A DNA stretch of 64,000 bases from Tetrapyrgos nigripes (Eukaryota; Basidiomycota; Agaricomycetes; Agaricales; Campanellaceae). Below are positions 1 through 64,000 of the stretch, piece by piece (position 1 is the stretch's first letter; each line of letters opens with the position of its first letter). The translations under genes were made by a program, and so were the position numbers. The DNA is taken from NCBI GenBank assembly GCA_013368315.1, contig JAACJM010000158.1:124001-188000 (forward strand), written 5' to 3'. Below the pieces are notes generated by a model. That model did no database searches. It saw only the letters and a program-made list of their open reading frames with translations, and was not told the DNA's origin.

Positions 1-228
1 TTTCTCCACTGAATGAAGAAAGTACGCACTGTAAGTCTCTCCAAACCTCAAAAAAATACTTCCCAGTCAACCAGTCCAAAAACTTTCCCTTGGCAATCTG
101 TGTAGTGCACTTCTCTGCAACCGGAACAAAGCTGTCCAGCCATTCCTTCCTAGCCCCAGTCGGATCTTTGTACCACGGTTTCTGACCAGGTTTTTGCTTA
201 TCGGATGGGTTTTTTCTGCGAACCATCT
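1..228 (-). CDS. Hypothetical protein, 3' part outside window
   Basis: Reading leftwards from an ATG at 228, about 76 codons stay open to the window edge. The start is very basic (MVRRKNPSDKQKPGQ), followed by WYKDPTGARKEWLDSF. The Lys/Pro-rich start and the Trp-containing block resemble the N-terminus of uncharacterised basidiomycete proteins often found in transposon-rich DNA, but I cannot name a family. A longer frame over 67-312 is also open but has no recognisable content. The gene runs off the window, so completeness is unknown. Confidence 0.4.
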
Positions 229-359
229 TGTATGACGAAAGTGTTGAAGTAGAAGATGTAAGTAACTTTGAGGACGCGACGCGACCAACTGAGACAATGA
301 CAACAAAGTCAAATATATTGCGTGGCTTATTCAACCTGCGTGATCACATGACCGGTATT

Positions 360-1460
360 TCAATACAGGAGTGCTACAGCTGACAAATAAATCAAGTCGA
401 TGACCGTAGAGTTCATGACGTCCCATTCCTCCTGTGTCCTCCACCTATGGTCATTAGCTTGACACACTCGCTCAGAAAACTGAGAACGAAGGTCAGTGTC
501 ATTTTCCATGTTTCGTGATGACACCTGACTAGACAAACTCCTTTCGGCTGCAACCAGTTCAGCATGCTTCGCCTTGGCTTGGTCCCAGAATGTAATCCGC
601 TTTTGTTCTACTTCCCACCCGCAAAATGTCGGATAGGTCTCTGTATCCGACTGCGATCGTCGGCCTGTGTGTGTAAGATATTGAGAAATTGATGAAAAAT
701 TTTCTTTTAGGCTACGGGACATAGACCCACACTGAATACGGCACCACTCCGGGATACTAAGCCCATCAGGCACGGGGAAAGCTTCCGGCAAGTTTTGGGA
801 TGGCGCCCAGGGTATCTTGCCTCTGTAGTCCCTATGGAACAGCAATGCATCGCCCAAGGCACGAGCATATTGGTGCGGCAGACTAGAATCCCAAGGAATT
901 GATACCTCTCCTCGAGGAGGCGTAGGACGTGTAGTAAGCTGATACGCCACCAGGTTACTTAGCCACTGCTCTCCGGCCTCTCAACCTGTAGGAAATTCTG
1001 GGAGTATAAACGTTGTTGAAGCACGTATACCCCCAGAAAAATTAAAAGTTTTGCCAATCCGAATTAGCTGAGATTCCTCACCATGGGGGAGCAACACTCT
1101 CTCTAATCTCCCGAAGGTTCCAAAATTCTGTCTCTGGGTCACCCCACCCTTCAGACGGCCACCCGGTCTCAATAGTCTCCCTGTCAAACTGATCCTCCAG
1201 CGGCTTGAGCAATGGCAAAGATTCTGTGTCCTCATCATGAGCTAAAATCAGTATTGTCACTAGTAAATCTGCTAAATTAGAAAGATAACGAACCAATAAT
1301 CTCTGATGAAGGTGAAGCACGCAAGCTTCGTAGCGTGTACACTGGTGGGCCCATGTTCAAGAAAGCTGCGCAACCCTGATCGCGTATTAAGATGATACCC
1401 GGATGAACGGTCCAGTAGAAGTCCTTGTTTGATGTCAGCAACGATGAGCTCTAGTAACAC
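360..1460 (-). CDS. Hypothetical gene or gene remnant, several open segments
   Basis: Three open segments on this strand follow each other (1460-1272, 1320-1078, 950-360). The longest gives 196 residues with no recognised domain. It is rich in Trp, Gln and Glu, with a possible helical stretch around WDQAKAKHAELVAAERSL. The segments at 1272-1320 overlap in different frames, so the locus needs an intron or has a frameshift. No signal peptide or membrane segment is evident. I do not recognise a function. It lies convergent with the preceding minus-strand gene's 3' side and divergent from the coiled-coil gene at 1617. Confidence 0.35.
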
Positions 1461-1616
1461 GACAAAAGAAAAGTATCACTTATAATCAATCATTTGGGAA
1501 AGTCGGGAACATAAGCTTTCATTATTGACCAAAATCATCTTTTAGAAGGCCAAAATAAAAAGGTCAAGCGAACTGAGTTTTGAAGTGACTTCATTTAAGT
1601 CTTTTGTGGAACTCTT

Positions 1617-2397
1617 ATGCCTCGACCAAGGTTGTACCATTCCAAAGCGGACCGTCTGCAAGCCAACCGAGCTAAAAGCCTCAAACACTATCAAAAGTAT
1701 GTTTATTTGCCTCCATTCGACCGTCAACCTCTTTTATCAAAGGTCAAAGAAATCAGGGAGTCATCAACGAAGCTCGACGCAAGAAATACCAAGATCAGAA
1801 AGCAGCTCAACTTCGTGCGCAGTGAGACATATTCTTCCTGCTCTGCTGTCGCTTATACACTCACGATTACTCGTTATTTAGAGAGGCTCGCCGGAAGGAG
1901 AAAAAGAGGGTGCTTGCAAGGAAAAAAATGGCGTCTGCTGCTCTTCATGGGTAAGTCATTTCATCATCTCACTGACATACTCAGCTAACAAGACCACCAA
2001 ATGCCAATTGATAAGCTGTATTCCCCATCTACTGGAGCGTGTACGAGAACAGTACAAGAAGATAGACGACCAATTGAGCCCATCCCCTGTTGCATTCTTC
2101 GAGACCCTCTATACGCAATATGTACTGGACACAAGGCGGTCTACTACCTGAAGTGAGGGATTTCAAAAGGTTATAGACGAGTTTCAAGAGGTGGTTAGCA
2201 CTATGCAACGTTTGGGGCAGAGGTTATACTCTGAAGGAGGGATCACTTCCGAGCTGAAGGAGGCTGAGGAACTTACTCAGAAGGCAAACTCTGTGGTGCA
2301 CTGGGCTAAGGATCTGGAATGTGGAGCTATGGAAGGACTTCCAGTGCTGGAAAGGCTCTATACCCAAAGACGGCTCAAGTTCCAGAGGAGTTTGTAG
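1617..2397 (+). CDS. Small basic, coiled-coil hypothetical protein, multi-exon
   Basis: The start MPRPRLYHSKADRLQANRAK is a basic, bZIP-like run typical of a multi-copy Agaricomycete family of unknown function. A frame change gives INEARRKKYQDQKAAQLRAQ up to a GTGAGAC donor at about 1821, then EARRKEKKRVLARKK up to a GTAAGTC donor at about 1951. The last exon encodes helical sequence (KVIDEFQEVVSTMQRLGQRL, then SELKEAEELTQKA) and ends at 2397. A stop in the SPVAFFETLYTQYV exon near 2150 may be a further intron or a lesion. Probably coiled-coil throughout. Function unknown. Confidence 0.45.
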
Positions 2398-2599
2398 CGT
2401 TTAGTTACAATGTATCTAACTACTGATTGCCTCCACCCATATCTATATATCGGACGTAGTCTTGCCCATAGTTTCGCTGATATTAGTTACATAAGTGACC
2501 AACTTTGTGATGCCTCACCACCATCATCTCGTACTGTATCCCGGCGACAGTAAGTACTTTCCACTTTGGCAAGTATTTTAGGTTTGTATTTGACATATT

Positions 2600-3380
2600 A
2601 ATCTAGGTCTCCTTCTTGAGGTTGCTGCGCCACCCCCTGAAACAACGCCAACTCCTGTTCAGGCTACAGCGGTCGTCGTTCCTGCCATCAGAGAGGTGTC
2701 ACGTCCTTCATCCAGCTCTATGTCTGACACTCCTCCCCCTGCACTTCCGGCTGTAGAGCCCCCATCCTACATTTCAATTTGGGCTGACTCAACCCAAGGA
2801 CAGTCCAAGGTTTATTATGCTTGGAACTATTGTCCGACACCTGAGGAGATCCAGGCGATGTGGCTGGATGATGAGAGGTCGAGTGGCTATGTGGTGTCTC
2901 GAGGAATGAGAATTGGGTTTTTTTGCTCACTGGTGCGTACTCACTAGTATCCCCAATGATAGGTTACTTATACATCTCGCAATATCACTAGGGCGATCGT
3001 AGAGGCACTGACTACTGGTGTCTCTGGAATGTTTCAAAAAAAAGTTTTCACGGTTTGACATGGCGTTGCAGGAATATACACGCGTTCTTTCCGGTGCATC
3101 TCATGTGTATTCTTCCCCAAAAATTCTTCGTGCACCCGGACCCAGCTCTCGCCACCCCCACCCAAACCGACTCTTTTCCCTACATGATCCAGGCCTTCAA
3201 GATCGTGACCTCAAATTCGAAGTTGACAGCCATCAGAATATCCGGGTTTACGCTGCAGTCCCACGGATCACGCATGTTTCGGTAGATACCACTATTTCTG
3301 ATCCACCTGGTGTGGAGGTTTGGGTCCCCGTGAACTCTGCCCCTAGGGTCATCGACATTTCTGATGAGGAGGATGAGTAA
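2600..3380 (+). pseudogene. Viroplasmin/RNase H1 N-terminal-like domain protein with homopolymer frameshift
   Basis: A Pro/Ser-rich leader is followed by SSGYVVSRGMRIGFF, then a GTGCGT...CTAG intron (about 2932-2993), then AIVEALTTGVSGMF and, after an A8 tract at 3036-3043, FSRFDMALQEYTRVL. The order 'YVV.RG...G.F', 'TTGVSG..FKK', 'A...Y' matches the small Cauli_VI/RNase H1 N-terminal fold common in basidiomycete genomes. GVSGMF and FDMALQEY lie in different frames, and the switch falls in the A8 tract, so a one-base indel there probably breaks the gene. The C-terminus ends in an acidic tail (DISDEEDE) at 3380. The call rests on motif resemblance only. Confidence 0.45.
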
Positions 3381-3512
3381 AACGTTTTTGTTCTTAAACT
3401 TGTTAGTCTATCTCAATACTGGACAATGTATAAATACGGCTTGATTGGATAGATAGATTCTGTCAACTCCTATTTGCTATTATCCGAATATCCGCGCCAC
3501 AGTGCCAATCCT

Positions 3513-6500
3513 ATGGGAAAAAAGCGCAAGGTGCCTGCGTTCTTCCATCCTGCAGCAGCCATGCAACACAAATTTGTACTCTCTGAGGACGGTAAACGAA
3601 TCAAGGTATCTGCAAATGAGGTTTTACGGGATCAGCTGCACACTAGCTCACCGCCACTGGGAAGCGACGACGACAACTCAGACGAGGATGATTACCATTT
3701 AGGGAATGAGGGTAATGATGGCTGGGATTGTGATGGCCTTGACTCTCATGAAGGGGAGTGGAACCTTCACAATGAGACTGTTCCATTAGATTCTCGGCTC
3801 AGAGACCTCAGTAGTTCAGAATCACTTGATTCTGCCAAGATCCGAGTGTCTCGCCCATCGTATCTTAGCTCGGTAAGTGATTCAACATCTACCCAGTGTG
3901 TATGTTGAATGTATTGTCAGGATAATCCGAGCCGGGCTTGGCTGGCATACCGTGAGGAGTATCTTGATGCTCTCTTGTGGTTGGAAGGACGGCGGGGCAT
4001 GGGCAAAAAGTGTTATACATGCCGGCTACCGGGCGTTTACAGATGTGTTGAAGATGAGTGCTTTGGAGCAGGCATGTTTTGCGAGAAGTGTATGGTACAT
4101 GCTCATAAAAACTTGCCGCTTCACTGGATCGAGGTAAGTTTTCTATATAGGCCCTTCAATTGTCACTGATTATTATCTTTTTGGCTCAGAAATGGAATGA
4201 TCATTTTTTTGAAGTGAGTACATTGAAGTCGTTAGGACTACGCGTTCAACTCGGACACAATCCTCGCTCCCGTTGCATCAATCCAAAATCAGCCATTCAT
4301 GATGACTTCACTGTTATTCACATCAACGGTGTTCATTCAGTTGCCGTGGATTTCTGTGGCTGTCCAGGTGCAATTGAGGGGTACATGCAGCTTCTTCGAA
4401 GCATGTGGTATCCTGCCACACCCAAGAATCCTCAATCAGCCACGACTTTTTCATGTCTACGCCAGTTCCAGAACTTGAATTGCTTGGGAAAAACTACCAG
4501 TGTGCGACTACTACAAATCTCTGGAGATTATGACACAGAACTGGCAACAAGAGGTACCCAAGGTATTGAATTTCAAATGTTCAGATGATTGCGTTTGTGA
4601 TTGATGATCTAGGGATATAGGACCGCTATCGGCCGCTTCTTCGCAGTGTATATGAATGGAGAAATCTCAAGATGCTGAAGCGCTCGGGCTGCTGTCATGC
4701 AAAGAGTGGGATTGAAGGCACTAAGCGAGGGGAATGTGCCCTGGAATGCCCTGCTTGCCCTCATCCTGGCAAGAACCTACGTGAGGACTGGAAAGAAGCC
4801 GGGCCAGAGTCATCGTAAGTGGAAACCTTCCAGAGACATTGATTTGTAGGTGAGCTTATGTCTACCCATATTGATATATGGGCGCCATCAACAGATTTCT
4901 CTATACTTTGTTTCTTGCAATCGATGCAAACTTCCGGCTGAGAAATCGAGTTGTCTCCAATGAACATAGAAGCCCAATTCTTGGTGACGGGTTTGCTTAT
5001 ATTGTGCCGAGTAGCCCATACAAAGAACATATCAAACAATATGTGGACCAAGAAGATGTACGTTTTTATTCCATGGATATATCTATCTATCTATCTAACT
5101 GGATCTAATTGTTTCCAGATGAGTTCCTGTTCAGGGTTTCAAGCAATGTTCTTGGCAAATCTGCGCAATGTCCAAGGGCTCTGTGTTAGTGGGATGGTCG
5201 GCATTTGCTGTGCTCGACACTGTGTATGGAGGCCATGCAGTTTAGGAGATCTTCAAAAAGGAGAGCGGTGCGTATTTAGAATAGGAGGGTTAGGTCTCAG
5301 CTGATATTCTGCTTGCTAGGTACTGTAACGTGGATTTTGTGTTTTGGTGTACTATCCAAGACACAGAATACCTCGCTGTCGTCATTTCATACGACATCTC
5401 TTGTCAATGGAGTCGGAATTTCTGGAGCCGGATGGCTGCCCTGAACCCTGATTTTCACGCTCGTTTCTCATCAACAGGAGTCCGGTTTCTCGTTCCGAAA
5501 TTCCACCTGCGCGCACATCAACCTCAATGCCACACCCCTTTCAATTTTGACTATGCATCAGGTTGCAGAGAAACTCATGGTGAGGTTATAGAGGAGGGAT
5601 GGGCCCAGTCAAATAAGGCAGCTGCTCAGACAAAGGAGATGGGGCCAGGTACCCGAGCCCAGACGTTGGATGATATTTTCGGTTTTCACAACTTCCGGAA
5701 TATTGCTCATCTTGGTAAGATGTTCAGTTGCTCCTGGGACACTTGTTCGTTGACATGTGCGATAGACGATGTCTTGGCCAAGCGTCTTGTTACTGCTGTT
5801 AAGGAATTTGATCAGCATTATCTCGATTTTCAACAATTTGATGAAGGGCTAGAACAAAATATAGGTCGTGCACAGCTAAATGAATGGAAGGAGCAAATTG
5901 GGAAATGGGAGCAGAATCATGAAGTCGATTGCCCTTACGAGGAGCAGAGCAAAGGTATGTGTGCAAAATTGATTCATTTAATGCACATTGGCATCACTCT
6001 AACGCTGTTCCAGTAAATGATAAAAATCAATTCAAAAGCATGCAAGTCAAAATGGCCGATGAGGAGATGGCATTGTTAAAGGACGGATTAGGGTTGAAAT
6101 ACCCTAGTAGTCCATCAAGTATCTGGTAGAGGAAGGGATTGTGTCGCGAGTTCGTGGTGAGGCAAGGCAGACGTTGTCATGGATTTGGTATGATAGCCAG
6201 ATCTCCAAAGATGATCCCAAATTCAAAGATGGTGAGATTTCCCCTTTTGTGAGGGAATGTATTTCCTAATAAATTGTTTAACAGCGATTCGTGTGGAGTG
6301 GTGCAAGGGCCAGGCACGAATGTTACGGTGGCGTGAGGAGGTCCTGCTGCTGTGTGAAGAACTCTGTCGCATGTCTGCTTATTTCTTATGGAAGTCAGAC
6401 TGGTGGGGGAAGAGATTAATAGGGGAGCCGGAAATGAGGAAACGTGGGAATGGAGATAATGAGGTGGACAATATGATGGGGGAAGCACTAGATGTGTACG

Positions 6501-6682
6501 CATCGCAGCAGCAGAGTTTTCAGCTTCGCTGATCCGCAGATGTTCTTGCCAAGTGGACAGATCTGATTGAGCATGCGAGGGGAGTTATTGATCGTCGTGG
6601 AGATTTGCAGACACTGGATATTGTGCTTGTGGACCCCGACCTGGATGCTGAAGAGATTCGTAGAGCTGAGGAGGACATATAA
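3513..6682 (+). pseudogene. KDZ (Kyakuja-Dileera-Zisupton) transposase with CxC2 cysteine cluster
   Basis: A multi-exon transposase starts at MGKKRKVPAFFHP and is followed by an acidic linker. The CxC2 zinc cluster (KCYTC...CVEDEC...FCEKCMVHAHKNLPLHWIE, about 4005-4130) comes next, then the HSVAVDFCGCPG block (about 4330). The catalytic core reads SYDISCQW (about 5390), FLVPKFHLRAHQPQC (about 5500) and HGEVIEEGWAQSNKA (about 5580), then DDIFGFHNFRN. Introns are short, for example 5954-6014. The C-terminal part (EARQTLSWIWYDSQISK, then AIRVEWCKGQARMLRWREE) continues to 6682. A frame break near 6113 and an in-frame TGA near 6531 suggest it is inactive. KDZ proteins are DDE-type transposases of fungi. 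The termini were not located. Confidence 0.85.
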
Positions 6683-7400
6683 GATAGAATGTAGCTCGCT
6701 GGTATTTGAATATGGGATGGGACGTCTCTAGGCCAATATGCCCGAGTCAATTGATGCAAATGGAGTTATGGTTAAAGGAGAAAATTAAGTGACTAAGCAA
6801 GGACATACAGATAAACGAGTATGAATTGAGGCGGAGGAAAAGGTCAAAGGCTGTAAGCAGCTGAACGCAATTGATACAGAAATTGGAGGTAACAGAATCA
6901 AAGTATTTACATGTGAGGATTGCGTACTTATATAAGCGAAAGTGTGGGGGGATCGAGACCAAGGGAAATGGTCAAAGCTGGGATTATCTGCTATATATAT
7001 ATATGCAATGCCAAATACAGCAGCCAAACCCATTGGATGCAACGGAGTTAAACGGGTGTACCGCATTCACCCAAGCGGTAGATGTACATGTATAGCCGAG
7101 ATACTAAGTAGCTGAGATACTAAGCGAGGGCTGCCTGGCTCTGCTGGGATGCTCAGAATTTCCCTGCTGAAAGAAGGTGCCGATTCACTGCCGGCCGTCA
7201 AGGCTTCACAGTGATGCTTACATCGCCCTATAGCCCTCCCATTTTGATATACCACCGCAGGCAATGAGAAAAATAAGGGCTGGCCAGACCTTGCGGATAT
7301 TGGAATACTGGGGGTGGGGCTACCCTCGCAGTATGTATATATGGGTACGACCTAGGGTGATGCAGCGTGCCCCACATGCAACTTCACCAACAAGGCAACC
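6683..7400. other. Intergenic gap between two transposase relics
   Basis: No gene is supported here. It holds the downstream flank of the KDZ gene, a (TA)n-like stretch around 6991-7003 and some tandem wording (GAGATACTAAG twice near 7098-7125). The KDZ 3' terminus and any target duplication should lie here, but I could not match it to a 5' partner. Confidence 0.4.
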
Positions 7401-10400
7401 ATGTTAGACCACAATAGCCAATCTCATTATCCTGAGACATGTGCCAACCTAGTTGTCGGTGAGAGTGGGAAGCCGATATGTGGAACTGGACTGTTGAATC
7501 ACCATTCCAATGGCACAGCCCATCCAATCAAGCCCTACCTCATCAGTTCCTTTCATGACTACCTGGCCCATTGTCTTGCTGATCCTACCTACCTTGGGCT
7601 CTCGAACAAGGCAGCTGATGATGCTTATGAAGCCATTAATAGTGGAACCGCATGCAATGACGTTCAGAATGTTTTTGAAGCGAACTTCACTTCTGACTTC
7701 AAGGGACCAGACGGATCATTGTTTGTGAACCATGGAGCCAAGATCTGTCTCACATTCTCCATTCACACAGATTTCTTAAACCCCAACAGCCTAACTCATC
7801 GTGGACCCACTCAATCCATTGGTGTCATCTCCTGTGCCAACTTGGCCCTGGACCCTTCCATTCGCTATCTTCCCAAATACATGTATATTGCTGGCATTAT
7901 ACCCAGTCCAAAGGAACTGAACGTCAATAAAATGGATCACTTTGTGCGCCCGGTGATACGTCATACAAATTTGCACACTAATACATGTCTAAGTCACTCT
8001 TAAATGGATAATAAGGACTAGAGTGAGTCCCGAACTGCTAGTCAAAGTACTAGGAATTAGGTGTATAACCTAAGGGATGTTAATGGTCAATACTTACAGA
8101 TAAGAATAAGACTTGTTCAGAGTATTATAACAGATACATACTAGGGGATACAGCTATAATAGCAGACCCACCTAACTACAAGGTCTACAAAGACTTAACA
8201 AACCTGCTATAGCAGCCTAATACCGCTAGTACGACTCAAGGGATAGAGAAGGAGGAGAAACGCCCCTATCCACGGGTATGCATTGGCATTACAAACCCAG
8301 ATCGAAGGCTGAGACCGCTAGATCTGAAAGGACACGTCATCATCAGACAATTCAGATATTCGGGATTCTAACCCGGATGTATACAAACTTGTGGTGCATA
8401 TCTACAGATGGTTAAGATAGAAAAGTGGCACAATAGTTTATCAATAGAAAGCTAGAATCCATAGCTTTCAGATGGTACACAAGTGATGGACTAGCAGCAA
8501 CAATACTAAGTATCTAAAAAGTGTTGCGAAGTCACAAACGTAAGGAGATCCAAATTAGCAGGATTACTGATTTGGGCATAAGTATTACCGAAAGCAGTAC
8601 TTACTGGAGATCGCTACAGATTAGCGTCTTTAAAGATGAGTACGGTACTATCCTTTGGTATACTACACTAGTTTGAAGGCTTAAGCATTACTATTGAAGA
8701 GCTGGACTCAGATTAGCAGTGTACAAGTTAAACTAGCGGTGTGAAGGGATAGGTGTATGTTCAATACTATAAGGACGAGAGGCAAAGACTAGATACATGA
8801 ACTACCCTAAACCCAGAGAATTAGTGGTATTCCGAAGTGTAGTCATAAGTGGAGCTATCTGAGTCAGATAGGCTATGGCCGCCAGTACCAGAGAGTACCC
8901 TACTGGTAAAGAGAATGGAGCAAGGGACAGAGAAATCCCTACTACGAAAATTAGATAATATTCAAGTTTCCTGTATACCCTAGTTAGAAGGTACCTACTA
9001 GATCCAGTAGTTACTACACTCACGGACTAGCGGTTAGAGTAGATTTTCTGTTTTCTTTGATATATTTTAGCGGACATTGAAAAGAAATGTCAAACTGTAT
9101 AGTTGTAGCTATGAGTAGTATAAAAGGACCAGGTATTACTAGTAGCTACCCAAGCAACGGACTGTAGAGTATCAGGATTCTCCCTATCTAGCAGTAGAGA
9201 CTGTGAAACACGGACAAGAGCTTCTAAACAAACTTAAAAATACTCACGTGGAGTCTAAACATACAGTGTTGGTTAAATCAGTGTTGAATATATTTGTTGG
9301 TTGTTTTTGTGTTTATAACTTGTGTCCTCGAGACTTGGAAACTGTGTCTAAGGCATTGGCACCTTCAAATAGAATTGAACTGGTTGACCTGATATCGTGT
9401 GTGTGCCTTCATGCATTTGTGTGTTTTGTGGCAATAGCCTTTGTGTGTGCCTTCGTGCAAACCTTTACAAAAATCCCCCAAATATCTCCAAGCTGTGGAC
9501 TAAATTGAAGAGTATTCTACTTACTAGATATGCTCGCAAAACAAATTGTATAGGTTTTTCTGGTTGTGTTCTGTGTGCTAAGAGCACTTACTAGAGAAAC
9601 AGCCTATTACCGGTCATCGAGAAGTTTGCTACAGCTTGGAAGCCCGGTCTGAAGGTCTCCCGAACAGCTGAATCAGAGTTGGAGACAGTGGTGGAGACGG
9701 GAATTTTTCTTTCGACTAATGATCTTCCCGCTGCTCAAAAGGTGGCTGGATTTCAGGGCATCAACTCCGAGTTTTATGAACACCAATCACTCACATTGGC
9801 CAATGCAAGATGTGAATGAACTACATTGTCTGGCTGAGCAATATCGGGATGCTCAGACTGTTGCACAACGAAAGTCGCTTTTCAAACAGCACGGAGTTTG
9901 TTGGTCATCGTTCTGGATGCTGGAGTATTGGGACTCAACCAAGATGCTAGTCATCGATGCCATGCATTGCATCCTCGAGTGCATTGTTCATTACCACTGC
10001 TGTCATGTCCTTTGACTGGATACTAGTGCCTCCAAGACTAAGACCGATTCAGAAAACTTCAAGTATGTGTATGACTGGCCATGGGTAGATTATTCAGATG
10101 ACCTTGCCCCTCCAGGTCGCACTTTGGAGGAACGAAGGTTCAGCAAGTCCTTTGCATTTCCCTTCAGGGCGACAAGCCGCTCATGCTGGAAGGATTGTGG
10201 ACCCAGTTTTACAACAAGCCCAACTTGAATTCATTGCACTTCATGGTGCACAATTTAGGGCTTTTGTTGGTGTTGAATGATATTCAGGAAGAGGTCACCG
10301 ATCTCTACCTGAAGCGAGTCACTCAGAAATTGAAGTCGAAGAACCCCGAAACATGGTTTCCTTTTCATAAAGAGGCAAATACAAAGTCTCACCTCATCGC

Positions 10401-11575
10401 AATACTGATCAATTGGGTGAGATAATACTTCAATCTTTTTTTCCTGTGGTCTGATCCTTCTCGCAGAGATTGAAACAACCCATGCACACAAGCCACAACC
10501 TTCCTGTTACTGGTACCCATGACACCCTTGCCCACATCTGCCACATCATCACCACGACTCAGACCCCATCATGGGTCAACTCTGTGCCTAAGAGCTATGG
10601 GGACGCTGACGCAGGCACTCTCAAAGCTGACAAATGGAGGACCCTCAGCACCATCTATCTACCCATTGCACTCGTGACATTGTGGGGAGACGAACACTCT
10701 CCACTGAGTCAAGAACCTGCTGTTCTGCAGAGTGTCTTGGATCATACTATGTGGCTCTTCCAGGCAGTAATGATAGTTTGCTGGAACACAATGACGACTG
10801 ATCGTGCAGATGCATTTCGGGAGTTCATTGATAAATGGGTCAACAATTTGCGTAAAGTACATCCTTATACAAGAGAACACGCTGCTCGCCCCAATATTCA
10901 CATGGCCAGTCACATATATGACTTCCTCATATGCTATGGACCCATACTTAACTGGTGGTGCTTTCTGTTTGAGCATTTGGTCGGAACTTTGCAGAAGATT
11001 AATACTAGTGATCACATTGATGGTAAGTAGTGACTGTTTTCAGTTATTGTCCTACTCACATTGTTGTCCAGGTGTCATTGAATCCACGATCATGAAAACC
11101 TTAGCGCGTACAGCCAACATTCACTGCTGGCTCAGACGTCCAGAGTTTCCTGAGGCAGTGAAGCAGCTCAAAGTTCTTTTCAACAAATGTTTTGTTCCAG
11201 CAAATGCTCCTCCTCCCCAGGAAAGGCAATTTCCATGCATATGCGAAGCACAAAGGCATCAATTTCTCCAGGAAATCTCATATCATTTATCAACCAGTCA
11301 GGAGTCCATCAGCTATAGCTGGCCAAATAGAAGTCATTGAAGACATGTCTGCTGAATGTGGTACACCTATCCTTGTCCATGTCCGACCCTTTCTTCTGTT
11401 GGTGAAGCCACTCTCTGACCCTTTCCTCCATTATCCCCACTTCCAGGCCACGACGTACTCTTCTCAGCTCAGTGACGAAAAAGATATCATTGGTCTGGAT
11501 CGTATCATAAGCCATGCCACTCATTTTGATTACTCTTATGGGAGATCAGTTCTTGTTGATCTCTCTAGGGATTGA
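7401..11575 (+). pseudogene. Tnp2-type (EnSpm/CACTA-like) transposase relic, split by an insertion
   Basis: The 7401-7960 part carries CGTGLL, PIKPYLISSFHDYLA, IHTDFLNP and AGIIPSPKEL...HFVRPVI, the usual middle order of basidiomycete Tnp2 proteins. The next expected words (FATAWKPGLKVSRTAE, STNDLPAAQKVAGF) resume only at about 9625, so 7960-9625 is foreign. The rest includes LVIDAMHCILE, HIYDFLICYGPILNWW, LVGTLQKINTSDHIDG (then an intron 11022-11071), STIMKTLARTANIHCWLRRPE and a C-terminal GLDRIISHATHFDYSYGRSVL. Frame breaks occur near 9780 and 11215. The 5' end is missing. A cleaner related copy lies at 63232-64000 on the other strand; there RYGP and FPFERL replace CYGP and FLFEHL. Confidence 0.8.
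7960..9622. mobile_element. Insertion of unknown type inside the Tnp2 gene
   Basis: The Tnp2 reading stops at ...HFVRPVI and resumes with EKFATAWKPG, so this stretch interrupts it. Flanking octamers CCGGTGAT (about 7948) and CCGGTCAT (about 9608) could be a target duplication with one mismatch. The inside has no long open frame and is full of TAG stops and CTAG words. One coding-like run near 8255 reads PYPRVCIGITNPDRRLRPLD. No terminal inverted or direct repeats are visible, so the class is unknown; a decayed retroelement is one possibility. Confidence 0.5.
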
Positions 11576-13095
11576 AAATTTAGTCATCTCTGCCTCTGTT
11601 TTTGAGAAGTGGGTTATGGGAGGAAAGCTGAGGCAATGATAATTGTTGGTTCTGAGGCAGTGTCTGATAACATTGAAGGCAGGTTTTGGTGGCTCTTTTC
11701 CTCATCACGTTGATGAGGAGCAGCGGACAGGGACATTAGTTACGATAATGTGTACTATTATATGACTTATGACTTGTAGCTATGGATTATGACTTGGTGT
11801 TCTTTCAATATCAGAGTGACAGTGACAACCGCATTGAGCTTCTCTCAGGATTATCGACATTGATACAGCCTGCATTATTGTACTAATACTAATAGTAACT
11901 AAGACTTCTGTGTTATTGTTCTGCATCACATGTGTGAAGAAGTAATCAACTTGCATCAGGGTCTAATCTATTGTCTTGACACCCATCTTGAACTTCCTCT
12001 TGCTCTTTCTCTCTCTCTCCCACTCTAGCATTTGAATTTGTTTCAATGCTACAATATCTGAAGACGAATGTGTTTCATCTTCTGGTGCAGATAGAACACG
12101 CTTCTATCACCACATCGGTCTTTCTTCATGAAGAAGACACCATTGTGTGAAGATCTGCAGTACAGTAGCAAGGTAGTTCTTTTCTCCTCCTCCTCCTCCT
12201 CCTTTTCTTTCCAAGCTGACGCTTATACTCCAGGTTCCTCATTCCTTGGAAACTGGAACCAAGGAAAAACTTTCATGGATGATTTGTATCTTAAAGATCA
12301 GGTGCATTGACTTGTGACTGGGGGCGTTCTTCAATGCTGACACTTCTCATGATTTATATGATTTTTTAGACCACCTCTGATTGGGAAAACCATTTTTGTC
12401 CTTTTGACAGACAAGCCCAAGCAAGAGTGTGTGTTCACTTTTGCTGCATCTCATGCTCTAACTCAATAGATTTAGTAGTGCTCTCATTGACTTCGTCAAG
12501 ACTCCAAGCAAGAACAGGACCATTTCTCACAAATGGAAGGCTAATCCAAGCCCCTCCAAATTGAAGAATTTGGTCAGGTTGGATGTATGTCATCCTTCCC
12601 TTCAATCCAAAGTCATGATCTCTGATATACAACTAGCCCAGAAAGAATTCTGTTCCTCTGAATGGCCTCCACAAGGCACTGTCAAAAGTGAAGGCTGAGG
12701 ACCTGTCCAGCTCCATTCCAGCCCATCCAACCACTTAACAGACCACAGTACAATGCATCGTCAGGATTTGGAATTTGCACTAAGTGCATATGATGCCTCT
12801 GTTTCATGTTGGCGGTATTGTACAGCACCTTCTTGCTCCAATGATGTCTGGTGGCTCCGCTATCATGTGAAGGAGAGAAGAAAAGATAAGAAACGTACCA
12901 AGTCACATCCAATATCCTGCCTCCCCAAGGCATACATCGCTGTCCTCTTGACAGTTTTCTTCTCCTCTTCACCTCTTCCTCGTATATATTGGACCTTTTC
13001 CATCTTTCCTCATGAAGTGATGAACCCCAACACTGATAAGCGACTTGCACTCGCATGTATGTCTTCTCACCTCTGTAGAGTCTTCTTCTCTGATT
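11576..13095. other. Region without a recognised gene; pyrimidine microsatellites
   Basis: After the Tnp2 stop this stretch holds a CT-rich run (about 12001-12023) and a (TCC)n run (about 12186-12204). A 12440-12650 segment stays open in one plus-strand frame (ALIDFVKTPSKNRTIS, then MISDIQLAQKEFCSSEWPP) and may belong to the adenylation-domain fragment that follows, but I cannot place it. CpG is rare from here to about 25 kb. Confidence 0.35.
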
Positions 13096-13099
13096 GACA

Positions 13100-13900
13100 T
13101 ATTGATGTTCATATCTCCGAAATATGTCAAAGGGCAAAATTATCATGGCCTGATGATTTGCCATTGAAGTATTTAGTTTCCAGTGGGGAGAAGATATCAG
13201 ATTCTGTATGTGTGCATGCATTTGTCCATTGTTACTTAACAGCTGATGAACTCGATGCAGGTTGCTGACAAAATCAGGCAACCATGACAGTCTCATTCTA
13301 GCGAACTTTTCCCGGTGAGTGATAGTTCTGGTGTTGATATCAGTTCTGTATGCTCATGGACCTTTAGACCAACAGAAGCTATGGTCAGGTGCACCTCTTG
13401 TCAGGTCAAGCTGGGAGATAGAAAGGAAAATGTTGGGAAGCCCTTTACTTTGTGCCAAGTCTATGTTGTAGACTCCTGAATGAACATTGTTCCCAGAGGA
13501 ACTCACAGTGAATTGTGGTAGAGGGGCCACTTGTCAGGCGTGGTTATAACAAACTACCAGAGGTGACGGAAAAGGTCTTTCTGGAGTGGCCTCAACCTGG
13601 ATGTTGGAGTTATAGGACTGGTGATTTAGGTATGTCCTCTTACTCAAGCCAGTTGATGTCGCTGACTGATTCCATTTCCCCAGTATGGTTGATGCCTGAC
13701 AATACCCTGGAGATTATGGGATGATTATGGGAAGGATCGACACCCAAATCAATTTGCATGGGGTGCGAATTGAAAGCGAAGGTATATCAAACATCTTGCA
13801 CAACACATGTTCTGAAACAGTGGACATTTTAATGCTTATTACCAATCATCCTGCATGAACTAGAAGCTAGGCCTCTCTTACCCCTCTCGGCAGTAGTTCT
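13100..13900 (+). pseudogene. NRPS-type adenylation domain fragment (siderophore-synthetase-like)
   Basis: The order of adenylation motifs is clear: WPDDLPLKYLVSSGEKISDS, an intron (about 13207-13260), VADKI, then RPTEAMVRCTS (A5, first residue changed from G), VGKPF, IVPRGT, YNKLPEVTEKVFLEWPQPG, SYRTGDL (A7), an intron with GTATGT/CCCCAG ends (about 13630-13681), MPDNTLEIMG, then GRIDTQINLHGVRIESEGIS (A8). ESEGIS after A8 is typical of fungal ferrichrome-type synthetases. A stop after VVDS, a frameshift near 13510, and changes such as KLRG to NLHG show decay. Only the C-terminal half of the domain is present. Introns are kept, so this is a DNA-level copy. Confidence 0.75.
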
Positions 13901-14171
13901 GACGCTGGGTCGTCTTCTGGGAGAGTTTGACCATCTCTACATTCAGTGAGTGTACATTCTAGTCTTTTCTTTGCCTTTCCTTTGTCTCTGTCTTTGTATG
14001 CGTCTGCATTTCTTGTTCCTCGTCTTTGTATTTTTCCTTTTTCCTTTATTCCTTTCTTTTATTCCAAACCCTCATGCTAACGCTAATGCTAATCCTATCT
14101 ACCTAGTCACTCCTGGCTCGAACCCACCCAATTCTCCTCATTCGGTCCACATGTACCCTCATTACACGTAT

Positions 14172-15705
14172 TGATGCAATGGGGGTCTTCGTGCGCTCAA
14201 AGCCATCCTTGCAAGTGCCAGTATCCTCAAGCATGAACGTCTTCTCAGCGTCAAGAACAAGAGTGATGAGTTCGTCAGTCTTTCTGATGCCATTTCGGAG
14301 CAGATTATCCTCATTCAGAGTGTCACAGAGACTATTGTACCCAAATTAGTGGCAGATGATGTCCTGTTATTAACGAAGTGAGTGCCTCCCTGCAGTAATT
14401 GGCCATAAGCCTGACACTATCTCTAGCCTTCTGGAGATCAGTGGATTGCCAGATTCAGAAGATTCAGCATGGTTTGATGATGGTTGGTCCTTCTGGCAGT
14501 GCAAAGACTAACACCTGGCAAGTCTTGCTGGCTGTGTTGGAATGCCTTGACAGTATTGAGGGCATATCTTACCTAATAGATCCAAAGGCCATGCACAAGG
14601 ACGATCTTTATGGTACCCTTGATTCCACTACCCAGGAGTGGAATGATGGCTTGTTCACTCACGTACTGTGTAAGATTGTCAATGACGTCTGTGGTGAGAG
14701 TGGTAAGAGGCACTGGATCATCTTTGACAGAGATGTTGATCCTGAATCATGGGTGGAGAATTTGAACAGGTGAGTACAGGGATTATCTGTGCACCTAGTA
14801 CAGCAGCTGACTTCACCGACCATAGTGTCTTGGACAACAATAAGCTTCTTACTCTCCCCAATGGGGAATGTCTCAACCTTCCCCCAAACGTCTGCATCAT
14901 GTTCAAGGTGGAGCATCTCAAGTATGCTACTCTGGCTACTGTCAGTTGCTGTGGTATGATTTGGTTCAGCGACGATGTCGTAGAGCCTTCCATGCTGTAT
15001 CAAAACTATTTATTCACACTGTCCACCTCTCCTATTGACTCCGACTCCAATGATTCCATGGACACGCTGCTTCTGCCAATCTTGAAACGCAAAAGCAAGT
15101 CACCACAATCCTGGAGCAATATTTCGCTGATGGCAATCTCATCAGTTCAGATCGAGCATATCATGGACTTCACTACAACATGTGCTCTCAACATGCTCTT
15201 CTCGCTTCTCAATAAAACTGTCCAGAGTGTCATCAAGTACAACAATCAGCACCCAGACTTCCCGTTGTCCCCAGAACACGTGGAGCAATACGTCACAAAA
15301 CAGCTGCTTGTCAGCATTATCTGGGCGCTTTCCAGCGATGCCAAACTCGACCTTCACGTAGAACTGGGGGATTTCCTATGTGGTCAAACAGGGATTGATT
15401 TACCTCCGTTGGTCCCTGGAAGCTCCTTGTTAGATTATGATGTGCAGGTCGGTACTGGGGAGTGGATGGCATGGCAATCCCGAGTTCCTACCATTGACAT
15501 AGAAGCTCACGCAGTCACAGCTTCAGACATTGTTGTCCCTACCATGGATACCGTCTGTCATGAAGAGGTCCTGTATTCTTGGTTATCCAAACACAAACCT
15601 CTTATGCTATGTGATCCTCCAGGCTCTGGAAAGACCATGACATTGTTCAGTGCTCTTCGTAAACTACCCGACATGGAAGTCATTGGTCTCAGCTTCTCGA
15701 GTTCC
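14172..15705 (+). pseudogene. Cytoplasmic dynein heavy chain fragment (AAA1 end to AAA3 start)
   Basis: GGLRALKAILASA and EQIILIQSVTETIVPKLVAD are the end of AAA1. After an intron (GTGAGTGCC...TCTAG) comes [14 protein letters not shown], the AAA2 Walker A with its GKT glycine changed to Ala, then [25 protein letters not shown] and VLDNNKLLTLPNGE after a second intron (about 14771-14824). LKYATLATVSCCGM corresponds to the usual SRCGM. AAA3 starts with VPTMDTVCHEEVLYSWL and CDPPGSGKT (usually CGPPGSGKT). Homology ends abruptly near 15703. Repeated Arg to Cys changes fit CpG deamination. Dynein heavy chain is above 4000 residues, so this is about a tenth of it. Confidence 0.85.
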
Positions 15706-16160
15706 AATGAGGGGTCAACTACCCTCACCTGCAATGCAGACCGTCACTGAAGACGAAGGGTCAGACCAATCCGTCTCGAGACTCCATTCCATGGCCCTGA
15801 CACCTCTCGCTGACCTCCTTTGTCTCTGACAAAGCTCAGCCGCTGCAACCTTCAGTGGGACCTGGATCATTGCTTCAGCCTACTATTTCTTCAGCACAAC
15901 CAAGATAAAAATACAGCAACTTCTCTTGTGATTGGGACACATTTATTTCAGCATATTCATCAGGTCAATGGGATCCTCATCGCACTCCTAATCCTCCGAC
16001 GAACAGGCTGGGGACATCATCTTATGGGTTTGGAGCACAGGTGGCCTCGGAAACCAGGCCGAAGAATTTGGATATACAGACAAGTGCATTGCGTAGTGTG
16101 CAGGAGGTAGAATTGGACAGGGTAGAACATGGCAGTGAGATGGATAGCAGTCGAGGAACT
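15706..16160 (+). pseudogene. Unidentified Pro/Ser/Gln-rich gene fragment fused behind the dynein piece
   Basis: Directly after the dynein homology stops, another coding-like text begins in a new context: MQTVTEDEGSDQSVSRL, then AQPLQPSVGPGSLLQP and, from about 15985, NPPTNRLGTSSYGFGAQVA followed by SALRSVQEVELDRVEHG. It looks like a low-complexity regulatory protein but has no domain I recognise. A stop lies near 15829. It is probably a third captured gene piece. Confidence 0.35.
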
Positions 16161-17960
16161 TTTTATGGCAATCCCAACCAGATGCAAGAGAACACTTCCC
16201 ATTCACATCCTCACCCTAATACATTTCCTAAACCTGGTGCTCCCAAGACATGTGTGGATGCTTCATCAGCCACACATCTGGATGTCGCTTTACATGCATT
16301 CTGCTATTCTGAGGGCTCGTTCAGTCTACTTTGAGGATTTTTTGGGAGGTGAAGAATGGATACAGAATAGATGGAACAAGGATGATAGATTGTTGAGGAT
16401 TGATCTGAAGCATATGCGGTGGTCTGTAATGGAGTATGTGACTTGTTGGATGTGGGAATTGAGGAAGGAGTCTTTGGATCTCTCAGTGAGTTGCGGCAGC
16501 GTCTCTTCATGATTGTAATCTGATTTTTTTTTTCTGTCAGGCTTTGCAAACTCGGTAGACAAAGTCTTGGAGTCCCTGTTTGAAGTCAGTGTATAGTAAA
16601 GATCTTTTTGAAGACAGTTACTCATATGGAGACCCTGAAGACATATGTGCCAAGTGATTTTCAGCTGGATTGAAATGCTTTGGGCTTTGTTAGCAAAGTC
16701 TATTGAGGCTAGGAATTCACTGATGGGTGCAGCTTGGTGCTGGTCTCAGTGGTTTGGGCGTTGAGGGCATTATGTCCTCGACGTACATGCAGATTTTTAT
16801 TCTGGAATTTTTTTCCAATGTTTGGGAATTTCTCTACCTAGTTTCCGAGGTCATTATTGATGACAAATGCGAGTCCGACTGCCCCAGTCCCTGTAGATGT
16901 TCTCCAGAACGATCAATACCTGCGAGCTCATCAATCTCCCAGAACCAAGACATATGACACTGGCTGTTTCTCATTGGGTTGGTACCTTTCCGACATTGTT
17001 ATCAGGGTTTCCTGGAGCTGAGAACTCATTGGTTGGTGGTTATGATGTCGTCGACACTGTGTGTGTAGCATTGGAGGCTCGCATATCCCAACCAGGTATG
17101 CTTTTTTTCATTCTTCATAGCTTATCGCAACTGACTCTGGTTGTATTTCCTCTTCCAGGTGGCCAGCTGTCTCGACTGGCACATCATCTTCGATTTTGCA
17201 AAGCTTTGGGTCAACATGACATGATGAGAAGATAGGAGAATGGGCCTTGGGACTGTTTTCTCCATACGTTCTGCATGTCATGTACTATTGTTCATCTCAT
17301 CTGACCTCAATCATGTTCTTGTTTCAGAGCCTACATCTTCGCATTCTCCACCACCCTCTTATATATCATTATTCCTTCGCCAACCAAGAGTCCAGCTACA
17401 CTTCGTCAAAGTCCCATCCTGGCGTGATATGAATATCAGTCAAATACTCAGGATCCTCGTTTTGAGGCCAGTGGTAGCTCCCAGGTCCCAAACCTGAGAC
17501 ATGTGTAATGGCACCATTTCTAAACAACTTGGGAAGTGCTGAGACAGGTCACCGAGGGTTAATGCGACTAAGAATGTGGCGATGACTTTCATTTGGCGAT
17601 GCCTTGGCTGGTCTGCACCTCCTCATGACTCCCCTGGCTCCTCTCTGAACCCCGAAACACCGTTCAACTCTCTTAGAATGTGCCAGAAGCTTATCAGGCG
17701 CATTTGACAGGATAGTCTGGGTCCTGTCTTCACTCCTCACAGCTGGAGGCAAGGGCTTTGGAGCAGCAATCAGCTAGAGAAGAAGCTGAAAAGACCATTT
17801 CATTGGCCCGACTGTCTCCTCGCATGTCTCTCTCTCACTGTGTCTCACTGTCCCATGTCCCTCTTCATCTGCATCTCACATCGCCTTCTCATACCCATAG
17901 CAATAACCATGCAAAGAAGTTACCATCTTACCATGTATCATGCATCATATACATCCATAA
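16160..17960. other. Region with coding-like shreds, no recognised gene
   Basis: Short open pieces occur on both strands (for example about 16129-16512 and 16897-17235 on the plus strand), and some boundaries look like splice sites, such as GGTATGC near 17095. None gives a recognisable motif. It is best read as more decayed gene fragments in CpG-poor DNA. Confidence 0.3.
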
Positions 17961-17966
17961 CATTGA

Positions 17967-18619
17967 TTACTTCAAATCAGAGCGAAAACAACAAAACATT
18001 GAGACAGCATGTACATGACAACTTTGATGCAGGATTAGTGATTGCCAGAAGAAAGCCAAAGCACTCTTCTCAAAATTGGACACCAAATCCAATAGCGAGA
18101 TGCAGATAGCGTGTGGCATTGAGCACAGTTGCTTGGGAACCAGTACCAAGATGAAATAGTTCTCAGTGAATATGATGACCTTTTGACAATTGGGATCCAT
18201 TAACGCGCAAGAGGAACAATGCAGACTTACAACCATGGTGAGGTTTTGGGCATGAAGTAGAGCATGCGCAAATCGTTCTGATAACAGGTATGTAAGTAGA
18301 ATATACCAATTGAAGAGACACAATGCTCACCAGTTGCAAATATATCATCAGATTCCACATAAACGATGACTTCATAGTTGGTTTTGCACTGATTATTCTG
18401 GGCAGTCGAGGTAGTTGCCCCATACTTCCAGCTCTCCAATAGTTCAAGCCACTGGTGACTCATTGAGTGGGAATGCCAGAGCTGGTGCTCTGAAAAGGAT
18501 TTAAACAAATGGCAGGCGGGAATGGGAGGTTTGACACACCAATAAAAGAGTGACTTCAACTTCCACAAAACCTGACCTGCATGCTGTGAGGCAGAAAGCA
18601 TCGAAATCTTCTTTTTCAC
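17967..18619 (-). pseudogene. Unrecognised minus-strand remnant
   Basis: A 130-residue frame opens at 18619 (MKKKISMLSASQHAGQVLWK) and carries WLELLESWKYGATTSTAQ and YEVIVYVESDDIFATGEH. Open text continues leftwards in other frames to 17967, with a possible donor after DDIFAT. No family is recognised. It lacks strong start or end context and may be a fragment. Confidence 0.25.
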
Positions 18620-18699
18620 TCACTCATTTAGCTCTGTGCTGAGTGAGAGGATCCAGTCATACTGTCTTCAAGCTTGATAATTTGTTTGTCATGGTGTTG

Positions 18700-19690
18700 T
18701 GCAAGATGTATAGACACACCGTCAGCAAGATTGAGTTTTCTTCAGACAACTTGTTTGGTTTCTGCTAGGGAATTTTCTGCACTGAAGTGTTCATGGGACG
18801 AAACGAACTAGAAGTATAGTAATGTACCATTGAGTAGTCTATCAAATGTTTTGCCTGGGGCTAGGTAGCTGACAATAGCGTCGAAGGATTGTTTCTGTTG
18901 TCAAGCATTGCCCTCCATGGCGTCAGTCGTTGCATTGGGGAGGAAAGAGCAGGGACACCAACAGAGACAAATAGCACCGTGCTTCCACCATTCCTCTCTT
19001 CCCGTCTCTTCTATGTACGAGTCTAGTCTATCTCATTGCGAAACTCACATCCTGTTTCTCTGCTCACCAGCAAACCAAATGAGATGACTTTTCCATTCAC
19101 ATCCTTCAACTTCACTGCATGAGACCCAACTCTCCTTCCAATACTAGTCCATCACAAGCTACTTCCACATCCACATCTACATTTTCATCCACACAATGAC
19201 AAAAACGTTGAATGGAAAAACAACAAAACACCAACCAACCATCCCTCCCTGTACCCACTCATCCATGTCCTGGTCCAGGTCCAACAACCCTCCCTGTTTC
19301 TCCCCACCCCCCGAACTCCACTCCCTCTTCTCCAACATTGTATCTGGTCTCGACTTTTTAGTATGAGAATGGTTATCATGGGTATGAAGGACAAGCAGAC
19401 GATAGAGATGATGGGGAGGATGGGGACTAGGACGGGGATAGAGATGGGGATCAGGATGATTATGCAGAGGATTATGCAGATGGGGACAACTGGGGGTACG
19501 TGTACGGGTATGGTGTACACGTACCCATACCCAGAGTGATGCTTTCGGATTTCAGAATGTCTAGGGAGGAGGTTACGTATAGAGGCAAGGGGAAGGAGAA
19601 GAAAGAATAAGGACGGGGAATACAGGAAGGTTGGAATATACTGGTGAGTTTTAAGTTTAGTTTGCGACAGTTGGGGTTTGGTTTCTAATT
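18700..19690. other. Gap: no gene seen; contains one perfect hairpin
   Basis: C/T-rich on one side and G/A-rich on the other (19380-19490 is a degenerate GGGGAT-rich run). Open frames over the G/A-rich run are low-complexity shadows. A hairpin at 19494-19526 is listed separately. Confidence 0.4.
19494..19526. repeat. Perfect 12-bp inverted repeat (hairpin)
   Basis: GGGTACGTGTAC at 19494-19505 is followed after 9 nt by GTACACGTACCC at 19515-19526. It sits between two gene relics. It could be a terminator-like or replication hairpin, or a residual transposon end. No function is assigned. Confidence 0.7.
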
Positions 19691-19699
19691 ACTGACGCT

Positions 19700-20425
19700 T
19701 TGACCAACCTCACTATCAAGGATGTGCACTGTAAGGGCAATGATGAGTCCTATTTCTTCATGGGTGTTTGGCCCTGCCAGACTTTTGCAGATTTTTTGGG
19801 ACGCTCTGGGTGCTTGTTGCAACCCCTTCATCTAGTGCACAAGATTCCTCTGGCTGATGAAGACTTCATAGCACTCCTCATGCTCAACACATCTTTGGTC
19901 GAGCTTCAAATTAAGGAAATATGTCGCGCAGAGTACAACTTTGCACGATGCCCAACTCCGAATGGTACTATCTTCGAGTTCAAGGATATCATTAATATTA
20001 CCCCAAAACTGCTCACTGCTCTTCACACATACAACATGGTCAGCCGTCGACAGTACCGTTTTCTGATTTCAAGGCTGGTATCATCACCCCAAAATTGCTC
20101 ACAGCTCTTCATCCATATGAGCACGGTGGACTTGCTTTATCCTGTCTTTGGGCAGGACACTCTGGGAAGATCTGGAGCAGAGAATTTGGCATTTGGAGAG
20201 GGCACAAATGCCTCCAACATATATCTATACATCAACCACCATTGCTCTCCTTTACCCGCCATCTTTCCATCAGCAAATGTGTACACTTTCTCCTTATGTG
20301 TAACCGACTTCATCCCATTCTTCTCGTTGACAGTTATCATATGATACAACGTCAGCAACACAAAATTGAGCAAACTGGCGGAACCACTCTCGCATTCTAC
20401 TGTGGTGCATATTTAAGGCATTGAA
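19700..20425 (+). pseudogene. F-box/LRR-like protein fragment with internal tandem duplication
   Basis: LTIKDVHCKG, FADFLGRSGCLLQPLHLVHK, LADEDFIALLMLNTSLVELQ and FKDIINITPKLLTALHTY resemble the leucine-rich half of basidiomycete F-box proteins, where L..L.L...L steps and 'IITPKLLTAL' segments recur. The segment around 19981-20040 is repeated at about 20072-20122 (GIITPKLLTALHPYEH) in another frame, so about 90 bp was duplicated. The F-box itself is not present. Likely non-functional. Confidence 0.5.
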
Positions 20426-20770
20426 GGGATAAAGCTGAACTTCCGGGGTATACCAAGGTCAGAGGTGATATTACCGATGATATCGTTTGGTAATGCAAGA
20501 GTGGTAGTCATCCGGCGGTCAACTTTGGGGTCATGTGAGGGTACGGCAGTAGCTGAGAGGATTTCTGTTGGGTTCCCACCTCCAAGGTAGCACAGGCAGT
20601 TCAGGATACAATATTCATCAAAAAAATTTTGTTTACCCATATCCATGAACGACCTTCTTCACAAAAGCTTCTGCATGTTTGAGATCTCTTGCAGCAACAG
20701 CATACACAACAACTTCTGATGCAGATGTGTCTTGCAGTGGACACGTTGGAAACACGACTGCATCAAGCCA
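20413..20770 (-). pseudogene. Gfo/Idh/MocA-family oxidoreductase fragment
   Basis: Reading leftwards, VVVYAVAARDLKHAEAFVKK (end of the Rossmann N-terminal unit; the family word is 'AARD...AE.FA..') is followed after a break near 20645 by CILNCLCYLGGGNPTEILSA and LPNDIIGNITSDLGIP, which match the middle of dihydrodiol dehydrogenase-like members. The NAD-binding start and the segment between the two pieces are missing. It ends at a stop at 20413. Only about a third of the gene remains. It is convergent with the F-box-like fragment. Confidence 0.65.
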
Positions 20771-20789
20771 TGACATGCCTGCCTCCTAT

Positions 20790-21160
20790 TCTGACTCTGG
20801 AAATATGATATATCTGCAGACCTATCTGAACTCTGGATAGATGGTCTATTTGGACTCCTATCTGCACCCGTATCTGTGCCTCAGATATGTGGGATTTCTG
20901 GGCATGTATCCAGAGCTTTAAAAGGTTATCTTTCTTTTGTTCAAACAGCTATACAAAATTAGGTGTCTTTTTGTACATCTTTACATAGATTACATGTGCT
21001 ATCTTTTTGTTTACCTATCAAGTGTAATTAGGGGTTTCCAGATGTACATTCTTTCTGTACAAATATTTAGAGTCAAAATATAGCATTTATTTGTATATAT
21101 ATCTGAACTCCAAATACATCCTACTTCTGTACACCTATCTGCTCATCTATCCACTGAGCC
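20790..21160. repeat. Diverged tail copy of the T5orf172-gene repeat (copy C)
   Basis: The text GGTTATCTTTCTTTTGTTC...TCTTTTTGTACATCTTTACATAG parallels GGTGATCTTTCTTTTGTTT...TCTTTTTGTACTTCTTTCCGTAG in the 25.2 kb and 60.1 kb copies, and CTATCCACTGAG near 21146 parallels the conserved CTATCCGTCGAG end. It is rich in TATCTG/CAGATA words. It is older and more diverged than copies A and B, and no coding part is left. Confidence 0.55.
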
Positions 21161-21183
21161 AATAGAAATGTACTTCCAGTGTG

Positions 21184-21595
21184 ATAAGCATATTCATTAT
21201 CTGGAGCCCACCGCAAGGGAAAAAGTCCATTCTCATGGCTTACTAACTCGGGTAAAACAAAATGATATAAAGTGCTTATGGCAACTTGTTGACCAGGAGG
21301 TCAACATCTCTAATTGGGAAGGGGATGTTGGGCTGATCACTGCCACTTGGAATCTTATGTTTGTTATGTGTTATCATTGTGTTATTTGTGATTCCAAGTG
21401 AATGGTGCAGTGTAGGCCATTGAGATTAGCCTTGGTGGCTTGGGCAAAATGGTGCTCAAGTGGAGTCAAGCTCTGTCTCAATACATGGTACTATAGCTCA
21501 GTGGTTAGAGCAACACAGGCCATATGTGGAGGTCTGGGGTTCGAATCCCCATAGAGCCACTTCTGTTTAACTTGTGGTCATAAGCATATTCATTA
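21184..21595 (+). mobile_element. tRNA-bearing insertion flanked by a 16-bp direct repeat
   Basis: ATAAGCATATTCATTA occurs at 21184-21199 and again at 21580-21595, exactly flanking a 380-bp insert. The insert contains an 11-bp inverted repeat (CACTTGGAATC at 21344-21354 and GATTCCAAGTG at 21390-21400) and, near its right end, a tRNA-like sequence. Long target duplications of this kind are made by LINE-type machinery, so a SINE-like element is the natural reading. However, the tRNA part lies at the right rather than the left end, which is unusual. Confidence 0.65.
21487..21559 (+). tRNA. tRNA-like sequence, 73 nt, likely a pseudo-tRNA or SINE part
   Basis: It folds as a cloverleaf: acceptor GGTACTA with TAGAGCC (one A-A mismatch, one G-U), D arm GCTC/GAGC, a 5-nt variable loop AGGTC, and T arm TGGGG-TTCGAAT-CCCCA followed by discriminator A. 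A-box (TAGCTCAGTGG) and B-box (GGTTCGAATCC) promoters are intact. The anticodon loop GGCCATA would place CCA (Trp) as anticodon, but it lacks the universal U33, so it is unlikely to work as a normal tRNA. No intron is seen. Confidence 0.55.
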
Positions 21596-21603
21596 ACATC
21601 AAC

Positions 21604-22916
21604 ATGGCTTATGCTTCAGGCCTTGGATTCACCACTGTTGGGGTGAACAACGGCCACAATGGAACAAGTGGTCAACCATTCCTCAATAATGCAGAAGTCG
21701 TTGAGGATTTTGCCTTCCACTCATGTGTATCTATGGCCAATTTTATTAGAGATTAGCTATTCTGATCCTCCTTCTCTCACAGTGTCCATACAAATGTCAT
21801 AGTGGGAAAGGAAGTGACCCATGCATTCTTCAGTGTTCCCCATACCAAGTCATTCTGGCTAGGTTGTTCGACAGGAGGTTGCCAAGGGTTAAAATCTGTA
21901 CAAGACTTTCCAGAAGACTTTGATGGCATAGTCACAGGTGCCCCAGTGGCTGATTGGAATCATCTCATGGATTGGAGCGGTAACTTCTTCTTGATCACTG
22001 GCCCTTCCTCTGCACCAACAATGGTTCGATGTGGTGAACCCCGATATTCTCAAGCAGTGTGATGGTATCGATGGGGTTACAGACGAGATTATCGAGGACC
22101 CTAACCTCTGCTTGATTTGCAGACCTGGCCAAGACAACACAACCTGCATAACTACCACACAAGCAGAGACAATCAAGAAAGTGTTTTCTCCTTTCTTCAT
22201 TGATGGAAAACTTGCCTTTCCTTGTTATCAACCCAGATTTGTCTCCATTACATCTGCACTATTGATTAGTGGAGCAGTGTTTCCCTTCACTGCAGTGAGT
22301 TTTATTCACCTTCACTCTACTAAGAGGGAACTTCCTCCTGATTTATCTGGTAGGACTGGTTCCATTTTGTCGTTTTCAACAATCCCAACTTCAACATCAA
22401 TACACTCAATGAATCCTCCTTTGCCCTCACTCAACAACTTGATCCCTTCCACATATCCACATTCAAAGGAGACATCTGAGCTTTCAAAGACTGTAATGGT
22501 AAATTGTTAACATACCATGGTCAAGTGGATCCTCTTATTTCTCCAATCAATTCCAAGCATTACTACAACATTGTCTCTGACACTATGAACCTCCATCCTT
22601 CCCAGCTTGATGACTTTTACCATTTCTTCCATGTCAGTGGGATGGGTCACTGCAGTGGTGGTAATGGAGCATGGGAGATTGGTCAGATGTTACCTGGCAT
22701 GGCCAATACTGTAACACTGGGGTCCCCAAGCTTGGATCCAGAGAAGAATGTATTGATGGCCATGGTGCAATGGGTTGAGGAGGGTATCACTCCAGATACT
22801 GTGCTGGGTACAAAGTTTGTGAACAATAATCCAGCAGGAGACATTGCAGGTTCCTGAAGAGGACCATGTTTTTTGGTGGCAACAGTGCAAAGCCAGATAG
22901 CTGGACATGTGTATGA
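21604..22916 (+). pseudogene. Tannase/feruloyl esterase fragment
   Basis: Secreted esterases of this family cleave gallate or ferulate esters. Seen in order: GFTTVGVNNGHNGTSGQPFL, an intron ending CTCACAG (about 21780), VGKEVTHAFF, LGCSTGGCQG (nucleophile Ser; the family has GGRQG), FPEDFDGIVTGAPVADWNH, ILKQCDGIDGVTD (after a frameshift near 22030), KLLTYHGQVDPLI (catalytic Asp) and VSGMGHCSGGNGAW (catalytic His), then ILGTKFV-like VLGTKFV. After a frame break near 22850 the family end SWTCV and a stop follow at 22916. The N-terminus with the signal peptide is missing; the tRNA-bearing insertion lies immediately upstream. Confidence 0.8.
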
Positions 22917-24100
22917 TAGGATTATTGATTACATCCCGAAAGTTCTTAAGTGTAATACTATTATTCTGATCAAATCTGTTTAACCCATTGCTGTACAAAT
23001 CTATTTTTCAAGCTTCAATCTCCGCCTCGTTGTACCTCTTGACCTCAGGCAAACTCTCATACACCTCAAATAACCTACTCCATCTCCCTCCATGCCAAGG
23101 GGCCACCAACTTTTCAAGCAACAGGTCAAGCAACACTCAAGCAACATCAAGCAACAGTAAAGCAACAGTGGAACAACATTTAAGTGCTATTAAAAACCTA
23201 TCAAAGTCATATTGAAGTCACTGGCATTGGCCTCAAAAAAATCACTACATAAATCAGGTTTAAAATTCAATCTGTGCTCAAAAGTCATTGGGCACTGCTA
23301 CTGTCACTCAAGCTACCCTGGCTCAAGTAGCTTGAGGGTAGCCTAACTTCTAATTTTAGTGTGGCTGTGCTTATCCCAGTCTACTCAACTTCACTACACT
23401 TCATTGTACAACAAATTACTTGCATTGAAAGGCTCATTTATTGAGGAGATGGATATCATACTTACCACACCCTTTACTGCAAACTGGTTTAGCCTCTTCT
23501 GAGTCTCAAATGCTCAGTTTTGCTAGATTTTCCCAGCCATATTAGATAGCTTGCTTTTTAAATATGCTAACTCAGAGAGAAAAGAAACATCCTTATCAAT
23601 GAGCTTTTATAATACAGAGACAATGGCAATAGTTAGTGAACAGCACAGGTACCCTACAGATACTTTTGAGCTGACCCATACCTGAACAGGTATGGGTTTT
23701 CAGCGGGTCTAGTGGGTAACCCATCTGTTCTTGAGTGTGTCTAACTATTCTAATTCATTCCATATAATTACTAGCTGTGTCACCTACTATACTTATTGGC
23801 AGGTCAGACACCATATAAGTAATTGATATTTAGATGTAATATACATGAACAGTAGTAGTAAGGAATTTTGAGTGGCAGGTACAATGGGTCTGCCTCTACT
23901 GGTACAGGTCAGCACAGGTTTCCAAATCCATACCAGTGAGACCTGTACCCCACAACCTGCAGCAACCCATTGGCAATAGTTAAGCAAGCCAGAAAATATT
24001 CTGAAATTCAGACATATAAAAGGTGTTTCACAGATGTATAAGCAGATGGCTCAAGAGTAGTTGGAGGTGGCCTGAATGTGGCTTGAGTGATAGCTTCAAT
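22917..24100. other. Gap without genes; repeat words and a palindrome
   Basis: CpG-poor intergenic DNA. It holds a short CAAGCAACA-type repeat (about 23115-23180), a perfect palindrome at 23674-23697 and the related ACCCAT/CAGGTMTG words around 23880-23965. No coding frame is credible. Confidence 0.45.
23674..23697. repeat. Perfect palindrome with 11-bp arms
   Basis: ACCCATACCTG (23674-23684), then AA, then CAGGTATGGGT (23687-23697). Similar ACCCATACC/GGTATGGGT words recur around it. It may be part of a dispersed fungal repeat. Confidence 0.7.
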
Positions 24101-24104
24101 TGTA

Positions 24105-24370
24105 GTGGCACAGGCAACAGTCAAGTCACAGTCAAGCAATGGTCAAGCACTGGGTCAAGCAACATCAAGCAACACTCAAGCAACACTCAAGCAATGGTCA
24201 AGTGACAGATCAAGCAACATCAAGCAACACTCAAGCAACGTCAAGCAACAGTCAAGCAACATCAAGCGACACTCAAGCAACATCAAGCAACAGTCAAGCA
24301 ACATCCAACAACACTTCTCATAGGTCAAGCAACAGTCAAGCAACACTTAAGGGTAAGTTAAGCAACAGTA
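24105..24370 (+). repeat. Minisatellite of TCAAGCAACA-type units
   Basis: About two dozen copies of a roughly 9-11 bp unit, TCAAGCAACA with variants (TCAAGCAATGG, TCAAGCAACACT, TCAAGCAACAG), follow each other. A shorter run of the same unit is at about 23115-23180, so the motif was present twice before or after a local duplication. Open frames over the array (Ser/Asn/Gln-rich) are artefacts of the repeat. Confidence 0.8.
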
Positions 24371-24472
24371 TGAATAAAATATGGGCCACCAGCAATTCAA
24401 GCTACCAGCCTACTACTCCAAGTTAGCTATTACCTATTAAAGAGGCACATAATGCTCAGACATACTTAGCAT

Positions 24473-25350
24473 CCTCAAGTACAAAATTGGGTCCATGGGC
24501 TGCACACCTGAGACCAGACTCAGGGAATGGAGGAGGGGACACCAGTCAAAGGGGTTTAGACTGGTGTATTCAGTGAAGGTGGTAGGTAGGAATAAGGTGT
24601 ATGTCGTTGGTGCGTCATGTGGGGTTTCCCAATTTGAACTACTCATTTTCATCACAGAACATGAAGCCCATTGACAGATACTACAATACGCCACCAAGAT
24701 CCACAGGTCATGCCCAGATTGCCTTGTGGTGCACCAGGAAGAATTTGTCATGGAGCTGGATTTCAGATTGGAGGATGTTTGCAACACTGTTGACATGGTG
24801 AAGTGACTTGTAGAGACCAGGAGAGTGGGATGCACTTGATGCTTTTTATGTTTCTTTGGTTTTTGTTGTTTTTTTTTGCTTTCCTGCTATTAAATCTGCT
24901 TTCGAATTGCTGCCAAGGTGTAGGACCACTTATGTATATAGGACTTTGTAACTAAAATATTTTAAAGCAGACGCGTCTTTATGTTGATGCGTTGGACATG
25001 CCCTTGTGTCAGATCACTGACGCACCAGCATTGTATCAGTAGTCCATAATATCATCTATTAGTACACCTATCTAGAGTTCAGATGCATGATATATTGAGA
25101 CTTGTATCTGTACATATATCTGGATTCCAGATACATACCATTTCTGGACACAAATCCGCAAAATTGATAGGTGATCTTTCTTTTGTTTGAATAGGTGTGC
25201 GAATTGAAAATCTTTTTGTACTTCTTTCCGTAGATCTAATATGACATGTGTCTGGTCACCAATTAAATGTACCGTAAGGCATCCTAATATATCAACTTTC
25301 TGGTTAGATATCTAACTTCTAATAAATGATCTATTTCGACTTATATCTGG
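24473..25350 (+). pseudogene. T5orf172/MUG113-like gene copy A (5'-truncated) plus its 3' repeat tail
   Basis: Homologous to 60950-59997 on the other strand, starting in mid-gene at CTCAAGTACAAAATTGGGTCC. The coding words match copy B with decay: the GRTPETR equivalent reads GCTPETR, the intron is kept, and the CGA of AKRL is TGA at 24804-24806. The tail continues past the gene and is interrupted at 25351 by a solo LTR; the last 80 bp resume at 25848-25929. Nearly every substitution against copy B is CG to TG or CA. It has no start and is non-functional. Confidence 0.85.
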
Positions 25351-25842
25351 TGTCACGAATCGCCTCCCGTCTCCGTCATTTTCTCCTTCATTTCCTCTCT
25401 ATTCTCTTCTATTACCTAGTCACTTCTATTCACTGTTCTATCACCTTCCATAAACCCATAAACACTAATTACTTCTCATCACCGTCTCTTTAATCTATGA
25501 CTCACTCCTCCGTTCCCTTTATCTCCATGGACATTCTCACATATATACTTCTTTACTTGACTCACATTCTTATCTCCTCCGATTCCTAAAACTCCATGGA
25601 CATTCTCACATATTCACTTCTCTTCTATATATATCTTAGATCTCGTAGCTAGATACCTTAGTCTGTTCACTTCGTCTCCACTCTGCTCCTAGTTGCAGTG
25701 CAGTGTCGAGTATAGTCAGCTACTCGATCTCTTCTTACCTTTACCATTCTCTCTCTCTATCTCGCCTCATTGTAACACTCGCCGAATCTATCTAGTTCCT
25801 TGTGTGACTTGGGTGGTTTGCTAAGTGACAACGTTCTTGACA
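25351..25842 (+). mobile_element. Solo LTR of an LTR retrotransposon
   Basis: The 492-bp segment starts TGTCACG and ends TTGACA (terminal TGTCA/TGACA), flanked by TCTGG (25346-25350) and TCAGG (25843-25847), a 5-bp target duplication with one mismatch. Copy B of the host repeat at about 60000 has the joined site without the insert (TTATATTGGGTTCC), which proves insertion. It has a TATA-like CTATATATATC near 25625 and an internal direct repeat CTCCATGGACATTCTCACAT. No internal region remains, so it is a solo LTR left by recombination. Confidence 0.85.
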
Positions 25843-25847
25843 TCAGG

Positions 25848-25929
25848 GTTCCTAATGTATCTTATTTCCGTGCACATATTAGGTCACCTATCCGTCGAGC
25901 GGATATTTGTCCCTTTTTGGCGTGTCCTT
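25848..25929 (+). repeat. Conserved terminus of the T5orf172 repeat, copy A
   Basis: GGTTCCTAATGTATC through ATCCGTCGAGCGGAT and on to TTTTTGGCGTG matches copy B (about 59996-59946, minus). It holds a small hairpin, ATCCG-TCGAG-CGGAT, about 20 nt before the end. A third end copy, CpG-decayed, is at about 31150-31191. The flanks after GGCGTG differ in all three, which defines the element boundary. Confidence 0.75.
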
Positions 25930-26267
25930 CACTCAACAGACCCTCCCGATTAGTCACCGCGCAACCGGCTTACGATAATGTATATTTCATGGAAGCTCCT
26001 TTGTCGTCTTTGGTACCGGAGCTGACACTTTGTTTTAGTACGTCGTCGTCCTCATTCATCAATAAAACGGCAAATTACTTTTCCCCACTTTTCGGAGCTT
26101 TCGGTAACTTGTTCCCATCAAGACTTTTGATCGACTTTTTTGATGGAAGCTTTTTCCGACTTCTACTTTCTTCCGGAAGCCTACAAGTTTGCCCCCTGGT
26201 GTCTCAACCACTGACCATTATCTTTCCCTCTCCCTCATCCTTCCCTCTTCTGACTTACCCCTGTCTA
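25930..26267. other. CpG-rich flank, no gene recognised
   Basis: Between the repeat end and the MITE. A plus-strand frame is open across it (to about 26300), but it runs through the LTR end and the repeat terminus and is an artefact. The CpG content is clearly higher than upstream. Confidence 0.35.
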
Positions 26268-26647
26268 GTGTTGCACGTGGCTCGACTCGACTCCGGCTAA
26301 GCCGAGAGCCAAGCCGATGTTTAGCCAAGCTGAGTCGAACAAAAATGAGCCGGCTCTGTGTACCTCAGCTCTGGCTGGCTTTGTAGCCTAAAATAGAGAG
26401 CCCCATACAAAGACCCTGAAACGATGAATACAGGAAACGACCCAAGGTCTAGAGCCGTTTAATAGACCTGTATACAAAATCATGTAGCCGCTGTATGATC
26501 TGTATTCAAATAAATAACTGGCGGCTCGATTCAGCTCAAGCCGGAGTCAACGAGTTGTTTATGGCTCGAAAGCCAAGCCACGGTTATGACTTCATCAAGC
26601 CGTTCATAGCCGAGCCGGAGTGAGCCTGAGTCGAGCCGGTGCAACAC
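26268..26647. mobile_element. MITE with TA target duplication (Tc1/mariner-like)
   Basis: A 380-bp element starts GTGTTGCACGTGGCTCGAC and ends in the inverse GTCGAGCCGGTGCAACAC, with TA on both sides (26266-26267, 26648-26649). The imperfect terminal inverted repeats run about 35 bp to CTCCGGCT/AGCCGGAG. The inside is rich in GGCTCG/CGAGCC words and has no open frame. TA flanks and small size fit a Tc1/mariner-mobilised MITE. Confidence 0.8.
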
Positions 26648-26649
26648 TA

Positions 26650-27890
26650 CCCCCGTCCCAACCCTCTTCTTATCTACAGCACTGTTCTATTCCTCAGCCT
26701 CTCCTCCATGTCTGGAAACCCTCCAAACCACTGCTGCGCAATTCTTCACGTTCTTCGCCATCCTTTTTGCGTTGCCAGCGATAACGATGAAGGTGTTTGC
26801 GAGGAGCTTTGAGATCTCCAGCTCCGGCGCAGACGTTTGCAGGTGTTACGTTGCTGGCCTTGGTCTTGTATACTGGATTTGCGTTGCCAATACATGGTGG
26901 ATAACTTAATAACGTGGGCCTTTCTCTCTTTTTTCTCTTTCTCTGGTGCTTACCCTTTTAGTTATTGGGGTTTCGAGATCCTCATGTCCAACGAGTTTCA
27001 TACCTTCAATAAAACGTGGTCTAATCTCGTCCCATCTGGTCCTGGATACTCGGATAATCCGACGTGCTCTGGCGAACTGGACTTGTGCGACGCTTGGGAG
27101 GGTGCCTGGGCGAAGTACGGTAGATGGGAACGCTTACATCGCTTTGAGCTATCAGTATAAGTATACGAATGCTGGGAGGGTGAGTGCCACGTCATTCATT
27201 CTTGTCATACGCTAACACCTGTATCTACAGAACCACGGTATCGTCTTCGCCTACGGAGCCTTCTTTCTACTGGTCCTACTCCTTTTCACCAAAGTCAACA
27301 CCTGGATTGCGACGTTCGCTCGGAATTCTTCTGGTTTCTCCCCTCTTCTTACCAGCAACAAAACCGCCAAAGGATCTGGTGGATTGGAGAAAGGCTCTTG
27401 GCGGTTGGAGGCAACACTGCTGGAACCACCGCTACCAAGGACAACACGAAGCCCCCTAACACTACCGGTCCCAAAATCCAGACCCAACCGAGAAAAATCT
27501 TCACATGGCACCACCTTACCTACGAAGACACCTAGACGACGTCTCAGGATATGTCGCTCCTGGAAAACTCACAGATCTCATGTGTGCAAGTGAAGCCGGC
27601 AAAACTACCCTACTCAACACACTCGCTCAACGTGTCTCGGACCTCGGTTGAAGCAGTTTCGGGGATGTTTTTATTGACGGCAAGGCGTTGCCTGTGGATT
27701 TCCAAGCCTAGACAGGGTATTGTCAGCAGTTGGATATTTATTTGCCTACGTGTACTGGTGGGTACTATCTAGCCTGGGCCTTAATCTGGAACTGATGGGT
27801 TCTTCGTAGTCTATGATATTCTATCCGTCTCAGCCAAACTTCGCCAACCGGAACATGTCCCTGCACAGGAGAAAGAGGCGTAGTGCGTCT
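26650..27890 (+). pseudogene. PDR-type ABC transporter fragment
   Basis: Membrane drug-efflux ABC-G transporters of fungi. Seen: VPTLFLSTALFY, LQTTAAQFFTFFAILFALPA, TMKVFARSF (end of TMD1), then in another frame SNEFHTFNKTWSNLVPSGPG, ALSYQYKYTNAGR, an intron with GTGAGT/CTACAG ends (27181-27231), NHGIVFAYGAFFLLVLLLF, the linker [12 protein letters not shown] and [16 protein letters not shown]. The Walker A region reads [12 protein letters not shown] instead of [12 protein letters not shown]. Stops follow (TGA after SDLG, TAG after DFQA), then GYCQQLDIYLPT and SVSAKLRQPEHVPAQEKEA. NBD1, TMD2 and the rest are missing. The left limit coincides with the MITE. Confidence 0.8.
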
Positions 27891-29024
27891 CCCCCTCCTA
27901 ATCTTCTCAGTTCTGTGACTTCATGCTCACTCATTCATATCTGACACTTTGTTTCCACTCTTACGAACGGCTGCCTGATGGGCTACCTGAAATAGCAGTG
28001 GCATGCTCCAGCGTAGGCTCGGGTGGTGGAAGTGGATACATCGCGTTAGCTCATTCACCTACCTCGTCGAGAGATTTCTAGGACAAGGCACGTATGACCG
28101 TTATTCTTTTTCTATCAAACACTAGTGCGGATCCTTTCCCCCGTGTTACATTATTATACAGCTGTCGGCTAAGCTGAGCTTACCTGCTCCCCAGTCAAAC
28201 TAGTTCTTACCATACCTCCCTCCGGGATGTCGTGTCATCAATATCTTGACCCTTTTATTCAGGACGCCGGTGGCTACTCGGCCCACTCCAGTGACGACTC
28301 AAGTTGCTGCTACTGTGCGATTGCTTGTACTGTGTAACTGTTTGTAGGGTTCCAAAATAATGTGTTTTTTGCATTACATCGTGTTTGACCTCTGGAGTCT
28401 GTTTCGTTTTACTACACTGAGGGCTCGAGCAAAGCCGAAGTGTCAGGAACCACTTATGTGGTGAACATTTCGCAATGTCGGAACTTATTGCTCAGCCGGT
28501 ATACTTATCGGAAAGAAACGGACCTCGTAACTTGCCATGCGAAGCAGAGGCACCTTTCCCCAGTACCATTAAACCCCGGTAGCTGACAAGAGAGTCCTAT
28601 GAAGGAAGGAAGTCGTCCAGATACTGAGGAAGCTCAAAATTGGATATAGATAACCTGTTGGAACTCGACCTCACAGACTCTGGTTAAACCTGGTTTAATA
28701 AATTGCCCTGCTGTGTAGATAGATAGAAATACACGGGGTGGTCCTAAAACGAACATGTCGGGTGTAGACGTTATATGGCCAGTGCTACAGCATACATCTA
28801 TACTCTAAAGCCTATATTAGAAGAGAAAAGGATATCATAAGAGTGTAATGAAAGATTTGTATACATATAGGATCGCCTTCGCAGACTAAAGCCGGCTAAT
28901 TAGCGAGTGTCACTTATGGACGATTGCGCATGCTGCGTTTGGGCTGGTAATCCTAGACTGCGTTGAAAGCCAAGTTAATGAGCGTGCTAATTCTAAACCT
29001 GAAAATTCACTCACTCATACAAGT
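27891..29024. other. Gap: PDR remnant tail and unclassified sequence
   Basis: The first 180 bp probably still derive from the PDR gene (intron, then LPDGLPEIAVACSSVGSGGG). The rest has no credible frame. At about 28516-28560 the words CGGACCTCGTAACTTGCCATGC resemble GGGCCTCGTAATTTGCCACGC at about 32493, a small dispersed repeat. Confidence 0.35.
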
Positions 29025-30424
29025 TCAAGAAAAATCAAACCCTCCACCAGCACCGCCAGCACCACCGGCTGTAGGACCCCAACCCCCTTGGCCACCAGAC
29101 CCTCCTATGGGATAGATGACATAAAACACAGAATGATCATGATTTAGTGATAATCTACCTTGCAAGCCTGAAAAATTGTAAGATGACTCCATGTTTCGTG
29201 CTGACTTTGAATGCTCCGCCCGCACCTCCCGCTCCTCCTGCGATTGCAGAGGATCCACCTTCAGCACCATCACCAGCTTGAAATACCTCAGTTTTCTACA
29301 GCTGTCACAAAGAGATTTCAGGTAATGAATCACCCGTTACATTTGTGACATTCACAGCGGAATTTCGGTTCATCTTCTACGATTGTCATATATTTGTGTG
29401 GATCGTGAAAATAGTCGAATAAGTAAATGATGGCTCACCGTCGAGTGACTCGAGTCTGCCACAATTTGGTCAAGGACCAAGATATGCTTCGAGAGCACTG
29501 ATGCGTTGTCTGTGTTATTGAAAAACTGGCTTATCTTCCCCTGCTTAGAGGCGGCGTGGAGATCGTCAGTCAACGATTTTACTTCCCTGGATGAACGGTG
29601 AGCACTCGGCGAGGAGTAATGAAAGTGTCATTGGCAGTACTTACAGCGCGATGCCCTCAACGATCGGGTAAAGTTTCGTCTCTTCTTCCCGATCTTCAGC
29701 GATATGAGAGAAGATTGGGGTCAGGCGCGTGAATCGCTCCTTCAGCTTTTCCAAACCTTCTTCATTGTCTCGGCTTTGCTACTTTGGAGAGTAAGGAGAG
29801 ATGAGAGTTTGGACGTGAATTTCTCACCTGGACATTGTTGATGACATCGAGCAACGTAGCAAAGGCAGCACCCACACCTGGAACTGGAGCGCCATCCGCA
29901 AGCTTTCGTAGGCTTTGAATGGTAAACTTGACCATGTTGAGCTGTGTCTTAGCTCCGAAGTTACTTCGTGACTTCCGAACGGGAGCCTCGAGCTGTTTAT
30001 CCGGATGTATACTGGCGTTCCGATCTTCTTGCAGTTCAGATGTCCGTATGGTTTCAGCATCTTCTCCCTCCTCTTGATGCCGAGATCCAAACACGATTTC
30101 AGAATAGTCGGACTCCTCCTGGACTTGAGAAGCTTCAAGTACGGCTTCGCGGTCCGCCTGAAGTTGGGAAACTCCAAGCACAGCTTCAGTGTGCCCTCGC
30201 TCCTCGTGAACCCGAGAAAGCACGTTTTCTTCATTCCCTCTCCCCTCCTGAAGTCGAGAAGGTCCTCGCTCGTCGCTGGCTCGTCCGCTATCCTGCAATT
30301 CGGATATGTCCTGAATTGGAGAAGATTTGTTGGCTGTGAAAAAGGGGAAGAACTTCCGGGCTGATGAAATCCTTCTCCGGAAAAAGTTTCGTATTTTGGT
30401 GAAGTAAGAACGCAAGGAGCTCAT
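29025..30424 (-). CDS. NLR-type N-terminal helical domain protein with Gly-rich C-terminus
   Basis: The start at 30424 (MSSLRSYFTKIRNFFRRRIS) leads to a repetitive acidic region of LQE/VHEERG-like steps (residues about 45-140), then FTIQSLRKLADGAPVPGVGA and LLDVINNVQ, the hallmark of the helical domain that precedes NACHT in Agaricomycete NLR-like proteins. Introns with GTGAG/GTAG ends follow. Further exons read EEGLEKLKERFTRLTPIFS, SKQGKISQFFNNTDNASVL and LSKHILVLDQIVADSS, then VTNVTGD and two Gly/Ala-rich exons (GGSSAIAGGAGGAGG, and GGAGGAGGGFDFS at the end). No NTPase or repeat domain follows, so this is the stand-alone form. Exon borders are my estimate. No disabling stop is forced, and it may be functional. 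Confidence 0.65.
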
Positions 30425-33400
30425 GGAGAGGAAACTAGGCAGTCAAAGAGTGAGGGAGGTGGTACAATAGTCGTGACGGATAAAGTCAAGGTTGAAAAGG
30501 CAAAATTATGTCAATGCTTGAAAGAAGAAGGGAGGAAGTGAACAAAGAACTGCTGGGATATGCATGTTATATACTGTATAAAATATTAACGGCCTTCGCC
30601 GTCGTTGGCAGAGCCACGTGCGTGATTACACACTCAACATTGCCGAGGAATTGCTTTGGGTAGGTGACATTGTCCGCCTTCGTCACGAATCATTGCAATG
30701 CTCTTGCTCAAACCCTTTCAGAGGCAATTAATCTAACTTGAGATACAGTTTTTAATTATCGGTGACAACCATATCAGGATGATAGCGGATCTCGGCTTCA
30801 AAGGTTGATCGTAGGGTGGCAGTGGATCTACGCGTCCGGCGTTCAATCTCGTTCAATTCGTGGACCATGCCGTGTAATAAATTTCTTTCTTCTCTCTCTC
30901 TCCTGACCCTGACGAAAACGTTGCTGCTACCAGGTGGCGTCCTGAGTTAAACGATGGCACGAGGAATCGATGGGCCTGCATCAGCAAAAGCACAACTTCG
31001 TAAATGGTATAAACACAAACCATGTGTTGGTGATGCTCAATCACACCCTGGCATGATTAACATGCTGAAAATACAAAAATATCTGCTCAGCAGAAAGGCG
31101 TACAGAAACACACTTTTTTACAGATATATCTTATATCAGTAGTAGTGATGTGATCTATCCGTCAAGTGGATATTTTTGTCTTTTTGGCATGTAACTGACC
31201 TTGGCTTCATTTATACTCATTTACACTGGATGCATTTCAGGCATCAATGTGTAAAATGGTATCTTTCACATCAAAATTTTCACAAGTTATTTTGAACTCC
31301 GATGCTGTGCAACTGTATAGCTGATTTAGCTGTTGGCAGTGACTTGGGCCTTAGAAACGAAAATCAACACGCTTGTTCTTGCCTTCCCGACCCCATCATC
31401 CTCTTCCCCAGTATCAGCCAGTGTCCCTCATCATTCTCTGCTCGTTATTCCACTTTGCTCTTAAGTCCTGGCATCCTACATGTAGTGGTAAGCCTAGTCT
31501 ATGTATGTTTGGTGACTAGTTGTGCTAAATCCTTGCAATGCTTATTATCTTCAGTGTTGGGCAATTCAGGCATGGTCAGCCAGCTTAATTGGTAAGTACT
31601 ACGTCTCTTTTTCCTGGAACAGCTTTAACTAACTCTTTTCTTCATTTCGGCAGGCCGCCAGTGGTTGTGTATGATGCTGTGAGTTGTTCTAATCATATGA
31701 AGGCCAAATAACTGTACTAACTCTTTCTGAAGGTGTCTTTCTGGTGCCCTTAAGATATGGATGACGTTTAGAAGCTGCAGGACAGGGTTTTGGGGAGTGT
31801 TAGATTGTTATATTGTATGGGTAGACAGTAGACTACGCTATGTAGTATGTAGATGTATTTAAGGATTCTCAAATATATTCAAATTTTCCCATATTTAAGA
31901 GAGCATAATTGAGTGTAATCCAGCATGTAAAGGAGCATAAAGCAAAGCATGTGTGGGTGTAAAGAAAGAGAAATAGTGGGCGTTTCAGTTATGCACTCAG
32001 GGGTCCTGACATGCCAAGGAAAATTGGTGTGATCCAGCATAAACGCCATGTCAACACGCAGTTTATACTGGTTTACACTTTTGTGGTTTTGCTGATGTGG
32101 CTGAAGTCAACACAAATCATAACCTGGACAGTGAATGGGTCGCTGAGTTACCGCTTCTTGAATGGGTTCTCCTTGCATTCATGAAATGGACAAAGAGAAG
32201 GATAACAATAGGGAAGAGAGAACCAATTATCAGGCCTCTTAAAGGCCGAGTTAACTTATGTCGACCTCGAAAATTTTACCACGACCTCAAACTCCCACCC
32301 CTTTTTGTTGCCACAGCCAGTCTTTGCCCTTCCCAACAACTGGAATGTCCAGACTCAGTCTGGACCAGATCCAAGGACCATTGACGTCAATAACCACGAC
32401 GTGATACTAGTGCCAAATCAGTCTGCTTAACACCCTTCTTCCCTCTCGCTTTCTACCGATCCCTTTTGCATAACCTGAGCTGGACTACGTGAAAGGGCCT
32501 CGTAATTTGCCACGCAAAGCGATGGCCCTTTGCCACAGTTCAGCGTAATGGTGTGTTAGTCTTGTGGTTTTCTATAGGAGCGGGCAGTGCTGCAATGTTA
32601 TTAGGTAATCACAGAGTGGCAAGCCAATGGCACTAGTATTCATAGCTCAAAGACCTCGTTTTTTTGGCCTGAGCACTCGAATAGACTTAAATATACCATC
32701 TACAAAGCTTGATTGTCAAAGGCAGAGAAGAAGTGGTACTTATGTACTGTCCAAATTGCAGCCAAAATCAGCACACATGAGTGGCTGTGTTGGCACAGAA
32801 ATGCAAGTTCTACTTCGTTTTTTCTTGTAATTTTTGGTATGAAGGCAGTTGAAGAATAAGCCTAGTGATCTATCAAATCAAATGCAAGATGTTGTGCTTG
32901 AGTGCTAGCAAAAATGAGAGGAAAGCAACTGTGTGAGATTTCAGTGATTATGTCATAACTTAACAATGCAGCCCACACCTATACATTTGCACCAGACTAC
33001 TATGTACACATGATGAGTGTCAATGTACATACATCAGTCTGGTTACATGAGACTAATGGTATGTAGGTTTAGGCTAAATGACCCTGGGCCACAAGATGTA
33101 GCACCCTCATCAATGAGGCCATCATGTAGATTTGCTAGACAAAATGGACTGCTAGTTACTGCTCAAGGGCTGCTAATGCTAGACCTCATTTATAGCATTC
33201 CATCTAGCAAAGCAGTAGCATTGGACTAGCAAAAATTCAGCAAATACCTCACATATTAGCAATTGTTGCCAGTGCGTTGGTTGGTTCATACCAAATGGGC
33301 TAACTATGTCAGGTAGTCAGGTAGGATACCTTGGATCTGAATCTGGCATTGCGATTCTGTTCTGCAATTAATCTTGCCCTTTCCATTTTTCCCTTAATCC

Positions 33401-33490
33401 CAGTACTGAATCTGGTTCTTGGTCAGCAGAATTTCCCACCCCTAGCTCACCAATCTATTCTATTCATAAAAAGCCTGGGGACATTGTGAA
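30425..33490. other. Long gap with minor remnants only
   Basis: The first 400 bp would hold the promoter of the NLR-type gene. A CT run lies at about 30886-30902. At 31150-31191 a CpG-decayed copy of the T5orf172 repeat end is found. Around 31440-31760 spliced-looking text occurs (GTAAGC...CTTCAG, GTAAGTAC...GCAG), but the joined words (LGNSGMVSQLNW, PPVVVYDA) give no family. A 95-residue frame at 32097-32384 is unrecognised. CTAGCAAA words recur at 32900-33260. CpG becomes scarce from about 31.2 kb. Confidence 0.35.
31150..31191 (+). repeat. Terminal fragment of the T5orf172 repeat (third end)
   Basis: GATCTATCCGTCAAGTGGAT then ATTTTTGTCTTTTTGGCATG corresponds to the conserved end at 25888-25929. 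Here GTCGAGCGG has become GTCAAGTGG and GGCGTG has become GGCATG, all CpG losses. Only the last 40-45 bp are recognisable. Confidence 0.6.
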
Positions 33491-33494
33491 TGCT

Positions 33495-36400
33495 TTACTT
33501 TCTTTGTGATCTTTCTACCCATTCTGGCAGCTGTTTCCACCCCTTCTGAATGTCTTGAACTCCTCTTTTTGACTTTGCACACATTTCTGGAACATCCTTC
33601 CATGCTTTTAGGCATGCCTGTAGCATAGAGAAATATTGGTCAGCCTGTTGGAGAGCATATGCAATTCCTCCACCCTTTGTAGTGGCACTGGATGAATAAG
33701 AGTTGCCTTCCTGTATCTGGCTGGGGTCCAGTTTATGATAGTATTCTGCTCTCCTCTGCCATGATTGCTGCATTGCACTATAAAATGCCATAACTCTTGC
33801 ATCTCCTCTCAAGGCAAGACACACTCCTCAGCCCATTGATAGGCACATGCTCATGCTTTGCACCATTCGATACCCAAAGCTTGAAAGTCATTCCATCAAT
33901 AATCTTAATTGGAGGGAAGAGACAAGATATGCCACCTTTATTGACCTCTGACCCCTCTCCACTCAAGTTGTTTGGAGATGAAAACCATATCCATGAATAG
34001 GTTCACTGGCCTTCAGAATGGGTACTAGATTGATTGTACTTGCTCACTTGTCTTGCCATAGGAGTTGTTGACAATGCATGTCCAACACCATCCTTATCTG
34101 TCTGAGCTTCTGAGAGCTCCCATATATCGCTGTCCTTGAGTGCCTGAAGATGCAATTTCCATGAGTCATCCTCATGTCTGACCAAAGGGGCAAGAGTAAT
34201 CAAAGCTTGATATGCACATCAGTATTGTGCAGCATCAGTGTTAATTTTTCTCTTCAAGTCATTGATCACACTTTGCGACCAAGTGAGATTTTTCTGGCCC
34301 ATGTTCATAGTTCTCCAAAGGTGCCACACAGAACTTTTAGTCATGAGATGTCACTGAAGGGACTGCAGAGAGTCAAATGCTTCCCCTAACCTGACCTGAA
34401 ATTCAAACATGTACTGACAATCCAACCCAGTGGCTTGGCAACCAGATGGAAGCAGCAAGGGAATAGCATGAACTAGAACCTCAGGCCTGGCTTCCTCATC
34501 TTGCTAACTTCAAAGGTACCCAAGTTGTGGCATATAGACATGTTGGACTTCAACAAATGAATTAATTTTCTGGCATAAGCAAGTAGCACGCTCAATATAG
34601 GCTGCCTGCTGTGTCTCCATAGCAGCCTCATTCAATCTTCCATCTTCTGAAGCCAGTGCAGCCCTGTGAAATTCATGTCAACAATAAGTCCATTGACATA
34701 AAAGCCAGCAGCACTCACTGATCCTCTTCAAGGCCAACCCCTTTGTATATCATGCTATGTGCTGAAACTGCATGAAGCTTCTAATTGTTGTTTAGATGCT
34801 GATCTTCTTCTGCTGGTTGTAGGTGGAATTTGCCTAAAGAGAGGCCTGAAAAGGTTTATTCAAATATCAACTTTTGGATCATTTAAGCACCTCGACTTAT
34901 ATGGATTAGGAAAGCCATTTGGATTATTGTCCCAATTCTTGATAGCACTGGCTTGCTGGCAGAGCTGATCCTCAGGGATAGTCTTGGATAGCAACTTGTA
35001 TGCAAGTGTGTGGTTCTCTTGTGCTTCCAGTGCTTCTTTGATCCATCTAAGAAGGGCTGAGGCTTAATGATTGTACTTGTCAAATGCAGTTCAGTGTTTA
35101 GTAAGTAGTACATCACATACAGAGCACCAGACATTTGTGATAGTTCCAATCTCCAAAAATATTATCCAGACTATCTTGTTTTGATCCAGGTCCCATCTCA
35201 TGAGTACTTCTACCCACAGCATTCACAGCAGACCATCCTCTTTCTGGAGCTTCCCCATCTGTTCACCCAACCAGAGGTGTGAAGTTGAATTGGATTTGTC
35301 ATTAACCAAATCCAATAACATTTATGCACAGACAGACCTGACACCAGAGTTTGTGAGCATGCACATGAAATTTGGTACCAAGATACAGGATGATAGAGTT
35401 CATTATAGACTCGAAAGACATAGTGATTGAAGTGGATGCTCCAAATACACCCAATATCATATGAAATTACCACTGAAAGCGGAGAACTGTACCTCAAGCT
35501 ACACAGTAGTAAGTATTCAATGTTGACATAGCTGCCTTTGATATTAGCCAATGGTGACAATCTAGCTCAAGATGACATACCACTCCTTTTTAAAAATCGC
35601 TGATTGAGCAAGGCCTTTTCATGTCATGACATGTGCAGTGTTGCAGCTATCCCTTTCACACCTTCAGAGTCACCAATTTTGCTGCAATTTGTTGTGTGAT
35701 ACCAATGGGCTGTAATGGTCAAGAAAGGACAAGTAATCCTTGTTGTCTACAAAATACACACATCCCTGATTGAGAGCAGGGTCACTGGCTTCACTCGAAA
35801 CGTCTAGGTATTTCAGTACAAAGTTGGCATCAATGCCAACAAAGAGAGTATATTTCCACCTTTAAATACTCATTCAGGATTCACTGACTGTTGGCTGCAA
35901 TATATACACTCACCTATCCTTGAGATATTTACACCAAGAATTGGACATGCTGGACAGACAACTGCACATTCCCCCTAATGTTTACCTTGAGGTCCACATT
36001 TATTGTGACCCCTTCCTGCATGTTTCAGCATATGAATGTTTCTCCATTCACAGATCACCCAAAGAAAAGCTTCATAGCAAGTCTAAATAAAGAGCGTCAG
36101 GTTGATCAATCTTGGTCTATGATGAGAGGACTTTACAGGAACATCAGCCATTGGTGTGTTGTCTGTCAGTCTGGAAAGAGTTTGCCAAAAGTCAACAGTG
36201 GAGATTTTAGCCATAAAATTGAGCATCTGGTAAGTCTCTAGACATTTGAAAGTAAACACAGTTTCTGGATTCTGTGTTGTTGCAGGGAAAAGACGATGTT
36301 GAAGAAGCTGGACATTTCTCTCAGGAAATCCTTTGCAACTGCAGAAGTCCAGATGGACTGAGTGTACACCATTGCTGTCTACCATGACAAATGAATCCCC

Positions 36401-37115
36401 TGATGAGTGCATTGGGTTGTGGCAGATTTCCCCAGCATTATGGCCAAGCTGAATTCAGAAGCCAAGCCTAGCCAGAGTGATCCTTTTCCAGAAGCTGCCT
36501 GTCCATCTCTAAGTGTAGGAAAAGAAACTAGAAGATGTGAACAAAAGCAATAAGGCTTTATACATTCCAAACACATCTCCAAACAGTTGAACCATTCCTT
36601 GCAGCAATAGAGTGTCAAGGTCACATTGCAACAGAGTTGACATAGAAATGCTGGCTCATTCTGCTGTTCTGAAGCAGGCATTGGCAGTGTTCCAAGTGTA
36701 GCATTGGCCACAGAAAATTAGACCTTTCTTGAAAGTACCATGTCTGCAAAGGTCGATCCTTGTAGTCAACATTTTGGAGCTGGTCAGTATTTGACTGAAC
36801 ATACCGATAATCTTGGTTTGTTTGTTTGGCTCTCATGAGTGCCTTGAATGTTGACTTCAGGAGCTTCAACATTTGCTGGGTCCAAAAAGCTCAATGTGTC
36901 AAGTCCATCAGTGAGAATAACTTATGGCTAGTGTCTGGAGCAATGTTTGACTGAGCAGCACCAAATGTATGGGTAACATTGCCACCTCTTTGGACATAAT
37001 CAGAATGTGAAAGGTTCCTGGAACCTGAAGAAGGTGCTGGCAGCAATGGAGAGACAAGGTCATCCCCAGTGAAAAATGTTGGCTTGGAGACTTTGTGATG
37101 TTTTGAGTTTGGCAT
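33495..37115 (-). pseudogene. Second KDZ transposase, CxC2 type, strongly decayed
   Basis: Read leftwards. The start at 37115 (MPNSKHHKVSKPTFF, then SHSDYVQRGGNVTHTFG) is followed by the cysteine cluster (LCQLCCN...CCKEWFNCLEMC, about 36600), NGVHSVHLDFCSCKGFPE (about 36370), GSYVNIEYLL, SYDIGCIWSIHF (about 35450, usually SYDIACQW), KFHVHAHKL, TDGEAPERGWSAVNAVGRST (about 35230), EMGPGSKQDSLDNIFGDW, then DSWKLHLQALKDSDIWELSE with AQTDKDGVGHAL (about 34130) and the terminal GGGIAYALQQADQYFS (about 33650). Frames change many times and stops are frequent. It is of a different KDZ subfamily from the copy at 3513 (GEAPERGW versus GEVIEEGW). Confidence 0.8.
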
Positions 37116-37212
37116 GAGTGGGTTGGTATGTCTAGTGCAGAAATGTCACTACTCAAATACCCCTCAGAAAAGAAATACAGACACATGAATATGGAAATAA
37201 CTTCTTTTAACT

Positions 37213-37375
37213 CAAGGATGTAGCAAGGATGTAGCCAGGGATGTAGCAAGGATGTAGCAAGGATGTAGCAGCAAGGATGTAGCAAGGACATAGCAAAGAT
37301 GTACATAGCAAGGACGTAGCAAGAATGTAGCAAGGGCAAGAATGTAGCAAGAATGTAGCAAGGATATTGCAGAGC
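37213..37375. repeat. Minisatellite of AAGGATGTAGC units
   Basis: About a dozen copies of an 11-bp unit AAGGATGTAGC with small changes (AAGAATGTAGC, AAGGACGTAGC). The opposite strand reads as an artificial SLLHPCYILAT repeat. It lies just outside the KDZ gene start. Confidence 0.75.
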
Positions 37376-37748
37376 AGAAGGCGATGAAGATGCAGTGAGA
37401 GAGGATGTAGCAGTAGTCAGAATGACATAACAGGTTAAGACATGGAAATGTGGGCCATTGCTGGCCTTTTGAAGCAGCAGCTGCCATCAACTGTGATCAA
37501 ACTGTGTCACTGAGCTTTGAGTCTGAATTCCAGCCAAACAGCAGATGTCACCAGTAGCAAAAGTATTCCTAACTGGTGGACAATTTTAGCATAGCCACAC
37601 AGCAAATGGTGGGTTTGTAAGAACAAGTCTCTTAAAAGGGCCTTGTAACTTCACATTGAGAACTTCAACAAGGCAGAACAAATTATTTAGACTCTACTTT
37701 ACCAAGCTACAACTGTATATGGGTAACATTAGATCAATTAACATCATA
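37376..37748. other. Flank between minisatellite and fold-back element
   Basis: No gene is seen. AAAGGGCCTTGTAACTTC near 37636 resembles the small repeat at 28.5 and 32.5 kb. The last bases (ATA, 37746-37748) are the left copy of the putative 3-bp target duplication. Confidence 0.35.
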
Positions 37749-38356
37749 CACTGGAGGCAAATCCCTGTAAATCATCTGCCATACAGAGGTATTACAGTGA
37801 CCTTACAACAAGTCATTCAATAAGTAATCCACCTTGTATTACAGATGTATTACAGAGAGAAGAATTTTTCAGAGCAATGACAGGTCGTGTTACAGGGACA
37901 TTTCAGAGGGCAAATCCCTGTAGATCCGGTGCCCTACATAAATATTACAGAGAGAAGAAATTTTCAGAGCAATGCTGTAAGACTGCTGTAAGACAAGTTG
38001 GATTACAGGAACATTTCAGAGTGACATGGTGTCACAGTAATGCATTGGGTAATACAGCCAAGAAATACAGAGGTATTTCAGTGTGACAAGAAGTCACAGT
38101 ATATCTTCCAGTAATTCAAGTCAGTATTACAAAGGATTTACAACATTCAAGTATACAGTAAATCTACAATGATGGCAAACATTTTACAGGAGACTTACTA
38201 TGACATTTCAGTCACAGTAATATTGGGGTAAGTCAGCCAGGATTACTGAAACATTACAACAAAAAGGAAAGAATATATCTGAAAAATTAAATGTATTGAT
38301 GGAAAATATATAATGTCACATTTGGGTGACAGTAAGAGAACTGGATGCTTGGACAC

Positions 38357-39185
38357 ACTCTGCATGCACCCCCCCCAGACACAACTTGTGCACACCACTG
38401 TGGATGCAACCTGTGCGCACCATGGACGAAACTTGCATGCACTCTGGACACAACCTGTGTGCACTCCAGACACAACTTGTGTGCACTTTGGATGCAACCT
38501 GCATGCACTCTAGACGCAACCTGCATGCACTCGCACTCTGGACACAACCTGTGGGCACTCTGGATGCAACCTGCATGCTCTCTGGACACAACCTGCATGC
38601 ACCATGGATGCAACTTGCGTGCACTCTGGATGCAACCTGCACACACCCTGGATGCAACCTGCGCACACTCTGGATGCAACCTGTGTGCACCATGGATGCA
38701 ACTTGGGGGGCACACTCCAGACGCAACCTGCACACACTCCAGATGCAACCTGTGCACACTCCAGATGCAACTTGCATGCACTCTGGACACAACATGTGTG
38801 CACTCAGGACAGAACCTGTATGCACTCTGGATACAACCTGTGCACACTCCAGATGCAACCTGCATGCACTCTGGACACAACCTGGGTGCACCATGGACGT
38901 AACTTGCACACACTCTGGATGCAACCTGGGTGCACTCCAGATGCAACTTGCACACACTCTGGATACAACCTGTGCGCACTCTGGAGGCAACCTGTGTGCA
39001 CTCTGGATGCAACCTGGATGCACCCCAGGCACAACTTGTGCACACTCTGGATGCAACCTGCTTGCACCCCAGATGCAACTTGTGTGCAGTCTGGATGCAA
39101 CCTGTGTGCACCCTGGACACAACCTGCGTGCACTCTGGACGCAACCTGTGTGCACCCTGGGCCCAACTTGCATGCACTCTGGATG
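38357..39185 (+). repeat. 22-bp tandem array, forward arm
   Basis: About 38 units by length. The unit is CACTCTGGATGCAAC plus CTGTGTG with many C/T and G/A variants. Reading frames stay open in several frames on both strands only because the unit has no stop in those phases (22 is not a multiple of 3). Cys/His/Thr-rich 'proteins' here are artefacts. Confidence 0.9.
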
Positions 39186-40255
39186 AGTGTGCACAAGTTG
39201 CGTCTGGAGTGAGCACAGGTTGTGTCCAGAGTGTGTGCAAGTTGCATCCAGAGTGTGCGCAAGTTGTGTCCATGGTGCGCGTGTGGAGGTTGCATCCAGA
39301 GTGCATGCAAGTTGTGTCTGGAGTGTGTCCAGAGAGCACACAGGTTGTGTCCATGGTGTGCGCAGGTTGTGTCCAGAGTGCGTGGAGGTTGCATCCAGAG
39401 TGCACGCAAGTTGCGTCTGGAGTGCGCACAGGTTGCATCCAGAGTGCGCACAGGTTGCATCCATGATGTGCGCAGGTTGTGTCCAGAGAGCGCGCAGGTT
39501 GTTGTGTCCAGAGAGCATGCAGGTTGCGTCCATGGTGTGCACAGGTTGCATCCAGAGTGTGCATCCAGAGTGTGTGCAAGCTGTGTCTGTGGTGCACACA
39601 GGTTGCATCCAGAGTGTGTGCAAATTGTGTCTGGAGTCCAGGGTGGGTGGGTGCAGGTTGCGTCCAGAGTGTGCCCAAGTTGCGTCCAGGGTGCGCACAG
39701 GTTGTTTCCAGATCCAGAGTGCATGCAAGTTGCGTTCAGAGTGTGCGCAAGTTGTGTCCATGGTGCATGCAGGTTGTGTCCAGGGTGCACACAGGTTGCG
39801 TCCAGAGTGCATGCAGGTTGCATCCAGAGTGTGCGCAAGTTGTGTCTGGGGTGCATCCAGGTTGCATCCAGAGTGTGCACAAGTTGCCTCTGAAGTGTCC
39901 ACAGGTTGCATCCAGAGTTTGTGCAAGTTGCATCTGGAGTGCACACAGGTTGCATCCAGAGTGTGCGCAGGTTGCGTCCAGAGTGCATGCAAGTTGTGTC
40001 CATGGTGTGTGCAGGTTGCATCCAGAGTGCACACAAGTTGTGTCTGGAGTGTGCACAGGTTGCATCCAGAGTGTGTGCAGGTTGTGTCCAGAGTGTGCGC
40101 AAGTTGCATCTGGAGTGCGTGCAGGTTGCATCCAGAGTGCACACAAGTTGTGTCTGGAGTGCATGCAAGTTGTATCCAGAGTGCATGGAAGTTGTGTCCA
40201 TAGTGCACACAGGTTGCATCCACAGTGGTGTGTGCAAGTTGTGTCTGGGGGGGTG
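39186..40255 (-). repeat. 22-bp tandem array, inverted arm
   Basis: About 49 units by length of the same repeat in reverse orientation (CAGGTTGCATCCAGAGTG plus CACA), meeting the forward array head-to-head at about 39186. The arrays differ in unit number, so they have expanded or shrunk independently since the palindrome formed. Confidence 0.9.
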
Positions 40256-40804
40256 CATGCCAGTTCTCTTACTGTCACCCAAATGTGACATTATATATTT
40301 TCCATCAATACATTTAATTTCAGATATATTCTTTCCTTTTTGTTGTAATGTTTCAGTAATCCTGGCCGACTTACCCCAATATTACTGTGACTGAAATGTC
40401 ACAGTAAGTCTCCTGTAAAATGTTTGCCATCACTGCAGATTTACTGTATACTTGAATGTTGTAAATCCTTTGTAATACAGACTTGAATTACTGGAAGATA
40501 TACTGTGACTTCTTGTCACACTGAAATACTTCTATATTTCTTGGCTGTATTACCCAATGTATTACTGTGACACCATGTCACTCTGAAATGTTCCTGTAAT
40601 CCAACTTGTCTTACAGCATTGCTGTAATACCTATGTAGGGCACTCTCTGAAATGTCTTACAGCAGTCTTACAGCATTGCTCTCAAAAATTCTTCTCTCTG
40701 TAATACATCTGTAATACAAGATGGATTACTTATTGAATGACTTGTTGTAAGGTCACTGTAATACCTCTGTATGGCAGATGATTTACAGGGATTTGCCTCC
40801 AGTG

Positions 40805-41625
40805 ATACATCATGACCAAGATCACTGGGTGCATAGATACTGGAGTTATTGTCTGATATCTCTTCATCAGGTTCCACTGAGTCAACCACTGTCTGCTTTT
40901 TGGTATGCCTTCTGGCACGCTTGCCTTCAAGACATATGTTAGAAAGATATATTGTCAAGAAAAATGAATCACATACCACTGAGTTGCAGACTTTTGAGCA
41001 CCTGGTTGACCACAGTATTCAATGAAAACCCATTGGAAACTCCAACAACAATGACCTGGGCCTTGGGCTTTGAGAGGCTTTTGTGCTTCTTCTTGGCAGT
41101 AACCACTGGAGGGTTGTCACAGGTGGTTTCAGCAGCAAGGTGGGCAGCCTTGACTGGGTAGAGGAGATGGGCAGTTGAGTTGCACAAACGAGCCTACATT
41201 TAAGAATGACAGTAAGGGTGATGAATAGATTACAAATAGAAAAAAATGACATACCAATACTTGAGGGTTTTGGGAGATATGTGGACTGTGGTGGGGTCGA
41301 GTAGGTGTTTCAACAATCTTCACATCAGTGGTAGACTCTGCCTCTGAAGTGTCTGCAGGTGTCAGGGTGGGAGGGCGTGGAATGATGTCAGAATTCTCAC
41401 TCATTTTGTCTGCAAGGGCATCAATGGTGGCAAATAGGGTGTGGAGATGGGTCCATGGTCTGGGGAAAGGTAAGGCAGGTGATGGAAGATGCTGCAATAA
41501 AAGACAATGGCTTAACAGGATAGACAAAGACACAAAATCACAGAACTCACTAAACCTTGCAATGTTGAAGACAAAACCTTCACTTGTTGAGAGGGAACAC
41601 ACTTTTCACCTGTCAGTGGCACCAT
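40805..41625 (-). pseudogene. Hypothetical gene interrupted by the fold-back element
   Basis: The start at 41625 (MVPLTGEKCVPSQQVKV) is followed by an intron (GTGAGTTC...TTGCAG), then LPSPALPFPRPWTHLHTLF, LADKMSENSDIIPRPPTLTP, a GTATGTC intron, VTAKKKHKSLSKPKAQVIVV, another intron, and RARRHTKKQTVVDSVEPDEE with SSIYAPSDLGHDV, where the element begins. It is Ser/Pro/Lys-rich with a basic middle and an acidic end, and may be nuclear. No family is recognised. The 3' continuation would be left of 37746, but no matching frame is evident. Confidence 0.45.
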
Positions 41626-41759
41626 CCTTTGATTTTGAAGCCAGATAGGATGATAGAAAGAAGTAGAGAGGGAATGAAGATTGAGGATGACTTCATTGGC
41701 TTTTTGAGCAGCTCGGACAGATTCTCAGGCCATCAAAATCTTCAGCAAAAAGACAGGAA

Positions 41760-41960
41760 AACTCAGCAACACACCTAGCAAAAGCCTAGCAATAAGCAGA
41801 AAGATCCAGCAAATGAAGGATCACCAATGCACCTAGCAAAAGCCTAGCATAGCAAAGAGGTAGCAGAAATGATCCAGCAAATGAAGTAGCCAAATATTTT
41901 AGCCAAAAGAGCCAGGCTGTTGAAATACTTAGCAAAAGAATGGTATCATTCATCAAGATA
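41760..41960. repeat. Imperfect tandem duplication with CCTAGCAAAAG words
   Basis: CACCTAGCAAAAGCCTAGCA occurs at about 41772 and again at 41830, each followed by GATCCAGCAAATGAAG. The unit is about 60 bp and is further broken into AGCAAA-type sub-words. It lies between two minus-strand genes. Confidence 0.6.
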
Positions 41961-41980
41961 CTTAGCGATACAGCAAGCCT

Positions 41981-42560
41981 TCAGCAAAACAATATAGCAA
42001 GAAGCTCGTACTGGAACAGCAGCCTACATTGGCTGTATGCCATGGTCAACACATCCAGCCCATGAGCAACCTGGCTTTCCAGATCTTCCAACCATGACAA
42101 TGCCTTTGATAGCCATTTCCCAAAAGAACAAAGTCCCTTTGTTGCAGAGAATTCAAGGTCTATATGTCTGTTTCCAGAGCCTTGTGGACATTGCAAATGT
42201 CTAGGACATATAGGTGAGGGATGCAAAAGAAGGTAAACCAGTCACCATGACCAAGGCTATCACAACTATCCTTATACCCTGTATAGACAGAGGAGAACCA
42301 CTCTCTCATTCCCTTGCCCTCCAGTAAAGTTTCAAAACAAAGCTTGAGGTTGTCTATGATTGATTCCAGGAGATATATATCATCATCCTCATCAATTCTG
42401 AGATAAATGATATGTTAACATCAGTAGAATTAGGAAAAGAACTGAATGAATTTACATGCTTTCTGACCCATCATAGCCAGGCAACAAACCTTGAGAGAAG
42501 CCTGTGTTCTTGATCATGAGACAATAATTGCCATAAGAGCTAGGCCAGATGAAGACAGAT
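41981..42560 (-). CDS. Unrecognised spliced gene (exons readable)
   Basis: Joining two frames across an intron near 42400-42470 gives a coherent text: SSYGNYCLMIKNTGFSQGLL, PGYDGSESM, then IDEDDDIYLLESIIDNLKLC, FETLLEGKGMREWFSSVYTG, SLGHGDWFTFFCIPHLYVLD, then FSATKGLCSFGKWLSKALSW and LEDLESQVAHGLDVLTMAYS. It is acidic and Trp/Phe-rich, with no domain recognised. It probably continues upstream towards 43800. The coherent reading suggests a real, possibly transposon-borne gene. Confidence 0.4.
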
Positions 42561-43755
42561 TTTTTGGAGGAGGGGGGCTGCTGGGAGGTAGAGTGCTAAC
42601 TGGTGAGGTGATGTCACCTTAACTGGTGTACCCCAGCCATCCTGATATATGAGGATGTCCTAGGGTGTTTGGTTAGGGATTCTGATAGTAGTGTGAGGTA
42701 GGACAACATACCTTTCCCTTTCTTTTTGGATTGAACAAGAGTAAACCCTTCATCCTCTAGAGCAGTATCTGTGGTCACTCTAGGTGCATGAATTGAATGT
42801 GCAACACTCTGGACTCCAGTACCCTCATTGATTGTGTTTGCATTGGCACTGGGGAGTTAGCATGGGTGGGCACCAGGGAGGTAGAGCACAATAGTGGACA
42901 AGATGCAACTTGGGCATACATGGGGGGTTCAGATGTAGATAGGTTGGTGGCTGGGCTGATGGAAGTAGTCTGAGCTACAGTAGCTGTCATGAGTGGTCAA
43001 GTAGGTGCAGTGGTAGTAGCATTAGGAGAGGGATTGGCAGTCATGATCATTGTGGATGCTGTTGCAGTTGGAGGAGCATTAGGGTTAGGATTGGCAGTAC
43101 TCTCAGCTGGGTTATCAGCTCATGTAGCAGCAGGACAAGAGTTTTTGTTCGTTCTTGCCATGGGTAGGATATTGGGGGGACTGGGTGAAATCAGAACAGA
43201 TAGTACAGGTATGTGTGCTTTGTGGGCAAGGAAGGACATTGCTTACCTGCTTCCTTATACTGGAGCAAGGCCTTTCAACAATTATGGTCTGATTTTGTGT
43301 AGGCAACAGCAAGAGACCACATAAGGGTGCAGTTTTCAGGGGTGCAGTCCTCCAGGCCTGACATCTGTCTCAGTGGCTACTTGTGTACCTTGGCAAGGGA
43401 GCTTCAGAGTGTTAGGAGCAGAGGGTCACCAGTTTGGCAATGCCTAGTATGTTGCCACAGGATTTGAGGAGTTTTTATTTTTGCTTTAGGCAGTGGGGTT
43501 GGTGGTTTTGCTGAGGTTATTGTGGTGCTGGGGCAGTTTGCACTTAAGTGATGAAGTTTCTTGTTGAGCTGGCATTGGGTAGGTGTTCCATGAATTGAGT
43601 ATTTGGGGTTGTTATTGCCAGGGTTTGGTCATCTGTGCCTAGCAAATAGTGTCTTTTGTGTTTTGGGAGATGATAGAGTTGGTCTTCAATGCTATTAGAG
43701 TGTATGAAGGGGGAACTTGCCTCATCAGGATGGCTGGGTTGAGCTCGGGGGAGAG
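42561..43755 (-). other. Possible upstream exons or retroelement interior, not resolved
   Basis: Minus-strand open pieces (43807-43544, 43312-43115, 42990-42775) are Thr/Ser/Pro-rich. On the plus strand this DNA sits just before a polypurine tract (GGGGGAGAG, 43747-43755) and an LTR, so part of it may be the 3' end of a copia-like interior. Neither reading gives conserved words. Confidence 0.3.
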
Positions 43756-44159
43756 TGTTATGACGGAAGTCGTACTTCAAGGTTTCACCTTTCATTTGTT
43801 CGTTCATTGAGCCTTTCTATTCAAAGAAAGGTTTGAGCAGGACTTTCTGAAGATGAGTATTACTCAAAGTAAGACTTGTAGAAAGATGTATAAGGTCGAG
43901 CTGGGGAATCTAGCTCGAAGAATACTCTACCTATATACAAGAATGTCTTGTAACTACAAGTCAGAGTACAATGTGTGCAAAGCATGTAAGTAATAAGAGG
44001 CATGCATACAATGCATACTACGCATGTGAGAGAGAAAGCAAGGATAGAGCATGGCAAATGAAAGGGAAACATGTGTTAGATAAGAAAAGTGAAATGAAGT
44101 AAAGAAAAGAAAGAGCGAGTCAAAGAGTCCAATAGAATAGGAGTGAGAAATTGTAACAG
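43756..44159 (+). mobile_element. LTR of a copia-like retrotransposon
   Basis: It starts TGTTATGACGG directly after a polypurine tract GGGGGAGAG and ends TTGTAACA, giving 5-bp terminal inverted repeats TGTTA/TAACA over about 404 bp. A TATA-like GTATAAGG lies near 43888. Polypurine tract followed by TGTT is the classic 3' LTR context of Ty1/copia elements. No partner LTR is seen upstream, so the element is truncated or decayed. Confidence 0.5.
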
Positions 44160-46379
44160 AGAGGGTGCAAGGGAGCCTCACAATACCTAGGTGTTCCACA
44201 AACAGACTAAAATAGAGTCATGTGGAAATGATCTTGCCCCCAAATGAGGCTTGAGGGCAAAACCAGATATGTGGGGCTGGGGGTGCAGTCCATCACTGTG
44301 ACAACAAAGCAGACTAGGTGTGCATATTGGAATGAGTGTCTAGTGTTTACAGGTGTGGATTCAGGTATCTTATAGTCAAGGGCTTGTTTATCCTGGTTCT
44401 GGTTCTAAGCAATGTGGGGCTCTGGATGGTGTTCCTTGTGCCCTGGAGTTGTATATGTGGCAATCCTCCAAGGTTGCTATCAGTTTCAGTGGGTGGCCAG
44501 TGTCACCACAGACACTGGAGGCAGTTGGTATACCTAGGGACATGCTCTCAGGTTCGTCTCATGTCAGTCAACAAGTTGCATGCTCAAGAACACTATAATG
44601 TTCCTACTCTTGCCCACAGGTCCAGTACCGGATCATGGTGGTGCAGGTTCAAGAGGTATTTCGGAGTTTCAAACTCTTGTTGATTAACAGCTGCAATGAC
44701 ATGCAGTTAGGTTTCATTCTTTCCTTCCCCCCACATCAATGTCCTTCAATTCCTCAACTCCTACTCTGTCACCAGCCAGTGTGTAGTCTTTCAACTGCCT
44801 CAATACATAGCTGATGCAGAGTTGTTTCTTCAACTTATCAGGGCAGAGACCTGGCAAGGGTTCAATGGGCAGTGTCACCACCAGACTCTGGTCTTACAAA
44901 ATGAGGGTGAGTTCTTTACACTCCATTTCTGCATATGGCTATGTCAAATCATACCCTGCTTTTCCCATTCACAAATTCCTAAAACTCCCAAGCTTTGGAA
45001 CTGTGATTGCTGAGGTATGCCATGTCAATGCCATGTACTTACTCATCAGTCACCCCTTCCTTCTGTTCCTTCATGAAATTCCACTGAAACCTCCCAAATG
45101 ATCTACATCTAAGGTATGTGCATTGTATATGGTATTCTTCATATCATAATCTTTGTATATACATCAAAAAATCGAATTTTGCCCATGTTATCAAAGGAAG
45201 ACATCCATATCACTATCTCCATCACTGCGAGGCCTGTGATGTTCAAGCTGGAGTACCCTGAGGTGTTGGGGAACCTCTTTTATTTTGTTCAGGTATTTCT
45301 GGTGGCTTTTGGATTTTTCCTTGCCCGTACCCATTTTCGACTTGCGGAAGCATTATGTGTTCAGGTCTTAGGATAGATCCAGGCAAATGTACTGTACATT
45401 TGTAAAAAGTCCTGATTTTGTGTACTACAAGCTGGGTGGGGTCCAGGGGAGGGTAAAAAGTATAACAATAATATGTGCTTTATCATTCTGGCTAGTGATG
45501 GCCTTGATCTTGCCATGCCTCAGCAATGGCCCACACCCCTTTCATTCATATCCAAGGTGCGTTGTTTGATTTGTGTATATCATATACCATTATGTCTTAC
45601 CTTACCTTTATTGATGATCCAGTGTGTATCCTTGCTGCTTCCAGATGAGTGATTGTTGATAACTGTACATTCATAGCACAATCATAGTGATGCATCTTGA
45701 CATTTTTCTTGCCCATCACTCATCTCCTACTCAGCTTGATATGTACTCCATCCCTCTTCCCTGTATTCTGTGTACTAGATGCAATATATGTCTACTTGAT
45801 CCTTTTTTCTCTGCACAATTGTCAGGCATCAAAATTAAGGCCAGCATTGTTGATAAGGCAAAATAATGCTGCAATAATAGTGAGCTATTCCAGTCTAACT
45901 CTTGATAATTTACTATAACTTTACTAATTCACAAAGGGGACTGCAGAATTCTGATAATTATCCATCTGTGCTAATTAGGGAGTTTTATGGGAATTCCAGA
46001 TCATTACTGTATGTTACTGTACAATTACCTGTTGACCATTTTCCCAATGTATGTACCCTACCATGTCCAGCCACCAATCCCCTGCTTCCAAATCTTTGAG
46101 AGTAACTGTAGAGTAGTCAGCAAATATTGATAGTAGAAGTGACAGCATTGGCATACCTTCAGATAGTTGTTGAGAGGTCTACATGAGGGCCTGTCATGAA
46201 ACAGCTAAAGGTGAGTAGGTGAGCACTCTGGAAATGTGAGATATAATGCAAGATGCACTGCTAATATGAACTATCTCAAAGTGTTGGTACCCTGGTAAGA
46301 ACACAAGCACAAATGAAACAATATACCTGCCAGTCAGACGAGCAAGCCAAGAAGCCAAGAGAGTGCACTCACTAGATAG
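44160..46379. other. CpG-empty gap without recognised genes
   Basis: Short open pieces (44336-44683, 44814-45101, 45116-45376 on plus) show no family words. Between 44701 and 45172 there is no CG dinucleotide at all. It is most likely old decayed coding or transposon DNA. Confidence 0.4.
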
Positions 46380-47220
46380 TCCCATCACATGTGGGACAGA
46401 GACTCAGATAGGTGAGAGACATCAGAGCAACGCATTTGGCAAGTCCATTTGTGGAGGGGAAGGTGGTGGTACAAAATCAAGTTGTGAGGTATTCTGACGA
46501 GCTGATGGTGAAGGTAACTTATACTGTTTCATCAAAGGCAACTTGTGTTTAGGTTGTTTGACTCCAGTTTGCCCAGTTTGACTTAAGAAGTTTCAAGCTC
46601 ATGTTGGCCCAATCTGGCCAGTTTTGACAGGCTCAGAATACACAAAATGCATGACTTGACAGATTTCAGAATCTCAAAGTGAACAAACTGAATGAAATTT
46701 CCTGAAGATCAAGAAGTTTTGAGAGACAGGATGAAAGGAAAGATGAAAAACAGGAGAAAACCCTGTCAGACTTGATTTCACTAGATTGGCACCAATCAAA
46801 ACAGAGGTAGACCCATTCTGGCCCTATTTGGCAAAATCAAGTCTGACAGAGTTTTCTCCTGTTTTTCATTGTTCCTTTTTCAAAACTTCTCAATCTTCAT
46901 GAAATTTCATTCATTTTGTTCACTTTGAGATTCTGGAATCTGTCAAGTCATGCATTCTGTGTATTCTGAACCTGTCAAAATGTCTCTCCTCTGGCCAGAT
47001 CAGGTCAATATGAGTTCAGATCTTTTCAAGTCAAACTGGAGTCAAACAATGTAAATGCAAGTTGCCTTGGACAAAACAGTATAAGTTACCTTCATCATCA
47101 GCTCATGAGAATACCTCACAACTTGCTTTTGTACCACCACCTTCCCCTCCACAAACGGACTCACCAAACATGTTGCTCTGTCTCTCACCTATCTGAGTCT
47201 CTTTCCTACCTGTTATGGGA
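46380..47220. repeat. Long imperfect palindrome (second fold-back-like element)
   Basis: The left arm starts TCCCATCACATGTGGG and the right arm ends CCTACCTGTTATGGGA. Long matching blocks follow inward: AGAGACTCAGATAGG (46398 and, inverted, 47188-47202), the GGAGGGGAAGGTGGTGGTAC block, GGTAACTTATACTGTTT, GCATGACTTGACAGATT, and AACAGGAGAAAAC with CTGTCAGACTTGATTT (inner end 46778; inverted partner from 46834). The spacer is about 55 bp. Arms are about 390 bp with scattered mismatches. No tandem array and no coding. Flanks give no obvious target duplication. Confidence 0.75.
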
Positions 47221-48480
47221 TTACACAGAGAGTGAAACCACTCGCTTTCTACTGATGTCATTGCTGGTCTACATCTCCTGCAGGTACAACAGTTGCTCTT
47301 GTGCTTCTTGTTTATATTGTTTCCTTTTCTTGTTTGTGTTCTTATTGCTTTGCTAGTATGCCTATACATGTTGATATAGATGCATCCAGACTCCCTGGGG
47401 TACCGGCTCTGTAGGATGTTTATTACAGTGAGTATTGCCAACTCTTGTGTTCTGTCTTATTTTCAGAGTACTCATCCACTCACCTTTAGCTGTTTCAACA
47501 CATGTCCTCATGCCCAACTATCTGAAGGTACACCAATGCTGTCATTTCTGCTATTGACGTTTGCTGACTACTCTACAGTTAGTCTTGAGGATTTGGGAAG
47601 CCCTTGGGAATTTGGAAGGGCAGATCAGATGCCATCTATCTGACCAATCTAATGTTGCTGGAAGTCAAGATAACTCACACCTTGAGGTGCCTTAAGGTCC
47701 CAGTTTGGATGTCAATGATCAGCACTGCCCAAGGCCTTGATGGGACTGATTCCTGTTCTGGACAGACTGACAGTCACTCTCCCCAGCTCCAAATCACTAG
47801 ATGTACACTTCAGCATGTTCTCTCTCCTGAGTCAGTTTCCATCTCCAAGTCAGACTCTGGATGTCAATCTGTGAGGACAACGTCAGACATTCCTTTGTGT
47901 TGGAATCAATGGGAGTGGTCTTTGCCAGTCAGGACTGGAGTCAGTCTCAGTCATGGAGTTGTCTGGGTTTACATATGGGTTGGGTCATGGAGGATTTGGG
48001 GTAATGAAGAAATCTGCTTTTACTTAGACTCAAACTGCTTGCTAGCTTTTACTGAGCTATGTACTACACTCTACCACTTCACCTAATAATGTGACAGAGC
48101 CTCTTTCTTTTTCCAGTTGTCACCTTGAGGAGCCTTAAGGAAAAGCTGCCTTGAGACAACTCGAGGCCAATCTGTTCAGGAACTTCAGGTTGCCTTGACC
48201 TTGGCTTCTGGCAACACTAGACCAATCCAACAATTATCTGCAGGTAGAGACCACACATGGAGATAGCTGAAGTACTATACAGTTTTATTTCTCATAATAC
48301 AGAATACACCAATATTTGAAAAAGGAAAGAAAAATATGGCACCCACTCCAGCAATGCCTGAACACAATCCCCCACACCTCTGTCGTCCTTCCTGACAGTG
48401 CCAAACACACACAAAAGAAGTGAAAAGATTTAGATGATGACACCACACCATCATCTACTCAGCAACATGGTCCTCACAAA
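47221..48480. other. Gap with unrecognised open pieces
   Basis: A 160-residue frame at 47604-48086 (MGIWKGRSDAIYLTNLMLLE, Ser/Thr/Val-rich) and a shorter one before it have no family words. The word CTTGAGG(T/A)GCCTTAAGG occurs twice (about 47681 and 48124). Treated as decayed sequence. Confidence 0.3.
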
Positions 48481-49795
48481 TTGACAAAAACAAACATAAA
48501 CTCAACACCACATACCATGGATACAGAAGCAGGGTCAATCACTGGTACTTCAGATACTGCACCTACTTCACCATCAGCAGTTGCCACTCTTACTGTCACT
48601 GCAACTCCCACACCTGCCAGTGCTGCACCCATGGTTATTGAAATAGATGACAAGGAACCTGAAGCTGATAACCTGAAACACCAACTCAGTGTGCCTAGCT
48701 GCCCTACCAGCTCATGTGTGGCTGACCATCCTCTATTCAAATCAAAAGAATTTGATCATGTGGGAACCTGTACATGCTGATGATGGGGTAAAGCTGGTAT
48801 CTTGTGAGATGGTTTGCACACTTTGCAATGCTACAGATGTGACACAAGCCAAGTGGAAGTGGAATCTGAGCGGGCAAGGATCAATGTCAAATTTTCTCAA
48901 TCATTTCAAGTCAAAACACACCAGGGTTTGGAATGCTTGAGCTGCTGAGGACTGGGCAGCTCATAACCCTAGTCATACCTTAGCTCCTTCCAGCAAACGG
49001 ACATGGTGAACCAGCTCCTGGCTGAGTGGGTAGTCCTGTCCTGTGGAGCTTTCACAGAAATCAAGCATCCTGCTTTTCATTATGCTACCCATCTCCAGCC
49101 AGGTTATGGTGCAATGAAGTTAGTGAAGGCAGATGTCATCAAGGACCACATTCACATGGAGTATGAGAAAGCACAGAAGAGGTTAAAAGAGTGTCTCAAG
49201 GTCAGTTTGAATTGACTATTAAAGATTATTGTTACTCACTACAATGGTGATGACAGAGTGCACTGGGAAAAAAGGCCTTTGCCAATAACAATCTTGCGTA
49301 CCTGGCAGTTGTTGTATGCTTCATTACTGGAAAATGGAAAATGGCTTCAGTACTGTTAGATTTACCACATCTTGAGGGATGACATACTGGTGAGAATATG
49401 GCACAGCTAATTGCGAAGAAGATACTGGAGTTTGACCTAGCTGACAACATGAGTTGTTCAAACCACACAATGAAATATTGACCTACTGAATTACAAGTCA
49501 GTGCACTAGCTGCTGATAATGCTAGCAACAATGATACTCTTTGTTGTGAGCTTGCTTCTACTCTGACTAATGCTAGCCAACATATTGTCTACAACTCAGA
49601 TAACATCACTGTCCACTGTCTCCCTCACACAATTCATCTTGCTGTCCAAGCATTCTTGATAGAAATGAAGGCAGCTGAGGAAGGAGATATTGATCCACAA
49701 CAAGTCAAGGTACTGGCCAGACTCATCAGCTGTCATCTGCAACTTGGCAAGCATTGTAACGTTCTTTCCACTGGCTATACAAGCTGAAAAGCTGG
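48481..49795 (+). pseudogene. hAT-family transposase relic with BED zinc finger
   Basis: A Ser/Thr/Pro/Ala-rich leader is followed by a BED finger, CTLCNATD...NFLNHFKSKHTRVW (Cys-x2-Cys and His-x4-His, about 48813-48930), then LLAEWVVLSCGAFTEIKHP, FHYATHLQPGYG and VIKDHIHMEYEKAQKRL. After breaks come ANNNLAYLAVVVCFITGKWK, ADNASNND (about 49513-49537, the hAT 'DNASNN' word) and ITVHCLPHTIHLAVQAFL. Stops occur at about 48938, 49380 and 49480, so the gene is dead. The C-terminal dimerisation domain is not recognised downstream. Confidence 0.8.
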
Positions 49796-50508
49796 TAAGT
49801 GCTATAAACTGATGTTTGAAACTACTTTATCCCTCAAAGTTGACTATCTATTCAACACTTATAATTTGATTTTAATGCAACACCAAATTTCCAGTTCCTA
49901 TCCCCGCTTCCCTCGTTTAATCAGATGCTGAGCATTGCAAGTGCTGCATATCCAGTTAGTCTCACAATGAGAAAGCCCAGCACAGGAAAGATGATACTAG
50001 AAAGGTCAGGTGAGTATATACACATTCCTTTCCACTCAGATTGGATGAACACTTACATATCCTGTTTCACATCCATTAGTGTTACCTTTTCAAGGATCAT
50101 CCTTGTTCATGATAGGCTGATCGTAGCAACCAAGTAATGCCTCTAAACCCTTCATTTTGTCCATCTTGGTATGTTTTCGTCTTGTCCTTTTGTTTCAGGA
50201 TCTTTGGATGGTACAACTGACTTAGACTCTGTGCAGTGATCAGTTGCAGTACTTAGGATCATCTTAACAAATTAATGGTAATTGAGCTCAAGCATGCTGT
50301 AACAAGCCAATAGTACTCACTTTCTTCATTAGACATAGTCAACTCCATTGCAGTCGTTTCCCACCCTACCAACATCACAATTGTATTGTCTTGAAAGCAT
50401 AATTGCAGGCAATATCAGTGAGTAAAATTTTGTCATTGCAAGAATACTTGTTTACCTTCATCAACAGCCATGTTTTGTATGTCTCCATCAGCTTGCTTTT
50501 TCTGGGGG
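49796..50508. other. Decayed hAT tail or intergenic DNA
   Basis: Short coding-like pieces such as AYMLSIASAAYPVSL-type text (about 49925) may derive from the hAT gene, but I cannot align them. No end repeats are found. Confidence 0.3.
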
Positions 50509-50781
50509 CTATGACTCCACCTGGTGGATCTCCTCTGACATATGCAACGAGCTCATCACTGTATTTGCTTGCTCAATATTCGCAGGGAGCTCAAGGATAC
50601 GTAAACGAAGAGTTTTGAGAAGAGGAAATGCAGTGATTTTGAGACCAAAGGATGTGGTTTGTGTGGGTGTGGGCGCTTGTATTTTTTGAGGGTGTATGGG
50701 CTCTGGGGGTTTTACAAGTGCAGGAACAGGCTTTGCTTCAGGTGCATTGGCAAACATAGCACATAGGGATGCTTGTTTCAT
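50509..50781 (-). pseudogene. Small hypothetical protein fragment
   Basis: The start at 50781, MKQASLCAMFANAPEAKPVP, then ALVKPPEPIHPQKIQAPTP, FPLLKTLRLRILELPANIEQ. The pattern 'short basic start, Pro/Ala-rich linker, Leu-rich helix' resembles N-termini of multi-copy Agaricomycete proteins seen beside hAT-like genes. No domain is assigned. It ends at a stop at 50509 and is probably truncated. Confidence 0.35.
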
Positions 50782-51849
50782 TGTGCTTGTGTGTCTTTAC
50801 AGTTCTTTTTACTGTGGTGTCTACTGAGTATGGCTTTGGCAGATGCTGCACCTGGGTTGATGTAGATGCTGCAATCAGGACATTTAATGTGTCCTTCTTC
50901 ATTTTTCTGTTGAGGTATGTATCAGTAATGTATGTATACTGTTTAACAAGCTGTATTAAGAACTGGCATTACATACCAGAATACTGCATCATTCTGGCCT
51001 GAAAAGTCTGCTAAAGGAACCAAAAGAGGCAAAAATGGGGTCAAAAAAAATTTCACGGTGACTTTTTTTAAAGACCCAACTGACCTGACCAACCGACCAA
51101 TCCTATGTCTCTTGGCAAAAGCCACCCTCCCCTTGCTTCCATTTCATTGTTGTAACCCTTTTTCCTTCTTTAGGGCTGTGGGTGGTTTGGTTTTTGACAA
51201 AAACCAAAGACGGTATCAACACGAAATCTGCTGCTGCATTATTCAAGGGTCTTGAGGAGTATTCGGGTGTGGAGGATGTGGTGGTGGTGATGGTAGACAC
51301 TGCTCCTGCTTGATTAAGATTACTATCTGTTGTATCACTGCTCTTCATGAAAGGCATTTGCCTTCTGTCAATTTCTGTCGTGCTTGCTACGTTATATGTC
51401 ACTTATTGTCTCATTTTATTCTCTGATTTTCCCCAGGCTGATCCAATCCGGACTTGTACTTACCACCATATATGGGGGCCCACATCTCTGGTTTGGCTTG
51501 GCTTGGGTGAGTTTGTGCCGCTTTTGTTGACGGTGAAGGTGACGCTCAGCCAAGTTCTCAGTCTTCGTAACCCGGAAAAGCCTCCTCATCCTCATAATGT
51601 TACATAGACCGTTAAAGCATGGGATTTCAGTCTATTGCATGTTGACTTCGGTGAGTGACATAGTCTGCATATGCCAGATTCCAATGTGTATATGGCGAGG
51701 CAAATCAGTCTGCATTGAAAATATCACAAATTAACAAACGAATACGACATCAGGTAGACCTCGGTCATATAACGACTATATTCAATCAGGCCTTTCAATC
51801 TGCGACCAACTGAGTGAGGTTCGTACTCCCAGAAGTCTCGTTTTCGCTC
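50782..51849. other. Transition zone, no gene recognised
   Basis: CpG content rises again in this stretch. Small frames on both strands (for example 51103-51402 minus, Thr-rich) lack family words. It forms the left flank of the Plavaka element. Confidence 0.35.
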
Positions 51850-52251
51850 CATCAGCAATTTCTGAGGTCATATAGATGGTATGGCACCATACAATCCATA
51901 CAACATCATATGAGTATGGAACAGAGGGGGGGTACATAAATCCTATACTCATTCCATACAAGATACGTGTCCCTTCTCCATACTTTTCTATACACACTCT
52001 CCATACAGTCCATACTCTTACTATATGAATGTATCACGATGCTCAATAGTATGAGAAAGCCTTCTAATTCATGTAAAAACAACGAATAGACCAGTAGATA
52101 ATTCATTATGTAGTACTACACTGAAACTGCTGGCAGCGAGTCTGTCAGAAAACCATAAATCAAATACTAAGGCTGGCAGTGACCAGCTAGAATAACAGAA
52201 AGCATCAACTGAAAGGGTATGCTAGGACTAGATGACTTGTTCTTACCTGTT

Positions 52252-54586
52252 CTAGTCTGACAAAACAATCACATCATCGCCGGTCTGACCCTCAGTGGCA
52301 GAGAGAGTAGTTCTGGCATCCTCAGCAACACGGTCAGACGATTTCATATACGTATCAGCCGCCTCAAGTAACTGTTGCCACTTCTTCGGCTGCAACTTTT
52401 TGGTAAGCTTGTAATATTCGTCGACTTTGCCTTTCCAGAGGTCTTCTCCAAAGCTGGCAACAGTGACCTTCCAAGGTTTCTTGTTAGTGGTGGTAGCTTC
52501 TTCCTTCGCTTTGTTGATAGCCTCTTGAATGGAATTGGTACCCGTTTTCCATGCCTGCTGGTCAAAAAGTGTGTATCAGAAATAGTAAGGGCAGTAATAA
52601 TGGATAACGCACAGCAGCAGCACTGAGGGCCAGAGCACCAGCGGGATACTCATATTCATCGTCGCTACTAGAGGTGCTGATTCTTGACAAGAAAAGAGCA
52701 AAGACTTCGAGCAGGAGTGGGCCTCGAAGAGCTCCTTTACTCTCTTTATGCTTTTCAAAGAATGAATAAGAGAGAAAAATGAAAATATAAAAGACGCACA
52801 GTTAATCCGGGCTCCTCGTACATCCAGTGATCCAACAGTAATTGCTGTTGTACCCATTCTGCTCGCTCGCTCACTGAGTCACCTGAGTTCACAACTTCCC
52901 GGCCCACGATCATCAGCACGCGCTTGCCAATATCACTTTGATAACTTCGTATTCCAGCCTGGATCTTAAAAGAGTAGTCAGCCTGAAAGAAGAACAGAAT
53001 AAAAAATGAAAATGTACATAACCAATAAGAGCAGGGTGCTCAATGCGTGGTTTGTCTGCATTTGTCTTCAGGTCTTTGTATGTTGTGGGAAGCTCAGTAC
53101 TAGGAGGATAGTACTTGGTCCAGAGGGTAGTGAGGACTTCCTTGAATTCAGGCCCAGAGTTGAGCCCAAACTGATTTTCGTAGCTGCCTGCCCATTTGAG
53201 AATGGCAGGCCAAACTGTTTTGAGCCATAGGGTTTTTTGAGCAATGACTGGGAAAGTGAGGTCATCTTTTGAGATTTGATGGTGTTTAGTAGTGTTGGTC
53301 ATCTTGCTTGCTTTCCACTCCTTTGCATCAATTTCCTTGACGTTTGCAGGCACAAGGACAATCTAATAAATTGATGAGTCACAGTCTCAATTCTTTCAAA
53401 GGAAATACCTTCTTGTCACTACTCCCACCATCTCGGGCTTTCTTCAATGCCTCTGGACTTTCCTCAGCATTAAACTCCCCTTTAACGGGCTCAGCATTAT
53501 TGTTGGATGACGCCAAGGATGTCTTGGAAGACGCCGCCGCCTGGGAACTGAAGATGGCTGTAGTCTTCCAACCACGTTTCAGTCCCCCTACTTGTGGTCC
53601 CTTGGACCGCTTTTTTTATTCTGTAAGTATGAATGCATTAGTATCCGATACCAGACAAGCACCATTACTCACTCGTTGTCCTCAACGTCTGATCCACCTG
53701 TATGCTTCAAAGATTCGCCGTTACCAGAAGATGGAGTGACAAGGTTTTGGGAAGGATAGGCTCTCGCTGCAGCGACCTTGTTTCGCACTGCAGACCTTTG
53801 TTCCTATACAGATGAGTTAGCGATGTATGTAATAGAAGAGCTTAAGAGGATACCTTTCGTGAGACCTTATTCTCTTCAGCTTTCTTTTTCCATTTTAATG
53901 CCTTGCTCTCGCGGTCCTTCTGTTCTCAGTATGACTTTAGGAACTCTCAGACTGCAACATCTTCAGCATTACTTGCTGAGCTACTTCCAGCTTGGTCCAT
54001 GGCTGAAGGCAACAATGTTTCGCCTCCAAGCTCCGCAAGCACGTCCACTGCATCACCAATGTCAACCTGCATCTCATCATTGTCTTCCGAGCCATGCATT
54101 TCAGGCAGAAAGGCATCATCGTCATCGTCATCGTCAGCTGCATCATCAAGCCACATAGCTGAAGAATCAGACTCGACACCATACTCCAACCTCGGGGGCT
54201 CTGAGGCACCATCCTCGTTAGCTCCAACTACAGCATCTTAAGCTGGGGAGGAGTCCAGTTCATCATCACTGAGGAGAATGCCAGGGTCTGGATTGCCAAA
54301 CAGTGTGGTCTTGGAAGGTAAAATTTTTGTCAGCTCTAAATCAGGACATATGGACTGAAAAACTTCATCTTCCAGTGTCTGGTTGTCCTCAGCAGCAGCA
54401 ACAACCTGAGCAGAAGCCTTTCAAATCTCTGCCTTCCTCTGCTTCTCTGACTGCTTTGCCTCCTTCTTTTTGGTTGCCTCTTTTTCGCATTCTGCCTTCA
54501 CGGCACGGATTTCCTCAAGCGTCCTCTTTTGCATGGTTTCTGGAATAAGAACTGTTCGACCACGGGTAGCATATGTTTTCGACATA
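52252..54586 (-). pseudogene. Plavaka-associated accessory gene, multi-exon
   Basis: The start at 54586 (MSKTYATRGRTVLIPETMQK) leads to a Lys/Glu coiled coil (EIRAVKAECEKEATKKKEAK), an acidic stretch with a D7 run, KWKKKAEENKVSRK, EQRSAVRNKVAAARAYPSQN, then after an intron VPANVKEIDAKEWKASK, VIAQKTLWLKTVWPAILKWA, TKYYPPSTELPTTYKDLKT, an intron, DYSFKIQAGIRSYQSDIGKR, RAEWVQQQLLLDHWMYEEPG, and finally AWKTGTNSIQEAINKAKEEA, KPWKVTVASFGEDLWKGKVD and a stop at 52252. Stops at 54238-54240 (TAA) and after EDVAV (TGA, probably from CGA) disable it. The C-terminal Trp-rich half resembles basidiomycete proteins of unknown function carried by such elements. Role unknown. Confidence 0.6.
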
Positions 54587-54755
54587 GTTGGGACTGAGGA
54601 GGAGCATGAAGGGAGAGTGAGAGAGAGCTATGATTGTTTGTTGGCAAGGAATTTTGCAGAACAAATTTTGCGGAATTTGCAAAAAAAAAAAAAAAAAAAA
54701 GTCGCTCATAGCTTGGTAAGCATGTTACCTCTTTTCTCATTCCAAACTTTCCAAC
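54587..54755. promoter_or_regulatory. Shared divergent promoter of the Plavaka gene pair
   Basis: Only 169 bp separate the two start codons. It contains a pure A20 tract (54681-54700), the kind of sequence that excludes nucleosomes in yeast promoters, and CT/AG-rich flanks. No clear TATA box. Co-regulation of both genes is inferred from the layout. Confidence 0.4.
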
Positions 54756-55362
54756 ATGGTCATCTCCTGCAGTTATTCAGGTTGCCGACGGACTTTCAAG
54801 CGCTTTCGTGACCTGACAAAGCATGCAAATGCCAAACATATTGGCAATATCCAGCTGCCTGCTGCACGCTCTACTGAGACTCCTTTGTCTGGACCTTTTG
54901 ATGATCAGACAGCGGATTCTCCACCAGAGCCTTTCCATTCTCCATCTTCCCCTCCTTCTCCAACCTCTCCTCCCCCACCAGAGCCTACTCAACCCCTTGA
55001 ATCAAAAAACTATCACCCTTTTTTGACTGGTATGTTGTTGGACCAAAATAGCTACAGCTCTTTCCTAATATCTTTTTTTTAGGTGAGATTTGCATTGAAA
55101 ATGGTGATCCCATCGACCTGGCACTCCTCCAACCCCCTTCCTGACGTTGACAATGTGTGGGCACCTTTTGAAGATGAGGTCCAGTTCTGACTAGCCGATT
55201 TCTGTTTTCGCAAGGCTCAGATGTCACAGTCAGACATCGACAAGTTATTAGATATCTGGTTCCTCTCTCTGTCCAAGTATGGTGCAGAGTCCGGCCCCTT
55301 CACCAATCACAGTGACCTTCTCGAGGGTATTGATAATATTCATGTTGGGGTGCTCCATGGAA

Positions 55363-56794
55363 TAGGGCTCCTATTGGATTGGATTGTATCAGATTCAGAT
55401 GCTATCCACTCGGATGGGTGGTCCACAAATCCACAATCCGCATCTCCCGATGCTATCTGACCATCCAACAGATGATCGCCGGATGAGACCATCTTTTTAC
55501 AGTATAATCAGCATAGCAGAACCATTAAAATACTATTTACTTTGGTACATAGTTTGCAGTAAGGCCACCTTCAAATACCAGTATGCTACGATGGATCATA
55601 AGCTCACTGCTGGTTTCGGCACTCAGCGAGTGCCTGTGAAGGCCAATCAGATCTCTGCCAACACTAAGTACTCGCTCAACGGAGACTGAAGACCCTGCAG
55701 ATGCCTGATTTCAGATAATATAGAAGGTACAGACCCAAAAGACATACCTGGAATAGCAAGGACATCTCTAGCATATGCAGCCAGTCTTGGATAAGACTGG
55801 CAGCTCATCTTCCAAAATGGCAGACAATCTACCCTGATAATAGTTTGATCTCTAAGATAACGTGCATATTCTTTGTCAGCTGTCTCAGTAGCACTCAGTG
55901 AACTGGCTGAAGAACTGAGCAGTGACTCATCCTTGAACAGGTCGTCAATAGAGCTGGCGTTGGTGTTGGAGACGGAAGGAGTTTGAGTTGCAGTCGAGGG
56001 AGTGGCCCTGGAGGAAGGAACGGCAGTGCTGTATAAACTGAGACACTCCCTGAAAGCAGTCTCCATTCGGTGGTGCCAGTCTCTTTAGGAGTAGGATTTG
56101 TAGTAGGAGTAGGAGTAGGATTTCGAGCTGTTGCAGATGAAGAGCCTAAGGTCTGGGCAGGCTCAGTTACTTCTTCTGGGTGTGCATCACCGGGTGTGAC
56201 CATTCCATTTGTTTTGCGTGCTTTTGTACCACGAGGCTGGTGTGTAGGGGGTGATGTGGCATCTTTGCTGCCATCTGGGCATTGTTTTCACTTTGGTTGG
56301 CGTCTTGAACCTTCAGGAAGCACGAGTGTGGGGTCGGGGTGGTCATGTTCGACCATTTTGAGTAGCGGTATGATTGCTCGTCGTTAAATCTACTCACCTG
56401 AATGCTGAACCTGACTTGATTAGTTAGTACTAGCTAAGAACGGAGTTGAAAATAAGCCAGGGATATGAGTTCAAGAGAAATAAGAAATCAGAGAGTAGAA
56501 TAGTATGTGTCTAGGATTCTGAGCCTTCAATATCGGAGCGCCAGTGTTTGCAAAACACTCAAATCATTCAGTGCTATGAAGGATTCATGCTGCCTGTTGG
56601 AGCTAAATATACTATTTGCAGCCGTTGTAATAGTACAATATAGTATTTCTGAAACCTCCAGCATTGGGCTCTCCATCCGCAGATCATCTCCGGATTGGTC
56701 GGATGGTGGAGGAGGAAGAGCACCATCCGCATCTGAATCCGAAGCTAGCAATTGCTCGGATGGCACTGAATCATCCGATCCGATAGGAGCCCTA
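55363..56794 (-). mobile_element. hAT element inserted in the Plavaka transposase, 8-bp target duplication
   Basis: The 1432-bp element has ends TAGGGCTCCTATTGGATTGG and, inverted, TAGGGCTCCTATCGGATCGG, and is flanked by CCATGGAA at 55355-55362 and 56795-56802. An 8-bp duplication with TAGGG ends is diagnostic of hAT. Removing the insert rejoins the transposase word APWKCFKT. Subterminal GGATG/CATCC words recur at both ends. It is too short for a full transposase and carries only a C-terminal dimerisation-domain gene. Confidence 0.9.
55537..56350 (-). CDS. hAT dimerisation-domain (C-terminal) protein
   Basis: A Thr/Pro-rich leader (NPTPTPTTNPTPKETGTT) is followed by TETADKEYARYLRDQTIIRV, CLPFWKMSCQSYPRLAAYAR and DVLAIP, an intron with GTATGT...CAG ends (about 55705-55750), then SSVSVERVLSVGRDLIGLHR and SLSAETSSELMIHRSILV, ending at 55537. 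This is the hAT C-terminal domain (YW..n...YP.La..A.d.l.ip..s...ER.FS..g....). The usual BED finger and RNase H-like catalytic half are absent, so it is a remnant or a stand-alone dimerisation protein. The first exon is uncertain because a TGA follows RRQPK. Confidence 0.7.
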
Positions 56795-59530
56795 CCATGG
56801 AAGTGCTTCAAGACAGCAGTGGACTCTGTACCAGGTCTGGTACCGTGATCCTGACGTGGTCATCGCCAATATCCTTTCGAATCCCGACTTTGCCAAAGAA
56901 TTTGATGTCGCACTCTACGTCCACTTGGACAAGAATGGAAAGTGATGATGGAGTGATTTTATGACGGGTAATTATGCCTGGCGGCATGCGGTACGTCTTT
57001 TTCCCCTCTCTTTGACCACATTATCCTTATATGTACCACACATCAGACTCAGATATATGAGGACAACCCAACCACGCAAGGTGCCATGTACTGCCCAGTT
57101 ATCTTGGGTGCTGACAAGACTACTGTTTCTGTCGGTACTGGCCACATTGAATACCACCCCCTCTACCTCTCCATTGGTAATCTTTGCAACAGTGTACGTC
57201 AGGGCCATCGCAATGGGGTCATTCTGATAGGTTTTCTGGCTACTCCAAAGTGTATGTATTATCTCCGCATACAAATACATACTCTCACTGACACAAGGGC
57301 AGCTGACAGGCGTTATGATAATGATCCCAAATTCCGGCTCTTCAAGAAGCAGCTATACCACTCCTCGCTGAGTGCAATTCTCAGCTCGCTTCAGCCAGGG
57401 ATGACAGTTCCAGTAGTTCGCTGTTGCCCAGACAGCCACTTTCGCCGAGTTGTCTATGACCTCGGTGCTTTCATTGCCAACTATCCCGAGCAAGTCTACT
57501 TGTCAGGCGTAGTGCAGGGTTGGTGTTCTAGGTAATTATCCTGTGCTGTTTATTCTCTTTCAGGTCACTTAATTATTTACTTCGCAGGTGCAGAGCACCA
57601 GCACCAAATCTTGATGAAAGCGCTCCTCAGTGTTCACGTCATTTAGACACAGTGTTCCTTCAACAGTATGAGGATGACGGGACTGTGCTTTGGGATAATT
57701 TTGGGATGGATCAAGGTGTCAAAGTCAGTTTTTTTACTTCATGTGCAGTTCGGTCACTGACCGTAATTTTAGCCTTTCACAACAGACTTTCCCCGAGCAG
57801 ACATCCACGAGATAATGTCAGCAGATTTATTACATCAAGTCATCAAGGGATGCTTCAAGGACATGCTCGTTGACTGGTGCTTTGAGTACCCGGTTCTCAA
57901 GCATGGTGAGGAAGCAGCTGACCAAATTATGGACAATATTGATTACCGGTGAGTGTTGTGCACAATTAGACCATGTAGCTACAACTAAGATTTGTCGTAC
58001 AGTATTGCTGCTGTTCCACCGTTTCCTGGTCTTCAGAGGTTCCCTCATGGGCGGCGTTTCAAGCAGTGGATGGGAGATGATTCCAAAGTGTTGATGAAGG
58101 TGAGTATCACTAATTCCTTGATATATTTTTGATTAGCTCACTATCGGATATCAGGTGTTCATGGCCGCTGTCGCTGAGTATCTACCACCGGAGATGATGA
58201 GATGCTTGTCGTCACTCCTTGATTTTTGCTACCTTGTCCAGCGGTCTGATATCGACGAAGCGGCATTGCAGCAAATTAAAGCCTCTATTAGTCACTTCCA
58301 TCACTTTCGTCAAATCTTCATCACAACCAATGTCTGTGAAGACTTCTCGCTCCCTCATCTACACTCCATGGTTCATTACTCCCTTCTCATCATGGAGTTT
58401 GGTGCCCCCAATGGTCTATGTTCCACAATCACTGAGTCAAGACACATCACTGCTGTGAAGAAACCCTGGCATCAGTCAAATCGCTGGCAGGCTATCAAAT
58501 GTTGTTGATCAATCAACGCATTGACAAACTCCTTGCCTTACGCGCTGACCTGGTGGAGCGAGGGCTTCTTCTACCATTACACCAGCCGCTTCTGGATCCA
58601 TTTGACGTAGAGTCAGATGATGTTGGTGCTGCAGATGGGGATTGTGTCCCCTCTGACGTTGTCCTGGCTAAGACACGTGGTAAGCCTGCATATTCTTTTT
58701 GTGTCCTTTTTTGCTCTAATACTGTCTGCAGCGAGAGCGTATCCCTGATACGTTGACGAACTGGCAGAGCATATTGGACAGCCTCTCCTTCCGGTCCTTG
58801 TACAACAGTTTCTTGATGAACAAGAAGCTGGTACCGACTTCTCAGTCACGTCGTCACAATTCTCGGTGTTTCCTTCTGCTGTGGCGACGTTTTATGCACC
58901 AAGCGATATCTCTGGCATTCGTGGCATGATGCGTGAACACATTCGCTCGACACCATCATGGCGTGGTCATGCACGCTATGACACCGTTCTTGTTGTCACA
59001 AACTTGAACAGACCGGGACTTAGAGGTATGAGTGTGGCTCGTGTGCTTCTTTTCTTTTCTTTCAAATTTGGAGATACTGTATATCCTTGCACTCTTATTC
59101 ATTGGTTCAACGCCTTTGGTTGATGACCAGATCCCAACACGGGTATGTGGATTGTAAGACCAGCTTATCGTAATCATCGTTATGAGACCCCGTCAGTGGC
59201 CGTTATTCATTTAGATACTATTCTTAGAGGAGTACACTTGCTACCTGTCTATGGACCTAATCCCATTCCCCCAAACCTTCACTATAGCCTCTCTCTGGAT
59301 GTGTTTAATGCGTTCTATGTAAATAAGTATGCAGATCATCACGCGAATGAAATTATCTTCTGACGAGTTACAATTTGACCCTTTCTATACATCCTATACA
59401 TATCTAAAAGTCTATACATTTCGTGTATAGAGCCAATCCGACAGAATTAGTATGAATCTGTATGGGATGGTATGGTAACTATACTCACTATACCTTCCAT
59501 GCAGTTTATACATCTGTGATTTTGCTGATG

Positions 59531-59944
59531 CTCCTCAGGCTTGTTTTGACTAAACAATATCAGAACTTTGGCGGAAATACATCGACACGCTTGTCCAAGG
59601 GGGTCTGAAAAAAAAAATTAATGACCGGGGGTCGGAAAAAAATTTAGTGCCTCGGTCGAGGAACCTACCTACCTTACCTTCTATATAAGGTAAGTTCACA
59701 CGAATTTACCTTCCAAATATAGTATGTGCACATGACCTCAAGTCTCGTGCTTTGCCAGACAGTTGGAACCTTACCTGGCTCGCGCTTAGAGATACTGCGT
59801 AATTGTCAAAAAACATCTGGTGAGCATATATTCATGTGTTTAACTTCACAGCTCACCAGATTGACACCCGCCAGCATGCTTGCCAGCTCCAAATGAGTCG
59901 GTAAAAAAAAAAATTTAAGGGCTTCGCCAGGGAACCTACCTACC
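59531..59944. other. Flank with a duplicated 50-bp word
   Basis: GTCGG, an A-rich tract with ATTTA, then GAGGAACCTACCTACCTT at about 59635-59682 recurs as GTCGG, A-tract, ATTTAAGG and AGGGAACCTACCTACCTA at about 59897-59947. The second copy abuts the T5orf172 repeat end. The CCTACCTACC word may mark another element's end. No gene. Confidence 0.45.
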
Positions 59945-60540
59945 TAGCACGCCGAAAAGGGACAAATATCCGCTCGACGGATAGGTGATCTAATATGTGC
60001 ACGGAAATAAGATACATTAGGAACCCAATATAAGTCGAAATAGATCATGTATTAGTAAGTTAGATATCTAACCAGAAAGTTGATATATTAGGATGCCTTA
60101 CCGTACATTTAATTCGTGACCAGACACATGTCATATTAGATCTTTGGAAAGAAGTACAAAAAGATTTTCAATTCGCACACCTATTCAAACAAAAGAAAGA
60201 TCATCTATCAATTTTGCGGATTTGTGTCCAGAAATGGTATGTATCTGGAATCCAGATATATGTACAGATACGAGTCTCAATATATCATGCATCTGAACTC
60301 TAGATAGGTGTACTAATAGATGATATTTATGGACTACTGATACAACGCTGGTGCGTCAGTGATCTGACGCAAGTGCGTGTCCAACGCGTCAACGTAAAGA
60401 CGCGTCTGCTTTAAAATATCTTAGTTACAAAGTCCTATATACATAAGTGGTCCTACACCTTGGCAGCGATTTGAAAGCAGATTTAATAGCAGGAAAGCAA
60501 AAAAAAAAAAACACCAAAAACCAAAGAAACCTAAAAAGCA
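59945..60540 (-). repeat. 3' tail and terminus of the T5orf172 repeat, copy B
   Basis: It continues the gene's minus-strand reading to the conserved end ATCCGTCGAGCGGAT plus TTTTCGGCGTG (about 59950-59990). It is rich in TATCTG/CAGATA words and contains a CpG-dense core (60340-60412, ACGCGTC words). There is no LTR here, so it shows the empty site of the solo LTR in copy A. Confidence 0.75.
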
Positions 60541-61058
60541 TCAAGTGCATCCCACTCTCCTGGTCTCTACAAGTCGCTTCGCCGTGTCGACGGCATCGCG
60601 AACATCCTCCAATCCGAAATCCAGCTCCATGACAAATTCTTCCTGGTGCACCACAAGGCAATCCGGGCATGACCTGTGGATCTTGGTGGCGTATTGTAGT
60701 ATCTGTTGATGGGCTTTGTGTTCTGTGATGAAAATGAGTAGTGTTCGAATTGGGAAACCCCACACGATGCACCAACGACATACGCCGTATTCCTACCTAC
60801 CACCTTCACCGAATACACCAGTCTAAACCCCTTTGACTGGTGTCCCCTCCTCCATTCCCTGAGTCTGGTCTCGGGCGTGCGGCCCGTGGACCCAATTTTG
60901 TACTCGAGTTTTCCACTACCCTCATTCAAGGCGAAAACATACACCACAGAATCCGTTCCGGAAGACGTCGATGCAGACGCAGCTACTGAAGACATCGGCA
61001 TAGATGCCCTCGTAGAACAGGAACCTGGCGAGCGGACAGGGAAGACGGAAAACTTCAA
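60541..61058 (-). CDS. T5orf172/MUG113-like GIY-YIG superfamily protein, apparently intact
   Basis: Exon 1 (61058-60797) and exon 2 (60722-60541) with a 74-bp intron (GTAGGAATAC...CATCACAG) give 147 residues. Seen: a Ser/Ala-rich start, DSVVYVFALNEGSGKLEYKI then GSTGRTPETRLREWRRG, VYSVKVVEHKAHQQILQYAT and HRSCPDCLVVHQEEF, ending in TAKRLVETRRVGCT. The pattern 'VYVF.L......YKIG.T....R...W', then 'E...H..L', then 'C..C...H.E.F' is the T5orf172 (DUF1766) domain found in MUG113, a branch of the GIY-YIG nuclease fold. Catalytic competence is not established. The gene is part of a dispersed repeat (copies A, C and one end fragment), so it is a multicopy, possibly mobile gene. Confidence 0.7.
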
Positions 61059-61269
61059 AACACTGTAAAAGAGAGTTTATACTCCAGAAGCGCACACATA
61101 CCATGAGAGCGCGTTGGAGTTTGCAACGTTGGGAGATCGGCGTGGACAGAGGCGGGAGCGGCCAGGTGTTTGTCAGTTGTTTGTCGCAGCTGTTTGTCGC
61201 GACTTCCATATATGTACAGTCACTCCAACCATCCTCCAACCATCGCCCACTTCGGGACGAGTCGACACA
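61059..61269. promoter_or_regulatory. Divergent upstream region
   Basis: 211 bp lie between the start of the T5orf172 gene (-) and the SUZ-type gene (+). An A/T-rich TATACTCC near 61078 could serve the minus gene. No other motif is seen. Confidence 0.3.
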
Positions 61270-62334
61270 ATGTCCATAGGAGAAGATTGGGGATTTGGCT
61301 CGGATACACAGGATGGAGTAATCTCCATGTTCTCAGCAGGGTCTTCAGAACGACCATCAACATCGCCTGCTTCGGGAAGAACGGACAAAACGTCCGCAGC
61401 TGATTTGGTTCCTCCTGAACCTACAACTCAACCTGCCTTCAAAATTATGCGTCGGTCTCAACAAGATCACCGTGTCAAGCCAACTGAAGACGCCGACTCA
61501 TCCGATGTCGAACCCTCTGAAGCCGGCAGTATGGGAGGACGTAGTAATGCCACTGGCGGAAGCGGAAAGAAGTGGATGACTATTGAAGAACGCGAGGCTG
61601 CATACAATGCAGCACGTAACAGGATATCCATGGATTTTGAAGAGAAGGAGAAGGAGAAGGAGAAGGAGAGGTGGTGAAATCATAGGCCAAGACTGAGTTC
61701 ATCTATGCGAAGACAGTCGAACACCAGTACTGGAAGCTCTGGTAACTATCGTCCTTCTCCAAATGACAATGTTGTACTGCTGTAAGTTATTCCTCATTAA
61801 TATCTGAAAGTCTGATTAACGGCCTCGCCAAAGTCATCTTCAACATCGTCATCATCAAGGCGGACGTACACTTCAACGGCCTCCTCGCAACAGCATCCCC
61901 TTCCTGCTCGTCCCGACTGGGCAGTTGGGCTAAAGCCAGATCCTACTCTGCATGCAACTAACCGCCGCCACGATCATTCTCACACCAATTCGCGGAACAT
62001 GTCGCCCATATCGCCTCCTCGGGCACTGAGCGGTGGATCAAACGCAGCCAGTCTATCTGCAGTCCACCGATTTCCCTCCTCTTTCCCTCTCATCGCCTGA
62101 GAAACGGACTCCAGCCGTCGGCGGTGCATGGACAAATAATGCGACTCACTCTCTATTGATGACTCCGCCGAGTCAGTCTATGCCTGGAAATGCACTCGTT
62201 CCTCAACCAGGCCTAACACATCGACTCGATGACAGCTTTGACTGGTCGTCATCAAAAGCTGCCGAGTTGTACAATCCAATAGTTGTCAAGAGACCCACGC
62301 CGAACGCCCTGTATTCACCGTGGTAGACTTGACT
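61270..62334 (+). pseudogene. R3H/SUZ-domain protein, truncated copy lacking the R3H domain
   Basis: The start MSIGEDWGFGSDTQDGVISM leads to AFKIMRRSQQD, DSSDVEPSEAGSMGGRSNAT, KWMTIEEREAAYNAARNRIS and MDFEEKEKEKEKERW: the SUZ region (R.RI..DF.EKEKEKEK) of fungal R3H-SUZ RNA-binding proteins. After losses come SSSRRTYTSTASSQ, PLPARPDWAVGLKPDPTLHA, NMSPISPPRA, then in another frame VYLQSTDFPPLSLSSPEKRT and AAELYNPIVVKRP, the usual C-terminus. The N-terminal R3H domain and the long Gln/Pro/Tyr middle are missing. Breaks lie near 61676, 61800 and 62035. It is a partial duplicate, not the working gene. Confidence 0.7.
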
Positions 62335-62349
62335 ACCAAACCCGAAACA

Positions 62350-62990
62350 CCTTCGAACCGTACAGAAGATCCACGACTTTTCGTCATGGGGGTCTGCAAA
62401 GCCAATTGTTCCGTAGATGACGCCAGTAAAGCCCACCGTCCAGTTCTGCAGGGAAGCATATCAAAAATCGTCCTGAAAGGTCATTGTCGAGGGTTATTGA
62501 CGCACCTTAGCAACGGCAACTACTAGACTTATATCCAGCACCAAGGGCCCTTCCCTCGTTTGGTTGATGACCATAGCAAATTCTGCAACTCTGCTTGTGG
62601 ACACGATGTGATCGTGATAACCTGCAGGGGTGGCGGCATTAGCAGCAATTATAGACAGAGTCAGAAGAGAACTCACCGGTTGTGCTATGTAGAGCTCCCG
62701 ACTCGTTCTGAATGGTGCGTTGGAGATGAGCACCCGTTTCCACATCCACGCTGGCCAGTAGTTTAGCTACATGCAGGAAAAAGACGTGTCAGAACTCACT
62801 GGAATAATTATGTTTTTCACAAGTACCCAACAGAGTGCAAGTGGCTTCTCGCCAGCACTGAATTTAGATACTAGAGAGATAGGTCAACGCAGACTCCGAT
62901 TTGGGAAGATAGCTCACCTCGACGATATGTGCAGGTCCTGTGTCCGCAGATAGAAGCGGATTCTATATGCACCAGAGAACGAAACAAATT
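62350..62990 (-). pseudogene. Unidentified spliced gene remnant
   Basis: Read leftwards, three exon-like pieces join across good splice sites: LLASVDVETGAHLQRTIQNE (to a GTGAGTTC donor near 62684), GYHDHIVSTSRVAEFAMVIN and QTREGPLVLDISLVVAVAK (to GTGCGTC near 62507), then NWTVGFTGVIYGTIGFADPH. The text is coherent but I do not recognise the family. Its last piece overlaps the end of the SUZ-type copy on the other strand. Further exons may lie up to about 63000 (MRFSATRFGDEFVSFSGAYR). Confidence 0.35.
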
Positions 62991-63231
62991 CGTCCCCGAA
63001 TCGTGTAGCACTGAAACGCATTCGAATGCCAAATAGGTGAGGTCAAGCAAGGGGGATGAGAGTGACAGTCAAGACGACAATTGACTGAGTTGAGTCTTGA
63101 CTCTTTTTGGAGGCCGGCAATGCCTGCAGGTTCTGGGAGCTTACCAGTCGGATTGAAAATGTGACAGGACATAATGGACAGTACATGTACATATACATGA
63201 ATTACGATGTTGCCTTTTCTTCTCCTTCTGG

Positions 63232-64000
63232 TCAAGCCCTGGAGAGATTGACAAGGACAGATCTCCCGAAAGAGTAATCATAACGAGCTGCATGGGCTAC
63301 AACCTTGTCCAAACCTATGACATGTTTTTCCGCGCTGAGAGAGGAGTATGTAGTGGCCTGGAAGTGGGGATAGCGGAGGAAAGGGTCGGAAAGAGGCTTT
63401 TGTAATGCCTGAAACGGTCGGACGTGGACGAGGATCTCTGTACCTTGCGAAGTGGAATGGTTTTCGATGAACTGGATTTGACCAGCTGTGAGTGAGTCAC
63501 ACTCTGGAGACCGATAGAAAATGTGCGAATTGCCAGGAGTCGTTTCCACAGCAGATAAGTTGTGTCCTTGAAACTTGGCGTGTCCACGTCTTTTGCCTGT
63601 CATTTCACGGTTTTCTTGGACAGGAGTAGCATTTACTGGCACGAAACATTTGTCGAAAAGAACTTTGAGCTGCTTCACTGCCTCGGGACACTCCGGACGT
63701 CGAAGCCAGCGGCGAATATTGGCTGTACGCACTAAGGACTTTATGATTGTAGATTCCATAACACCTAAACAACAATATAAGCAGGACGATAGATGAAGAC
63801 AATCATTACTCACCACCAATGTTATCATTAGTATTGATTTTCTGTAACGCTCCGACCAAGCGCTCAAACGGAAAGCACCACCAGTTGAGTATAGGCCCAT
63901 AGCGTATCAAAAAATCGTAGATGTGCCCCGCTGCGTGAATATTGGGACGAGGAGCATGCTCTCTGGTATGAGGATGTATAGTGCGTAAATCGTTGACCCA
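63232..64000 (-). CDS. Tnp2-type (EnSpm/CACTA-like) transposase, 3' part, continues outside window
   Basis: From the window edge: WVNDLRTIHPHTREHAPRPN, HIYDFLIRYGPILNWWCFPF, ERLVGALQKINTNDNIGG, a short intron with a GTGAGT donor (about 63764-63813), GVMESTIIKSLVRTANIRRW, LRRPECPEAVKQLKVLFDKC, FVPVNATPVQENREMTGKRR, then ILVHVRPFQALQKPLSDPFL and VAHAARYDYSFGRSVLVNLS, stop at 63232. The frame is intact here, unlike the copy at 9.6-11.6 kb, to which it is closely related. Tnp2 proteins are DDE transposases that move CACTA elements. It could supply activity in trans if complete beyond the edge. Confidence 0.75.

Follow-up and report, generated by a model that had tools for sequence, protein, structure and literature searches.

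The window analysed here, a stretch of 64,000 nucleotides corresponding to C155:124001-188000 in an assembly of 98.46 Mb and 587 contigs, carries an element of 3,056 bp at positions 37749-40804. The element opens at 37749 with the terminal inverted repeat tip CACTGGAGGCAAATCCCTGT (37749-37768, plus strand) and finishes at 40804 with its exact reverse complement (40785-40804, minus strand). Its flanks read ATCATA on the left and ATACAT on the right, so that ATA stands on both sides (37746-37748 and 40805-40807) as a 3-bp target site duplication. An initial annotation of this DNA had named CACTGG/CCAGTG ends with ATA on either side, and the exact tips and flanks bear this out. A short ORF on the minus strand (40668-40979) spans the right junction; the splitting of a hypothetical gene at 40805, as the initial annotation had it, stays a tentative reading. 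Elsewhere in the window, a separate CAAGGATGTAG-like 11-bp tandem repeat lies just left of the element (37213-37372), about 21 copies of the 11-bp repeat GCAACAGTCAA occupy 24114-24345, a KDZ match is located at 5318-5692, and a Plavaka transposase match full of stops at 57041-57880.

The element is bounded by a left arm of 592 bp (37749-38340, plus strand) and a right arm of 559 bp (40246-40804, minus strand), the latter an inverted copy of the former. The arms alone are 97.8% identical in the multiple alignment, and identity without gaps is 96.0% over the terminal 700/630 bp, which include the first array units; several indels distinguish left from right. Each arm contains five forward copies of ATTACAG, against 0.20, and at most 2, in dinucleotide shuffles of the left arm (n = 300), in keeping with the earlier description of arms of about 550-600 bp rich in this word. 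The shorter TTACAG occurs seven times forward in the left arm and six times in the right (0.41 expected in dinucleotide shuffles of the left arm); with three reverse copies, the left arm thus carries both direct and inverted subterminal words, as CACTA/EnSpm elements do. Between the arms lie two opposed blocks of a 22-bp unit, one of 38.4 units in the orientation GGACGCAACCTGCGCGCACTCT (38341-39184, plus strand) and one of 48.2 units in the opposite orientation (39185-40245, minus strand). Arm and array borders and unit counts were obtained with a wrap-around HMM for the 22-bp unit, and TRF independently reported period 22 at 38396-39183, 39185-39272 and 39327-40227; the roughly 38 and 49 copies meeting near 39186 that the initial annotation gave are close to these values. 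The arrays abut at 39184/39185 with no middle domain, and long inverted arms holding tandem sub-repeats are present, both being structural features of fold-back elements. The initial annotation also described one nearly complete palindrome of about 3 kb. This holds for the arms (96.0-97.8% alike) but not for the inner arrays, which match each other at about 73% and form no clean single palindrome. Their in-register mirror signal is weak: single-unit shuffles never reached its score in 200 trials, block shuffles did so once in 200, and with one array put in reverse order the score was still 110 vs 123. Strong mirror symmetry of the inner arrays was rejected as overstated by simple shuffles, the block shuffles leaving a weak signal.

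The ends of the element recur throughout the genome. At up to 3 mismatches, the 20-bp end was found 143 times forward and 145 times in reverse, vs 1 and 0 for the reversed pattern, which answers the earlier call for further copies with the same ends. The first 300 bp of the element gave at least 107 genome matches with 40 of 231 candidates scored. Twenty places were taken from the 107 matches, and one further stretch completed a 15.4-kb element at C34, hereafter element A. Twelve of the 20 places are two-ended, one (L012) was completed to A, and seven (L010, L014, L016, L017, L021, L022 and L025) show one end only in the fetched stretch; L017 and L010 have family arms and no 22-bp array in the stretch fetched. 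With the window copy included, 14 two-ended copies were available. L020 repeats L019 and L026 repeats L023; neither pair shows a substitution, their gaps total 1 bp and 23 bp, and their surroundings are 99.5% identical. L009 and L013 look like one insertion duplicated on C33; allowing for these three repeats, the copies represent 11 independent insertions. Exact 3-bp duplications flank 10 of the 11, each with a chance probability of about 1 in 64: ATA (window), TAT (A), AGA, CCA, ATT, CGT, ATA, TTA, ACT and AGA. The exception is the L009/L013 insertion, where GTG (L009) and ATG (L013) stand against CTG. Together with the CACTG..CAGTG termini, which are of the CAC..GTG form, these duplications fit CACTA/EnSpm elements. 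The last right-hand base deviates in two copies (L011 CCAGTA, L028 CCAGTC). The window feature is one copy of a large dispersed transposon family.

In a tree of 30 arms, in which bootstrap support was not settled, the two arms of one copy cluster together in the window copy, A, L019 and L027, and arms of two types occur in L009, L011, L013, L015, L018 and L023. By plain identity, the two arms of A share 95.5% with each other and more, 97.3 and 97.7%, with the L016 arm. Within copies, arms may have been homogenised, which we offer as a suggestion only.

Joining both flanks of each insertion by one copy of the duplication and searching the product against the genome retrieved empty sites for 8 of the 11 independent insertions (A, L009, L011, L015, L018, L019, L023 and L024), these being paralogous repeats, not alleles. 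Eight insertions of the family are in this sense clean, as in CACTA/EnSpm transposition. Match length equals query length in four cases, L015 (150/150, 97%), L023 (151/151, 99%), L019 (150/150, 96%) and L024 (149/149, 95%); matches of exact query length include C259:44312-44461 (150, 97%) and C31:458993-459143 (151, 99%). The matches for A cover 166-175 bases per 151 query bases and that for L009 161 per 156, which implies small extra stretches inside them. L018 gave no empty-site match in one search and many in another. For the window copy, L027 and L028, no empty site was found (40 of 193 and 40 of 131 candidates scored); the site joining the window flanks that the initial annotation proposed to look for was thus absent among the candidates scored. 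The matches retrieved for these three were their own two flanks (window copy), own left flank (L027) and own right flank (L028), and the left flank of the window copy had no other scored match in approximately its last 100 bases.

A transposase gene was located within one member of the family. The genome contains 117 matches to Transposase_21 (PF02992), one of which (C34:24887-25273) falls inside element A (C34:14467-29856; 15,390 bp, TAT on both sides, 875-bp ends 95% alike). The frame matches PF02992 at 1.6e-18, and a neighbouring frame gives a sub-threshold DUF4218 match. Element A holds the tnp2 transposase gene and 22-bp arrays within family ends, with four alternating blocks (21.9, 20.8, 16.3 and 25.1 units) inside the left arm and 8.4 units inside the right. 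The tnp2 gene could lie within A by chance: if the 117 matches were spread evenly, about 0.25 would be expected inside end pairs; this takes 36 neighbouring pairs counted among 100 ends listed, spanning some 212 kb as summed by hand. Round the tnp2 gene of A, neither CACT(A/G) ends matching at least 10 of 16 positions nor CAC..GTG ends matching at least 10 of 14 formed another pair with a 3-bp duplication; 3 of 20 shuffles gave one in the latter case. The best public relatives of the tnp2 frame, among them one from Candolleomyces aberdarensis, are 48-56% identical to it, and PF02992 is present in the 120 listed of 574 relatives. Together with the Plavaka, KDZ and tnp2 content of the genome, these relatives suggest a mushroom host. 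The nearest other tnp2 genes in the genome (83-86% amino acid identity) lie at C139, C11, C405, C32 and C2; near those on C2, C11, C32 and C139 there are no exact family ends among the ends listed, which run to C308.

Element A is the one member with tnp2 inside the same TIR and TSD, and no second was seen among the members read. Its interior occurs in none of the array copies, and only tnp2 loci matched it among the loci compared. Since the tnp2 member is single and its interior is absent from the array copies, derivation of these copies from A is not demonstrated; a link between its transposase and the fold-backs is of moderate confidence, as it is carried by one element and as comparable elements contain passenger genes. 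A second transposase was also sought in other interiors: single ORFs of L014, L016, L017 and L021 gave no Pfam match, and one ORF of L022 matched a Helitron domain, at a place outside the arrays. At L012 5776-6484 (about 13309-14017 of A), on the strand opposite tnp2, there are rightward ORFs with an acidic stretch at their end, which possibly encode a second element protein. A CACTGGGTGC-ended element with no matching duplication is probably nested in A at about 2521-6608, where TRF reports 48 copies of a CCTCGTCTG-like 9-bp unit.

A second CACTGGGTGC-type element, of 23.9 kb with TGT on both sides and belonging to a sister family, was observed at C96:175439-199366. Probes of this element revealed the CCTCGTCTG-like 9-bp repeat in opposite orientations about 3 kb from its left end and 2 kb from its right. 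It also encloses a tnp2 gene and was considered as a second tnp2-bearing proof, then set aside, as the gene apparently forms part of a smaller unit. At C27 and C107 there are copies of this tnp2 region with 99.5-99.6% identity along 4.2 kb. Probes of 81 bases, placed in the C96 element 3.07 kb to the left and 2.7 kb to the right of the gene, found no match in the same-offset 181-base stretches of C107, a result that an indel of more than about 100 bp could equally produce. The gene in this pair seems to belong to the smaller unit shared with C27 and C107.

The 22-bp unit is abundant, with 5,873 genome matches at up to 1 mismatch vs 0. Arrays make up 48-83% of the length of the 13 copies other than A, with up to 244 units per block, and L018 has a middle stretch of 880 bp. 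The orientation of the arrays relative to the arms varies: P comes first in the window copy, A, L009, L011, L013, L015, L018, L023, L024 and L026, and M in L019, L020, L027 and L028, with alternating blocks in A, L015, L023 and L026. In the alignment of L009 with L013, five of the 17 gaps measure exactly 22 bp and the other twelve do not. Transitions affect 14-41% of bases at the CpG positions of the unit, compared with 0.2-8% at other C/G and 2-9% at A/T positions (for CpG and other C/G respectively, 41% and 7% in the arrays of the window copy, 14% and 0.2% in those of L027), the absolute figures depending on an HMM set to tolerate CpG transitions. The observed/expected ratio of CpG is 0.08 for the arms of the window copy and 0.25 for its arrays, compared with 0.86 for the L027 arrays and 0.47 for the remainder of the window. 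Methylation-linked C-to-T change would produce such a pattern, and RIP-like targeting of CpG could be an alternative cause of the loss.

Taken together, we propose, with a probability of about 0.85, that the feature is a non-autonomous CACTA/EnSpm DNA transposon of fold-back architecture that is moved in trans. The assignment to CACTA/EnSpm follows from the CACTG ends, the 3-bp duplications and the subterminal repeats; the CACTA-mobilised fold-back family put forward in the initial annotation gains from the shared ends, the duplications at 10 of 11 insertions, the empty sites at 8 of 11 and the one tnp2-bearing member. A tnp2-type transposase acting in trans would cut at the CACTG ends, and the excised element would insert with duplication of 3 bp, the TTACAG-rich arms providing subterminal recognition. 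As for the 22-bp block, it may once have been a subterminal tandem repeat that was freed of any length limit in coding-free copies, where it could passively expand, as well as shrink and flip, via slippage, unequal exchange or template switching. The CpG-rich arrays would then be methylated by the host and decay by C-to-T change. In such a many-copy system, one could trace from copy to copy how an internal minisatellite grows, inverts and undergoes methylation-linked decay.

The arrays could themselves be functional. Their units would then bind a TNPA-like protein, long arrays favouring mobilisation or escape from silencing and hence being selected, a proposal that we regard as tentative and rather unlikely. 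It draws on the 22-bp arrays just inside both arms of the transposase-bearing A, on the recognition of subterminal repeats, cis-determinants of transposition, by maize TNPA as given in the available text of PMC2613891, and on the proposal of the Tetris authors that extra binding sites in fold-backs raise transposition (PMC4079207, in the part available). However, array orientation relative to the arms varies among copies, the units have decayed at CpG, and in the sister CACTGGAAGC TIR type the arrays seem dispensable, as many end pairs are spaced by about 550 bp, which leaves no room for long arrays. That spacing is frequent among the CACTGGAAGC-type ends listed. Related end types are numerous: CACTGG(not A)NGCAAANNNNTGTAAATC occurs 85 + 82 times in the genome vs 0, and a looser third pattern with 1 mismatch, which overlaps the first two types, 383 + 382 times vs 1 + 0. 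Pairs of CACTGGAAGCAAATCCCTGTAA ends about 550 bp apart were also noted on many contigs and are apparently a short MITE family related to the CACTG elements. The opposed 9-bp repeats on C96 and the 9-bp array of the element nested in A suggest that related families built fold-backs around other minisatellites. More speculatively, each of several sister CACTG families may have become a fold-back family with a CpG-rich minisatellite of its own at the core (a 22-bp unit here, the 9-bp CCTCGTCTG-like unit in the CACTGGGTGC family), CACTA subterminal repeats repeatedly yielding inverted satellites that are mobile and acquire host methylation, with the unit perhaps coevolving with an element-encoded DNA-binding protein; we consider this a doubtful, though conceivable, generalisation.

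The transposase responsible might instead be of Plavaka, KDZ or another type and not tnp2/CACTA. Matches to both are plentiful (163 Plavaka, 173 KDZ in the genome), PlavakaB elements can give 3-bp duplications (PMC12730594, available text), and one KDZ transposase gene sits inside a family end pair, C37:383130-400388. On C70, C162 and C117 there are copies of this gene that score as high or nearly so, as expected of a nested element, a passenger in the family pair. The PlavakaB ends given in the same text are CATCA..TGATG, as opposed to CACTG..CAGTG here, and the duplications given there for Zisupton (8 bp) and Kyakuja (7 bp) differ from the 3 bp found here; more generally, the family has CACTG ends and neither the CATCA nor the TGT termini of Plavaka elements. 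With a tnp2 gene present in A, a mover other than tnp2 appears improbable.

The arrays could also be a captured host satellite riding in the transposon, for which there is a precedent in the CACTA elements of Chenopodium quinoa containing a 171-bp satellite array, as stated in the available part of PMC8978399. Among the first 100 exact unit words listed, however, 87 lie between or adjoin exact family ends, and the remaining 13 form one cluster on C2; such a capture is very improbable. The C2 cluster (C2:1045388-1049416) consists of opposed 22-bp blocks, with no exact family end listed on C2, and would be either an element whose ends have altered or an array outside any element. Finally, formation of the palindrome at the window locus by local inverted duplication without transposition, to which the missing empty site of the window copy and the grouping of its two arms in the tree would lend some colour, is extremely improbable given the ATA flanks, the occurrence of the end at 288 genome places and the empty sites of 8 of 11 independent insertions, and for the family it was rejected on the shared ends and empty sites, so that both refuting conditions set in the initial annotation fail at family level.

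No CACTA or fold-back family with tandem repeats in a basidiomycete appeared in the titles or abstract openings of open-licence PubMed Central papers (Repbase and subscription papers lying outside this set), which agrees with the earlier suggestion that the family is perhaps undescribed in mushrooms. According to PMC4079207, fold-back elements are for the most part placed in Mutator, Galileo being among the exceptions. A fungal CACTA-type fold-back family with empty sites and a transposase-bearing relative, if true, would mean that a further superfamily had evolved this architecture anew. Like CACTA/EnSpm elements (En/Spm, Tam1, soybean Tgmt*), the family combines CAC..GTG ends, a 3-bp duplication and subterminal repeats, and, as a moderately supported link, one member carries tnp2; in a fungus, Puccinia striiformis, EnSpm is described with CAC..GTG ends and 3-bp duplications (PMC12730594, in part). 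It differs from soybean Tgmt*, whose TIR is given as 13 bp in the available part of PMC2613891, in its arms of about 0.3-0.7 kb, and from the CACTA/EnSpm elements listed in its opposed minisatellite blocks, which reach 244 units and fill 48-83% of 13 copies. The soybean subterminal motif includes AATCTTACAG (same text), which the TTACAG arm words resemble; this 6-bp likeness is only a lead. With Tetris and other Drosophila fold-backs, as far as the accessible text of PMC4079207 describes them, the family shares long inverted arms, variable numbers of tandem sub-repeats, rearranged forms and, with Tetris, no apparent coding capacity. The repeats of Tetris are about 220 bp long and its duplications 8-10 bp, in contrast to 22 bp and 3 bp here; its authors suggest Mutator, and the family lacks the 8-10 bp duplication of Mutator-type fold-backs. 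Galileo is likewise fold-back-like, with TIR tandem repeats that hold additional transposase binding sites, but its transposase belongs to the P superfamily, not CACTA (PMC4079207, available text). The Jozin CACTA elements of Chenopodium also contain satellite arrays; these, however, are plant elements coding for Transposase_21 with a 171-bp satellite near the 3' end, and Chenopodium CACTA elements also show mirrored terminal tandem repeats (PMC8978399, in the part available).
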